NCBI GenBank assembly: GCA_030248065.1
Contig: JASAMV010003402.1
Coordinates: 1 to 64,000, forward strand
DNA: 64,000 bases
Reading direction: 5' to 3'
From: Rhynchonema sp. JSB1_4
Taxonomy: Eukaryota; Nematoda; Chromadorea; Monhysterida; Xyalidae
The translations under genes and the position numbers were made by a program. Shown one piece after another: positions 1 through 64,000 of this stretch. Positions within the stretch are counted from its first letter, which is position 1; the number at the start of each line of letters is the position of its first letter. A model generated the notes under the pieces. It was not told the origin of the DNA. It saw nothing but the letters and a program-made list of their open reading frames with translations, and did no database searches.

Positions 1-1640
1 TTGACTTTCGGGTTAAGAACGTGACATTAACTAATGGGCGTATTTCACTGTGTAGCAGCGAATTTGGAAATTACTATTACCATACTTAAGTACTGGTACA
101 TGCAGTTCCAGAGAACTTGGACAAGCGGATAAATAAATTAAATACTGGTAAGTCAAACAAAATGGATCACCTGGAGTTTAACCCGTATTTCTGCCTCCGC
201 GTACATTGTGAGAGCAAATGCGGGTTGCGGATTAACGGATTAGCGGGCGGTCCATAGGCAGACCCGCTAACCCGCTTTGCTAATCTTGCATGTGAGAGCA
301 AAAGCGGGTCCGCTAATCCGCAACCCGCTAAGCCGCTACATTGTGAGACCGGCCTTAGGGCGCAGCCATGCAAACGCGGTTGCGGGCAGAGTTGGAAAAA
401 TATTTTTTTAAAGATATTTTTTTCAAATAAAACTACTTTTTTAAAATTTTTGGAGATGGCAAAATATGATGCAACTTTTTTACAAAAATAGAAGATAAAT
501 ATTAACAAGAAAGAAAAATGCCCTAAGGGGTATGAAGGAAATATGGTTCCCACCCTACACAAATGGACCGACATAAAAGAACGATACCAGCTAACTGACA
601 CAGTTGACGTTTCATCTATACTATTAAAACAGGAAGACGTATGTGTATGTCTGTCTGTCTGTCTGTGGCCCCCCACCAGATATTTTGCTGTTTGTCCTGA
701 ATACTGGTTGTCTACTCTACACCATTTTGATTGCTCCGATGAAGCTCGTCATCCGTCCAATCAAGGTACATGATAAACAGTTTCAGAGGCGCCAAGATGT
801 GAAAAACAAGCGCCCGCAGGCACTTTTGTGAAGAAACCAACACACATCCTGAGAAAAAATTCCAAACTTTAAGCTCGAAGAAAGTCATTTTTGAACGTTT
901 AGACAATATTGTTCTTCGGCTAAACTCAAAAAAATATTTCTTTAAAAAAGTTATTTGTGGAGACCGTGCGCGTTTTTTTAGACACGTGTTCGTTTGAAAA
1001 AAATTGATTTTTTTTGCCCAAACCCTGGTTGCGGGCCAGAAGAAAATTCTGTATGTCCAAAAACCGCCCCTCGTTTGCATGGTCGCACTTGCGGGGCGCG
1101 GCTTGCGGTACACTTCGAAACATCACGCAGCAACGGAAATGAGGGCCGAAAACCAGAAGTTCAATGAACAACTTTTAGGCTGGCCGAAACTAGTGTGTCA
1201 ACTACAATACTGACAGAAAGAGTTTATTGCTGTAAACAGTCATCCACAACCTGATCCATTTGTCTCGTCTTCGTCATTCTCCCATTCATTGTTGGCTTTG
1301 GTCATTAGATTTTTTGGGTGATTCATTGATTGGTCATTGTTCTCTTCCGGCAAATGTTCACTTGATTTATGTCGTCTTTTGGTGAATGTCGTGACACTCG
1401 TACCTTGTTATCCTTGGTCGCTGAACCATTTCCCCTCGGTCCGTTGACCACCATCACAACAAGAGCCATCAAAGTGAGATATTTCATCGTGTTGGGGATT
1501 AGCTGATGTCTACCCGTTTTACACCTCGAAATTTAATATTCCTCGGTTTTGATTAAAAGAATGAATGAAATTACTGATTGTGAGCTACTTTTATATTCAC
1601 TGGCTGAAACGCTGTGAGCACGCTGAGCAAAGAAATGAAG
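1..1640. other. intergenic, no supported gene
   Basis: No reading frame here has coding character or splice support. About 180-360 is a GC-rich inverted-repeat patch built on GCGGGTT and GCGGATTA words. About 380-1,030 is very A/T-rich with long T and A runs, and it ends near 1,030 in CCAAACCCTGG, which resembles the end of the hAT-like elements found elsewhere in the window. I see nothing else. Confidence 0.5.
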
Positions 1641-2105
1641 GAATGTGTTGCCAGCTGCTCCCAGTCATCTCGGTCCCGCCATCTCGGTCCCGACCATTTC
1701 GGTCCCGCTATCTCGGTCCCAGGTCATCTCGGTCCCGACCATCTGGGTACCGACCATTTCGGTACCGGACCATCTCGGTACCGGACCATCTCGGTCCCCA
1801 CCATTTCGGTACCGGACTATCTCGGTACCGGGTCATCTCGGTACCGGACCATCTCGGTACCGGGTCATCTCGGTACCGGACCATCTCGGTCCCGACCATT
1901 TCGGTGCCGGTTGTCTTGAGCACTGTTTTGCCCTTTGTTTCGTACTTCCCACTATGTTCAGCTTTCTTCGTAATTTGAAAATTCAATGCAATAAAAAGAA
2001 AATGCGATGTTTTTGATGCTTTTGGGCATCTTTATGAAGCTGCGTCTGTCAGTCTTGTGAAAAAGTACTGCAATCATAGAAATTAGATCAATAATAAACG
2101 GAGAG

Positions 2106-2176
2106 CGCATGTACATTCCAAAATCCTTTGTGAACAAAAAATGACTTTCTTCGACTGGGGCTCGAACCCAGGTCTA
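2106..2176 (-). mobile_element. tRNA-derived SINE, truncated copy
   Basis: This matches the tail and T-arm of the SINE seen complete at 22,060-22,192: GAGAGCGCATGTACATTCC, a CAAAATCCTTTGTGAAC block and GGGGCTCGAACCCAGGTC. It stops inside the tRNA-like part. It sits in the core of the foldback element, so it inserted there or was captured. Confidence 0.75.
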
Positions 2177-2209
2177 GAAATTAGATCATAATCGCGTTCA
2201 GAAGAAAAT

Positions 2210-2590
2210 TTAGGCTGCCAGCCAGGAAGACCTATCCACACATGTAAACCGTTCACAAAGTATCGCTGTTCATACTTTCATTCAGGATTAGGCTTAGGCT
2301 GCCAGCCAGGAAGACCTGTTCATATGTGGGAGCCATTCACAAGAATACTCCTCATACTTTCATTCAGGATTAGGCTTAGGCTTAGGCTGCCAGCCAGGAA
2401 GACCTGTTCATATGTGGGAGCCATTCACAAGAATACTCCTGTTCATACTTTCATTCTGGATTAGGCTTAAGCTTAGGCTGCCAGCCAGGAATGCCTATGT
2501 TCTTGGCTGTATGTGGGGCCATTCACAAAAGTTGAACGGCATAGGCCTTCATTCAGGCTTAGGCTTGAGCTTAGGCTCCCAGACCGACAT
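2210..2590 (+). repeat. tandem repeat inside the foldback, about 90-bp unit
   Basis: Four imperfect copies of a unit containing GGCTTAGGCTGCCAGCCAGG followed by CATATGTGGG and ATTCACAAGAATACTCC lie between the two arms of the foldback. The copies diverge towards the right, where CCAGCC becomes ACCGAC. The unit has no coding character. Confidence 0.8.
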
Positions 2591-3229
2591 CATCAAATGA
2601 GCATTTCTGTGCATGAATCACATCACAATATCTAGCCTATGTACATGAATATCCATTTTCGATTAAAAAATATTGTTCTTCAGACATTTTTATATTTTTC
2701 TGAGTTTTCACTTCGAGGTTTTTTCGGTGTTTTCGACTTCATCGACATCGACTACATCAGCAACCAATATGATCGCGATATTCTGGGACCGAGATGACCC
2801 GGTACCGAGATGGTCCGGTACCGAGATGACCCGGTACCGAGATGGTCCGGTACCGAGATGGCCCGGTACCGAGATGGTCCGGTACCGAAATGGTCGGGAC
2901 CGAGATGGTCCGGTACCGAAATGGTCGGTACCCAGATGGTCGGGACCGAGATGACCTGGGACCCAGATGGCGGGACCGAAATGGTCAGGACCGAGATGGC
3001 GGGACCGAGATGGATGGGAGCCGTTGCCAGCTGGCGTTACGGTACCTAGGTGGATCTCATTGGTTTTTCATTGCTGGGAATCAGACAAACACGTTGGCAA
3101 CGTTGCAGAAAGCGTCATGACGTGGGAAACGCGGTTTAAGATAGCCTGTGCTGACATTTTCAAATGCATAGTATGTAGCTGCGTAGCTTTGTTTATTTAC
3201 TCCGCACACAAAAGGTTTTACTTCCAAAA

Positions 3230-3600
3230 ACAAGTCGCGGGGAGGATCCAGGGGGATCCAAGGTTCCACAAGGGGGAATTTGGCCCATTTGGCCCCCAAA
3301 GGAAGGGCCACCGTTTCGGAAGCAGGATTTTCACTCCGATACACTTCAAAAGTCCAACAATTGCGCGCTCCGTGCGTCAAATGCACAAATTTTCACTGAA
3401 ATTTGGCCCTCGCGCGTGCAAAAACTGCCAAAATTTCGCGCGCTACGCGCTTTATCGGGGTAAAAGGGGCAAAATTCGAAGCAAGTATTAGTTAAAAGTG
3501 GCTTTTCAAAAAATGGAACAAGCACCAGATAAAACTGACTTTCTGGATTTGGCCCCTCCCTTGGCCAAAAGCTGGATCCGCCACTGCGTCGCTGCCACAA
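3230..3600. repeat. dispersed repeat ending in GGATCCGCCACTG
   Basis: The block carries AATTTGG(C) words, TTGCGCGCTCCGTGCG, and the end AAGCTGGATCCGCCACTG. The same end and internal words recur at about 11,500-11,780. No terminal inverted repeat is visible, so it may be a retroelement tail or an old satellite-like unit. Confidence 0.55.
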
Positions 3601-4980
3601 ACAAGACCAACACTTTACCGCAGCTCAAAATTTGTGCAAAATAATCGATCGGTACCCTGCCGCACAATATACAACGCACCGACACGCCAACTACAGCGCC
3701 TCGATGCCATATGTGGTTGTCGTGGCTTTGATGACGGCATCGAATGTTATGAAGGCAAAGTGACCTGACTGTTGTGTGGGAAAGCAGGGCGAAACAGACG
3801 CTATTGCACTCAGTACGTTGGGGACTTCACTATGTGCACTGCTTGCAGTGGCGCTGTGTTCTTGAGATTTCACGCAGTGAAAATGTGAGAAATATAGGAG
3901 GCCGAATGCACCACATGCACCGCGTGCACAGTGCTAAAAAGGTCAAAGGCGTGCACGCGTACGCACGCGTGCGTATAAGTGCACTGCGCGTGCACCACTG
4001 GGCGGTTATACATTGTGCCCGCAGGCGTCAAAGGCGTGCATGCGTACGCATGCGTGCAGCACGCGTACGTGCAGAATTCACCCAAAGTTGCAGTTGGTAG
4101 TGTAGCTGTTGCTTACCGTAATCACATAACGTGGATTAAAAGTACCGTCGGGCCATTAATTTCTTTGGTAGTTTAGAAGATTCGGTCGATTTGGTCGACA
4201 ATGCTTAAGGATAGTACGGTATTGGCAAAACCGCATCGCTGAATGCGGTTTTGGCGGGAAAAAACTACAGGGTGTGTGTTAATTAATTGGCCCAGATGTT
4301 TGGCAGAATTGGGAGCACGAGAGAATGGGCCGCCGAGAACGCTGACCAGTGTATACGTGCTTGCTTGGTTTGGTTACCGTACCATGTTTTACGCACGTGT
4401 AAACGCTTGTGATTGCGTGCGGACTTGTCAGTCATGTCTGTCACTAATTTCAGTCACTCACTTTTGTCAGTCAGTTTTGTCAGTTACTTGTTACGACACA
4501 ATGTACCCATTTGTGTTTTGCTCAGCGTGTCTGTTGCAATAAACGTAAAATGAAACATTAATCGCAACAAGAATTTCATGTCACTGTTGGAACAAGGAGC
4601 ACGAACAACATTGAAAACAAGAACGACAACAGTTATGGCGAAAAATCGGCAGCAATAACGGTGACGAAATACGAAGATAATGACAGGATGGCATAATATA
4701 ATGTATGGGACATAATATTTGGTACTATGACTGACCACATATATCGACTGATAATACACGCGCTTACAACAACAGCAAAATCAGTTACATAATATTACGT
4801 ACTTCATATCTAATTAACTAACAACATGTTTTGGCAATGTGCATTGTGCATGTTGTGTGCATTACAAGAAGTTACGTAATGTTATGTTATAAGACGGAAA
4901 ATACGCAATCATTTCGTAATGAAACATAATTTGCTGTGTATCTGCAACAAACGATAATTATAAAAAGACAATAGCGAGAG
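3600..4980. other. intergenic with CG-rich direct repeats
   Basis: About 3,935-4,075 has two direct copies of a block starting GTCAAAGGCGTGCA, rich in alternating ACGCGTACG words. About 4,090-4,160 is a single unit of the minisatellite that is tandem at 11,110-11,475 (GCTGTTGCTTACCGTAATCA). The remaining frames lack coding character. No gene is supported. Confidence 0.5.
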
Positions 4981-4986
4981 AAAGAA

Positions 4987-7900
4987 CTATTCATCTGTGG
5001 AATTGATTGGTTCGTACTCTTCCAGGTATTCGGCGTAGTCGCATCCAAAGAAGCGGTACAGTTCCATACTGATCAATTCACGCGCCTTTGTGCTCATTTC
5101 GCGAATGTATTGTGCCGTCGATCGGTTGATCATCACCCATGGTTGGCCAACCTCGTGTTCCGAGAGCACGTGGATGTACGGATATCTGTAACGGAATGTA
5201 ACACGTGGATTGACTTGTGTAATGGCGTTCCCTCGTTTTATGTGGTTGTTTCGTGAATGTCACCATTCTAGTTAACCGTTTGAACAGGCACGCGTGATCG
5301 AAATGAACGAATTGCAGACAAAACGTGCGACTCCCGTCTTCCGCAATGCCCGTTTCCTGCGTGACGAAGAACCATCGTCGCCCACGTTTTGGATGTTCGT
5401 GTGGCAGGATGGGTTTCTGCAAAAGAAAGTACGGATTTAACCGTAATTTATTTTTATGACAGTTACAAATTATAAACATCGGTGGAAGCGAAAGTATCAC
5501 CTTGCACGTGGCGCACTGGGCGTCCAACACTTCCTGCACCGTTGTGCCTGGATACCAATACGAATCGAAATCCAAATCTTTGTTTGGGTATTTGAAGTGC
5601 TCCTACAATATTGCCACAGGCACGTTTGTTGAATTTTCTAAAATAGGTTACCCCCAAAAGAAACTCCACTAAAAGAGGTAAGTAAAAAAGCGCAGCCCTT
5701 GTAGTTGAGATTTAACGGTGAGTTGTTTATGTATGGCTGAACCTTTGCGTTAGTCGGCAGCACAACGGAGGTACACTTTGCGTTTGTGTCGTCCATTGAT
5801 GGTGGTATGTGTGCGTTGTTTGCTTCGCTGATCACGTAAGCGTCCGCCAGAGTGAGCACGACGGGCCACGGCGTGATGTGGTATCTGCCTGTCTGTTTTG
5901 ATGCGCGTATCATCTCATCGTTGACGTCTAGAATAATTGCTTACATTCTTTAACGTCTACAAAAATTGCTTACATTGGTAACGGAATGTCGTATGTATTA
6001 CGGTTCATTTTCAAAGAGTGCAAGTTTAGTGCAATATGTTACTCACCTTCTTGTTGCTTGTAAAACACCATGTTCGGCCGTTTATGAAAATCCGCTGGGC
6101 CGTAGGGTGGTATCCGATAGACAGGTGGGGTCAACATTTTGTCAACAACTGAACCGTGCTGTTTGGCATTGAGGTTCACCGCCGCGGCTGAAGTAAGCGA
6201 ACTGTTATGGACATATTTCTTTGTTGGACGCCGTTGTTGCACTATTGCACTGACCTGTTTTTCGACATTTCGTCACAATTGATTCACACATGCTGTCCGG
6301 CACAACGTACGGGAAGTCCGTCGATCGCACTGGATCGTGCAGCACCATTGGACTCATCAATGGCAACAATTCTGGCGTTGGGCTTTTTGTGCGTCGTCGA
6401 CGGCGTGGTTCTGAATGCAAAAAGTACGGTTTTTTAATGGTACAGTTCTGCTTCTGTTCCGGGAATGCTCTGTTTACTGACTTCCAAAACGGTCTTGTAG
6501 TGTGGGCGTTTCCAGGTCGATATCTTCCTGGGTTCGCGAATCGATCGGCGTCGAAATCTGGATGTTGTTATTGCAACGGTTAGGGTGATATTGGAACATT
6601 CATGAAATTGTGTTATGTACATTTACATACAAATTTATCAATGAACAAACAGTTGTGCTGTTCGCAGTAATTTACCTCTTTCACCAGTCTTGCACCTGCT
6701 TGTTGCGCCGTTTTGACTGTCGGTCGATTGCGCTGTCGCGGTATTTCTCGTGACCGTGTTGACGTCATCGGCAGTTGGATTTCTGGAGCAGGTCACGGAA
6801 AATTGTGTCGCACTTGGCATGATTGTGTTAAGTATACCTTCTTGTTGCACACGTGTCGTGCGCATGTGTTCTTCGCGGACCACCGGGTGCTCGTTTAGGG
6901 GGTGTGGTGGCGGTGTTTGTTCTTCGTTGTCGTCCGCGTTTTCGTCACACGATTGTTGGTCGTCGCTTGAGACGTCGTTGAGATCTTTGTGTGAGAACTG
7001 GCATTTGGTTTACGAAAGCAAAGTACGTGTAACGGTACTGTACAGGAACAAAGGTCACCTTTATCCAGCATGGCGGCTGTCATGTCGTCTTCTTCATCGG
7101 CGAACAGACGCAGCACTGTCATCGCTCCTCTGTTTGTTGTTCTTCGCGTTTCTTGTTGGCCTAGAATTTAAATATTTGCCCCTATTGTTACATATGCTTA
7201 TTTCCCAAATCAGGAGCCAAAATTTATTTAACCCTTTTTGTTCTTCGTCAGCGCTCGGGTCAACGGATGCTCGATGGAATGCAGGTAGCTGTTGGCAGCT
7301 TGATCGCGTCCCAAGCATGCCCGCAGTCTTTCGACGCCCCGCACCTGAGTATGTAAATGTTTATGGTGTTCGCCTGGCTTGTCACTTTTCCACATGTTAC
7401 CATCAGTTGTTGGAACGGCTGTGAGTCGTTGCATCGCTTGGTCAGGTCCGCCGCGACTGCCTGCGTGTGCACACAGAACTTCATTTCGCGGAACTCTTGG
7501 CACGGTCTGCCATTCTGGATAGATCTGCAGAGCAGCCAATGAAACTCTCGCAACGTTGTTGGCCCTTTGTTGCCGATCATGGTGCCGGACATGTTACGAC
7601 TTGCACAGGCGATATGCGGGTGTTCTGCGAGCGATGAAATTTTATGCTCACTGCTGTTACAGAATTAAAAAAAAGTTGGAAAGTGATATGTTGTGAGTTA
7701 CGTAAAATTACGTCACATAAATGTCTGTAACCTTGGCCATTCGCGGAATCACTGTCCCCATAGCCCTGTGCCATGATGTGATGGGCTGCTGATTGGGATC
7801 GACATGCCCCTCGTTATCCAAGTACGTGAAGCACATGTTGGCGGTGACCTTGTTGCCGGCCACTATCGACTCTGCCCAGCGCGTTGCGCTCACACCTTTC

Positions 7901-8473
7901 GGTAGGTCCATGTGTCCTGTGTTACGCAGATTTTATGTGTTTGTTTGCTCATATTAAACCACCCGAAAACAACCTTATTGGTCAGGTTCATCACGCACAG
8001 TTTAGCGAAGTCCGTGACAGCGGAAGTAGTCGCGGTGGACAACGCGAACAACGCGTCCTGTAAATGTAAATATTTAAACGGCTTGTGGTTTTGTGGTGTG
8101 ACAAACGAGAATTGTCAGATTACCTTGGCTGCCGGCGACAGGGCAATGCGTGAATTGTGTTTGCGGCCAAGCACCTCCAGTCGCAGGTCTTCCAGTCCCT
8201 CCGTTATGCATTCGGCCACGTTGGCCAGGTAGCTGGCACAATCTGCAGCCGCGTCTGTGTCCCTGTTCTTCTTCGCCAGTCGTTGGTTGAACCGTTGTTT
8301 GTGTCGGGTAGCTGCAAAGTGCGCTAAACATACACTGTGTACGTTTACGTATAGTTACGTTGTGTGGAAGTTAGTAAATGTATGTCACGAAAAATGTTGT
8401 ACATGTGCTCACCTCATCGGTCGCGCTGTATTTTCCCAACGACAGTTGATCAATCATTTTCGTGTGCCAATGT
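4987..8473 (-). CDS. large multi-exon protein, family not recognised
   Basis: I do not recognise this protein. Exons on the minus strand, 5' to 3': 8,473-8,413; 8,311-8,124; 8,057-7,974; 7,916-7,732; 7,646-7,386; 7,344-7,233; 7,127-7,059; 6,984-6,685; 6,557-6,255; 6,187-6,047; 5,927-5,743; 5,602-5,501; 5,416-5,277; 5,185-4,987 (stop TAG). From 7,646 to the stop every splice phase agrees. The joins 8,413/8,311 and 7,974/7,916 do not agree in phase, so a micro-exon or a different splice site is missing there, and the start is unknown. The product is about 770 residues. It begins with a helical, charged segment (AECITEGLEDLRLEV) and then a region with scattered cysteines (FHWLLCRSIQ). An acidic and Thr/Asn/Pro-rich low-complexity middle follows, with a basic RRRRRTKSP patch. 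The compact C-terminal part has Trp/Tyr/Pro-rich motifs (RYHITPWPVVL, FDSYWYPG) and ends in an acidic tail (AEYLEEYEP). No membrane segment is obvious in these exons. Two genes instead of one remains possible. Confidence 0.65.
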
Positions 8474-8649
8474 CTGGAACAAGAGGCAAAAAAAATTGTG
8501 TTGCGTATTCCTTGCGTGTTATATGCAGTCGTGCAATGTTCTCTTTCAAATGAAATTCTTAGCACTTGCACTTGGCCTAAACAAACATTTAAACTGGGCA
8601 CAAACATTGAAGCCTCACTCACTAAGTGAACATTGGTCGGTGATAGGTA

Positions 8650-9042
8650 TTGGTCGCACAATGACTATATGAGAATCCATCCCCCTAAATTTCCTGCATT
8701 GAAAAGGCGGATATTTTGGCATATTTTTCAAATTGGACCAGGTTTTGACAAGAACTTTGCATGCTTATCAGTGAGAAACACACGTGTGCAGAAGTTTCAC
8801 CCTGAATTCCACGCAACTGAAATGGTTCGGGCTCGGGTTACTGTAGCCACGTATTACACGTGTTATGTGTGAAATTGATTACAGCACACACGTTGATCAC
8901 TCCCGATAAATAAAGCGGGAAAAGAAAGAGAAAATAACTCCTTGTCAAAACCTGATTCAATTTGAACAAAATCGCCAGAAACCCTCCTTGCCGATGTAGG
9001 AAAAATATGGGGATGGATTCTCATATAGTCATTGTGCGAACC
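8650..9042. mobile_element. MITE, TTGGTCGCACAATGA family (long copy)
   Basis: The left end TTGGTCGCACAATGACTATA and the right end TATAGTCATTGTGCGAACC are inverse copies extended by about 15 more bases (GAGAATCCATCC). TA lies before the left end. The core differs from the 270-bp members at 9,361 and 38,024 and encodes nothing. Confidence 0.8.
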
Positions 9043-9101
9043 ATTTCAGTTGCGTTTCAAATGGACAAATGCATAAAACGCACCTTAGTCGCACCTCAGG
9101 C

Positions 9102-9710
9102 TCAGTTGTTAAGCATTATCGGTCCGAAGTATTCGTAGTGGGCCAGGTCCGGTAGTCGAATTATGATGATTTGCAGAAACGGCGCTCCGACAGCCTAAAA
9201 ACACAGATTACGCATGTATAGCACTAACAAACATACATTACACTAAAATAACTTACGGAAATTTAATTAACAAGCTTAACCGACAAAACAATGGACATCA
9301 ACCCGTTAGCAAAATGAACAACAGTAAAACACCTGCAGTATGCGCAGAACAATAATGTATTGGTCGCACAATGACTATATAAGAATTGGTCAAATTTTTT
9401 TCCTGAATCGTAAAGAGGGAAAGTGACGGGGCAATGACGTTGCGTTGCGTGATCGCACACAAAGTATGTAGTAAAGAGAATGTTTCAGACCTGCGGCAAC
9501 GTATTTGATCTGCTAGATTATTTTTAGCTGAAAATGTTTTGTCACAAATACAAGTAGCATAGTGGTTAAGGTTGAACCTGAAGATCAGGGTAGATGAATT
9601 CTGATTTAGTCATTGTGCGACCAATACCCGCCGAGAGCGAATACGTGGGTCAAATTAACGGCAGGGACAACATTCGGGGGCTCGGGAGGACCGGGAGGCG
9701 GTTGATCCAT
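9102..9710 (-). CDS. 75-residue putative membrane protein, 3 exons
   Basis: Predicted exons: 9,710-9,628 (ATG at 9,710), 9,332-9,281 and 9,194-9,102 (TGA). Splice phases agree and the total is 228 nt. The N-terminus is proline-rich (MDQPPPGPPEPPNVV) and is followed by a largely hydrophobic stretch, VVHFANGLMSIVLSAVGAPF then LQIIIIRLP, consistent with one or two membrane passes. Intron 1 (9,627-9,333) is almost entirely the MITE at 9,361-9,624, and its donor GTATTG is made by the last host G plus the TA at the element end. No homologue is recognised. The model is short, and an alternative is that these are exons of a larger gene with the hydrophobic exon at 9,725-10,009. Confidence 0.4.
9361..9624. 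mobile_element. MITE, TTGGTCGCACAATGA family, TA-flanked
   Basis: Ends TTGGTCGCACAATGACTATA and its inverse, flanked on both sides by TA (9,359-9,360 and 9,625-9,626). A TA target duplication is typical of the Tc1/mariner superfamily. The core holds AAAATGTTTTGTCACAAATA and a GGTTAAGGTTGAACCTGAAG block, both shared with the copies at 38,024 and 44,293. It fills most of an intron of the small minus-strand gene. Confidence 0.85.
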
Positions 9711-9724
9711 CACAGTTTTTTTAC

Positions 9725-10009
9725 TTTACAAATGCCGTAGAAAAGTATGGTAATGTGCTTCTTCTTCCGGTTCGGGGGGTTCGCACAAAATGATACAAAC
9801 GGGAAAAGTGCAAGGACGCAAATCAAAACTGGTGCAACACACGGAAATTGCACAATTGCTGCTAAATAGTCGTTAATCATTGCCTTGAGTGCTTCCCCAA
9901 AATTTGTCCTCAACGGCCCCACATAAAAAGTAACGACCATGCAAGAACTGCAAGCAACCACACCAATCAAACATCCCGCTGTGACGCGCCAAATGAGACA
10001 CCACAGCAC
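9725..10009 (-). CDS. hydrophobic exon of an unidentified membrane protein
   Basis: An acceptor (CCGTGCAG) and a donor (GTAAAA) bound a 95-codon open stretch in one frame. It reads as two long hydrophobic segments (LIWRVTAGCLIGVVACSSCM and APVLICVLALFPFVSF) separated by a polar loop with RTNFGEALKAMINDY, and it ends in basic NRKKKH. This looks like part of a multi-pass membrane protein. It lies only 15 bases from the start proposed for the 75-residue gene, so either the two belong together through an unseen frame change or only one is real. Confidence 0.35.
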
Positions 10010-10147
10010 CTGCACGGAAACAAGCGCGGATATCAATCCTTTCTTTACCCGAAAGGTGGGCGGGTGGGTGGGTGCAACCACAACAATAACTTATTGCCGG
10101 TAAATTTCACAGACCACATACATGTCGACTTGCGACCACCAAACAAT

Positions 10148-10217
10148 GTTCCTGAGAGGACTCGAACCTCCGACCTCCCAACCGGTCAGGCGCTCTATCC
10201 AACTGAGCTACAGGAAC
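10148..10217 (-). tRNA. tRNA-like sequence, copy 1, anticodon unresolved
   Basis: The minus strand gives a perfect 7-bp acceptor stem (GTTCCTG/CAGGAAC), an A box TAGCTCAGTTGGATAGAGC, and a B box GGTTCGAGTCC in a good T-arm. The anticodon arm is poor: the loop region is ACCGGTTGGG with C rather than T at the usual position 33, and the variable region is 2-3 bases too short. It is therefore a tRNA-derived or decayed gene rather than a clear functional tRNA, and no amino acid is assigned. Confidence 0.6.
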
Positions 10218-10576
10218 GAGCTCAGTGGCCGCACTAACCACTTCATAAACCGAACGATACGCAGTGCACCGCAGCGCACACACACAATTCTCTCCTCGTA
10301 TAACGTTACGCTGCAGGGACAATGCCACATAAGCACAGCGTATAATATTCTCGGGCTCGTAATACGCGGTGTGTGTCTATTCGCCAGACCACACTACCCC
10401 CCTCCCAGGCGGGGCTGACCTCAGACCAAGCTCAGGCCAAATCGCGTATCGCGTATCGCCCAATCTGACTCCGAAATCAGAAGGCTGTCTAGCCCGATTC
10501 GGCTTCGAACGCCGTTCATCGGACTTGTCCCATCACGTCGGGCTCACCAATTGTCGACTTGCGACCACCAAACAAT

Positions 10577-10646
10577 GTTCCTGAGAGGACTCGAACCTCC
10601 GACCTCCCAACCGGTCAGGCGCTCTATCCAACTGAGCTACAGGAAC
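10577..10646 (-). tRNA. tRNA-like sequence, copy 2
   Basis: Same 70-base sequence as at 10,148-10,217, within the second unit of the tandem duplication, with the same intact acceptor, D and T arms and the same defective anticodon arm. Identity of the copies could reflect recent duplication rather than selection. Confidence 0.6.
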
Positions 10647-11109
10647 GAGCTCAGTGGCCGCACTAACCACTTCATAAACCGAACGATACGCAGTGCACCG
10701 CAGCGCACACACACAATTCTCTCCTCGTATAACGTTACGCTGCAGGGACAATGCCACATAAGCACAGCGTATAATATTCTCGGGCTCGTAATACGCGGTG
10801 TGTGTCTATTCGCCAGACCACATACATATCACATGCATATACCGTCATGTTCAATTACTGGTCTCGTTACCTGCAACAACGCGCACGTTACGATGTTATG
10901 AAAACTTTAAACAAATAAAATTCCATACGAGAAAACAAGCCACACGGTTACGCAGTGCTCCCAAATTATTCAAATTTCGCGCCTTCGAAAAAAATCGGCC
11001 TGATCTACAAAATCTCCCTAATCTACCAAAGAAATTCTACCAAATTATTCAATTTTGCCACACACCCTGTACCTTCGACCACATCGACCAAATCTTCTCG
11101 TCTACCAAA

Positions 11110-11475
11110 GAAATTAATGGCCACAGTCGCACTACACAGAGAAACGAATGAACACGTAAGCTGTTGCTTACCGTAATCACAACGTGGTTTAAAAGTACAG
11201 TCGCACTAAACAAAGAAACGAATGAGCAAGTAAGCTGTTGCTAACCGTAATCACAACGTGGATTAAAAGTACAGTTGCACATCACAAAGAAACGAATGAA
11301 CACACGTAGCTGTTGCTTACCGTAATCACAACGTGGATAAAGAGTACAGTCGCACATCACAAAGAAACGAATGAACACACGTACATATACATAGCTGTTG
11401 CTTACCGTAATCACAACGTGGATTTAAAAGTACAGTTGCACATAGCTGTTGTAATCACGACGTGGATTAAAAGGG
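11110..11475 (+). repeat. minisatellite, about 75-bp unit, five copies
   Basis: The unit contains GCTGTTGCTTACCGTAATCA, CAACGTGGATTAAAAGTACA, and CAAAGAAACGAATGAACAC. The copies differ by small indels and one has a CATATACATA insertion. A lone unit lies near 4,095. Confidence 0.85.
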
Positions 11476-11479
11476 CTCC

Positions 11480-13870
11480 TAAATCGCAGGGTTTTCACTC
11501 TAATTCATTTCAAACGTCCTAAAATCGCGCGCTTCGCGTGCCATATACGGTACACTCATATCATTGAAATTTGGCCGTATGGCCTGCAAAAAGTGCAAAA
11601 ATTTCGCTCGCATGCTCAAATACATATACATAGAATGGTATTTAGCTTAAAATCACCCAATTATAAAGAAGCAATCGCAAATCGCCCAATTATAAATAAA
11701 GAAGTCAAACATGCACCAGATAAAAATGACTTTTGGAATTTGCCCCCCCCCTTGGCCGAAAGCTGGATCCGCCACTGTGCTCTTGTCTCTCCTTTGAAAA
11801 CTGATTTAAATTTACATAACTTTATTATGCAACAGAAGATGAAAATTTCGGTCCTGAATTTACCAACAATCCGATCGGAATTCATCAAAAACAGGTCCAT
11901 TTGATACGCGTGAAATTGACCTTTTCTGAATATTTCATATGCGTCACAGTGAAAATCTCCTGGGTCCTCGTTCTTTTTTCGAACTTGAAGGGGGCTGATT
12001 TGCAGCGGTCGGAATTCATCTAAAACAGGTGTATCTGACGCGCGAAAGCAGCGACCATTTCTGAACATTTCAGATGCATAAACAAACGAAAAAAGTCGAA
12101 TATGTCACGCACGATAACTTATGATAACTTTTTTGCACTTTTTTTGAATATGTCACCACACTTGCATTCCAAAGTGGGCTTTGACCTCGAATCAACGTTG
12201 TTGCGGGACAATTAGCGCGGCGCGCGGCAATTCCAGACGCAAAACAGATGATAAACACGATGTATCAGGAACATTGACCGGCATTCACTTTGCTGGCATG
12301 AGGGTTGGGTGTGGTCGGGTTGGACCATAGCTTGCAATTCCGTTGTTTCTTTCTGTACAGTTCGACCAAGCGTTAAAGTTGTTTACCCATGTGCTGCGAG
12401 AAACTTGTACGCCGGTAAAACATACAGAAACGACAAAATCACGCGAGATATAATTTATCTCATTTTGCATCCCCCGACCAAACCCAACCAGCAGTCCAGT
12501 AAAAGCAAATGCCGCCCGCTGGCTGGCATTATTATGCACTACACTGTGGTAACTTCCATATTTCTCACGGTCCCCAAGCACGCGCCTCACAGTTGTGTGA
12601 TCTGGGGGCCTGATCACAACTTGTTGCGAAAGAAAGTTATATTCACAAGTTTCAGTTATCCGCCATTACCGAGAACGTCCTCGTGTTTTTATCATCGTAA
12701 ACCCGTGTTGAAGTGCACGTGCTTGACTTGACTCGTCCCTTTCGAAGACGATGATTCCACAAGTTTTCATTCTTCCTATTGTCTTCTCATAATTTCGCGC
12801 ATTCTTTGTGCACACAAAGGTGATAAAGAAGGGTGCTTGAGGCGCGGCAAACCTTTCTGCCCTCGCAGAACTTTGCCTCAGTTTATTGACATCAAAGAAC
12901 ACACGCAATAATAGGCGCGCGATACACCGTTAGTGCACGTGAGTGCGTATAGAACATGCAACATTCATGCGTGCGTGTAGTGCATGCTCCACCCAGAGCT
13001 CCTATCCAGATTATTGGTGTATGTCGCATATCCGCAATTCATGCACTGTTATGCAAACAACGAAATCATGCGACATACACAAATATATGTAAATAAAATG
13101 TCGAAAAGTTGTGAAGTCCCAGGTTTGTCAAACGGCGTTTCTCAAAATGGAGTTATGACGAATTTATAACATCCAAACTCTAATTTTGAGGTGACACAAA
13201 AGGGATATCAGATTCCTGCGGTCTCACCAGCCTCTCTAGCGGAAGCCTATTTTCTGCGCACGCTTGCTTCTGCATTTTTGGCAGCATTTTTTTGCATTCA
13301 GACATTTAAAATATGTGCGTGTGCCGTTTTTGCGCTTGAAATCCAGACACGATAGACATTCTCAAAATATCGGCCTGCATTTTCCAAACATTTGTTTGTG
13401 ATACATAACTCTCGCATAAAAATCTGACAGAAAACACCGCGTCCTCGCGAAAATGCAGGCGGGGTCCGATTATTATTTGGTCATGATGTGCAGTTATAAG
13501 TTATTATATAAGTATCCCTTACCCCACCCTAGTCACAAGACTGCACACGCATGTTGTACACTATATTGTGAGATTTCGATTGTTATTTTTACACTTCACT
13601 GCATGTTGGCACCTTGTAATTCATCTTGTCATTATAATCTGTTTGGGGTTGTAGTTTTGCGCGTATGAAAATCCGCGTCTCATGCCCATTTTGGTGTGGT
13701 CTATCGGTGCGTTTGTTTGATTATTTGGTACCACAACAAAAAACTCTCCCACGATTTCAGCAAAAATTCCTGGTACCCGTTATAACGTAAAAAGTTTTAA
13801 AAATATAGTAAATTATTAAACGTTACAGAACTAATCTCCATATGTCCACACGCTTTCACGCCCTGTGGGG
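11480..13870. other. intergenic, no supported gene
   Basis: About 11,500-11,780 repeats parts of 3,230-3,600 and ends in GGATCCGCCACTG. About 11,870-12,070 has two diverged direct copies of a block with GGAATTCATC and AACAGGT. Open frames here lack splice support or coding character. From 12,070 to 13,870 I see only AT-rich DNA. Confidence 0.45.
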
Positions 13871-13875
13871 TGTAT

Positions 13876-14238
13876 AGTCCAGCCACGAACTCATGAGACG
13901 ACTTTTTTTGAAATTGGCTTGTGCGGATCCAACAATGTTCTGGTTCCACGTATTTCGGAAATGAAAGAAAGAGAAACGCACGTATTTTTTAAAAACACGC
14001 TCTCCACTCGGTGCGTAAATTCCCTTTTGACTCCCAAAACATTTGTGTGCTGAACATCGCTGCTGTTCGCGTAAGCACGCAACAAATTGAGGTCAGCCAG
14101 CTGGAACTTGTCATCATCTCCCTCAGCCAATCTCTTTCTTTTGTTTGCGAAAACACGTGTATCTGGAGCATTTTTGAATGCGGCCAAGCAAGCTTTAAAA
14201 AAAGTCGTCTCATGAGCTGGTGGCTGGACTATACAATA
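13876..14238. mobile_element. MITE, ATAGTCCAGCCACGA family, copy 1
   Basis: About 360 bp with inverted ends: CAGCCACGAACTCATGAGAC at the left and its near-inverse GTCTCATGAGCTGGTGGCTG at the right, both extending outward to TATAGTCC. A second copy at 22,948-23,308 shares the core (TTGAGGTCAGCCAGCTGG, AAATTCCCTTTTGACTCCC). Open frames on either strand within both copies are shared by descent of the element and have no transposase motif. Confidence 0.85.
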
Positions 14239-14693
14239 GAAATTTATCAGTGAAAGTCATACAGTTGAGTTTGGCCAGTTGTTTTTCGCCACATTCAATC
14301 AAAAGTTTTGGCTCTCTTTGTTGGAGCTCGAAATTGTGCGTGTGAACTGTTATAGCCGAAGTACTACTTTCTCAATTATGCACTCCATGTCACGTTTTGT
14401 CAATGTGTATGTATGTGTAGCCATTTATTTGCTCAAATTGATGCTTGGCCAACATTGAGGGAGCGTGCGAGATTTTAATCTGGTGTTAATTGGCTCATTT
14501 ATAATCATAAGTTCGTTTTGAGCGCTGTTGTGTTGTTGATATTTTTGTTTACCTCCTTACAAGATAATACGCTACATTTTTGTACATACTTTCATTCGTA
14601 CGTTGTGACAGGGCCACTTTGTGTGGAAATTTGTTTACCACACACACAGACAGACATTGGGCATTTTCTTCATTTTCTCGTGCGCAGGTAAAG

Positions 14694-17600
14694 ATGCAGC
14701 ACCAGGGCCGTCTGGTCTGTATTTGCCAATCAATTGTGCTTGCGTTGAGCTTAAGTATTCAAAATGCACGCACTCAACAATTGACCAGCACCAGTCAACC
14801 GCTGACCAGACCATTGCCGTTTGTGACGTGCGAAAATGAATACGAAGCATTGTTTCCTGACAGAAGGGATTGCAGGTCAGTTTTGACGGCGGTCACGTGA
14901 CCAGGGTTGGATTAAAAAAAGTAAAAAATTCCAGAATTGGATAATAAAAAAAATTTCATCCAACCCTGCATCTTACCACACAAATACACTGACGACGGCA
15001 ACACTCTCTGTGCAAAAACAGGCCGATTAACTATAAACGTCTGGCGTATACGAAAAACGGTGATTTCCAGTGATCGACCGCCTCTGTAGTGGATTTCTAT
15101 ATGACCTTTCTCGTGTCAACCACAGATTTCGAGATTTACTTTATCTAGACGACTTAATTATTAGATCTTGGAAATAATAAACATTACGCTGGTCGAAATT
15201 AGTGGACCCGTGGGCCCAACTGCGTTTTTTCCAAAGATGAAAGTTTGTAGACACTGGGCGTTTGGGCATTTTGCATTGGATATCCAACGTTGTGGGATAT
15301 CAAATTTTTGAGCTAAAAAATCTGCCAATTTTTCCCGACTGGTAACTCAACCCTCCTGCTCATCCACACAGGCGCTACGTCTACTGTTGGAAGCAACTGC
15401 CGTACTACTTCATGTGCCACAGCGGATTTGTGTTCGATCCGTGCATCAACGAATGCGTTCGGGTGAGTGCACCAACTGATGGCTGCTGTTTCATTCCACC
15501 GGCTTATTGTGGAAAATTAAAATTGCAGCAATCGAAACTTCATTAAATTGCATTTAAAAGTATGTCACCAACAATCGTGTGTTGTCGAAACCTGCGCATA
15601 TAGGCCTAACTATACTTCGTTTTCTCAGAAAACAAAGAACAAATTCTGGCGCGCTGATTGGTCCACGTATGTTCAACAGCCAATCAGCGCGCGAGAATTT
15701 GTTCTTTGTTCTCTGAGAGAACGAAGTATGGTCAGGCCTGTAATGGCGTCAACTCAGATTGTTCTCCGGTATCCACACTAATGTCAAGTATACATTTCTC
15801 GCGCTCATTTAGGGCTGTATTGATGTCGGTGCGGGCATATGAAATGAATGCACGGGACTCACATGCATTTAGCACATGCGTGCTGGCCTGAGTTCACTAC
15901 CAGAGTTGGCGATTTGAGTCGACGATCAAAAAAAATAGCGGGACGTTGCCAACGATCAATCCTGTCATGGATTCTCATCACAGAAGCCAATAAAATTCTA
16001 ACAAAGGCATATACTTCATCAAAGTGGGTGCAGCAACTTTCAGATCAAAGACTGCGTCAACAGCGATATCTGCGAATGTCAACCCCCATCCGGATGTCCG
16101 TTGACCAATCAACCGCTCACAATTGGTGGCGTGCTGCAGATTAAACCCGACGATCAGGTGAACAGGGCGCTATTCAGAGAATGTTGGACATGTGTGATTT
16201 GAATGACGAGAAATTTGCAGAAAAAATAGCAACCGATAGAAGTTCAGACTGTAGTTGCACGGCTGTTAGCAATTGCTATTCAAAGTTGGATAGTTTTGAA
16301 CAGCTGCTTTCCTCGCTATTGTTCCAGCAGTCACGCGTGCCCTGCAGTGCAGGATAAAATAAATATCAGTGAAACTCGCGTTGTCCTTGTGTGAACAATG
16401 AAACACCTGGTTGACAACGCTTTGAAATTTGTACATGTTCAGCACCGGCTGAGTGTTCTAGTGGCACGATTCTCGCTCAGAGTGCGAGAGGTCGCGGGTT
16501 CAATCTCCGGGTCAGCCCATTTTTTTGCCGTCGACGGCCATCATATTGATGAATATGCACAGTTGTTTGCAGAAAACTGCCATGATAAACTGAAAAATAA
16601 TAACGGGGAGCGCATGTACATACATTCCAAAATCCTTTGTGAACAAAAAAATGACTTTCTTCGACTAGGGCTCGAACCCAGGTCCTCCACCTAACCGGGG
16701 CATTGCTCCACCGACTGAGTTATCGAAGTGCCTGCTTCCAACAAGCAAACTCACTCATTGCTTATAAACTGAAAAAGTAGTAATGATACCAGAGCGTGTG
16801 AAACATTTTCTCCTATACAACAAACAGGCGGAACTTGACAGCAACCGTGTGCAACGGAGACTCGAGAAGACAACGACAACATCAACAACAACAACACCAC
16901 CAATATCGCTGGTTGAATTGATCACCAAAATCCCACCCCCAACGCGAGTGGGCAATGCCGATCATTCGGTGTCGTTGATTGACGCGCGACGGAATCGATT
17001 GGCGCATATCGATGCGAGGTTGATTGATTTTTTGTCGTTTTTTTTTGCTTTTTGTTTCTTTTTGCGATTATTGTCAAACCTGCACGTAATTGCCCGAAAT
17101 CTCGAAAGCGCGACCGGTGGCGCTTTCGAGAATTTGGGCCAATGAATCCCTCTGTATAGTGAACGGATGATCATTGCACACATTGATGCAATAATGTTCC
17201 CAAACGGTGGTCACATAGTGATTGAACAAAATACATAGTGCCGTGTTCTGTTCACTATGTGGAGGTTTGACTGTAACCGTTGATGTAGGTTGATTCGTTT
17301 TGTGTTGCGATACACTGGCAGCACCAGGGTTGGGCAAAAAAAAACGACGGCGTTTTTTCTTAAAAAAAACGACGTTTTTTTAAAAAAAAAACGCCTGGGT
17401 CGTTTTTCGTTTTTTTTAAATCCTGAATTTCCTTGATTTTCCCTGATTTTTCAGGGAAAGTACCCTGATTATCAAGGAAAATCAATTTTTTGTCCCATTT
17501 TTTTAAAAAAATTTTCGACCAATTTTTACTTTGTCGAGATACGTCGATATACGGAGTTTGACTTTCAGTGATGACCCCGGCCAAAGTTGGTCTCACGATG

Positions 17601-20600
17601 CGGGTCTGATATGGGATCTTAGCAACTCGCTAGAAAAGGGTTGAAACCCATTTATTTTGCCTCAGAACACATAGAATTACTTCATTTAACCAGGTTTTCT
17701 TCCCAACATGAGCGTTTTCTAATTTTTTTGGGGGCATATTTCGGTCATCTGGGCGTTTTAAAAAAAACGATTTTTTGAAAAAAAACGTTTTTTGCCCAAC
17801 CCTGGGCAGCACACGCACTGTGAATACCTCGCACACACCAAAGGCGATTTTTTGCTCAATAGGCTTTTGTCCTACAATCTGTTATTCAGCGGGAAACATT
17901 CTTCGCCCATTGAGTGGTTTAGTAGATGTTTCGCTGTGAAAAACTCACACATTTCGGGTTCTTGAACTCAACAAAATCATCAAGTTATACATTTTCTCAG
18001 AAAATCGCCCGTCCAACGTGTGATCACGTTTACGCCCGAGCCAGATTCGCATCATCCCGGCTATCTGCTGCATTTGAGTGTGGAGAAACGCGGCAATGAC
18101 ACCCAGCCTTGGCATGGATCGCCCTGGGAGGAAACACGTTAGCTTTTGTGTCCTTTTGTTGGAAAAGAGACCCCCAAAATCTCACAGAATCTGAAGAATG
18201 TTCAATAGACTGACCGTGTTACTACATACGTTCATGTTGGTAAAATTACACGATACAAAACTGGATGGAATAAATTCAAAAAATTAAAAACCAGACTGTT
18301 GAACATCACCACCAACACATTGCAGCAGCGCATCAATCCGTGGACAGCAAGCCTGTGGTGTCTGAAAGAGAGGTAATCGACAAAGCAGCCAACAGTGCCG
18401 AACGTACATACGGGACCCAGGATGCAGCGAGCAAAAGTGATGCAAAAATTGCGGAACAGAAAGTTGATGACGTCATGGAAACAACACCGGCCTTACCGGA
18501 TTATGACCCGGAAAGTGAGTTTCGATTGGAAATTATTTCCCGTTTAGATAATTACATACTTGTGTGCGGATGTTGCCGTACATCCCCGGTCTAAATTATT
18601 TCTTCTATAGTTTCTCAATATTTTATTTCTAGGTTCGTCGTAATTCTGAGCACAGTCTATTTTGTGTTTGGACAGTAGTAGGTTTGGGGTACATGACACT
18701 ACATGCCCCACACTACTTTCCCCAAGGCGTTCATTCACTCACATTGTTTTTCATGGCTTTCATATTTTACTTTTTGACTTCTTCTTTCGTATTTCTTTCC
18801 AGCTACCCCTGTTGACACCATTAAAGCCTCACCACAACCACATGGTCACTTAGAAGTTCTGATTCCGAAAGCTCCAACCGTGGAAGAGTCAGGTCCAAAA
18901 GCCTTATTTATTTTTAAAATATATGTTTTGTATTGTAGAATTGAACCGTTCGACCGCTTTGCCACGCAAATGTTTTTACTCCCAACGTTTCGTTTTTGTC
19001 AATGTTTTAGTTTCTGGAAAATCCAAATATTTTTTAGTCCAACCCAAACCGTTCCCAACCAGCACCATGCAATCCACATCTACCTTCACCACAGTCCCGA
19101 TCCTGACAACAACCACTCATCTAACATCAACAGAGCTGCCGGACTTAGACCTGGACTTTATAAATGGCTCGAGTGAAACATCAGCCAGCCAGAATGACAC
19201 GGATGCAATCGATATTCTGCTGAATGGTACACTTACGGACGAGACAGTGTTCCCGGTGAATCCAGTGGTGATTGAGCCAAGGCAGAACCAAGAACCGGAA
19301 AGAGGTAAAAATCTTTGCATGTGAAAAAATTCCATTCTTACCCAATCGTATGCCCTTCTTGATCCCATTTTGTCACAAAGTACTGTATGAATGTGCTTGT
19401 TGCCTGAACCTGCAAGGTGATAGTGTCCCTACAGGTTGTTCCCGTTGTTGTCGTCAATCATGTGCGGATGCCGCATGCGAATGTCTGCCACGTGGTGCAT
19501 GCAGATGCAAGCCGATTCAGCCCATACTTCTGCCTGGGACTGTAGGTGCGTGTGTGTTGCCTGTCTGCTGCTTTTCGGTGTTGTGTGAGTTTTGGTCAGC
19601 TTCAATCGATCAATGATGTTACGTTACACTCATCCTCATGGTCACCTAGAAGTTGGTCGTTTTGGCCTGCGTTCTCAAACGTGCGAGGTGCCAGGCCTCG
19701 TCGGTGCAAACACCTCTTGCCCACCAAAACTAGTTGTTGCCCTGAGCCTTTGAAAACTAAATGAATGGCTTAGGCCTGATCAACTCGTCAGTTCTGCATG
19801 CTTTGCGTATCAAGATGTCACATCTTTCATTGCACGGCGAAAACAAGCATAACGAGCTTTAGCGCATGCAAACACCACCCCACCAATCCAGGTGACTGTT
19901 CATCATGCTGTGTACAGAAATGTCAAGATGCACCCTGCGAATGTCTGCCATTTACGTTCGGCCAATGTCGCTGTGCGCAGCCGGAAGCAAGTTGGTTACG
20001 CCCTTGCATGCACGCCGTAAAATATTTCCGGAAAATTGTCAATGTTGTTGTTAGTTTTATAAAATAGTGGAAAATCGTTAGTCAGTCGCATATCGCAATG
20101 TTTTCGATTGTGAAACATACATACATATGCCAGCCAGCATGTTGGACACTGACTTTGCGCAACACATGCATAATGCGTGTGAAACGACCTGCTAAAAACT
20201 GACTGATGTTTCACGAAGTGACAGTATCATGTATTGTGCTCACATGTCACGTGCACTAAAAACATCTCCGCGTGTGTGAGGAGCATTGTTGTAAATTTGA
20301 TCCAATGAACTCAAGTCGATTCCCCTCCGTTGCATGTTGATGTTTCAGTGCGTTGCATGCAACCGCCACGCATGGGTCGTTGTCGTGCTTCATTGATGCG
20401 TTACTATTACGACGCGATGGCTGGCAAGTGTAAACTGTTCGTTTACGGTGGTTGTGGCGGCAATTTGAATCGATTCGAAACCATGGATGATTGTATACAG
20501 ACGTGTGGAGGATCGGCCGAACTGGATATGGGCGCCAGGGGTTGGGCTTGATTGCACCATGCCTGCATTTTCTTAAACTTTTTCAAATTAAAGCTGTTAA

Positions 20601-23600
20601 AGTTACTTATGTGTTGTGTCCCCCGGCATGTGCAATGCGTTTGTGTGCTTGAAAGCATGATCGTTTTTGAACAGTATTTTCGATTATTGTCCAATATTTT
20701 CGTTTTGAATATAATTATATTTTCATACTTCTGCGTACATCTATGTGAAACATCAGTGCTACAATTATTCAAGTCAGTCAGTGCAATGCTCAATGTGTGC
20801 CTCCGTTGCTTCATCCTGATTACCATGCAATCAGCCAAAATAGAAAATGTTCGAAAAGAGTGATTTGTATAATTTTAATTTTCCAGACATTTGCACCCAA
20901 CAAGTAATGGTCGGACCCTGTTTGGCTCTAATCCGTCGTTGGCATTACGACACCGAAGAACGAAAATGCAAACAGTTCTTCTGGGGCGGTTGTGGCGGCA
21001 ATTTGAATAATTTTGAAACATTAGCCGATTGCGAAGGGAAATGTGGCGAATTGAGTGAGGAAGGTCAGTACCAGATTATAATGTCGTTGTTTAAATTGAA
21101 ACGATTTGACGTTCAATGATACAATTCAATCTCTTTTTTCAGAACCATCCGATCCTCTTATCCCGGTCGAGATGATTCAGCCAGAAATTATCGAGAAACT
21201 TGAAAACATCGATGAACTACAGTTGAACGTGACCGAGGAAAGCGCGCTGATGTCCGAACTGCTGCACAACACTGGCGGTTCGATTGGATTAAAAACATAG
21301 TTTGGCCAAGAAAGAAAAATTTTAAATTAAAAACATGTCGGACTTTTCAGATTCGCACGAATCCATGCCGCGAATGTGTAATCTCACCCATATGGCCGAT
21401 ACGGCCATTTGTCGATGTGAGGCGTCCGTCGATGAACATAATTTGGAAGGTATGGATATCGCTGTGTCGTTCAACAGCTTGTCGGTTTAAAGGCGCGTTG
21501 CTTTGAATCAGCCTGTTAAATACACCAGCATCCAGCATGCAATGGTGTTGCTGGATGCAAAACCATTGACACAGTTTAAAAATTTCCTTGTTGTGCAGTA
21601 GACCGTAGATCACATTTCAATGTTGAAAAAGTTAGCCAATCACACGCGCCCGTGGTAGACATCAACCTCGGTCTGTTGTCAGTTTTTCGTCTCGGAATTC
21701 GGGTTGGTGGCAGAGTTTTTTCGAGCGTTTTTGCCATTTCGTTTTGCATCAAGCAACCCATCAACGTGCAAAAGTTATTGTGAGCAGGCGCCTTTTATGT
21801 ACACAGTTCGAATGAAAAACACAGACAATCACTTTTCCGAATACACTCAATCAATAAAATCTGGCTAACTGTTTAGTCGTCAAATCAAGCAGCCCTGAAT
21901 GAGCTCGAGAAACATTCACATGCTGCATCCAGGGCAGCGTTAATGACGGGAGTAGTTGACGGTTTGAGCAATGGTTGAGTTTGCTTGTTGGCTGCACCAC
22001 AGCAGAAACGGCAATCACAATTGCGTATGTATATGACCAAAAACTTTGCGTCCAAGGGCAGGCACTTCGATAGCTCAGTTGGTAGAGCAATGCCCCGGTT
22101 AGGCGGAGGACCTGGGTTCGAGCCCCAGTCGAAGAAAGCCATTTTTTGTTCACAAAGGATTTTGGAATGTACATGCGCTCCCCCCGTTATGATTGACGGT
22201 TTGAGTTGACGACATATAAATATCTCAAAAAATCTCGCCAAAACCAAAATCTGTCCGCATTCCCTATCCAGTTCTGCGCAGTTCGCCAAACGACAAGCTC
22301 TTATCCTCCGGCAATACCGTAGCCCAAGTCGGTGTCCATTCCCAATGCGAGTCACTACATTGTTCCAACGGCGGCATGTATCTCGCTCTGTCAAACGGTC
22401 ACTGCGGCTGTGTGTGCCCCACAGGTACAATTATTGAATTCCCGCCATGTATGACCCTGATCCAACAAGGCGGCTCACCTTGACTTTCAGGCTACACCGG
22501 TGCCGACTGCATGCACTTGGTGTCATTGGAGGATTGCGTGTGCTACCACGGGGGTCGATGTGTCAGAGTGGACTTGGCGCAAAGAAGGCTGGATGGAAGG
22601 AAAGAGGCATTCGCATGTGAATGCCCCCTCGGTCAGTCTACATGTATACAGTACATATGTATGGGCAATCCATCGGCTCATGTCACTTTTTATACACACA
22701 GCGCGTGCAGCAGCACACGCCATTTTCTAAACAAGATGTACGCTTTGGGCGAATGTCATACTTTGATTACCGCTTTTTAATTTATCCGGTTTTTATTAGC
22801 TGCTTGCCATAACACTTTTCTGCGCCACTGCAAAATTTGGGGATGTTTCAATGAATAACTGCAGAGAATAGATGCATTCATTGACGGCAGTAATGTAGCA
22901 TGTAGCCTGTGTGCGCGAGTGCCATGAGCTGGCGGATTGCCCATACAGTCAAACCACGAACTCATGAGACGACTTATTTTGAAGTTGACTTGATCGGATC
23001 CAATAATGTTCCGGTTCCACGTATTTCGGAAATGAAAGAAAGAGAAACGCATGTATTTTTTAAAAACACGCACTCCACCTCGGTGCGTAAATTCCCTTTT
23101 GACTCCCAAAACATTTGTGTGTTGAACGACGTTGTTGTTCGCGCAAGCACGCAACAAATTGAGGTCAGCCAGCTGGAACTTGTCATCATGTCTCTCGGCC
23201 CAATCTCTTTCTTTTGTTTGCGAAAACCCGTGTAACCGGCGCAGTTTTAAATCTGGCCAAGCAAGCTTTAAAAATAGTCGTCTCATGAGCTCGTGGTTGG
23301 ACTATACACACGGCACCTGATTTGATCGGGTGAGATACTGAAGCACTACCCGAAAATGGTGTCATTAAGCCAATTTTTAATATTTTTACTGGAATTTGTA
23401 TTGCATGAAAGGAAGAAAATAATAATACATAGTACTTCATCAATCAACAGCCGCACCTGTTCGCAAACGGGTTATCAGTCACTCGCTGTGTAACGTTTGT
23501 GAAACATCATCTTGTGAAATTGACGTCACATGCTGTGTAGTCTCTCATTAAAACGCAACACCGCCTAGCCATGCTTGATCTTTTTTCAGATAAAAGGCTG

Positions 23601-24002
23601 GCGTGCGAAGTGACGTCGCAAGCAAGCAACTTTGATTTCCCGCTCGCCACAAGCACCTTCCCTTGATATTCAGGCTACCTCGGTTCACAATGTCAATACA
23701 GCGTGCGCAACGTACGCTACTCGGATATTCAAAGTGTGACGCAGCGAATCGCAAATGTGTTCCTCAAAATCGACAAATTGATCCTGTGTCCCGATGATCT
23801 GAGCCCTATCGGAGAGGGCGGGGGCGCCCTCACGGCGGGCGCCGAGCCATTTTGCGCCAATGAGGGCCTGTGCCTATTGGACATTGTCAAGAATGAGAAA
23901 AGGTGCTACTGTAGAAACAATGCGGTCGGTGTCAGATGTGAAATATTAGTTGAACCAGGCTCTGATACGGTGGACAGGGCGTTAGATGAGTTTGTTGCTT
24001 GA
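14694..24002 (+). CDS. secreted mosaic: chitin-binding-like, Cys modules, 2 Kunitz, 3 EGF
   Basis: Seventeen exons with agreeing phase total 2,724 nt (907 residues): 14,694-14,875; 15,372-15,462; 16,044-16,157; 16,828-17,018; 18,001-18,137; 18,326-18,514; 18,803-18,892; 19,011-19,304; 19,435-19,545; 19,892-19,990; 20,349-20,540; 20,887-21,063; 21,143-21,277; 21,351-21,449; 22,272-22,424; 22,491-22,631; 23,674-24,002. From exon 5 on every intron is phase 1, the signature of exon-shuffled extracellular modules. The order is: signal peptide (IVLALSLSIQ); a peritrophin-A-like six-Cys module (FPDRRDCRRYVYCW); a CECQPPSGC segment; Thr/Pro-rich linkers; two CC...CECLP...CRC modules; two Kunitz domains; and EGF-like modules (CVCPTGYTGADC, CECPLGYLGSQC, CYC...GVRCE). 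Both Kunitz domains keep the exact spacing C-8-C-15-C-7-C-12-C-3-C. The P1 residue is Arg in the first (trypsin-type) and Leu in the second. It probably acts in an extracellular matrix, cuticle or secretion as a protease inhibitor or scaffold. The exact orthologue is not recognised. Confidence 0.85.
14903..14972. mobile_element. short hAT-like MITE remnant
   Basis: CAGGGTTGGATTAAAAAAAG at the left and CATCCAACCCTG at the right are inverse ends around about 45 A/T-rich bases. It lies in intron 1 of the secreted mosaic gene. The flanking octamers CACGTGAC and CATCTTAC do not match well, so a target duplication is not proven. Confidence 0.55.
15608..15743. mobile_element. palindromic MITE, CCTAACTATACTTCG family
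   Basis: The arms GGCCTAACTATACTTCG and CGAAGTATGGTCAGGCC plus internal GAACAAATTC/GAATTTGTTC make the element nearly self-complementary along its length. The same family at 32,254-32,389 is flanked by TTAA. It lies in intron 2 of the mosaic gene and encodes nothing. Confidence 0.8.
16447..16518 (+). tRNA. tRNA-like sequence (Pro-type body), probably pseudogene
   Basis: GGCTGAG pairs with GTCAGCC over six positions. The body GTGTTCTAGTGG, CTCGC...GCGAG anticodon stem and GCGGGTTCAATC T-arm resemble animal tRNA-Pro. The anticodon loop reads TCAGAGT, with C at position 33, and would give AGA at 34-36, so identity is unclear. A T7 run follows directly, as in a pol III terminator. It lies in an intron, close to a SINE copy. 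Confidence 0.5.
16606..16745 (-). mobile_element. tRNA-derived SINE copy
   Basis: Starts with GGGGAGCGCATGTACATACA and AAAATCCTTTGTGAAC, then the inverse of a tRNA-like head (GGGCTCGAACCCAGGTCC, CCGACTGAGTTATCGAAGTG), and continues into CCAACAAGCAAACTCA, the shared 5' flank. Same organisation as 22,060-22,192 but in opposite orientation. It lies in intron 3 of the secreted mosaic gene. Confidence 0.8.
17325..17804. mobile_element. hAT-like MITE with 8-bp target duplication
   Basis: Ends CAGGGTTGGGCAAAAAAAAA and its inverse TTTTTTGCCCAACCCTG, flanked by the exact octamer GGCAGCAC on both sides (17,317-17,324 and 17,805-17,812). CAGGG ends and 8-bp duplications are the hallmark of the hAT superfamily. 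The core carries ACGACGTTTTTT stretches and a TTGTCGAGATACGTCGATAT block shared with 46,360-46,876. There is no transposase. It lies in an intron of the mosaic gene. Confidence 0.9.
21965..22192 (+). mobile_element. tRNA-derived SINE, most complete copy
   Basis: A leader (GAGTTTGCTTGTTGG, AAACTTTGCGTCCAAGGGCA) precedes a 72-base tRNA-like head at about 22,067-22,138 with A box TAGCTCAGTTGGTAGAGC, B box GGTTCGAGCCC and a 6/7 acceptor stem. A tail follows, with GTTCACAAAGGATTTTGG and ATGTACATGCGCTCCCCC. The anticodon loop is CCGGTTA, with C instead of T before the anticodon. Relatives lie at 2,106, 16,606, 33,528 and 33,807. It sits in an intron of the mosaic gene. Confidence 0.8.
22948..23308. 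mobile_element. MITE, ATAGTCCAGCCACGA family, copy 2
   Basis: Same ends and core as 13,876-14,238 (CCACGAACTCATGAGACGAC at the left, inverse ending GGTTGGACTATA at the right). It lies in the last intron of the secreted mosaic gene. Confidence 0.85.
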
Positions 24003-24216
24003 TCTTATTTATAATGATGCTCGTCATAATTTAATTCGAAACTCTACGCATCGTCTTTCGCGTTTTTATCGTGCTTTCATTTATTTTTTGAACTTTTTTG
24101 TATTTTTCTTCTTGCGCGCATGTGTTTTTATTCGAATATTATTGAACACATGCTGTTTTATTATGTTGCAATCCAGGCATGGGCTATAATGTATGACTTG
24201 AAACTTCGTAAAATGA

Positions 24217-24222
24217 AATAAA
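24217..24222 (+). terminator. polyadenylation signal AATAAA
   Basis: AATAAA occurs 215 bases after the stop codon of the secreted mosaic gene, in an A/T-rich 3' region. It is the first consensus signal downstream on this strand. Confidence 0.5.
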
Positions 24223-24807
24223 ATGTTGCAGTCTTTGTTCATTTTTATGGATTTGAACTTATTCACCGCATCATCTTACCAAAAAAAACGACATTTTTGC
24301 AAAATAAGCGTTCCAAGGAGGTCTCAAAAACTGCAAACAAACTGCCTTGTTGCAATCATGAGCATGATAAGTGTCAGAAAAAAGTCTACAAAACATATAA
24401 CTAATCAATCTTTCTAAAACTCAGTCACTTTAAAACCGGACGACCTTCTTGAGTTGAATAACAACGAAATTGTCGCTTCCAAACGAGTGCTTTGGAGAAG
24501 TGGTAAACTGGTTTTTCAGTGCTCATGCATTGACACCCTAGAAAAATGACTATAAAAAGTAAATATCTCAGGCGGTACGTTTAATGAACACCCTGTAAAG
24601 GTTTACTAAGTGCAAATTGATTGGTTTATGACGTGCGAAACCACGCTTTTTTGCAATTATGGAGTACCCCCTCTGGTGCAATCAATGACATTGTCGGTTG
24701 ATTGATTTTGCTTATGAAACTTTATTTCACCCTGTCTATATTTTTTTAGTAAATACCTCCAACGTCAAAGTACAATCCGATACATTGCACCTCCACCACC
24801 CAGCGCC

Positions 24808-27800
24808 ATGAAACATCTGTTGCTTCTCATCCCGTTAGCTGCCTTGGCGGTAAGTTATGCACTTGAGCCTGGTGCATAGGTACATACATTGAGCCATGAT
24901 GTTCATAAGTTCAGTAATAAGAGGCAAACACCTCATTTGGTTGCACAATGACAATAAGAAGAGTTCATCTAATTTGATTCCTGAATTGTAAAGGCGTAAC
25001 GCTTGGCGATCACGCAAATCGCTCCTACGAGTGATTGAACTTGAAAATCAGGATTATTCAGATGAATTCTGATTAAGTCATTATGCTAGATAGTGTAGTG
25101 CATGCAAGGCAACTCGCTCATCGGCTGAGCGCCCAATGGCTAGGTATGATGCATTCAAACGCTGTGGTCATTCTCTTCCATCGGCAATACTGTTGTGATT
25201 GTGAATATGGTCAATCGAGGCTTGATGATTGGCGAATAATCTTCAGATGGGTCGATACCAAATTTAGTGATTGGATGTGACCGGATGTGACTTGCCTTGG
25301 CAGCGCCCGATTCTTGCATGAAGAATATACATATTCAGAAATTTACTGGAGCCAATAATTGCGTCCAGCTTATTAGTTTTGTTTTATATCATTCATTTTA
25401 GGTCGGAGAACATCTTTTACGTCGGCTTCACTAAATCACTAAATTTCTTAATATCCTTAATTCAAAAAAAACTCACGACGTGAGCAAGGCGGATCACATC
25501 CGATCCGATCACCAAGTTTGATATCGCTCATATAGTGACTCAAATGTTCCGGACCCCGATTACCTATACGTCAGTCACAATAAAGTGGGCAGGCAGATCC
25601 TGATCCATACTTTTTGTCCGCATCGCAATTTCAGTCGGCCCAATTCGAGCCTTGTGGTGAGCAATTCAACGACACGGCCGTGTGTATGATGGAACGAATC
25701 ATCAAAATTAAGGACGCTCTGCCGCCGAAACCGACCGAAGATGAGAAACGCAAAATGATGGCCGACATCAATAGTTGCTTTTCAAAGTGAGTTGAGGTTG
25801 AACAAAGGGCAGCTTATATATTAGAAACCGATCAAAACAAAGCGTCAAATGCAGTCTATCCGCCGACCTACGGTTGCCTTGTATGCTAAATGTAGACCAG
25901 TGTGAAAGACAGCCAACTGGCTGATGTTTCACTTTTGAAAAAAATTTTGAGTAGACAACATTCAAATAAGTAAGGTAAGATTTCAATGTCCTGCGCAAAA
26001 ATGAATGACTGTTCGATTGATTATTGGAAATAGAATCATCGGCGGCTCGATTCGGAAATATGTCCGAATACCGCCCCAGAGCGCTTTATTCTGCAACGTG
26101 GAGGGGCTCTATATGGAAAACACAGGTAGCCTTGTATTTTAGCAACGGTTGCGAACCAGTGATGACGCAAGAGGAAATCGATGAATACTTCAGTGGCGAG
26201 GGCGGTCATGGGCATGGTGACGATCACATGCCACATGGGATGGAGGAGCTGATGTATTTGGCTGATGTGATTGGCATTGGTGCGTTATAGGTGCACGCGA
26301 GGACGTATTCAGGCTAATACTATTGTTGTCAGCGCAACTGCCTGTGGCATCCATGAAAAGGTAGCCATGTACAGCGGAGTGTCTGCCATGCAGCAGCACA
26401 TGTGGGATGCGTGCGCAAAGCCCCAAATGAACGCGAAGAAATGAATTGCTACAACATACTTTTGGATAGCGAGACAGGTGCGCTGTTGATGACGACCACA
26501 TTTATTCTGCTACGTTTGCACGAAATGCAGTTGCGTTGACGGCATACATATGCGCGGGAAGTGGGGCATGTTTAGCCGGTACATAAAGGCAAACTACGCC
26601 AACACGAGCCCGATTTCGCAGCTGGCAGAATAGCGAAACATTCATACGTGGCTGCTGATTTGGGAAATGTTACACGTTGAAGAATACAAAGTGCAGCATG
26701 ATGATTTTCTCTTTCTATTCGTTTTGAATACACACCACCCTCGAAATCGGGCTCGTGTTGGTGTAGTCTGCCTTTACGTACTGTAAAGGCAGTCTACGGG
26801 AGGTTGTCACTCAGCCCCCGAATACCGTAACCCACCGCAAGCAAGATCGTTGCGAGACCCATGCTATTCGCTGCTTATCGACACGTGTATTAGCGGCAGC
26901 AAGCTGGAAATTGTCATCATGCGCGTCGATCACCAAAACTTGGAAATGTTGGTTGGTGTTGGCGCTAACACGCAAAACATAGATAAAAAACAAAATGGTC
27001 TCGACACGATCCTTGCAGATCAAAATTACGGTGGGTTACGGTATTCGGGGGCTGAGTGACAACCTCCCGTAGACTGCCTTTAGCTATAATTTGTACAACT
27101 GCTGATTACGTAGCTGCGCAGCAAGGCTGAAACCGCCCTTGTTTGAACCATAGCGATAAGAACAGGAGAGCTATGGCATCAATACCTTGCTAGTATAATT
27201 GGGCACAGATTGGAATTACGCAAATCGACATTATATCAGATTTTCCGTTGACAGTACATATGTTTGAAAGGTACTCTTTCAAAACAGCGCAAACAACCAC
27301 TTCCCTCCACACAGACAAGGATCAGATGAAGGAGAATCTTCACGTGGCGATGAAATGCGGCAAGAAAGCGAAGAAACAAATGGGCCCGGTTTTCATGTCG
27401 TGCATTCAACGCAAACATCCGCTGCTGAGCGACTTTCAAGTGCCGAAAATGGAGCTGCCAGAAAGTCGGCACATTCGTGTTTTTTTTCGAATTTGCAAAT
27501 ACTTTTTATTTTGAATTTTTTCTTCAAATTTCAGAATATCAGGATAAACACTTGAAAAGTCCACTGGATGAGATTCCGGGCATGCAGCTGACGTCGATGT
27601 TGCTCAAGCCGCAACAGTACTTCTTCCAGAAAATGAGCCAGTTGGTGAACGTTAATTTTTATTTTTTTGACTTTTGTGTGTGAAAAGATTCAATTTTTTT
27701 CAAGAAACATTGCAGCATGGCTGAATTGATCGGTGCAATTTATTCGGACGACCTTTGTACGGAAGGTCTTGATCAACAGCGCCACGTGCGAAAATGTGTG

Positions 27801-28919
27801 GAAGGCGTGATTGATAATGTAAGCGTTTTGAAACATCATAGTTTTGCATTTCCAGGCGTATTCTTCACATTTCCTTTACTTCTAGGCAATTCCCCAAGAC
27901 ATGAAATGCAAGCCAATGCAAAAAATGTTCATGGTACAGGAAGTACAGAAACAGATGTGTGATGCGAAATACGAATGCTTCTCGGACAGGTCCGTTACAC
28001 ACACCCTTTACAGACAAATATTCATACACTAAAAAGCATATACTGGCCCAATGATAATTAAATCAATGCCAATCATTTCCATGCAGTATGACTGATCAAT
28101 GCTACAACGTGCACAAAAATCAACTGCCCGGTTATGTCTGTGAGTGCGTGCATGATACAATGCACGACAATTGGGATCTGATGAAGGTAACACGGCTCAA
28201 ATTAATTGAAAAGAAAACACCCGGTCTGAGGCCGGATGCTAAAAAATCCACTTGAAAATCAGGATAACGTCCTGAAGTGTATGGAGGACGAGCTGCCAAT
28301 GCCGCCCGTTCTGCCGCCGCCGTTGACACGAAAGGGTGGACCGATCTATAAGGTGACTGAAACGTTCATGTGATTTCAAAATACCCAAAACTTCGCTTTG
28401 CTACACATTTGGTCAGAGTTTCTGGAGCGTGGTAGAGTGAGACTTTGATGGTGATCATGTTTGTGTGATGAAGTTCTGACCAAGTGAAACATCACCTTAT
28501 CAAGTAGGCGTCCATAGCACGGAATGACGGTAGTGTGACTGACTTTGAATCAGTGAGAGATGTGCGTGGGGACTGTAGGTTCTTGACTGCTCAAACGTCA
28601 AACCGTCACCAAACCTTTACTTCGTTACAATTCAGATGGCAATGAAAATGCTGCACAAGTTCTGCAAGATCATGAAGAACCCCATGTTGGACCCATGCGC
28701 CAATCCGGACTTCAGGTATACATAAATTTCCGTTGCCCCGGTCAAAACATTGTCTTTGCGCATCCTTAAAAAGCCTTGTCCATGGCGAAGGTCCCATCTA
28801 ATTTCAGCCCATTCATCCCGCCTCCGTACGCACTGAAGGAAATGTTGAAGGACCTAGGCTTCGGGCACATGGGCGCCAGGGGTATGCCGATGGGCTTCCC
28901 CGAGCCCGAACACATGTGA
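24808..28919 (+). CDS. secreted Cys- and Met-rich protein, 439 residues, unrecognised
   Basis: I do not recognise the family. Twelve exons with agreeing phase total 1,320 nt: 24,808-24,849; 25,635-25,786; 26,143-26,279; 26,361-26,477; 27,315-27,476; 27,535-27,644; 27,705-27,818; 27,886-27,989; 28,087-28,186; 28,263-28,352; 28,636-28,715; 28,808-28,919. Exon 1 is exactly a signal peptide (MKHLLLLIPLAALA), so the product is secreted. The mature chain has about 22 cysteines spaced 3-25 residues apart, many helix-forming residues and unusually many methionines (KPMQKMFMVQEVQKQM). It also has a His-rich patch (GHGHGDDHMPHGMEE) and a Pro/Gly/Met-rich tail. CYN follows an acidic or polar run twice (EEMNCYNILL, TDQCYNVHKN), suggesting an internal duplication. 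The His and Met patches could bind metal, which is inference only. AATAAA follows at 29,077. Introns hold three MITEs. Confidence 0.75.
24938..25088. mobile_element. degenerate MITE, TTGGTCGCACAATGA family
   Basis: TTGGTTGCACAATGACAATA at the left and GATTAAGTCATTATGC at the right are decayed inverse ends of the family seen intact at 9,361 and 38,024. The ATTCCTGAATTGTAAAG and GAACTTGAAAATCAGG blocks also match. It lies in intron 1 of the Cys/Met-rich gene. Confidence 0.65.
26584..26776. mobile_element. MITE, TAAAGGCAAACTACGCC family
   Basis: About 190 bp. Left end TAAAGGCAAACTACGCCAAC and right end GTGTAGTCTGCCTTTA are inverse. Adjoining blocks GAGCCCGATTTCG and CGAAATCGGGCTC extend the arms. 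The core contains GGGAAATGTTACACGTTGAA and is shared with 34,501, 50,022, 50,957 and 54,434. TA at each outer end is consistent with a TA target. Confidence 0.85.
26784..27082. mobile_element. MITE, TAAAGGCAGTCTACGGG family, copy 1
   Basis: A near-perfect inverted repeat of about 55 bp (TAAAGGCAGTCTACGGGAGG at the left, its inverse at the right) surrounds a core with GCGTCGATCACCAAAACTTG. It lies seven bases after the previous MITE, in an intron of the Cys/Met-rich gene. Almost identical to 35,808-36,106, so the family moved recently. Confidence 0.9.
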
Positions 28920-29468
28920 AAAGGGAAGATTTGGCGAAAAATAAGCGAATTCATGCTGAAAAAGTTTTAGGGTATGGACAGTTAATAGAATACGGGCTAT
29001 TCCTATACATGTTAACAAGTCTCTTAGTTCGATATCCGTCGCATGTGGGTGAACGAACAGGAATGCTAATGTTTTGAATAAAGAACCTGCATCACAATAC
29101 AAGGTGGCGGTTGAATTAGATTTTGTAGAATAACAAATCAAAAAACGCTTTCTATTGCTAATGGGTGACTTGCCTAAAAAAACACAGCAGCTCCACAGCA
29201 TAACAGAACAAACAGCTCGAGATGGAAACAAAACACAATGCGATGGGCTGATCCATTGTGATTTTTTTTACACAAAGGATTCTAAATTCAAGCACGTTTG
29301 ATTGTCTGGTTGATTGCGTAGCCAAATTTGCGCAAGTACGGTTAAACCAAACAGAGCAACGCGCATATGCCTCACCATCCGAAAGTGACAAGACAAGTAT
29401 ATACGGTCACCCACCTTGGTCTGCGGAGGACAAGTGCCTCCCAAACACCACCGCATCACCCAGCCGTG

Positions 29469-29698
29469 TATGGGTGGAATTTTCGAAACGGTGTAAAGGT
29501 CAGTTGGGCGTAAAGGTCGGTGTAAAGTTCGGTCGAAAGCTCGGTCGGCGTAGCTCGGTGTAAACGTGAAACATTGCCTGTTATTAACGTGGAATGTTTC
29601 AAGTTTACACCGAGGTCTATCACACTGAGCTGTCGACCGAGCTTTTCACCGACCTTTACACCCAACTGACCTTTACACCGTTTCGAAAATATCACCCT
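29469..29698. repeat. foldback repeat of ACCTTTACACC words
   Basis: The left arm (CGAAACGGTGTAAAGGTCAG, GCTCGGTGTAAAC) is the inverse of the right arm (GTTTACACCGAGG, CTGACCTTTACACCGTTTCG). The centre is about 29,580. It has MITE-like structure without a clear target duplication. Confidence 0.75.
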
Positions 29699-29729
29699 AT
29701 AACAGTGCAAACGTTCCATCGTCTTCAAC

Positions 29730-30358
29730 ATGCGCGTGCAAGCGCTGGTGAATTGCGCAATGATCTTGTTGCTGGGAATCATGGATCTTGTTGCAGGTTG
29801 GCACTGAGAACAACAGCCATATGTCCAACAAAGATCTACGATGGCCCATGGGTGGTATTGGTCGCACAATGACTTTATAAGAATCGGTCAAATTGTTCGG
29901 CCAAATTCGAAGATCGGACCGAAGTCGCAATTTCACATTTCGATGCCCGGGTCGGGATGCGATCGCAGAACCGATCTCAGATCGAAGATCGGATCGAAAG
30001 AACATTTGGGACCGAACCCAGTAGTTCTGGACCCAAATGTCTGACCAACTATATGTCAAAACTTCAAGACCATTAATGAGACCCATATGAAGCTCAAAGA
30101 GACTTTTCAGGTACGCTTGCTCCAGAAACAAGTGCGGGATTCGAGGCGGACAGTCGTCATTGGGGCACAGACGCCACCAGCGACGTAATGAGATGGGCCA
30201 GGATGGTCGGCAACCACTGTGTGGCGCGGTTCTGCCAGATTCTCGGTCCGATCATTCAGGGCCGAGCGTGCTGCCGATGGATGTCGAACCGATGGAACTG
30301 CGGACAATGTGAACTCATGCTCATCAAGTGCAGGAATAACTTCTGTTTTTGGGATTAA
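29730..30358 (+). CDS. small secreted Cys-rich protein, 99 residues
   Basis: Exon 1 is 29,730-29,796 and encodes a signal peptide (CAMILLLGIMDLVA). Exon 2 is 30,126-30,358 and ends in TAA. The donor is GTTGGC, the acceptor GCTTGCTCCAG, and the phase (1) agrees. The mature chain has eight cysteines in the order C-4-C, CC, C-2-C, C-5-C (NHCVARFC, RACCRW, NCGQC, KCRNNFC) and several Trp and Arg residues, so it is probably a disulfide-stabilised cationic peptide. No known family is recognised, and an effector role (antimicrobial, signalling or other) is only a guess. The same signal exon is also in phase with the first exon of the downstream C-type lectin gene at 31,018. Confidence 0.6.
29858..29905 (+). 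mobile_element. 5' end fragment of the TTGGTCGCACAATGA MITE
   Basis: TATTGGTCGCACAATGACTT followed by TATAAGAATCGGTCAAATT matches the left end of the copies at 9,361 and 38,024. No matching right end follows, so this is a truncated copy in the intron of the small Cys-rich gene. Confidence 0.65.
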
Positions 30359-30359
30359 G

Positions 30360-31017
30360 ACGAATTTCGTGTTTTTATATCGTTATTCTGGTGATTGTGG
30401 TATCATTAGTTGTCACTTGTGTCCTGTGCGAACTTGTGCAGAGACCCACTTTGATAAAAGATGAAGTTTGAATTGAGCTAAAAAATGACCAAAGATGGAC
30501 ATTAATTTACGGGACACGCACGTACACGTGCCGGACATTTCCACCTGTATTCGGAATGAATTCGTATTCGTTCCACTTCTGAATGTAAAGCTCGGAGGGC
30601 TCCATGCGAAAATTGATGGAAAATGGGTCCTCCGACCAAAAACAAAAAAATCCAATTGGAGCCCCGGGGTCTCTTGCGGTTACGAAACATCAGATGATCA
30701 CCGGCCACTGGAACGGAAGATGATTTAACCAAAGACAATGACAGCCAATTCTCATGACCAGACAAGCAAGAATTAACGTTTGGAAACCGCACAGTGTGGC
30801 ACAAGCCCGATGCACAATGCACGCGCCGTCCCAGCGTTGGCTGACCACAACCGGTTGGCTGTTCTGTCAGTTTGGTTGAAATGTACGATAATAGCATTTG
30901 TAATCTCAATCGAAATCAAGCCCAAATCAATGAACTACCTAAGTAACCCCATATCTTTATGCTATTGATACTTACATACTAATACAACAGTAATATACCC
31001 CAAAGGCATAAATTCAG
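30360..31017. other. no supported gene
   Basis: Between the stop of the small Cys-rich protein and the first lectin exon, I find no start codon with a signal-like sequence in phase with the lectin, and no inverted repeat. This is why a shared upstream signal exon is considered for the lectin. Confidence 0.4.
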
Positions 31018-33403
31018 GGCCGACTCCTACCGGTGGCTTTGCATATGGCAAAACAACACAGACCGCTCCTGACGTAATTGTCGAAATTATAACGTCAATG
31101 TTGTTCGTTGTTAAGGTAACCAGCCGGTGGCTATATCCCTGTAGTTCACGTCATTCATACGGCTTTCCCCATCAGGGTGACGTAATGTTCGCACTACGTT
31201 ATTTTATGAACGATGAGCCCTTTCATATTGACCAAAGTCTGTGTGTCAGTGGTATAGCCGACCGCAGATTCAAGGTAAACATGATTTTTTGTTTCAAACA
31301 GTATTGCAGGTCGCTGTGTATAACTGCAGTGTGGAAACTTCAAAAAAGCGCCAATCACGAACAAACAGAATCTGAACTGCTGCACCCTGGAACAAGTTTA
31401 CTCAAATTTTGGACGAATGCCATTGAATCACGCGTTCGTGTTATTGGCCTTGGTGACGCCCGCAGCTGGTTGGTGTGGTCTTTCCATATTATGTTGGTCC
31501 AAACATCCACTGAACGTGCGATCCAGTTGCTCCTAGCTAAGATCGAAATTGTGCGATTCACCTTGAAAATGCAAAGAAAGAGAAATCAGACGTCTCACGC
31601 CACGTAAGAAGCCGGCGCATTAACCAGTGTTTCAGGCTTCTGGTGACGTTGGCGGCGTGCATGTCACGTGTGATTTCGTTTTCTTTGCATTTTCAAGGGA
31701 AGTCGTGGAATTTCGACCTCAGCTAGGAGTTGGCTTACAACGTTGAAACGGTTTCCTTTGACTCGCATAAAAAGGAAATACCATTACATGCATGGCGGTG
31801 GTGCCGGTACTGAAGGGCTCTGAAATTTTGATCCACATACAGTGTATATACGTAATTGCTTGGGCAAGGGGATAAGGTCTTTGCTTTGGGATCATATTTC
31901 ACCTCACATGGCTCTTAGCAAGCCTTTTGAAAATCGGCTGTTCCCCCTCACAGGTTTGGCTGTAACATGAAAATGGTCTCTTTACAGCAAGGCTTTCCAC
32001 AAGTTAAAACACGATTGAAACATCACTCAGGCATCAACGCACTGTTGGCCGAACAATGCAACGCGTTGCCAGAACGGCATTTCATGGCTGAAGGTCGATG
32101 TTTTGTTGAAGGCGCAACACAAGAAACGGGCAACGATGCCAAGTTCAAATGCATACATTTGCCCGAATTCAAAGGTCATTTGGCAATTCCCAACACGATG
32201 GACGTGGTGCACGCCATTGCGGCCAGCTACCCGCGACTGGTATTACATGTTAAGCCCTAACTATACTTCGTTCTCTGAGAGAACAGAGAACAAATTTTCA
32301 CGCGCTGATTGGCTGTCGCGCGTCTGGCAACCAATCACAAAGCGAGAATTTGTTCTCTGTTCTCTCAGAGAACGAAGTATAGTTAGGGCTTAAACGTGTT
32401 CATTTGAATTTTTTAGTGGTGCCGCTAAATCTATTATAATCGCCAGACCGTCGTTAATTTCGATTATTGCGGCTTGTGATATGCGGCTTGCATATTTTGC
32501 CGCCAATGTCATGTTTCTCGCGCTCATTTGCGGCTGTGTCGTCGCGGCCGTGTCAAATATGCGCGCAACTTGTGCCACACGCAACAATGTGCTAAAATGC
32601 ACGCGCAAACGCACGCGACGTGCATTACATAGGACATTCTGCCAGAAATTGACCATTTAAGCTGACGACTGAACAATTATACGTAGTTCATAACGACAGT
32701 CTCGGCGTTATGCCAAACTTGGTCATTTTATTCGCGGGTCAAACTATATGTATGCGTTATTATTCCGCGGGAGCGGCTTGCGCTGCACACGCTCACAAAC
32801 CACTCGTGCTCACACAAGTATACCTGCATGCTGCCTGCATCTGCTCTAGTGAACGGCGTAAACATCTATTCAAAACGCTGTGTTCAGAACGTTGTCTGGG
32901 GTGTGCTGCATACGGCCGGTGGTCGACCCGGCACGTCTGACAGATCGCTTCGCTGGGCCATACATGGCAATACAGCCAGACAGGGATGGTCGTTGACGTA
33001 CAACGGAGTCGATTATGCCATGCCCGATAGTGATCAAGGTTGGTATACTTTTTCTTGTCGTGTCTTTTTTATATCGTTGCGACGTCGGAAACTTTTTCGC
33101 TTGAAGCCCCCCAGGGGGGCTGTAGTCGGTTGATTGTACATTATGGTGGAAAGCGATGTTCCCTACATACCTCCGGCCAAAGATTCATTCAAAAGTACGG
33201 ATTTGGTGCGGGGCTGAAAAAATGCGATTGTTTGCATGTTAGGTTTCTACGACCACTGGACCAATTCCATCACGCCAACTTCTGCAACGCCGAATAACGG
33301 TGGTCATTGTATGGGCTTCTGGCGTGGACTGGCTCCGGGTCATTACGGACTGCACAACAACTACTGCAGTAGTTCGTTTGGATATCTGTGTGAATATCGT
33401 TAG
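31018..33403 (+). CDS. C-type lectin domain protein (5' end uncertain)
   Basis: Exons: 31,018-31,115; 31,176-31,274; probably a short one near 31,310-31,328; 32,031-32,239; 32,819-33,038; 33,243-33,403 (TAG). Phases agree if the short exon is included. The N-terminal part (ALRYFMNDEPFHIDQSLC) has no recognised domain. The C-terminal half is a C-type lectin fold: GRCFVEG and HLAIPNTMDVVHAIA match the second-strand LAIP motif, WSLTYNGV and GFYDHW the core, and HCMGFW...HNNYCSSSFGYLCEY the closing disulfide region. EPN/QPD and WND calcium-sugar motifs are not seen, so the domain may bind protein or another ligand rather than sugar. A signal peptide is not in these exons; the one at 29,730-29,796 fits in phase. 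A TTAA-flanked MITE begins about 15 bases after the fourth exon. Confidence 0.75.
31520..31737. repeat. inverted-repeat element, CTCCTAGCT ends
   Basis: CCAGTTGCTCCTAGCTAAGA at the left and CTCAGCTAGGAGTTGG at the right are inverse, followed inward by GAAATT, CACCTTGAAAATGC and AGAAA blocks that are also inverse. About 215 bp, MITE-like, in a lectin intron. Confidence 0.7.
32254..32389. mobile_element. palindromic MITE flanked by TTAA
   Basis: GCCCTAACTATACTTCGTTC and its exact inverse bound an element that is self-complementary for over 50 bp per arm. TTAA occurs directly outside both ends (32,250-32,253 and 32,390-32,393), as for piggyBac-type insertions. Same family as 15,608-15,743. It lies in a C-type lectin intron. 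Confidence 0.85.
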
Positions 33404-33525
33404 TTGGTCGGAACGATGTTTTTTCTCTGAAGACAGCAGGATTTGGGCCGACTTCTGTTTCTTTCTGACCCCTGGTCCGGGCAGTGGTTAACAAAATGCA
33501 TATGCGGAGCATAGGCACTTCCGGG

Positions 33526-33660
33526 GAGCGCATGTACATTCCAAAATCCTTTGTGAACAAAAAATGGCTTTCTTCGACAGGGGCTCGAACCCAGGTCCTC
33601 CGCCTAACCGGGGCATTGCTCTACCAACTGAGCTATCGAAGTGCCTGCCCTTGGACGCAA
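33526..33660 (-). mobile_element. tRNA-derived SINE copy
   Basis: GGGGAGCGCATGTACATTCC, the CAAAATCCTTTGTGAAC block, and a full inverse tRNA-like head (GGGCTCGAACCCAGGTCC ... CAACTGAGCTATCGAAGTGC), followed by CCTTGGACGCAAAGTTTTTG. Nearly identical to 22,060-22,192 in the opposite orientation. Confidence 0.85.
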
Positions 33661-33806
33661 AGTTTTTGGTCCTATACATACAGTACATGCGCAATTGTAA
33701 TCGCCGTTTCTGTTGTGATGCACAGACCCACAAAGTCTGTGTGTGTGTGTACAGCCACAAACTGCACAACACACAATAAACGCTTTGCAAGCGAGGTGTA
33801 TAAGCA

Positions 33807-34037
33807 ATGGGTGAGTTTGCTTGTTGGCAGCAGACGATGTTGAATAATAACGGGGAGCGCATGTACATTCCAAAATCCTTTGTGAAAAAAAATGTTAGGC
33901 GGAGGCGGAGGACCTGGGTTCGAGCCCCAGTCGAAGAAAGCCATTTTTTGTTCACAAAGGATTTTGGAATGTACATGCGCTCCCCGTTATTATTCAACAT
34001 CGTCTGCTGCCAACAAGCAAACTCACCCATTGCATAG
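33807..34037. repeat. two SINE fragments in perfect inverted arrangement
   Basis: Positions 33,807-33,890 (ATGGGTGAGTTTGCTTGTTG ... GGGGAGCGCATGTACATTCC) recur inverted at 33,950-34,037. Between them is a truncated head ending GGAGGACCTGGGTTCGAGCC. The result is a hairpin of about 85 bp per arm, probably created by insertion of one SINE into another or by inverted duplication. Confidence 0.85.
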
Positions 34038-34192
34038 GCACTTCTTTTGCAAGCTTCAACACAATAGGTGCTGCCTTATTTGAGCAATATTTCCTTTCCG
34101 GCGCAAATACCAGACATCTATAAAGCAGTACGGCGTTACATTTTCGTTCAAATGTGAAATGCAGCATCGTACTCTAAATTTGTCACCAACAG

Positions 34193-35322
34193 GTGGGGGC
34201 AACACGGATTTCAACGAAATTGTTGCCAAATCAAACCAACGTCTGGTCATGGCCATTGCCACGTTCAATGCATCGCGTGTGCACAATTGTATGGCGCTCT
34301 GTCACAATAATTGGGTGTGCGCCAGCATTGCGTGAGTATTTCACGACGTATAATTATGTGTTGAATCATTTATGTGGAAATTCTTACAAAATATATAGAT
34401 GACCTTTGACAGAAGGCGATTTGCGGAAAATTTTTCGTGCTTCGAGTTCCGCAATCATTTTGAAAATTTCTAAACACCCAAATACCAGTGCATAAAAATA
34501 TAAAGGCAAACTACACCAACATGAGCTCGATTTCGCAGCTGGCAGAATAGTGAAACATTCATACGTGGCTGCCGATTTGGGAAATGTTACACGTTGAAGG
34601 ATACAAAGTGGAACATGATGATTTTCTCTTTCTATTCGTTTTGAATACACACCACTTTCGAAATCGGGCTCGTGTTGGCGTAGTTTGCCTTTATTTTGTG
34701 TAATGTGTAGGTACTGTAGGTGTTGTGGAACGCGAAATGCGAATTGCGGAAATATTTCCGTGTTCCGCAATTATCAAAACAGCTGGAATAGTGCGGTCAG
34801 GCAGAAGCGGTTGCTGTTTGCGGATCAGAAAAATAAATGATGTCCAAACGATCGCATACGGCGTATGTGAAGCCGCACTGGCGGTTCCGGTTGCGGTTCA
34901 CTTTCGAAACATTTCGTTGGCTGTAGCACATGAACCAATCAGCGCCGGGCTAGTGCACACGCGCGACGTTGGCTCGACGCTGATTGGTTACAATGTGCAG
35001 CTACCAGCCAACGAAATGTCTGATAGTAAACCGCACACCACCGCAAATGCGGACAGGCAGAGACATTATTTATTGTTATTGGACATTATTTATTTTTCTG
35101 AGCCGCAAACCAATCATAACCGCATCTGCCTGACCGCACCCTAAGAATGATAATGCCATTTTGTTGTTAGAGTCTGTGAAAGGATCAATATGAAGCAAGA
35201 ATAATTATCGCAGCTACAACGAAGCCACGAAAGAGTGTCGTCTTCAAATCACAAACGACAAGGATACAGCAACTTTGTATGAAACGTCGGTCGGATACAA
35301 ATGGTTCAGCGTGGTGGGCTGA
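34193..35322 (+). CDS. PAN/apple-domain protein, partial (5' exon not found)
   Basis: Exon 34,193-34,331 joins exon 35,214-35,322 (TGA) in phase 2. The upstream side needs a phase-1 exon, probably a signal peptide, which I could not find. The joined product has the PAN/apple pattern: TFNASRVHNCMALC, a Trp three residues later, VCASIAYNEATKECRLQ, then a polar tail. Four cysteines in C-3-C...C-9-C order match PAN_1-type domains, which mediate protein or carbohydrate binding in secreted proteins. It lies next to the C-type lectin gene on the same strand. The intron contains a 190-bp MITE and a GTGCGGTC inverted-repeat element. Confidence 0.65.
34501..34693. mobile_element. MITE, TAAAGGCAAACTACGCC family
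   Basis: TAAAGGCAAACTACACCAAC and the inverse GTTGGCGTAGTTTGCCTTTA bound a core almost the same as at 26,584-26,776 (GGGAAATGTTACACGTTGAA). It lies in the intron of the PAN/apple gene. Confidence 0.85.
34788..35143. mobile_element. inverted-repeat element, GTGCGGTCAGGCAGA ends
   Basis: GTGCGGTCAGGCAGAAGCGG at the left and CCGCATCTGCCTGACCGCAC at the right are inverse. Inside, CGAAACATTTCGTTGGCTG and CAGCCAACGAAATGTCTGA are also inverse. TAA follows the right end, but the left flank is eroded, so a TWA target is only suggested. About 355 bp. Confidence 0.7.
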
Positions 35323-35567
35323 ACATTGTCAAATTCAATCGTGGAGCAACTCGTTCCTTGAAGATGGTTGACTTCATCTGCTCTTTTGTAGGCATCCACG
35401 TGCACTTACTCTTGTGGTGATGAGCCACTCAAGGGGATCCCTTTATTGAGCTCTCCTTGATGATCTTGATTATATGTGCGCAAAACATATAAAATTGCGT
35501 TGTAGTTGCTCTGGCTACCAAAGCAGGCCCGCCATAATCATCGTAACTGTTGCACGGATCTCACATC

Positions 35568-36365
35568 ATGCGACCATTTAAATATTCATTGTCACTATGC
35601 ATTGTTGGTTGTTGTCGTATTTTTTTATGTATAGCACTGGCGACCCATTTTATAAATGTTTTTGCAGTTAAAAACAGTTTGGCACATGACAGCCGTGATA
35701 GTTCTCAACTTGGTGACAAACAGACACTAAACTCAGACTTGACAAAATTGACAGCTTTGCACAAAGCTGCTGAAAACCAATCAACTTCGTTCATTTTGAA
35801 AGAAATGTAAAGGCAGTCTACGGGAGGTTGTCACTCAGCCCCCGAATACCGTAACCCACCGCAAGCGAGATCGTTGCGAGAACCTTGCTGATCGCTGCTT
35901 ATCGACACGTGTATTAGCGGCAGCAAGCTGGAAATTGTCATCATGCGCGTCGATCACCAAAACTTGGAAATGTTGGTTGGTGTTGGCGCTAACACGCAAA
36001 ACATAGATAAAAACCAAAATGGTCTCGACACGATCCTTGCAGATCAAAATTACGGTGGGTTACGGTATTCGGGGGCTGAGTGACAACCTCCCGTAGGCTG
36101 CCTTTACACAGTTTACCACTTGGCGGTCATATTCTGTGTCCATATTCTGATCACGACGGAAAATCAACGAATTCCTAAAGCGCCGAACTTTGCAGTATCA
36201 GTCATCAATCAGCCCAAGAATGCCACTGCTTGCATCAAGGCGTTGTTTACTGATGGTGGTCTTAGTCAGATAATGTACCTATTTTATAGCCAAAATCCCA
36301 AATCTCTTATTCCCTTTCAAGCTAGCCGAGTTGCTACAAATCTTTGTAAAGGTCAGGGAACCTAG
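35568..36365 (+). CDS. secreted/membrane protein ORF interrupted by a MITE
   Basis: The first part, 35,568-35,806, starts with a hydrophobic leader (SLSLCIVGCCRIFLCIALA). The second part, 36,112-36,365, is in the same frame once 35,807-36,111 is removed, and continues with a second hydrophobic segment (LAVIFCVHILI) and CIKALFTDGG to a TAG. The removed piece begins GTAAAG and ends CTTTACACAG, a good donor and acceptor, and consists of the MITE at 35,808-36,106 plus five host bases. Unspliced, the MITE supplies an immediate TAA after KEM. The product would be about 160 residues with no recognised domain. It may continue into another exon through a donor at AAAG/GTCAGG. Confidence 0.45.
35808..36106. 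mobile_element. MITE, TAAAGGCAGTCTACGGG family, copy 2
   Basis: Nearly identical to 26,784-27,082, with the same 55-bp inverted ends and the same core. It lies inside a reading frame. The left TA falls after host G, giving GTAAAG, and the right TA precedes host CACAG, giving a consensus acceptor. Confidence 0.9.
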
Positions 36366-37015
36366 CGGATTCACAGAAAATTCCGGCCAACGATTACGGA
36401 CTAGGATATAGTTTTGAGACCAATATAGTTTTGATTTAGGCCAAGACATGGATATCTGTTAATGCTCGTCGCGAACCAGGCAGCGAACCGGTTCTCGGAC
36501 TGAAATTTTCAGTCCGAGCACATATCTAATCTACATGTAAATAATTTAGAAATGTCAAAAATTCGATTGTTTCAGGGTAAGCTCTCTGTGATGGCCCAAA
36601 TGGACTTGGCCCGGATCACCGTGAAATGCGACTGCCAACCAAAACGTCGTCGTCAAACAACGTTGCGACTCTTATCGCCTCACGCTCTTAACACTTTTAC
36701 GATGGTACAAACAAAATCTGATCGACACACACAATTTCAAAACCCCCAGATGTCGAAAAATTCATAGCTCACGTTTGTAAATCAAGCACGTTGGTCAGGC
36801 GGTAACAAGCGGTAACAAAAACCCACAGATGGCACGAACATGAGTGTGGAACATAAATTCTTACAAATAAAACGTTCTCATAAAATAAACATAAACATAA
36901 AGTGGCAGACAATATCTTCTGCAGAATGCGCAGTGTGAAGTGTCGGCAATACGAATATTTCTCGGTAGTACCATATTTAGTTTAATTTGTTTTTTTGAAA
37001 TTTCGTGCTAACCAA

Positions 37016-38007
37016 TCAGACACGAGTTGGTGAGCTGGCGCGTTCAAACTTCGGATGCCACGTCGGTTTAACTGTGACCCGTTCACTGATTGGACGGAGC
37101 ACAGCAGTTAGATGGGTGCGCGGTCTTTGCGATGGACGCGTGAATTGCAAGTTGTACTTTTTGAAGTACTTGGAAATGTCCTTCAGCCCCTTTTCTTCCT
37201 TTTCCTTCATAATGTCGAAATTCTTGATCTTGTCTTTCCACTCTTTCTGCACGAACCGGTCCTCGAGATCGTCTTTTGGCGCTAAATTATGTCGGATGCA
37301 TACAGCACACTCACACGCACGCTTTACACACTCTTCTGAGGTATCAATACGTATGTATAGATCAGGGTACCGCGCATGGTCCGATAGCTCACGTAGGAAA
37401 GGATTTTTTGGTGGTCGCGTCAGCAGTATCAGGGTTGGCTTAAAAAAAAGTAAAATGATTTAGGAAAATTTTTTTAAAAAGAGTTCGCCGCTTTCTCGGT
37501 TTTTAAAAGTTAGAAAAGTAAGCTCACTTTTTTTAATATTTCACAACCTTTTTATATAAATTTTTTTTGATCCAGCCCTGAGCCGTATAGTAAACAGCCT
37601 CAGCAAAAGCGAATTTTGGCTTCAAAAATTTCAAAAACCGTCAGAAAGTTAATATCATCGCAAGCAAAGTCGATATCTCCAACGTTGACAGATTCGTTTC
37701 GAGAAACAAGCCCATTTCACCAACTATTGCCATACGCTGATGCCCATGGCGTGCCAACACTGGCTTTCGAGAAATCGCGCGTCACCGCGCGTATCGTCTT
37801 GTCATGCTGTCGTTGCAGTTTCTCCGCTTTCAACTGTCTGGCCAGTTGTTCGCTGTCAATCAATTTCGATTCGATGTACTCGCGACGTATTTTCGGTGGC
37901 TGTCGGCGTCGTTGTTGTTGTTGTTGTTTTGGCGGTGCCCCGGTGCTCAGTGCCACAAACAGCAACACACAGGACACGGCGATGATTGGCTGATGCTTGG
38001 TCATCAT
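37016..38007 (-). CDS. secreted basic protein, 223 residues, unrecognised
   Basis: Exon 1 is 38,007-37,759 and exon 2 is 37,438-37,016 (TGA). Exon 1 encodes a clear signal peptide (MMTKHQPIIAVSCVLLFVAL) followed by a Gln/Arg-rich basic stretch (KQQQQQRRRQPP) and a helical charged region. Exon 2 has CVKRACECAVC followed by a lysine-rich helix (KEKEEKGLKDISKYFKKY) and a basic Pro/Arg/Thr tail. The donor is GTTGGC and the acceptor is the T-run and AAG end of a hAT-like MITE, so the first three codons of exon 2 would be element sequence; both sites are in phase 0. No family is recognised. A MITE of another family lies 17 bp upstream of the start codon. Confidence 0.55.
37430..37580. mobile_element. 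hAT-like MITE at an intron/exon border
   Basis: CAGGGTTGGCTTAAAAAAAA and the inverse TTTTTTGATCCAGCCCTG are flanked by AGCAGTAT (37,422-37,429) and AGCCGTAT (37,581-37,588). That is an 8-bp target duplication with one difference. On the minus strand its end reads TTTTTTTTTAAG/CCAACCCTG, which is the predicted acceptor of exon 2 of the basic secreted protein. Confidence 0.75.
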
Positions 38008-38023
38008 GGTGATATGGATGGTA

Positions 38024-38299
38024 TTGGTCGCACAAAGATCATATAAGAATTCATCAAATCAATCCGCCTGACTTTCAGGTTTGGTCATTCTTAACCACTG
38101 TTCTACTTGTGATTCTCACAAAACATTTTCATCTGAAAATAATCTAGCAGAGCACCCACGTTGCTGCGGGTCTGAAACATTTTACTGACTGCATTCTTTG
38201 TGTGTGATCGCGCAACGCAACGTCATTACCCCTTCACTTCCCTGCATCACGATTCAGGAAAAAAATTGACCAATTCTTATAAAGTCATTGTGCGACCAA
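38024..38299. mobile_element. MITE, TTGGTCGCACAATGA family, TA-flanked
   Basis: TTGGTCGCACAAAGATCATA at the left and TATAAAGTCATTGTGCGACC at the right, with TA on both outer sides. The core matches 9,361-9,624 in reverse order. It lies immediately upstream of the basic secreted protein gene, so it occupies that gene's promoter or 5' UTR. Confidence 0.85.
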
Positions 38300-38596
38300 T
38301 ATACGCAAGTATTTTTTGTTTGTGTTTGCCGAAAATTTGCTCAAGCAAGTAGTCCGAACACCAATTAGATCACCAAACCTTTTTCGTCCGCCGATTTTGG
38401 CGGTTTTCCTTCTGCATCACGTGTTTGTCATTACTCAGCTTTGTGTGCTTGAACGTGTGACCCAAAACGCTATTTTCACTCGCTAAAACTTAAGAACGAA
38501 AATGTATGCAACGCGCATGCATGAAAAAGTTTGTTCCCTCAGAAACGTCAATCACGCTACGGTATATAAAACGTGCAACAGCTGGATATTTAGGAT

Positions 38597-38700
38597 TTAC
38601 TGCTGCACACTTGATTTCGACCGGCGTAAATGTTGTTCATTTTACGACTGGCAACAACCATTTGAGCTGGTCGAAATTGGCGGCATCACTGTTTCAATTC
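38597..38700. repeat. short palindromic element, TTTCGACCAGCG family
   Basis: TTTCGACCGGCGTAAATGTT at the left and the inverse GAGCTGGTCGAAATTGGCGG at the right. Relatives lie at 42,570-42,660, 45,390-45,472 and 55,255-55,338, each about 85-100 bp with the centre GTTGTTCATT. Confidence 0.7.
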
Positions 38701-39880
38701 GTAATATCCTCCACGCAAAAGTCACCTGACAATGCAAAACCGGACACTGCCTTACCGATCCTCAACTTTGATATTTCGCCCGAGACGTTCAACCTTGGCT
38801 CACTGACCACGCCGTTGACTGGTGCTGCTGCCCGAAACCGTGTGAAACATCTTGTCTGTGCTTTGTGGCTGTCTTCGTGTCTGCGACTGACGTGGCCAGA
38901 CGGACGAGTGATTTTCAGCCGAGTTTCATAAAATTAAGTAGCGATTTTCAATAGTGTTGTTCACAAGTCCGCGAGAATCGTCAGTATGTTTGTTCACCGA
39001 GTAATGTTTCTGGTTAATTTTACTGGTATATTGAGCATTTGCGTTCATTTGTACGACGTTTATTCCTGGTCTGTGTTTAGGCTTTTGCGAGAGCGTCAAA
39101 ATAAAAAGTTGAAGTTGAAGTTTTACACGCATGTGGCGCTCAGCCGCATGGTCGTTTATCTGTAGCAAACGTTTGTCTGCATGTTTTGGCAAGAACAGTG
39201 GCCGCGCTCTGGCAGATTAAAATTAACCAAACATCGTGCGCTTCGCGCGCATTACGGCGACCGTGATTACAAAAAAAGACAAGATTTTGGCGCGCTCCAC
39301 GCTCTTGGGCGTGCATTATACAGTTTTTGGCTAAAACAAGTGACGCATTGAACAAGCACGAGATGAAAGGAGTTTTCAAAAATTTTAGCACCAGGTGAAT
39401 GCAGTTTTTCACTCATGGCGCCCCCGCCTCAACATCAGGCCTGGCTGCGCCCCTGCGGACGGTGAACGGGTCAAAAAATGATAAAGTCCGAGCCTAAAAA
39501 TTGTACTAAATCGTCTGTCTGAAAACTGGTTTGTGTCAGTTCGTTTGAATAGCTTTCAAAACCAGCAGGCAGGATGCGCGAAGCGCAAAATTTGTGATAA
39601 TTGTTCTCCGAAACTGTCGGTTTGACTTGAGTTTTAGGCCTGCGGAGTTTTCGATCCTTACGTTTTGAAGCAAACTTGGGCTGAATAAAATATTCATTCC
39701 GAAAAATAGTACGTTCTTTATGTTGCATATCCGTAAAGTGCGCTTGTATGGTCACCGCGCTCATATAAGTTATATTCATATATGTAACAGATATATCACA
39801 ACTTTATTCGCGAAGTTTTGCAGCCTTTCTTTCGCAAAATTGAGCTGAACTGTTGCAGAATCCACGAATCGTCTTCCTGT
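38700..39880. other. intergenic, no supported gene
   Basis: This stretch lies between the basic secreted protein (-) and the CARD gene (+). Reading frames here show no splice support. CGCGCTTCGCGC-type words appear near 39,240. The last 100 bases should hold the CARD gene promoter; no clear TATA box is placed. Confidence 0.35.
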
Positions 39881-39884
39881 GACG

Positions 39885-42800
39885 ATGAGGCCAATCTCCG
39901 CTGAGCGATACCGTCACACGCCATTGAGCGAGGATCAACGGCAGGCACTTAGACACCTGCGCGCGCATGGGTTCGAGTGTAGTCACATTATCACAGAACT
40001 GCTGGTGCGTCACCGTGTGTTAACCGAAGTGGACCGTGATCGGTTAGAAGTCGGTCGACTAACCCACTACGAGCAACGCAATGCCTTAATCGAAATACTG
40101 CTGATGCGCGACAGCAAGTATGGTTATCGGCTGTTGCAAGACGCGTTGCGCGAAACCGGTCAGTACGCTCTCGCGAAGAAGCTCGAGCTCAATGACGAAG
40201 GCGAGGTAAAGACCAGCGGTCGGATCTCCGTGGCACTTTTCTTTGCTGCCCGATCAATCGGCTTTGATGTCACTGATGCGTGTACATCAAACTTTCTAAC
40301 TTTCTATGGGCGTTCGCTGTTTACAGGCTATAGGCCTCAGTACAGGCCTGATCATAGGCATAAGCATGAGCCACCTGAAAATGTCTTAAGCACATCAGTG
40401 GTGTCAGATTCGGTACACGCGCACTTTCTTCTGCTCCTGGCCGAGCGAAACTGGAAAAAATCGAGATAAACATATAAACGTGTTCTTTAATCACGAGCGA
40501 ACTTGTCGCTCTAAAGCAGTTCAACTCAGTCCTTAATTACAGGGCACTCCCAAGCAGCTTGTCATGTTATTGTCCGGTGACCCGGTTTTATTCAGCTGTA
40601 AATGTACAGCCAGTACTAATGATTCTTCCGTCTCTCTCGGCCATCACTTACTCTGAATAGTCAACTATACTTCATCAGTATTTGCACAGTGTCTGAAATG
40701 GCTTTTTTTATTTCAGGACATCGATCAAGTCGGACATAAGTTGAATGCGAGTCGAGCGGAGAATGCCAGATTGAAGGCCGAACTTGAACAACTGGTATGC
40801 TATACAGTACCAGTACATTGGTCAAAAAATTATTCAAGGTCCATGATCGCCAACCGATTTGGCAGCAGTATTCTCATTCGCAGTGTTTATTTTAGCGACA
40901 CGACAGAAGCGCAGTTCAGGAGCAACTCAAAATGGCACTCTACCACATTCAACAAGTGGAGGAAAAGCAGCAACGAAACGAGCAGGTACGGCTGTACATC
41001 GAGAGCTCCCCAGCGGCTTGCTTCCAACAGTATGCCATCTTCGAAATTACACTTTTTGAACATTTTTTCCACAAATTTCGTACACTTTTTCCATAAGGTT
41101 AAAGCTGTCCTGTCCAGAAAATGGTGGAAAAGTTTTGTTTCTCAATGTGAAGGTCGAAACACCCGGTGCGCAATTGCTGAACACCATCATTAATGTGCAT
41201 TTCCTTGCGTTTCATCGAAGCATAAGTTCTCCTTAGGAACGCGCCGAAGCATCCGAGGAGCGGAAGGCTGAGCTGGCGAGGCTGAAAGGAGAATTGAGAG
41301 AGAAAAACGCGTTGGTAAGTTTCAGAAGCATTGGCTCCGAAATGGCTGTTGATTTGCTTCCGCACAATCCTTGTAAAAACAGCTTTCGAGCTGACAAGTT
41401 CGAAAATATTTTCAACGACAACACGCAGCAGCTTGAGTTTCGCTTTTTCAGCTGTTGGACACCCAACGCCAGTGCGCCAACCTGTCTGATGGTCGGGCGC
41501 AAGGGCAGGTAGAATTGTTCACGATTTGCAGTTTTTAATGCCTAATTGGGACTCCCGCAGCCTGATCCGCCCTTGGATTAGACTTGACGGGAACCACAAG
41601 CTGAGAGACACGGTCACAAATTTGCAGGCACGAATGAGCGAAATGCAAGGCGCGATCACAGCTACCATTCGTGACCAAATGGCTAGTCAAAACGAACGAA
41701 TCGTACGTGCATTTATGTTTCCACTTTCTCCAGTGAACTACTTCGTTGTTGTTTGGAGAAAATACGTAAAAAATATAGATATGAGGATTCATTCACCCGT
41801 TGCACCCGCAACGCAATGGGTTTCGTTTGAAGCCGTTTGCGTACCGTAAAATATCAGAAACACATCTTCTTAATTTCCTGAATCTTTTCTATTTGCGAAC
41901 GCGTGTCCTGGCTATCACCCAGCAAGAATGCGCAAAAATGTTACTGAGAAAGATAATATGCCTTTTCATTTGCAGGATGTGCTGTGCAAGGAACTGCGTG
42001 CTGCACGACGGGAGACCAGCGAACAACAACAGCCATACGGCAGCGTTCAGTTGGTGGTTAGTGCGAATAATGCAATTTTGAAATGCACATTCGGGTGCAA
42101 TTTTGGGCTGAAAGTGCAGCCGTATACACACGCTAGACCGCAGTTTACACATATACACATATACACGTACACATATACACGCGCTCCACAATTTCAAACC
42201 AATTCAAATGGTTAGGCCGCACTCAGACAAACGCGAAAAGCGAAAAGCGAAAAGTTAACTTTTTGCTTTTGTCTGAGGGCAAAAGCGAAAAGTTAACTTT
42301 TCGCTTTTCGCGTTTGTCTGAGGGCAAAAGCAAAAAGTTAACTTTTCGCTTTTCGCTTTTCGCGTTTGTCTGAGGGCAAAAGCGAAAAGTTAGGCGCGCA
42401 CAAACAGCAAACATAGCGTGTGCTGTTGCTGTTCGACACATGTTTCATTCTTCAGCAAGTTCAGCTAACACGTGCATTTCTGCGCCTGCCAAACAAAACA
42501 TTTTTGTCTTCTTAAGCTGGTCCATTTTATACTATGACAACAAATTTTTGTTTGAATCATATTTTGTGATAGAGTTGGATCACCAATTTCGACCAGCGTG
42601 AAAGTTGTTCATTTGGTGCAGGGGAAAAACTTTTGCGCTGGTCGAAATTAGTGATCCATCTCTATCACAAAATATGATTCAAACAAAAATTTGTCCTCAT
42701 TGTCTACGAGCCTAAAATGGACAAGTGGTATAACTCCACCTTTAGTTTGCAACGGATGTGCAGTCAGATTTTGGGAATAAGGAATCATGATGACTTTTCG

Positions 42801-45800
42801 CTTTTTAAACTTTTCGCTTTTGCCCTCAGACAAACGCGAAAAGCGAAAAGCGAAAAGTTAACGTTTCGCTTTTGCCCTCAGACAAACGCGAAAAGCGAAA
42901 AGCGAAAAGTTAACATTTCGCTTTTGCCCTCAGACAAAAGCGAAAAGTTTTGCGACTATTAACTTTTCGCTTTTCGCTTTTCGCGTTTGTCTGAGTGCGG
43001 CCTAAGGTTTATGACGTTTCGCTACCACCAGAGTAGCATCATCAGATAAATACCCACTGAAAGATGAATAAAAGATTATGCACGGAATAAATAGTAATAA
43101 ATAAGATCTTAAAATAAATAATAAATAAAATCTTATTTATTACTATTTATTCCGTGCATAATCTTTTATTCATCTTTCAGTGGGTATTTATCTGATGATG
43201 CTACTCTGGTGGTAGCGAAACGTCATAAACCTAACCATTTGAATTGGTTTGAAATTGTGGAGCGCGTGCCAAAAAGCAAAACAACAACATCAGTTTGTTT
43301 GCTCATCGCCGTTCATGAAACCAGGGTTGGGCAAAAAAATTTTTTTTTTTAAAAAAGGTTTTTGAAAAAAAATTAAAAAAAAATTTTTTTTTTAATTTTT
43401 CGGGGGAACAAAATGTTCTAAAACGTCCAAAAATGGCCTTTTTGGGGGTTATTTTTTGTCATTTTTTCTCAAGGGTCGAAAAATTATCTTCACAAAATCA
43501 CTTTTGGGGCATGTATTTGGTATCTAAGATGCCCCAAATGATGTTATTATACCTCCCCGTGATACGTGAGACACAGTATGCATGTACTTACATGGTACTT
43601 TGATGTCATACCCCATCGAGTCGGTCATATATGTACGACTGATTCAGCGGCCCGACAAGTATTTCTGCAGCTTGTATTCTCAATTCTGTATGGTTTATGA
43701 GTGAATCTTGCTTATTCGACCACAAACCGTTGTGTCTGATACCACAGAGCAGCAATCATAGGTCCATAACAAGCACAGACTGTTGGATCGCATCGAAATG
43801 GCGTAAACACCCTTCATAAGTGATGCAAACCAAGTCACAAAAGTGACTTGTCAATTAAAGTTGCATTTTTTCGCGATTTTGCACGTTTTTTAGGCAAATT
43901 TGGTAAAATTTCCCCGAAACTGAGACTTTTTAAAAAAAATAAAAAAAAATTTTTTTAAAAAAAACTTGTTTACAAAAAATTTTTCCTTCCAACCCTGCCG
44001 TGATGGTGATTTGGATTTCAATTCGGATTTGACAGTTTTGAATCGCACAGGAGAATGCAAGGTTGAGGACGGAGAACGACGAGCTGAAGCGGGGACAAGA
44101 AACGATGGCGCTGAGAGTAGAGCAACTCGAACAGGTGCGACTTATTCTAAAAGCACCTATCCCCTTCCAGCAATTTATATACTTAACCTTCCAACGAATA
44201 TTTATTTCAGAATTGGGCATTTTGGGTATAGAAACAGTAAGGTTGATTTACCATCGTCGTACCAGCTTGGCATGTAGAGCTTCAGGTTGGTACTGGTCGC
44301 ACAATGACTATATAAGAATTGGTTAATAATTTTTTTCCTGAATCGCGAAGAGGGAAAGTGACGGGGCCATGACGTTGCGTTGCGCAATCACACACAAGCC
44401 ATGCAGTCACCAAAATGTTTCAGAACTGTGGCAACGTGGGTGCCGTGCCGGATTATTTGGAGCTGTAAATGTTTTGTCAAAAATACAAATAGCATAGTGG
44501 TTAAGGTTGAACCTGAAGATCAGGGTAGATGAATTCTGATTTACTCATTGTGGCGACCAAAACCAGTTATATTAGGGGAAGGTGGAAGATTGCAAATTCT
44601 GCAGCGTCGGATAGTTCAAAATACCAATTTTCTGGTTATAAAACAGTTGATGGGACCACTTGTCTATTTGTTAACCAAGGCAGTGCTGTTACTGTCCATC
44701 AATAATATCAGCATAGTTTGCAATACGCACTTCAGCAGCAGCCAGAGTCAGCTGGACCGCAGCGCGACAATGCTGACATCGATCGTAATGATCCCATTGC
44801 AGCATTGCAGGTCGATGTTGTGGGTCTGCAGGTAATGTACCTATACATCTAGTACACATACAATAAGAACACTATCCTTTACCTGTCAATGCTTTTCGAA
44901 GATCGTCTTCCAAGGACTTTTACATTAGTAGCGGTGCCGCTTTGCAACTAAATCCAATAAACGTCGTTATTTTTTACGAAATTCTGGGGGGCCATAAGAT
45001 TGATACCTGGCACCTGGAAGTTTCCGGCTGTTGGCGTTTCCCTGGTGGTTTTGGTCACAATTTATGCATGTAAACGTTTTTATTGCGTCTAAAAAACTTG
45101 AAATGCAAAACCATATGATGCAGTGTCGGTGTTTGACAGACAGCCAACGTGTTCAAAAATCCAACCAGCAGTTTCGAATGACTTGTACGTGGCATTTGCG
45201 GTGGTTTTTTTGTGTGTATTGTGTACACAATAATGGCAGATGCGCTCAACATATACCAAATACGGTAACCAAATTGTTCCCCGCCACAGCGGGCGGTGTC
45301 AACTTTGCTGGCGAGCGCCTTGACATGGGTTTGGCAAGGCATAGGCATGACAAGGGCAAATTTTGTTTGAGCTGCATTTTGCGATAGCGTTGCGGCACTA
45401 ATTTCGCCCAGCGTAAAAAAGTCCCCTTCATCAAATGAACAACTTTTACGCTGGTCTAAACCAGTGCGCCAAGTCTGTCCGAAAATACACAGCTCAACCA
45501 AAATTTGCCTGTACTGTATGTCTTGCCAACCTCATGCCAAAGCGATTGTTATCAAACTTAATGCCACCACCCTACATTTGCAGCGTCAAATGGTCGCGTT
45601 GGCCCCTGAAGTCGAGCACCATCAGGATCAGATTGATCGTCTGCAAGACGAAGATCGACGAATTGTAAGTACAGCACTGTGCATGTTAGATTAAAGCTGC
45701 TGCTGCTGATCAAGACTTTTTTGATTGGATAGTGTTGTCGAAGCCATCTTTTTGGATCTGGATTGAAAGACAGGCTGGCGATCGAGATCCCGTTCAAACC

Positions 45801-46073
45801 CGCGTACTGCGCTGCCCCCAAGATCAAACGCGGTCGGATGGGTATTGATTGACCAGCAGCTGTTGTAAAACATCCCACGGTTTGTAGCTGGTCAACATCG
45901 AGCGTCTGACTCGTCGTCCCACGTACGTGATTGGCGGTGTGTTCAATGTCGGTCCCGGCTGGCAGTCGTGGCTTGTGTTCCTTGTCGTGGCTGGCTGTGC
46001 ATTCCTCGTGCTCCTCTACTTGTACTTCCGAGTGGCCAGTTCGTCGTATGCCATCAGCCACTTCCGCATCTGA
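39885..46073 (+). CDS. CARD, coiled-coil, C-terminal transmembrane protein
   Basis: Eleven exons, all joins phase 0: 39,885-40,205; 40,717-40,794; 40,896-40,985; 41,237-41,314; 41,452-41,508; 41,601-41,702; 41,976-42,053; 44,051-44,134; 44,736-44,831; 45,584-45,664; 45,888-46,073 (TGA). The product is about 416 residues. Residues 14-100 form a CARD-like death fold: LSEDQRQALRHLRAHGFECS, HRVLTEVDRDRLE, NALIEILLMRDSKYGYRLL and ALRETGQYALAKKLEL follow the helix pattern of CARDs in RAIDD and Apaf-1. Exons 2-10 are coiled coil, roughly one small exon per 26-34 residues (SRAENARLKAELEQL, EERKAELARLKGELREKN, ARLRTENDELKRG). The last exon has one transmembrane segment (SWLVFLVVAGCAFLVLLYLY) and a 14-residue tail after it. 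The likely topology is tail-anchored, with the CARD in the cytosol. CARD-TM proteins such as MAVS and CARD19 signal from membranes; a long coiled coil between is unusual. The exon 6 acceptor is the least certain. Confidence 0.8.
42183..43264. mobile_element. nested palindromic elements in a CARD-gene intron
   Basis: The outer element has CGCTCCACAATTTCAAACC and AAATGGTTAGG at the left and exact inverses at 43,234-43,264. Its body at 43,004-43,233 is itself a near-perfect palindrome (CGTTTCGCTACCACCAGAGT ... ACTCTGGTGGTAGCGAAACG). The PIF/Harbinger-like element at 42,215-43,002 is inserted in its left arm: removing it restores the mirror image of the right arm. The order of events can therefore be read directly. 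Confidence 0.85.
42215..43002. mobile_element. PIF/Harbinger-like MITE, GGCCGCACTCAGACAA ends
   Basis: Ends GGCCGCACTCAGACAAACGC and the inverse, flanked by TTA at the left and TAA at the right. Arms are repeats of GCGAAAAGCGAAAAGTTAAC and GTCTGAGGGC. The core (42,537-42,700) is another palindrome with TTTCGACCAGCG. The TWA target and GGCC ends suit PIF/Harbinger. The relative at 49,036-49,377 has an exact TTA duplication. Confidence 0.75.
43322..43999. mobile_element. hAT-like element, CAGGGTTGGGC ends
   Basis: CAGGGTTGGGCAAAAAAATT at the left and CCTTCCAACCCTG at the right, with long A and T runs next to each end. The core, about 43,440-43,900, has no reading frame of note. Flanking octamers CATGAAAC and CCGTGATG do not match, so either one end has moved or the boundaries are off. 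It ends about 50 bases before exon 8 of the CARD gene. Confidence 0.6.
44293..44560. mobile_element. MITE, TTGGTCGCACAATGA family
   Basis: TACTGGTCGCACAATGACTA at the left and TTACTCATTGTGGCGACCAA at the right. The core has the CCTGAATCG, GAGGGAAAGTGACGGGG and GGTTAAGGTTGAACCTGAAG blocks of the family. It lies in the intron before exon 9 of the CARD gene. Confidence 0.8.
45390..45472. repeat. short palindromic element, TTTCGACCAGCG family
   Basis: CACTAATTTCGCCCAGCGTA at the left and the inverse TACGCTGGTCTAAACCAGTG at the right around AAATGAACAACTTT. It lies in the intron between exons 9 and 10 of the CARD gene. Confidence 0.65.
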
Positions 46074-46359
46074 GCTGAGAATGCCAAAATAATCCCCCTT
46101 CGCCGAATCGTCCCCCACTGGGTGATTGTTTGGGGGTGTACTTTCCGAATAATCATCTGCCAAGGTGTATCATGTTTGGTCTATCCTAATGTGATTATTT
46201 GGGAATAATGTTTTTTTGTTTTCACATCTCAAAACAGGATTTTCACTTCCCAAATATTATTCCCATACCAGCTCCCTATCTGAGCCCGGGCGGCCAAAAC
46301 TTGAAAAGTAGGGAACCGACCTCTACACATTAAACTTGAAATATTTGCTGCGTTGCAAG

Positions 46360-46876
46360 CAGGGTTGGGCAAAAAAAAACGACGGCGTTTTTAATAAAAA
46401 AACGACGTTTTTTTTTTAAAAAAACGCCTGGGTCGTTTTTCGTTTTTTTTTAAATCCTGAATTTCCTTGATTTTCCCTGATTTTTCAAGGAAAGTACCCT
46501 GATTTTCGAGGAAAATCAATTTTTTGTCCCATTTTTTTCAAAAAAATTTCGACCAATTTTTACTTTGTCGAGATACGTCGATATACGGAGTTTGACTTTC
46601 AGTGATGACCCCGGCCAAAGTTGGTCCCATGATGCGGGTCTGATATGGGATCTTAACAACTCGCTAGAAAAGGGTTGAAACCCGTTTATTTTGCCTCAGA
46701 ACACATAGAATTACTTCATTTAACCACGTTTTCTTCCCAACATGAGCGTTTTCCAATTTTTTTGGCTGCATATTTTGGTCATCTGGGCGTTTTAAAAAAA
46801 ACGTTTTTTTTAAAAAAAAACGTTTTTTTTTAAAAAAAAACGATTTTTTGGAAAAAACGTTTTTTGCCCAACCCTG
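46360..46876. mobile_element. hAT-like MITE with exact 8-bp target duplication
   Basis: CAGGGTTGGGCAAAAAAAAA and its inverse, flanked by GTTGCAAG at 46,352-46,359 and 46,877-46,884. The core is about 90% like 17,325-17,804 by eye. It is inserted into the left arm of the 2.3-kb foldback. Confidence 0.9.
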
Positions 46877-47465
46877 GTTGCAAGAGTTCTGGCTAAACCG
46901 ATTCAAATCAAGTTTTTCACAAACGCTTGGGCTTTTATTTGATGCAACATTCAACCCGATGGCACTACCATAGCTCGTGCTATGTTGCGAAGAACACTCA
47001 AATTTGGCGAAAATTTTTTCAGATGTATTTTTGGCCCACTTACGATCCGAATAAAGGCAAACCATCAATAAGGCTAAAAATCCTCATTACTAGCCTAATA
47101 TTTCGCTTTAGTTTTCATTTTTGATAGGCAATCAGGTTTGAGACAAGTTAGCTCAATTGTGACTGGTACCCATTTTTGGCCATTTCCTGGTCATCAAATT
47201 TAACCTTTTCTGCAGCTTTTACACATGATGACGATGCTGTGAAATTATGACAAATGCAAATTCTGGTAGCAGAAACGGAGCTGCTTTCAGTCCATAACAA
47301 AACAGACTCAGGTCTCTTGTACCCTTGACGCAACGATTCACGTTAAACGTGTAGCTATGACGCTACCGTCCTAGAAAGTCGTGGCGTTTTCTCAAACTAT
47401 CGCTTTAAAATCAGCGATGTATCTCGCAGACACAGACGAAAATCCTCGCGTGATTGCAGGTATAG

Positions 47466-47738
47466 TAAATTTCTAATTTCGTTGCCTCATGCACTCTTAC
47501 AGACGCAGGGAAACTCCCGTTCGAAGTCGAAGCAGGCAACGAGCTCAGCACACAGTGAACCAGCCACGCAGCTGACACACACAGCTTGTGTGACTGAAAC
47601 ATTCGAAACGCGCACGAGCCAGCTGCGTGGCTTGTTGACTGTGTGTTGAGCTTGTTTCCTGCTTCGACTTCGAACGGGAGTTTTCCAGCGTCTGTAATAA
47701 TGCATGAGGCAATGAAATTAGAAACTTACTATACCTAC
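47466..47738. mobile_element. palindromic MITE, AGTAAGTTTCTAATTTCGT family, copy 1
   Basis: TTTCTAATTTCGTTGCCTCA at the left and TGAGGCAATGAAATTAGAAA at the right. The arms continue inward through ACGCAGG, CGTTCGAAGTCGA and GCAGCTG for more than 110 bp each. It is flanked by TATAGTA-like ends. A sister copy is at 50,400-50,668. Confidence 0.85.
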
Positions 47739-48544
47739 GATGAAAGTCCATCCATACGTCCGGCTGAAGCCACAATTTGGATGATAGTGACACAATCCAT
47801 TGAAGTTTTTCAGAGGACCTTGGAAGTTACAGCGCAGATTTTAAAGCGATATTTTAGGAAAACGGCACGTCTTCCTAGGACGGTAGCGTCATGGCTGCAT
47901 GTGTAATGCGTGCATGTGAAAAATATCCCGCAGCCGAGAACTCGCAGAAATTCCGAGTTTTTAAAAAAAAATGCGTTTATGAACCGTTGCTTCAAAGTTA
48001 CAAGTGATCTGACTTAGTTTTGTAATGTATTGAAGACAACTCCATTTCTGCTGCCAGAATTTGGATTTGTCATACTTCCACAGCATAATTATCATGTAGA
48101 AAGGCTGCAAACAAATATATATTTGGTGATCAGGGAGAGGGGGACCAGTCACAATTAAGTTAACTTCTCTCAAACCTGATTGTTTATCAAAAATTGAAAG
48201 CAAAGTAAAATATTAGGCTGGTAATGAGGCTTTTTAGCCGCATTGATGGCTTGCCTATATTCGAATGCTAAGTGGGCTAAAAACGCATCTGAAAAAATTT
48301 CCGCCAAATTTGAGTGTTCTTGGCAATATATAGCACGAGCTATGGTAGTGCCATTGGGTTGAATGTGGCATCAAATAAAAGCCCAAGCGTTTGTGAAAAA
48401 CCTAATTTGAATCGGTGTTTCGAGAACTTGTGCAACGCACCAAATATTTCAAGTTTGATGTGTGGAGGTCAGTTCCCTACTTTTCAAATTTCGGCCGCCC
48501 GGGCTCAGACAAGGAGCTGGTATGGGAAATAATATTTTGGGCTG

Positions 48545-49035
48545 TGAGTGTTTTGGACGATGGCCTATTAATGTGCCAAGTTTCACGGAAATCGGTGCGT
48601 CGTTTAGTTATGATTTTATGCCTTTAAGCTGACGTCCAACTTTGTGTTGTCTAGTCCAGTGGTTTAAAATTTTTTTATTATTTCAAAACTCGAAAGTTTC
48701 TCTATTTTTTTGCTCTAAAAGTGCTATTTTTGCATAAAAAATTCTTCTGTTGACATCCCCTGACCCTACCATGTATGTATTGGGTGCCATAATCGTTGTT
48801 TTGTGGCATCTAGACATAGAGCACACACTCACAGGGCCTCTCATGACTACACACGTACATATGTGACTGGGTGGGCATTTATTTATCCATGCCCCCAGAC
48901 CCGAAAGGAGTGATTCGATGTAATATTCACTCTAATTTCACACTATGTGCAGCTTATTTGTATTGGTCGTGTACCTAGACGCGATAATTTCACCGAAAAT
49001 TCCCATCCCGAATATCAGAAAATACGATACCATTA
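48545..49035. other. intergenic, no supported gene
   Basis: AT-rich sequence between the 2.3-kb foldback and the GGCCGCTCTCTGAC MITE. No inverted repeat, tandem repeat or coding character is seen. Confidence 0.4.
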
Positions 49036-49377
49036 GGCCGCTCTCTGACAAAAGCAAAAAGCAAAAAGTTTACCACACACTTTTCGCTTTTTGCTTTTGT
49101 CAGAGAGCAAAAGCAAAAAGTTGACTTTTTGCTTTTTGCTTTCGTCAGAGAGCAAAAGCAAAAAGCAAAAACTTGAAAAAAAGCAAAAAGTCATCGTGAC
49201 TTTTTACGCCCAAAACCAGGCTGCACAAACCCGAAAATCAAAAATTACACAGGTCTGGAACACGCTAATGTTTGCTGCTTGTGAAATGTCAACTTTTTGC
49301 TTTTTCTCTCTGACAAAAACAAAAAGCAAAAAGTGTGTTGTGAACTTTTTGCTTTTTGCTTTTGTCAGAGAGCGGCC
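49036..49377. mobile_element. PIF/Harbinger-like MITE with TTA duplication
   Basis: GGCCGCTCTCTGACAAAAGC and the inverse are flanked on both sides by TTA (49,033-49,035 and 49,378-49,380). The arms are repeats of AGCAAAAAGCAAAAAG. It is related in plan, but not in sequence, to 42,215-43,002 (GGCCGC plus CTCxGACAAA). Confidence 0.85.
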
Positions 49378-49775
49378 TTACACCCGCACCCCCTGGGGAA
49401 GGGTACGGGCGTGTACCTGACTACAGTTGGTATTTGACGTGCTTTATAATGCACTTAGAACACATTATGTCACAAAAATACCCCTTTTTGTACTTGAGCG
49501 CTCATTTTTTGTCTGTTGGGCAGAATTTGGTTGGAAAACTTTTTTCTTTTAAAAAATGGGGATCGAATAAAAATTTTTTTTATTAACCACTGGTCTAGTC
49601 TTTCTACTTGCTCCGTCCTGGCATTAGCGCGTGGCCTTGTTCCCTCAGCCAAGTCACCCCTATATGAAAGTTTGGTATTACTTTGTTGTTGTATAATTAT
49701 TAATATAGTTTTTCTGTATTTTTACGCACCATCACTATCAACCAGCCGTGCTTTGCAGACCTAGACAATACCGTA

Positions 49776-49965
49776 TCACCCTGAATTCTTATACACACTG
49801 GAAATGTTTCGGGTTACTGGAGCCACGTCACGCGCGGTTAGCCGATAAGCAACACACACAAACGCGCGCTAAATGTTTCATGATCTTGGCTCTTTCACAC
49901 GCAAGCCACACGCGACGTGGCCACAGTAACCCGAAACATTTTAGGTGTGTAAGAAATCAGGGTGC
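49776..49965. repeat. inverted-repeat element, CACCCTGAATTCTTA ends
   Basis: CACCCTGAATTCTTATACAC at the left and the inverse GTGTAAGAAATCAGGGTG at the right, with ATGTTTCGGGTTACTG and its inverse further in. About 190 bp. A loose resemblance exists near 8,795-8,870. Confidence 0.7.
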
Positions 49966-50021
49966 TATGGTCTAAAGACTGAAAAGTATGGCTGGTTCGC
50001 CTATAGCTACTGCTGAGTGAA

Positions 50022-50217
50022 GTAATACTACGCCAACAAGAGCCCGATTTCGCAGCTGGCAGAACAGTGAAACTGACGCGTGGCTTCTGATTTGGGAAAT
50101 GTTACACGTTGTAGAATACAACGCGGTACATAAGAATTTTCTCTTTCTATTCGTTTTGTAAACACATCACCTCCGAAATCGGGTTCGTGTTCTGGCGTTG
50201 TTTACACCTTTTATATT
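50022..50217. mobile_element. MITE, TAAAGGCAAACTACGCC family (diverged)
   Basis: ACTACGCCAACAAGAGCCCG at the left and ACACCTTTTA at the right, with the core GGGAAATGTTACACGTTG. The ends are eroded compared with 34,501-34,693. Confidence 0.7.
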
Positions 50218-50399
50218 GATGAACTTTCAGTTTAATTACCAGTGCTTCAGTAATTCCGAGTGCACTTATTATGCAAACACCCTGCTCAAGGCAGCGAACG
50301 GTGCTAGTCACTTCACGTGGTCTTCAAAACATTCTAACGTTTATGCGCCATTACTTCCATTATTTAGCAGTTTGAATCGTCAATTAGTGCTGATATAGT

Positions 50400-50668
50400 A
50401 AGTTTCTAATTTCGTTGCCTCATACATTTTTACAGACGCAGGAAAACTCCCGTTCGAAGTCGAGGCAGGCAACAAGCTCAACACACAGTCAACAAGCCAC
50501 GCAGCTGGCTCGTGTGCGTTTCGAATGTTTCAGTCACACAAGCTGTATGTGTCAGTTACTTGGCTTGTTGACTGTGTGTTGGGCTTGTTGCCTGCCTCGA
50601 CTTCGAACGGGAGTTTTCCTGCGTCTGTAAAAATGCATGAGGCAACGAAATTAGAAACTTACTATATA
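50400..50668. mobile_element. palindromic MITE, AGTAAGTTTCTAATTTCGT family, copy 2
   Basis: AGTAAGTTTCTAATTTCGTT and its inverse AACGAAATTAGAAACTTACT, with the same inner blocks as 47,466-47,738. The whole element is a hairpin of about 115 bp per arm. Confidence 0.85.
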
Positions 50669-50956
50669 CTATGTTTTAAACTGTTGTTATGTTACGTACC
50701 ATACACAATCTTGCGGCATCACTTGTCACCGGAGTTTTCCACTTAAAGCCCCTGGGGTATACCATGGGATGTCAGCTGCCCCCAAATTCTCCCTAAAACA
50801 CCCAGTTTTCCACTTGAAGCCCCGGGGGGGGGGGGGGGCTCCACTTGGATTTTTCTTTGGTCGGAGGGCCCAGAAACCCCGGCGCTTTAAGCGGAAAATT
50901 CCGGTATTATTTTGGAATACATTTCTGTATTTTGTATTCCTTGATTTTACAGTATG

Positions 50957-51149
50957 TAAAGGCAAACTACACCAACATGAGCTCGATTTCGCAGCTGGCA
51001 GAATAGTGAAACATTCTGATGTGGCTGCCGATTTGGGAAACGTTACACGTTGAAGAATACAAAATGGAGCATGATGATTTTCTCTTTCTATCCGTTTTGA
51101 TTACACACAACCTTCGAAATCGCGCTCGTGTTGATGTAGTTTGCCTTTG
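50957..51149. mobile_element. MITE, TAAAGGCAAACTACGCC family
   Basis: TAAAGGCAAACTACACCAAC at the left and GTAGTTTGCCTTT at the right, with the core shared with 26,584 and 34,501. Just upstream, 50,743-50,900 is a separate C/G-run-containing inverted repeat (CACTTAAAGCCCCTGGGGT and a diverged inverse). Confidence 0.8.
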
Positions 51150-51239
51150 GGTGGAAACAACGTATTGGCAGGCTGACAACCGTTGGATATACTATGTACT
51201 CTTTAATCCCGTGGCCGTGTGGCTTTTAATCCCGTGATA

Positions 51240-52060
51240 ATCAAATATACGTTGTCGATAAATTGTTCGGAACTTCAGTCGTGCTGGAAACGAAAAGTCG
51301 CAGTAAAATACATTGCAAAATGCAGAGAACATAACGCATAAATTTCATTCCCGATTTGTTCGATAATCGGCTTTCTGCTCTTGATTAATCAGTTACACTA
51401 CCCAACGACGTCTCTTCCCGATAAAATATTTGCACTTTTATTTTCGTCATGCAGTGAGTAAACTGTGTCTTGCTGCAACAGTGAAAACATTGGAAAAGCA
51501 TAATTATAAGCCGTTATATGTCTCAAAAATATTATGAAGGGCAATTCATACAAATAATTTGACCCACAACCATATAATAATCCCTGCTCGTGCTAAAATG
51601 TACAATAAATCATGCAGGTCATAAACTGCCGACAGTCACGCTGAATTAAATAAAACAGGATTATAAAACAGCTACAACAAAAAGATAATAAACGCACGAT
51701 AAATACAAAGGCATTAATAAGCAACTAAGAATAAATATGCAGAACATTCACCAGATCTCATAAAACAGGGTCATTTTGATCACAGGGTAATCACTAATAA
51801 AATAAACACGATTTCCGTTTATTATTGAATGATTTCGGCATTTCTGGAAGAAGAATTAATTGCGTTCCGGGAATTACCTTTGATCATTTGTGGGCGCGTC
51901 ACTGGAAATTTAATATGCATTGATCTTGCCATACAACATAATAATATGTAGTCTTATTAGACACTATTGTACTCTAGACCACCGTATTTCGTAATACGAC
52001 TATAGTAGTGCTGCGATCTCATGTGACACGCAGGCTGATAGTACGGCCGTCAACTCAAGT
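51240..52060. other. no supported gene
   Basis: AT-rich sequence with many TAA/TTA words and no inverted repeat. A last exon of the SNX29-like gene could lie at its right edge (below 52,415) but I could not fix one. Confidence 0.35.
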
Positions 52061-52414
52061 GGTCAACTCATGGGCGTGACAAATAATACATGGGATAGTC
52101 GACGACCGACAGTACCATAAGCCGACACACAAGAAGACCAATGGAAATAGTGTGACAACACAACGTTGATCTCTGCCCATTTTTGACAGAGGGAATGCGA
52201 TACCATGGGCTGCGCATTATACGACGAAGGTTTGTTGATTATCGGTCTTTTTGGTCTTAATGGTATTTTTTTGTGTTTTTGTGAATTTTTCATACTCGCT
52301 GACAAACACTTGCCAGCAAAAAACCTCAGCCAACCAGGACATAATTGCAATCGATAAAACATTTTCCTGAGAAATTTGGGATAAAATATGATTTCAAAAA
52401 AGGGCGCCACGCAC

Positions 52415-55400
52415 CAAATGAATGGTATGATGCGACACATCGTATCCTTGTTAACGGGTACCGAACAGAATTCGGGGTACGTTTGCACGATATGGTTGAC
52501 GGCACGTCGCGTGTACGTCTCCAACAGCTTACGACGCTCGTCGACGAACGACTTTTGCTGCAACGGCAAACATAAGCGGAATATGGTTCGTCATGTAGAT
52601 TATGTGCATCCACTTTCTCAGACATTGAATGATTGAAATCCAACATGAGAAATAGAAGCGTAAAACTTTGAACACGTTTTTTAAGGTTTGGCATAAACTG
52701 TCAGTTGATTTATGAGCTTCCCGTTCGGAACTTGTTGAAATGGCAAGCACAAGTTGATCAATTGTTTGTCTATGCTTTCCCTCCCGTTTGCACAGGTATT
52801 TCTCAGTTGGTAAAGAAACACCCCCGGCTTATTTGGAAGGGTCAGGGGAAAATTCTTAAAAAACAAGAATAACCGCAACGTCCGTAACCAACTTTCTTTC
52901 CGATTTTCTTCTTCGGCGGGAATTCAAATCTCGCGAACGCTTTGTCGCTTTTGACCATTTGCAAATGGAATTTGCGAAATTGCGAATAACGGCGGTAGAT
53001 ATTCCATTCGTGCGTACCAACTCGAAAGTAGATCTATGTAATCGGCTTTTTGTTTATTTCATTTCTTATGGGTTTTAAATTATATTTCCGATTTTGTCAC
53101 AATTGTCGGAACGGAACAAACCGTGGGTTAAAAAAACGGGATCTGATACGCTCAAGTCAAAGATTTCCCAACGAAAGCGGTTATTGATGCGATATCTAAA
53201 GCCGCATTCTACCACAATGATGCCCGCCTTTTCAACAGAATATACAGAAGTTTTATGAACCTTTTCGACATGACTGTGCGAAAACAAAAAAAGTTAATCG
53301 TTTCACTATTTTTCGATAAGCAAAAAGTAAAACAAACACCTGATACAAATGATAGACGTCCGTTTTCTTGCCGGACAGAAACGCAGTGGGAATCCAAATA
53401 TTGACCGTGGGACGACGGGATGCCGAAGGCTGGTCAACGTCTGAGTCGAGATCGTCCGATGCCATCTGGGAATGCAATGGAAGAGAAAATGCATTCATGG
53501 TTGGTTTGTAGATAGAAACGTTTACAGCTCCGGTGACTAATGGGGATCGGACGTGGGAGTGGGTATGTGACACGGATATGGCATGTGATAAAATGTCAAT
53601 ATGTTAATTTTAGGTGTTTTGTTTCGAAATTATTTTGGCGTGTGTGTGGGCCTTATCACCAAAGGCGTGTGTGTGTATGTTTTCTCAATTGTGTGGGAGT
53701 GGGTGTAGGTTTCGGTCCGCAAAAGTGCACTACAAGCATCGCTTAGTCACAGATAAACACCTGGGAAGTTTGGAGGTCTTTTTGGTTGTGATATGAGAGC
53801 TTGGTACAATAGGTGGATGCGAGAGAATGCAGTAACAAGGGGTCGTGTAAAAAATAAACTTAGAAAAGATTGTTTTTAAATTTCTGACCCCGCCTTGGTC
53901 TCGCGTTATCGCTCGGCTAATTTCGGCTATTTCACCAATATTATGGTGGTGCACAGATGATTCGAAGTCATTGCCCTAGAAGGCAAACTTGTTTCTGGCC
54001 AACTCACCAAGAAATGAACGAAAACTGTTAACTAAACGCTTCAAATCAAATAACATCACCAACCGGTCCCCTCAGCTCCCGCAGCTCGTTTTTTAGCCGC
54101 TGCACTTGATGTCGTCTTCGGTTGAGTGTTTGCACCAAATGATCATTGAACTCAACCAGTTCCGCGTGCATGGTGGCAACCTGAACATCATTTTGAAACA
54201 TTTAGTGCCACGCGCATGAGCACCACCATACCATGCGTATTCGGGCGTAACGAAAGCACGGCCGATGGCATAAACATATAAAATATCGTGAAAAACTGAA
54301 GCGCATCTGACCAAAAAGAGAAATTCTAAATTTACACAGACTGAAAACCGGTTTTCACAATGTTGTTGTTCCGTGTGAGCTGCAATTGGTATGCCAGAGC
54401 AATACAATTGAATGTACATCCCAAAATACGCGATAAAGGCAAACCACGCCAACACGAGCCAGATTTCGGAGTTGGTGCACTAGCAAAACGAAGAGAAAGA
54501 GAAATCCTCATGCACCACGTTGTATTCTACAACCTGTAACACTTCCCAGATTAGCACCCACGTGTGAATGTTTCCCTATCTGCCACCTCCGAAATCGGGC
54601 TCGTGTTGGCGTACTATACATCCGAAAATACGCGCTAGGTATACTCTGACAATTCTTTTGGGAGAAACTTTTCAAAAGCGTTGCCTGATCCGTAAAGCGC
54701 ATGATGCGTGCACTGGCTATAGCGGTCACGTGACTTCTGTAGCCAGTGCACGCATAATGTGCTTTACGGATCAGGCAACGCGTTTGAAAAGTTTCTCTCA
54801 AAAGAATTGTCAGAGTATGTGTGATTACAAACGCACAGATTGACGATAAAATTGAGCAATACGGAAAAAAAGCGAAACATTTTCAGACACACCTCACCAG
54901 AGACAACTAAAATGTCCGACAGACCGAAATTCAAGTTTGAAACAAAAAATCACGTCACCTGCAACAATTTCGATTCGTACATTTTCGTCACGTCCGCTGC
55001 CGAACTCGCTTCATCGCTTTCACCGTCCGGCGTTTCCCCTTTGTTTGATGATGATGATGACGTCATACTTTCTTCCAACGACCGAATGTTATCGGCGTAC
55101 GCGCGTAATTGGCGACGCAGGACTTCGATTTCCCTGAAAAATCAGGCAAAACTCAGGGTTGACGATATATTATGAGACATCAAACTTGGTGGTGATCGAA
55201 GGTAATTGGACCTGTTTTGGTCACATTTTTGCATTCAGGATATCAATAGATTGGATCCATATTTCGACCAGCGCAAAAGTTGTTCATTCCAGGCGAGGGA
55301 ACAACTTTTATGCTGGTCAAAAAATTAGTGGCATCACATAATTTCTTAATATCTTTAATGCAAAGATCGCATGTAATGTGACCATGGCAGATCACATCCG

Positions 55401-58400
55401 ATCACCAAGTTTGATATCGCTCCATGATGACAAAAAAAAACAAAAAAAATTGCACATTTCCGCATCCCGTATTCGTTTCTGGTTCACCAGCTTCATGTTC
55501 TCTTCCTTTTCTCTGCATTCCGCTAGTTCGGCTTTGAGGGCCGCAATCTCTTCACATTGCGCCGTTAGACGGTCGGCCAGATCGGAGCTGGAAGGAAATG
55601 AACAATTATAAATTACTGTGAAATAATAAGAGAAAACTTGGATGAAACAGAAGAGAAAATGTCGAACCGAGGAGTTGGAGAGCCGAGATCAGAATGTGCA
55701 TTGACGGTGCTTACAGATACTGATTTGGAAGCAGCTGAAAAAAATGGTAACAAAATGGTAATAAAACAAAAATAATACAAAATTAAGGGCCACCATTAAA
55801 AGTAACAAGACAAACGCACTTCCAGCCGCCGCACAACCATTATTTCCATTCGATAAATCCAATTTCAATTCTCGAATGCCAGAGTCACCACCGGTTTGGT
55901 CATCGTCCGTGATTGATAATCTGGAATCTTTAGGATTTGAGAGCGACCGATCGAATAATTTTCGTTGTATTGCAGTAGCTGTTCAGTTTGAGAGACGTAT
56001 CAGCTGCGGGCATGCTAACAGACACGAAGATTGCAACTGGAACACGACACTTAATCGACAAAAAAAAACAAAAAATATAGATATAAATTAAACCAAAAAC
56101 AACCAACGGCGTGAGATCAGTGGCGAGCGTGAAAAAGTTGGGCACCGGACTGTCAGTCTCCCTATCCCCTGTTGTGCCTTCCTGGGGCCCAACAACATCA
56201 CCGGCGTCAAACGCGTCGTCGCTTGCAATCGACTCGCCGCACATCGATGAACTGGTGGCGCTGTGCAGTGAACCTGATAAATCAGGCACAAACTAACGTA
56301 GAATTATATATGCAAAAGAAACATCTGTCACGGCAGTGAACTATGCCCAGTGGTGTGATTAGGGGGTTGGGGGGGGGGGGTTACCCCCGGTATAGGGTAT
56401 GGGAAATCGGCCGGGGCTATGGACTATGGGAACTTTTTCACTTTTGGAACAAGCACCCATAAGAAATGACTTTTTGACCCCGAGAAGTACCTAAATTGAC
56501 TATTTTCGCCTAAAAATGTCAAAAATCGCTTGCTGCCGCAAGAAAACTCTGACTTATATACCACTTTTCGGTACTTTTTGCAGATTTTCGGGGTCATTTT
56601 TTCAGACAACCCTCCCTAGGGTATGGTGAATTTTCGAGTTTTTGGAGAAACCTCCCCTTGGTATGGGGAATTTTTTGATTTTTAGGGGTACGCATGGGAA
56701 ATTTCCCGAAAATTGCGCTGGGTATGGGAAAATTTCGATTTCTCAACGACAGCACTGACTATGCCCGCTTCGGCCCGTTTTCACAGACGGGCGACGTGCC
56801 AGGCTTCGTCCGCCTGCGAACACCTCTGGCCAATAGACCTCCAAAAAGCACCTCAAGCAGATCTTATTGCTTTATCCAGGATCAGGATCAGGATTCCTGA
56901 TAGAACGTAATTGCAGCAAAATGTTCGAAGTATAAATATCGGACCGACCGGCGCAAAAGGATGATTCTCGATCGAAGCAAGCTTACAGCTGATAACCAAC
57001 TTTGAACACGGTCGGAAAGCGATCAAATTGTAAGCTCACTCGCATCACCAATGTGGAATCATGACTTTGCATCGATTGAGAGAACAAAATGTCAAGCGAG
57101 TGGAAGAACACGTTCAACGAGATTCACACGCAACGTTCAAGCTTCAAATTTGCGTTTCGAAAAAATTGAAAACCCTCAAAAAATGTTTCGCCAGCAAAGT
57201 ATACTGAACCAGTTGTTTCGCTAGCACAATCCCAAAATCACAGTAAAAAATTAAGCAAAACGGAAATCCATGAAATACAAACCCTCACCGGAAACTTCGC
57301 GCTCACGGTGCACCACCTTCATCTTGCCCGCCGTGTCTGATAGTCTGGAAAGTTTTCTTTGGAACTTTTTGCGTTATTACAATTCGATATGGTCACAAAA
57401 TCTTATTGTTCAGAGACGTTCTCGAACTGAAACCGTAAACTTCGGTCTCTGTGAAAATTACACACTGGTACCGATAAATTAAAACTCAAAAGAGTTTGTC
57501 GATATGGAGCAACAACGGCAAATTGGGTACCAAACTGACGTACGGTAAAAAAAACCAGACGTAAAGTGGACAGCGGAGAGTTATACTGACTGCATTTCAA
57601 CAATTATGAACTGTACGTTGAGTTGCAAATTCATTTGCCATAAAACGAAAAGCAGATGAACATAAACGCCAACAGTTTCATACGCTTTCCCTTCCGTTTG
57701 CACAGGCATTTTCCATTGGACGAAAATACCCCGGCTTATTTGAAAGGGTCAAAATCATGTCAACGGAAAATCATGACAAACGCTGTCAAATGTGACAGAA
57801 TCGCAAAAGGTCACAAAACAAGCAAACCAAATGAACGCTCACTTTTTCTTCGTTGTGCCCTCAAAGCTGACCACGTTCACCAGAGGTCTTCGCGGTCTCG
57901 CACCAGAAGATTGCGTCTTCCTATTGGTCGAGCTCGAGCGCTGATTGGCTGCTTGACTGCTGGTCGATTGGTGATTGGCTGACGATGACGTCATCAACGA
58001 CATGATTGGCTGCGGTGCCACGCGGGCTTCGACGAGCAGCTCGGTGCATTCGGTACCGTACTCGTATGAGTCCAGGACTTCGCTATCCGTGTCAACCGCA
58101 AACAGAATTGTGGATGTGCCTGCAACATTGCTCTGGTCAATTTCAGGTCAAAGTTGGTTACGTGTGGTCTCTGGAAAGTTCACTGCAACTACTGTAATTG
58201 CAACACAAACACGACCTAATCAAACAAAAAAAACAAATATTTTTCCATTTTACGCTAGTATTGTTCAAAGTTTTGGACAGTAAAGCAATCCGTAATCATG
58301 TATCTTGATTAGATTTTTTGCACATCAGTGTATGTTTATATACATAGGGTGGAATTCAGAAAACAAAGTCAAGCTCAACGTCAAGTTCAAAGTCAGATGC

Positions 58401-61400
58401 TTAGGCGTCATGCTGGCTCGTGCAGCAGACGCAAGTTTCTAAACGAAGGGTCAACTTTGACGCATTATTGTGCAAGACTGGATGCTTAGCTAGCCAAAAT
58501 ATTATTATAGGGATGTAACAGAAGCGTTTTGTGAGAGCATTTCTGAGTTTCCTGAATTTCTGAAAAGAGACAAAGAAATGAACAGACGATCACCAACGGA
58601 GGCGCAAAAAATTTTGACTGCGGTCAATGATCGCCACATGGTTTCAATACCATTAGTCAGAAATTATTATAACTCAGAAATAATCTTCTGAAACGCTTGT
58701 GCTACGTCCTTAAAATAACAGTATCCCGAGAAACGCATCCAATCATGCACAATAATGCGTCAAAGTTTACTCTTCCTTTAAAAAATCGCGTCTGCTGCAC
58801 GACAGCGTGACGCCGAAACATCTGACTTTGAACTATGACGTTGAGCTTGACTTTGTTTGGTGAATTTCAGTCATAGTTGCTACAGATGGAAAAGAACCGG
58901 TTTTTTTCGTGAAAAACCAAGAACAGGTCCCTTTTTGGACCGAAAATAAAGCTCCGTAAAAAAACGGGCAAAATTTTCTCCTAATTTTGACAAAAATGAC
59001 GATTTTGACCCCCATGTTTCAACGTTTTGGAAGTTCGTCAATGCCGAAGTGCTATCTAGACGTTAAAACCAATATTAACTTGAGGTTATGAGCAGTTCCT
59101 ATGTCTCAGATAGCACATCGTGTCGTAGCACAGTGCCAAACAGCAGTTTTGGGTGTCAAAATACATTGCAGTTGTTGTTTGATACCCTGCGCTGGAAATT
59201 TATCCTCTGGAAAGTTTTGCTTTTTTTACAAATTAGAACAACCGGTTTGACACATTATTCATCCACATTCTACCCATTATTCATGACACAGCCGAGATTC
59301 ACTAAATGCCATTCTCAAAACATTCTTTTGTCCTCACAATCGAACAACGGAAAGCACCGTTCACCCGACTATCAGTTCACAGCGCACAGTGTTTTTTTTG
59401 AAAATATTTCGGTGGCGATTTCGCCACTTGCCACATCCAATATTCCAAATCACCACTTGAACTTTGGGCCACGCTGGCGGTTAGTCCCAAGTGCACCAGG
59501 AGGTGACCAGGTAGGTTGAGCAAGGCTGCGGCAGCTGTAGGTGTCAGATGTTTGGGTTTTTCGTGGTTTTGAGTGTCGGGTGGTTGGTGTTTGAGTTTTA
59601 GAACTTCAGGAAACGTGTCCTGTCACAACACAATTCATTTTTTCAACTTCTGAAAATCTGGAAATGAACGCTTCAAGAATCAAAAGATCGCGCGCTTCGC
59701 GCGACAAACGCGCTCTTTTCATAGAAATTTAGGGTGTGTGCCAGCGAAGATTCTTGCAGGCACACATGATTTTTGGATTACAAAAATCGACAAATGAGAG
59801 AGAGAGATAGGCTGAAATCATTTTTCAAAATAGAAACGCGCGACACAGAAACAACTTTTCTAACTTCACCCTCCCATGATCAAAAACTGGGTCTAACTAA
59901 CACCTGGAGGAAGGTGGTTATTTACCTCTTTAACCACAATCTTGAGCCTCACGAATGATTTTGTGCTTTTCAGACGCTAAATTGTTTTTTCCCACCTCAT
60001 TTTTTCAAAAGTCGCGTTCTGGGCCCCTAAAGGCTTTTTAAGTTCACTTTCGGCGAAAAAAGAGCTTGCATAATATGAGCCAAAAAACACGTGCAGAAAA
60101 AGGCCTAATTTTCTACTTTCTTGACCGACTGAAGCTTTTTTTGCTGTTTGGGTGTCGGGTCATTTCAAAGTGTAGGCGTCGGAGGTCGGCATACCCCAAA
60201 TCCCGCGTCCTTGGCAACTTATCCACCTGATAAACGGCTTTCCAGGCGATCTTCGGCGTTGGTTGGTTCAGAAAGATCCAAAAACGGCGTCACACAAAAT
60301 GAAAAAAAATCAGTTCGAAATCACGACGTCAACTTTGAGATCGGCACTTGGCACCCTCGTCACAAACCAATTTGGAAAAAAAATAAAATAAAAAATCCTG
60401 TTCAACAATGAAATCCCAGTGAAAAGAATCAATCCCACCTTGACACAATTGCGGCAGCGTTTCAGCCATTTCGGGGTCACGAATAAATGCCCACGATTCG
60501 TAGTGCTTTCTGCGAAAGGAAAGATAATTTAGCTAAGCAAAGGTGACGGGTTCAAGTCTTGATCTAGTTTCATTTCAATGCAACTCGTACTGAAATGTTT
60601 CGCTCACAGCGTAATTGCCAATCATTATTTCATGGTGATTCATTTTCCAGCACCTCTCCTCTGTTCAACAAAACAAGATAAAAACCCAAAAAAATCAGAA
60701 CAGTCAGCAATGAGGTATGTACTGCGGAAACGCCTTTTTTGTATTTCGTGAAAAAGGGTAAAGAACCGCAGCGTATAAGGATAGGGGGAACCCCAAATAA
60801 GGCACATTATTTTCAGCATGTTCAATGCGCATGCGCACCGACACCACACTGGTGTCCATGGGTTTTTAATGCTTGTGACTAAAATCATCAAAAAACACGG
60901 CACGCGGACATCACTTGCTCTCCACCAAAGCTGTTCTGAAGAACATGTCTCCAAAGTGGACAAAAATTAGATTTTGTCAAGAAAAGCAATGCTTCCGGTG
61001 TTCCGGAGGCAGATTTTTCACGGATGGACAGAATTTTTTTACGTTTTTTAATGAAAAAAGACGTGTTTTTATCTGTCGCCGTCGGGACGCAGGTAAATTT
61101 CATAATTTTGACAAATTACTGTTACTGGAACTGCTACCGTAAATTATTGTTACTCTTACAAGTAACTGTTTGACGGGCACTTTAAAACCAACACAATCAA
61201 ACAAAGGAAACAACTCACTCCAACAGTTTATTATTGGCGATCAACGTCTGAATGTGCCGTGTGAATGTTCGTTCGTTGAGCGCAATCCGCAGCCAGGATC
61301 GCGACCGACCCGAGTCCGTACAAACTCTGGTCAATTTTAGCAGGCGAACGACTTCGGTTTCGCTCAGCAGCTCGCGAAGCACTGGCCACAAGGCTGCAAA

Positions 61401-61741
61401 TCAAACGACAAATTTCAAAACAACTCGTTTTTCTTCACAAGCTGATGAAAAACAACCAACTTGGCTCACTCGTCGAAAACAGAGGCGCGCCGCTGGCGAC
61501 GTTTCTGCAGAAGAGAGAAGCTCCGATACTAATTTCAAAAAACAAACGCAACCGGAAATACAAATACAAAAATATGAAAACGAAAATATGCACAAGCTAA
61601 CTTTATCGCGCTAAATGCGCCGATAGCAGATTGTTTCCTCAGTCCGTGACAGAATAACGCCTCCAGTTGCGCCAACAGACAGTTTACTCTTGAATCACCG
61701 TCGGTCGCGACCAGTTTTTGACGGCCGAAATGAGATTGACA
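52415..61741 (-). CDS. SNX29: sorting nexin-29 homologue (RUN, coiled coil, PX), partial
   Basis: Exons 5' to 3': 61,741-61,594; 61,393-61,219; 60,509-60,439; 58,119-57,843; 57,344-57,289; 56,273-56,108; 55,920-55,820; 55,734-55,638; 55,587-about 55,450; about 55,138-54,948; 54,180-54,064; 53,465-53,340; 53,033-52,893; 52,557-52,415. Phases agree throughout. The RUN domain is spread over exons 1-4: FGRQKLVATDGDSRVNCLL, QLEALFCHGLRK, CTDSGRSRSWLRIALNERTF, HYESWAFIRDPEM and STILFAVDTDSE all have close counterparts in vertebrate SNX29, as does PLVNVVSFEG. A Ser/Asp-rich linker and coiled coils (KAELAECREKEENMK, EIEVLRRQLRAYADNIRSLE) follow. The PX domain comes next: RPTVNIWIPTAFLSGKK, HEWNIYRRYSQFRKFH, FEFPPKKKIGKK, SFVDERRKLLETYTRR. 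PX domains bind membrane phosphoinositides and RUN domains bind small GTPases, so an endosomal adaptor role is expected. The N-terminal exon (before residue about 30 of the family) is missing and probably lies beyond 64,000. The 3' end after PFIW is unresolved. Confidence 0.85.
54434..54612. mobile_element. MITE, TAAAGGCAAACTACGCC family (diverged)
   Basis: TAAAGGCAAACCACGCCAAC at the left and CGTGTTGGCGTACTATA at the right. The core is more diverged than in other copies. It lies in an SNX29-like intron. Confidence 0.75.
54636..54822. repeat. palindromic element, ATACTCTGACAATTC ends
   Basis: ATACTCTGACAATTCTTTTG at the left and its inverse CAAAAGAATTGTCAGAGTAT at the right. The arms are about 85 bp (TTGCCTGATCCGTAAAGCGC, TGCGTGCACTGGCTA) around a GGTCACGTGAC centre. 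It lies in an SNX29-like intron. Confidence 0.85.
55255..55338. repeat. short palindromic element, TTTCGACCAGCG family
   Basis: ATTTCGACCAGCGCAAAAGT at the left and CTTTTATGCTGGTCAAAAAA at the right, with GTTGTTCATT in the centre. It is flanked at 55,380-55,420 by ATCACATCCGATCACCAAGT, which is also found near 25,497-25,520. Confidence 0.65.
56355..56740. repeat. G/C-run repeat with GGGTATGG words
   Basis: A G13 run near 56,370 followed by repeated TAGGGTATGG, TTGGTATGGGGAATTTTT and GCTGGGTATGGGAAAATTTC. Direct repeats without inverted ends. It lies in the SNX29-like intron between 57,289 and 56,273. Confidence 0.6.
58353..58867. mobile_element. inverted-repeat element, about 510 bp
   Basis: GAATTCAGAAAACAAAGTCA and AGCTCAACGTCAAGTTCAAA at the left recur inverted at the right (TTTGAACTATGACGTTGAGC, TTTGGTGAATTTC). 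The arms are about 130 bp. It lies between the third and fourth visible exons of the SNX29-like gene and encodes nothing. Confidence 0.8.
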
Positions 61742-61803
61742 CTGAAATGCGGCAAAGATGGCACAAGCACCCATATACTAGGTTCACTCGAGTGTACCCC
61801 GCC

Positions 61804-63320
61804 GCAGTGCAGTTCCTGGGGGGAGGGGGGTCCCCCCCTCGGGTACGCTACCTCCTCAGGTGGTACACTATCCCCCTATCTCCCTCTCCGGTATACTTGC
61901 GTATTTTTCCGTAAAATATATTTTTGGAAAAAAAACGTTTTTTTCCGGAAAAAAACCGTTTTTTTTTCAAATATTTTTCCAGTACTTAAGGACACCCATG
62001 GTCCAAAAACGCCTATTTTGGAGAAAATTTTGTCGGGAAATGGCCTGAAACAGGCTAAAAATGCACTTGGAGATTAAAAAGTGCTCATTTTGAACTGTTT
62101 AGGACCGATTTACATTGGTTTTGACAACATCCTTTCGCAACCTTTGAAAATATTTCGGAAATTTTTGGAAAAAAACCGTTTTTTTCCAAAAGTTGGCACT
62201 TGGAAAAATTTCCGGAAAAATAAAAAACGTATTTTTCCGGGGCTCGGAAAAAAACGGTTTTTTTCGGTTTTTTTCCGAAAAAAACGGTTGTTTTTCCGGC
62301 CCGCAAGTATACCCTCCGGGTACACTATCTCCCCCAATTTTTGCCTAAAATAGGCATTTTTAGGCCTAAAATTGGCATTTTTAGGCCAAAAATGTGTGAT
62401 TTTCAGGTCAATGTTCTCAAAAGTCGCCAAAATACCCTTTTTATGAAGAATTTTTTCCAAAAAGGGGCAAAAATAGGTGGGGGAAACTAGTGTACCTCAA
62501 CCTCCCTGCTTTTTTGGAGGGGAATTGGTGTACCTCCCTGGGGGGGAGACCCAAAATCATGAAAAAGTCACTTTTCGAGGTAGAAAATTTGACCTATTTT
62601 TACCCCTGTTTGGAAAAAATCTTCATAAAAAGGGTATTTTGGCAACTTTTGGGAATATTGACTTCAAAATTACACATTTTAGGCCTAAAAATGCCCCTTT
62701 TATGCCTAAAAATTGCCATTTTTGGAAAAAATTGGGGAAATTAGTGTATCCGGAGGGGAAATTAGTGTACCTTTAGGGACCCCTCCCCCCAGGAACTACA
62801 CTGCGGCCGGACCAGGAAGAGGAACCACACTGGAGGGGCGGTTCTCCCCAGCCATGGGTTGGGTATAGGAAGTAGGTGAATTGACGCGCCATCCTGGTAC
62901 AGGTCGCCGCCCCAGGCTGGTACAGTCAGTGTAGTTCCTGGTCCGGCGCGGCGGTTAGTGTACCTACCCCTTTTTTCCGTGCGGCGGTTAGTGTACCTCC
63001 CTGGGGGGGGAAGGGGGGGGAAGACCCAAATTCAGGAAAAAGTCACTTTTTGAGGTAGAAAATTTGACCGATTTTTGCCCCTTTTTCGAAAAAATTCTCA
63101 ATAAAACGGGTATTTTGGCCACTTTTGACATCATTGACCTAAAAATCACCCATTTTTGGCCTAAAAATGCCCATTTTAGGCCTAAAAATGCCTATTTTAG
63201 GCAAAAATTGAGGCGGTTAGTGTACCTGGCGCGGCGGTTAGTGTACTAGTGTACCTTGGTCGCGGCGGTTAGTGTACCTTAGGGGGGGACCCCCCCTCCC
63301 CCCCCAGGAACTACACTGGG
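61804..63320. repeat. foldback with GGTCCCCCC ends and AT-rich core
   Basis: GCAGTTCCTGGGGGGAGGGG at the left and the inverse CCCCCCCCAGGAACTACACT at the right. An internal partial end lies near 62,780-62,815 (CCCCCCAGGAACTACACTGC), so two units are probably fused. The core repeats GGCGGTTAGTGTACC and AAATGCCCATTTTAGGCC and long GGAAAAAAACGGTTTTTTTC stretches. Confidence 0.75.
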
Positions 63321-63445
63321 TACAGTAGGTTCCAATTTTTGGTTTAAAATGGTATGAACGCGAAATTAACGTGCTGGAGCACGTTTTCATCAATTAACAT
63401 AAGAAATTTTGTTCCAGGATCGGATGACACCCCCAGTCCCCAAGC

Positions 63446-63912
63446 AGAGGTGGGAATCGGGCCGGGCCTGGCCGAGGTTTCCGGCCCGAACGGTCGGGCC
63501 GGGCCGGGCCGGGCCGACTTTCCGGAATGTCGGGCCGGGCCGGGCCGGGGTGGCCGGCCCGAAAAGGCCCGACATCATCGAATTTCAATAAAAATCGTGA
63601 TTTTTTTAGGCTAAATTTGCCAAAATTTCTCACGATTCTGCAAATCAGTACCGACTTCCATAATTATCAGGTATTTTTAAACAAAAAAAACAGTAATTTT
63701 TGCACCAAAAAATTGCTTCAAAATGTCATCAGAAAAAGTCGGGCCGAAAAAATCGGGCCGGGCCGGGCCGGGCCGGGCCGACTTTTTTCCAGGTCGGGCC
63801 GGGCCGGGCCGGACTTCCCGGCCCGAACGGTCGGGCCGGGCCGGGCCGGGCCGACCCCCGGACCTCGTCGGGCCGGGCCGGGCCGAGGTAACCCGGCCCG
63901 ATTCCCACCTCT
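63446..63912. repeat. foldback built of GGGCC repeats
   Basis: AGAGGTGGGAATCGGGCCGG at the left and the inverse CCGGCCCGATTCCCACCTCT at the right. The arms are (GGGCC)n with NCCGAC interruptions. The central 120 bases are AT-rich. Open frames through it (Gly/Pro/Ala/Arg) are an effect of composition. Confidence 0.85.
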
Positions 63913-64000
63913 GTCCCCAAGCTCGGCCGGTACAGCAGGTAGGTTGTCGCCCCACATTGTCGGTGGTACAGTTCTACGGTAGGTTGCCGCGCCGCCTGGG

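Follow-up and report, generated by a model that had tools for sequence, protein, structure and literature searches.

A candidate tail-anchored CARD protein with a long predicted coiled coil

The putative gene described here occupies part of a 64,000-nucleotide stretch of DNA (the window) and raises the question of whether one protein combines a CARD at its N-terminus, a long coiled coil and a membrane helix at its C-terminus, and what such a protein would do. CARD adaptors on membranes determine the site at which antiviral and death signals are put together. If the reading developed below is true, the locus would be a concrete candidate for a missing step in a protostome that has RIG-I-type domains and CARD-caspase and CARD-ankyrin neighbours, and it would represent a second way of building a membrane CARD platform.

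Gene structure and coding signal

The initial annotation had proposed eleven phase-0 exons, all of which are present on the plus strand between 39,885 and 46,073 with GT/AG borders and lengths divisible by three (Table 1). A single frame runs from the ATG at 39,885 to the stop at 46,073, yielding a model of 407 residues. The annotated length of 416 residues does not hold for this model; it fits an exon 6 that starts at 41,601 instead of 41,628, and the longer version thus probably reflects a start 27 bases upstream that adds nine residues. The acceptor at 41,601 is without a pyrimidine stretch, yet the nine extra residues raise the coiled-coil score, and so the choice between these two candidate acceptors is left open.

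Table 1. Exons and predicted membrane helix of the candidate gene (window coordinates).
Feature	Position	Strand	Content	Basis
Exon 1	39885..40205	+	Residues 1-107, CARD	Paralogue matches, profiles, AF2, Foldseek, VIA-align
Exon 2	40717..40794	+	26 aa, coiled coil	Splice borders, COILS, coding score
Exon 3	40896..40985	+	30 aa, coiled coil	Splice borders, COILS, coding score
Exon 4	41237..41314	+	26 aa, coiled coil	Splice borders, COILS, coding score
Exon 5	41452..41508	+	19 aa, weak coiled coil, then break	Splice borders, COILS, coding score
Exon 6	41628..41702	+	25 aa; alternative acceptor 41601	Splice borders, COILS, coding score
Exon 7	41976..42053	+	26 aa, coiled coil to glutamine/proline break	Splice borders, COILS, coding score
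Exon 8	44051..44134	+	28 aa, coiled coil	Splice borders, COILS, coding score
Exon 9	44736..44831	+	32 aa, mostly linker outside coiled coil	Splice borders, COILS, coding score
Exon 10	45584..45664	+	27 aa, coiled coil	Splice borders, COILS, coding score
Exon 11	45888..46073	+	Residues 347-407, stop codon; juxtamembrane stretch, then hydrophobic helix and 14-residue tail	Splice borders, genome search, Kyte-Doolittle; lowest coding score	
Predicted transmembrane helix	45966..46028	+	Residues about 373-393	Kyte-Doolittle 2.69, limits by eye

Introns range from 101 to 1997 bases, and their GC content is 41%, compared with 55% in exons. At codon positions 1, 2 and 3, GC is 0.66, 0.36 and 0.62 in exon 1 and 0.68, 0.37 and 0.59 in exons 2-11. 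A coding score was computed from the codon frequencies of ankyrin and CARD stretches in the same genome, with exon 1 excluded, and was set against 1879 stop-free AG..GT segments from the remainder of the window. The proposed frame has the highest score of the three forward frames in all eleven exons, and each of exons 1-10 is equalled or exceeded by only 1 to 31 of the 1879 background segments; exons 2-10 look coding. Exon 11 is the weakest, with 111 of the 1879 segments scoring as high or higher and one reverse-strand frame outscoring the proposed one (0.24 versus 0.10).

Within intron 7 resides a nested foldback (42178-43268). Its perfect inverted ends, 39 bases each, are at 42178-42216 and 43230-43268; there is also a perfect inner pair of 47 bases, and at 43005-43232 a palindrome whose 107-base arms are 99% complementary. 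This arrangement looks like mobile elements inserted within one another.

The CARD and its relatives in the genome

On its own, exon 1 matches the Pfam family PF16739 (CARD_2) weakly, at 16.3 bits (E 0.0097) and thus below the cut-off of 28.2, and it also matches HTH_21 at E 0.032. PF00619 is not among its Pfam matches, and the 407-residue model matches no CARD family at E≤0.1. Despite the weak match to exon 1 alone, PF16739 finds nothing in the genome at E≤1.

Comparison with other loci in the genome places the domain more firmly. The best paralogue of exon 1 in the assembly searched (204 Mb, 5747 contigs) matches at E 4e-12. Eight of 16 other genomic CARD matches were aligned, two of these from contig C848, and the other eight were excluded from the alignment (C2137, two of C586, C3686, C2672, two of C5421, and C1215). 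A profile of the eight aligned stretches, built without exon 1, gives exon 1 a score of 83.9 bits, compared with 9.8 bits for the best of 1000 shuffles. The same profile finds the CARD of APAF-1 at E 3.3e-6 and also matches those of caspase-1, ICEBERG, cIAP1 and CED-3 at E≤0.0023 and that of RAIDD at 0.053. By profile score, APAF-1 (E 4.6e-6) comes ahead of CARD11 (E 0.93). Seven of the nine aligned CARD members match PF00619 at E≤10, the best at 7.3e-8, and exon 1 is not one of them.

An AF2 model of exon 1 (pLDDT 75.5, pTM 0.67) contains helices at residues 16-27, 34-42, 48-55, 61-72, 77-90 and 94-99, which is the six-helix arrangement of a predicted death fold. Because exon 1 belongs to a paralogue family whose profile finds the APAF-1 CARD, it is, by sequence homology, a CARD and a member of a CARD family in this genome despite its weak Pfam match. 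The N-terminal CARD-like fold of the initial annotation is upheld in this way by homology and by fold prediction; profile comparison of residues 1-107 succeeds through the paralogues and falls short for the Pfam score of the exon itself. By profile, the closest solved CARDs are those of APAF-1, CED-3 and caspase-1. These proteins carry NB-ARC or caspase domains, neither of which was found by Pfam in the 407-residue model.

Searches of a set of 5.8 billion proteins gave no match at E≤1 for residues 1-107 (178 candidates) or for the nine-member CARD alignment (534 candidates), and none at E≤0.001 for the full model among the 7997 candidates sharing most words with it; the animal share is uncertain in each case, and length limits left long CARD-ankyrin proteins outside the searches.

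Elsewhere in the genome, CARDs lie beside other modules. On C1056 (L034), the genome's highest-ranking Pfam CARD match lies immediately upstream of a cluster of caspase-domain exons and shares their strand. On C586, C3686, C2672 and C5421 (L030-L033), an ankyrin open reading frame (ORF) lies some kilobases downstream of each CARD, reaching 1245 aa on C2672; both CARD halves are found, in separate exons, on C586, C3686 and C5421, and the second half alone on C2672. A further ankyrin ORF lies about 4 kb downstream of the CARD on C3334. From order and strand, each of these neighbour pairs (CARD and caspase, CARD and ankyrin) probably forms one gene. Two clear Pfam CARD stretches and a doubtful middle copy share one open frame on C848 (L024:56-1147).

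RIG-I C-terminal domains are present on C1790 and C2148 (L051, L053), and helicase domains occur among the 68 ORFs of at least 62 aa counted over these two loci jointly, without assignment to one or the other. No CARD was found upstream of the RIG-I C-terminal domains by the family profile in the fetched DNA, nor by Pfam among the 68 ORFs. This absence is not decisive, since DRH-1 is also described, in the cited portion of PMC10871272, as being without annotated CARDs or similar domains. A search for NB-ARC exons, which introns weaken, gave none in the genome at E≤0.001, and a search for an IRF exon found none, with the control equally silent.

Predicted coiled coil and C-terminal helix

Exons 2-10 are predicted to encode mostly segmented coiled coil. 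COILS was re-implemented and checked on the GCN4 zipper. With a window of 28, P exceeds 0.5 at residues 101-206, 219-252, 258-289 and 308-356, four interrupted stretches that total about 220 residues; exons 5 and 9 are weak. A long coiled coil in small exons, originally put at about 250 residues, is thus borne out at a somewhat shorter length. The prediction begins close to the junction of exons 1 and 2, and residues 108-346, which are mostly predicted coiled coil, include 5 prolines among 239 residues (counted by eye).

The signal is far above background. On the sense strand of the gene region, 12 of the 110 AG..GT candidate exons (at 7 acceptor sites) reach a strong 14-residue score. The antisense strand yields 0 of 56, and the remainder of the window 1 of 1347. 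When exons are defined more strictly and the window is 21 residues long, the region has 7 passing candidates among 23, at two acceptor sites, one of which differs from the exon-6 acceptor in the 407-residue model, and 0 of 5 pass on the other strand. In 13 CARD-paralogue loci of about 10 kb, scanned on both strands, 0 of 770 candidates pass, so that none of the other CARD genes examined shows a coiled coil nearby. Downstream of the CARD, up to about 9.5 kb, none of these 13 loci has a coiled-coil exon candidate. A search of the genome with the coiled coil itself found no second copy at E≤1.

Exon 11 contributes the only strongly hydrophobic segment. Its best 19-residue Kyte-Doolittle mean is 2.69, at residue 375, compared with 1.21 for the best segment outside starts 361-399. 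The sequence therefore has the predicted form of a tail-anchored protein, with a single hydrophobic helix at about residues 373-393 of 407, no N-terminal signal and a tail of 14 residues that includes two arginines, in agreement with the single C-terminal transmembrane helix and short tail first proposed. Exon 11 keeps the phase and begins at an AG acceptor, and no other hydrophobic last-exon candidate occurs in the region. Scanning 26 strands of about 10 kb each gave 7 rows with such candidates by chance. Exon 11 alone also matches DUF4199 (E 0.0016; 19.4 bits against a cut-off of 32.3) and has no other copy in the genome at E≤10. Since hydrophobic last-exon candidates also arise by chance, the membrane anchor in exon 11 is likely rather than proven, and tail anchoring depends on the weakest exon of the model.

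Relation to known CARD proteins and a proposed role

Similar comparisons can be drawn with characterized CARD proteins. MAVS, like the predicted protein, has an N-terminal CARD and a single C-terminal transmembrane helix, and RIG-I C-terminal domains are encoded in the same genome. However, according to the cited passages of PMC5557890, the middle of MAVS is proline-rich, whereas here it comprises about 240 residues of mostly coiled coil with five prolines, and oyster CgMAVS carries a Death domain, unlike this gene. In oyster MAVS the transmembrane helix is required both for self-association and for binding of RIG-I CARDs (PMC5557890, same passages). Identity as MAVS was not adopted, on the basis of the long coiled coil and the scarcity of prolines in the middle region.

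CARD19 (BinCARD) is, with MAVS, a membrane CARD protein; it consists of a CARD and one transmembrane helix and is located in the mitochondrial outer membrane, where it interacts with MICOS/MIB proteins and has an effect on cristae (PMC8997538, passages cited). The gene described here likewise has a CARD and a single, predicted, transmembrane helix. In CARD19 the helix is more central and is followed by residues 147-183 (PMC8997538, passages cited), whereas here the tail has 14 residues and about 265 residues separate the CARD from the helix. The account of CARD19 in the main text of that paper does not mention a coiled coil, which is long in the present protein.

In the CARD-CC family (CARD9, CARD10, CARD11, CARD14 and invertebrate CARD-CC), the CARD is directly followed by coiled coil, and the same order is found here. 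The differences are the predicted C-terminal anchor and a CARD profile closest to APAF-1, which reaches CARD11 only at E 0.93. Identity as a CARD9/CARMA protein was not adopted. CARD-CC proteins, defined by a CARD and a coiled coil, are reported only from species with Bcl10, and Bcl10 is reported to be missing from Ecdysozoa (PMC5978004, passages cited). The contrast drawn in the initial annotation, whereby MAVS lacks such a coiled coil and CARD9/CARMA proteins lack an anchor, holds in the literature passages covered. No protein joining CARD, coiled coil and anchor was found among the matches listed, judged by title and abstract opening and including few subscription papers; within that coverage, the union of these domains in one putative CARD adaptor appears to be undescribed.

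Our preferred reading, offered tentatively as a realistic possibility, is a tail-anchored CARD adaptor that forms a coiled-coil-multimerised membrane platform with MAVS-like action. In MAVS and CARMA-type systems, clustered CARDs nucleate filaments. Here, the C-terminal helix would hold the protein in a cytosol-facing membrane, and the segmented coiled coil could join chains in parallel and space the CARDs away from the membrane. CARDs clustered in this manner might seed assembly, through CARD-CARD contacts, with further CARD proteins encoded in the genome, conceivably the products of CARD-ankyrin, multi-CARD or CARD-caspase loci and possibly RIG-I-like helicases. A CARD-ankyrin protein or a RIG-I-like helicase could serve as the upstream sensor and a CARD-caspase as the downstream enzyme, which would turn the membrane into a platform for defence or cell-death signalling.

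This reading is supported by the CARD homology, the coiled coil above background and the single helix near the C-terminus, as well as by the possible partner loci and the analogues MAVS, CARD19 and oyster MAVS. It is weakened by the low coding score of exon 11, the chance hydrophobic candidates and the DUF4199 match, and also by the searches described above, which found neither a CARD ahead of the RIG-I C-terminal domains nor an NB-ARC exon. The structural part of the original interpretation (CARD, coiled coil and single C-terminal hydrophobic helix) stands as a computational result, as do the gene model and the other loci; the adaptor role and the organelle, together with membrane insertion, a parallel multimer, its partners and the output of the platform, are what we infer. 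A bolder extension, which seems doubtful, is that a MAVS-like adaptor evolved independently in a lineage thought to be without MAVS and CARD-CC; its tail-anchored coiled coil would keep CARDs ready for seeding by RIG-I-like helicases or CARD-ankyrin sensors and would hand the signal on to CARD-caspases.

An unlikely but serious alternative is a soluble CARD-coiled-coil scaffold resembling CARD9, the main product of which would end after exon 10 without an anchor; exon 11 could then belong to another transcript or be used alternatively, or intron 10 could be retained. Anchorless CARD-CC proteins are a known class (PMC5978004, passages cited), exon 11 is the least coding-like exon, and the exon-10 frame, if continued into intron 10, stops after nine residues. 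Against this, exon 11 offers its phase, its acceptor, its best-scoring forward frame and its standing as the sole hydrophobic last-exon candidate in the region. The host may also be ecdysozoan. The reported restriction of CARD-CC to species with Bcl10, and the reported absence of the latter from Ecdysozoa, further argue against a soluble scaffold (PMC5978004, passages cited).

We regard it as improbable that the gene encodes a membrane CARD protein whose work is structural or in trafficking, be it as a golgin-like tether or in shaping mitochondria as has been proposed for CARD19, and whose CARD would be a binding module outside any signalling cascade. Coiled coil with a C-terminal anchor is indeed the plan of golgins, SLMAP and similar tethers, and in the genome searches the coiled coil and tail showed no second copy, in contrast to the CARD with its multi-gene family. 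The association of CARD19 with MICOS/MIB and cristae points the same way (PMC8997538, passages cited), but the kinship of this CARD to those adjoining caspase and ankyrin modules suits signalling. Also very unlikely is a pair of adjacent genes, one encoding only a CARD in a single exon (exon 1 extended to the stop at 40,467-40,469) and the other a coiled-coil membrane protein. The exon-1 frame does stay open for 87 codons past its donor, and the 13 paralogue loci are all without a coiled-coil exon candidate downstream. However, exon 1 has a donor whose phase matches exon 2, the predicted coiled coil sets in close to the junction of the two, and the GC content at each codon position of exon 1 agrees with that of exons 2-11. 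In addition, the exon-2 frame has no ATG from the last upstream stop (before 40,657) to its donor, so that a separate coiled-coil gene would need a further first exon. Codon-position GC, the in-frame coding scores and the coiled-coil enrichment led us to reject two genes, or a chance assembly of exons, as the main reading.

As for the host, COX1 on C2636, assumed to be a host contig, was compared with the best solved COX1, which we take to be mammalian. TGA falls at tryptophan in 9 of 9 positions, AAA at lysine in 3 of 4, AGA at serine in 5 of 9 and ATA at methionine in 7 of 15, a codon use that fits the invertebrate mitochondrial code and hence a protostome. The encoded protein presumably resembles nematode COX1; the nematode SL1 leader, queried with up to 2 mismatches allowed, is absent.

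Other features of the window lie outside the gene. An open frame on the minus strand at 37720-38058, just upstream of the CARD gene, starts like a secreted protein, with a hydrophobic start followed by a glutamine/arginine-rich portion. Two minus-strand tRNA genes of equal score, 429 bases apart (10147-10217 and 10576-10646), are both given a two-base anticodon by ARAGORN. Pfam was applied outside the gene to 93 of the 1257 window ORFs, and one of these flanking ORFs, which a pattern search did not locate, contains a Kunitz-type inhibitor domain (E 1.8e-20).
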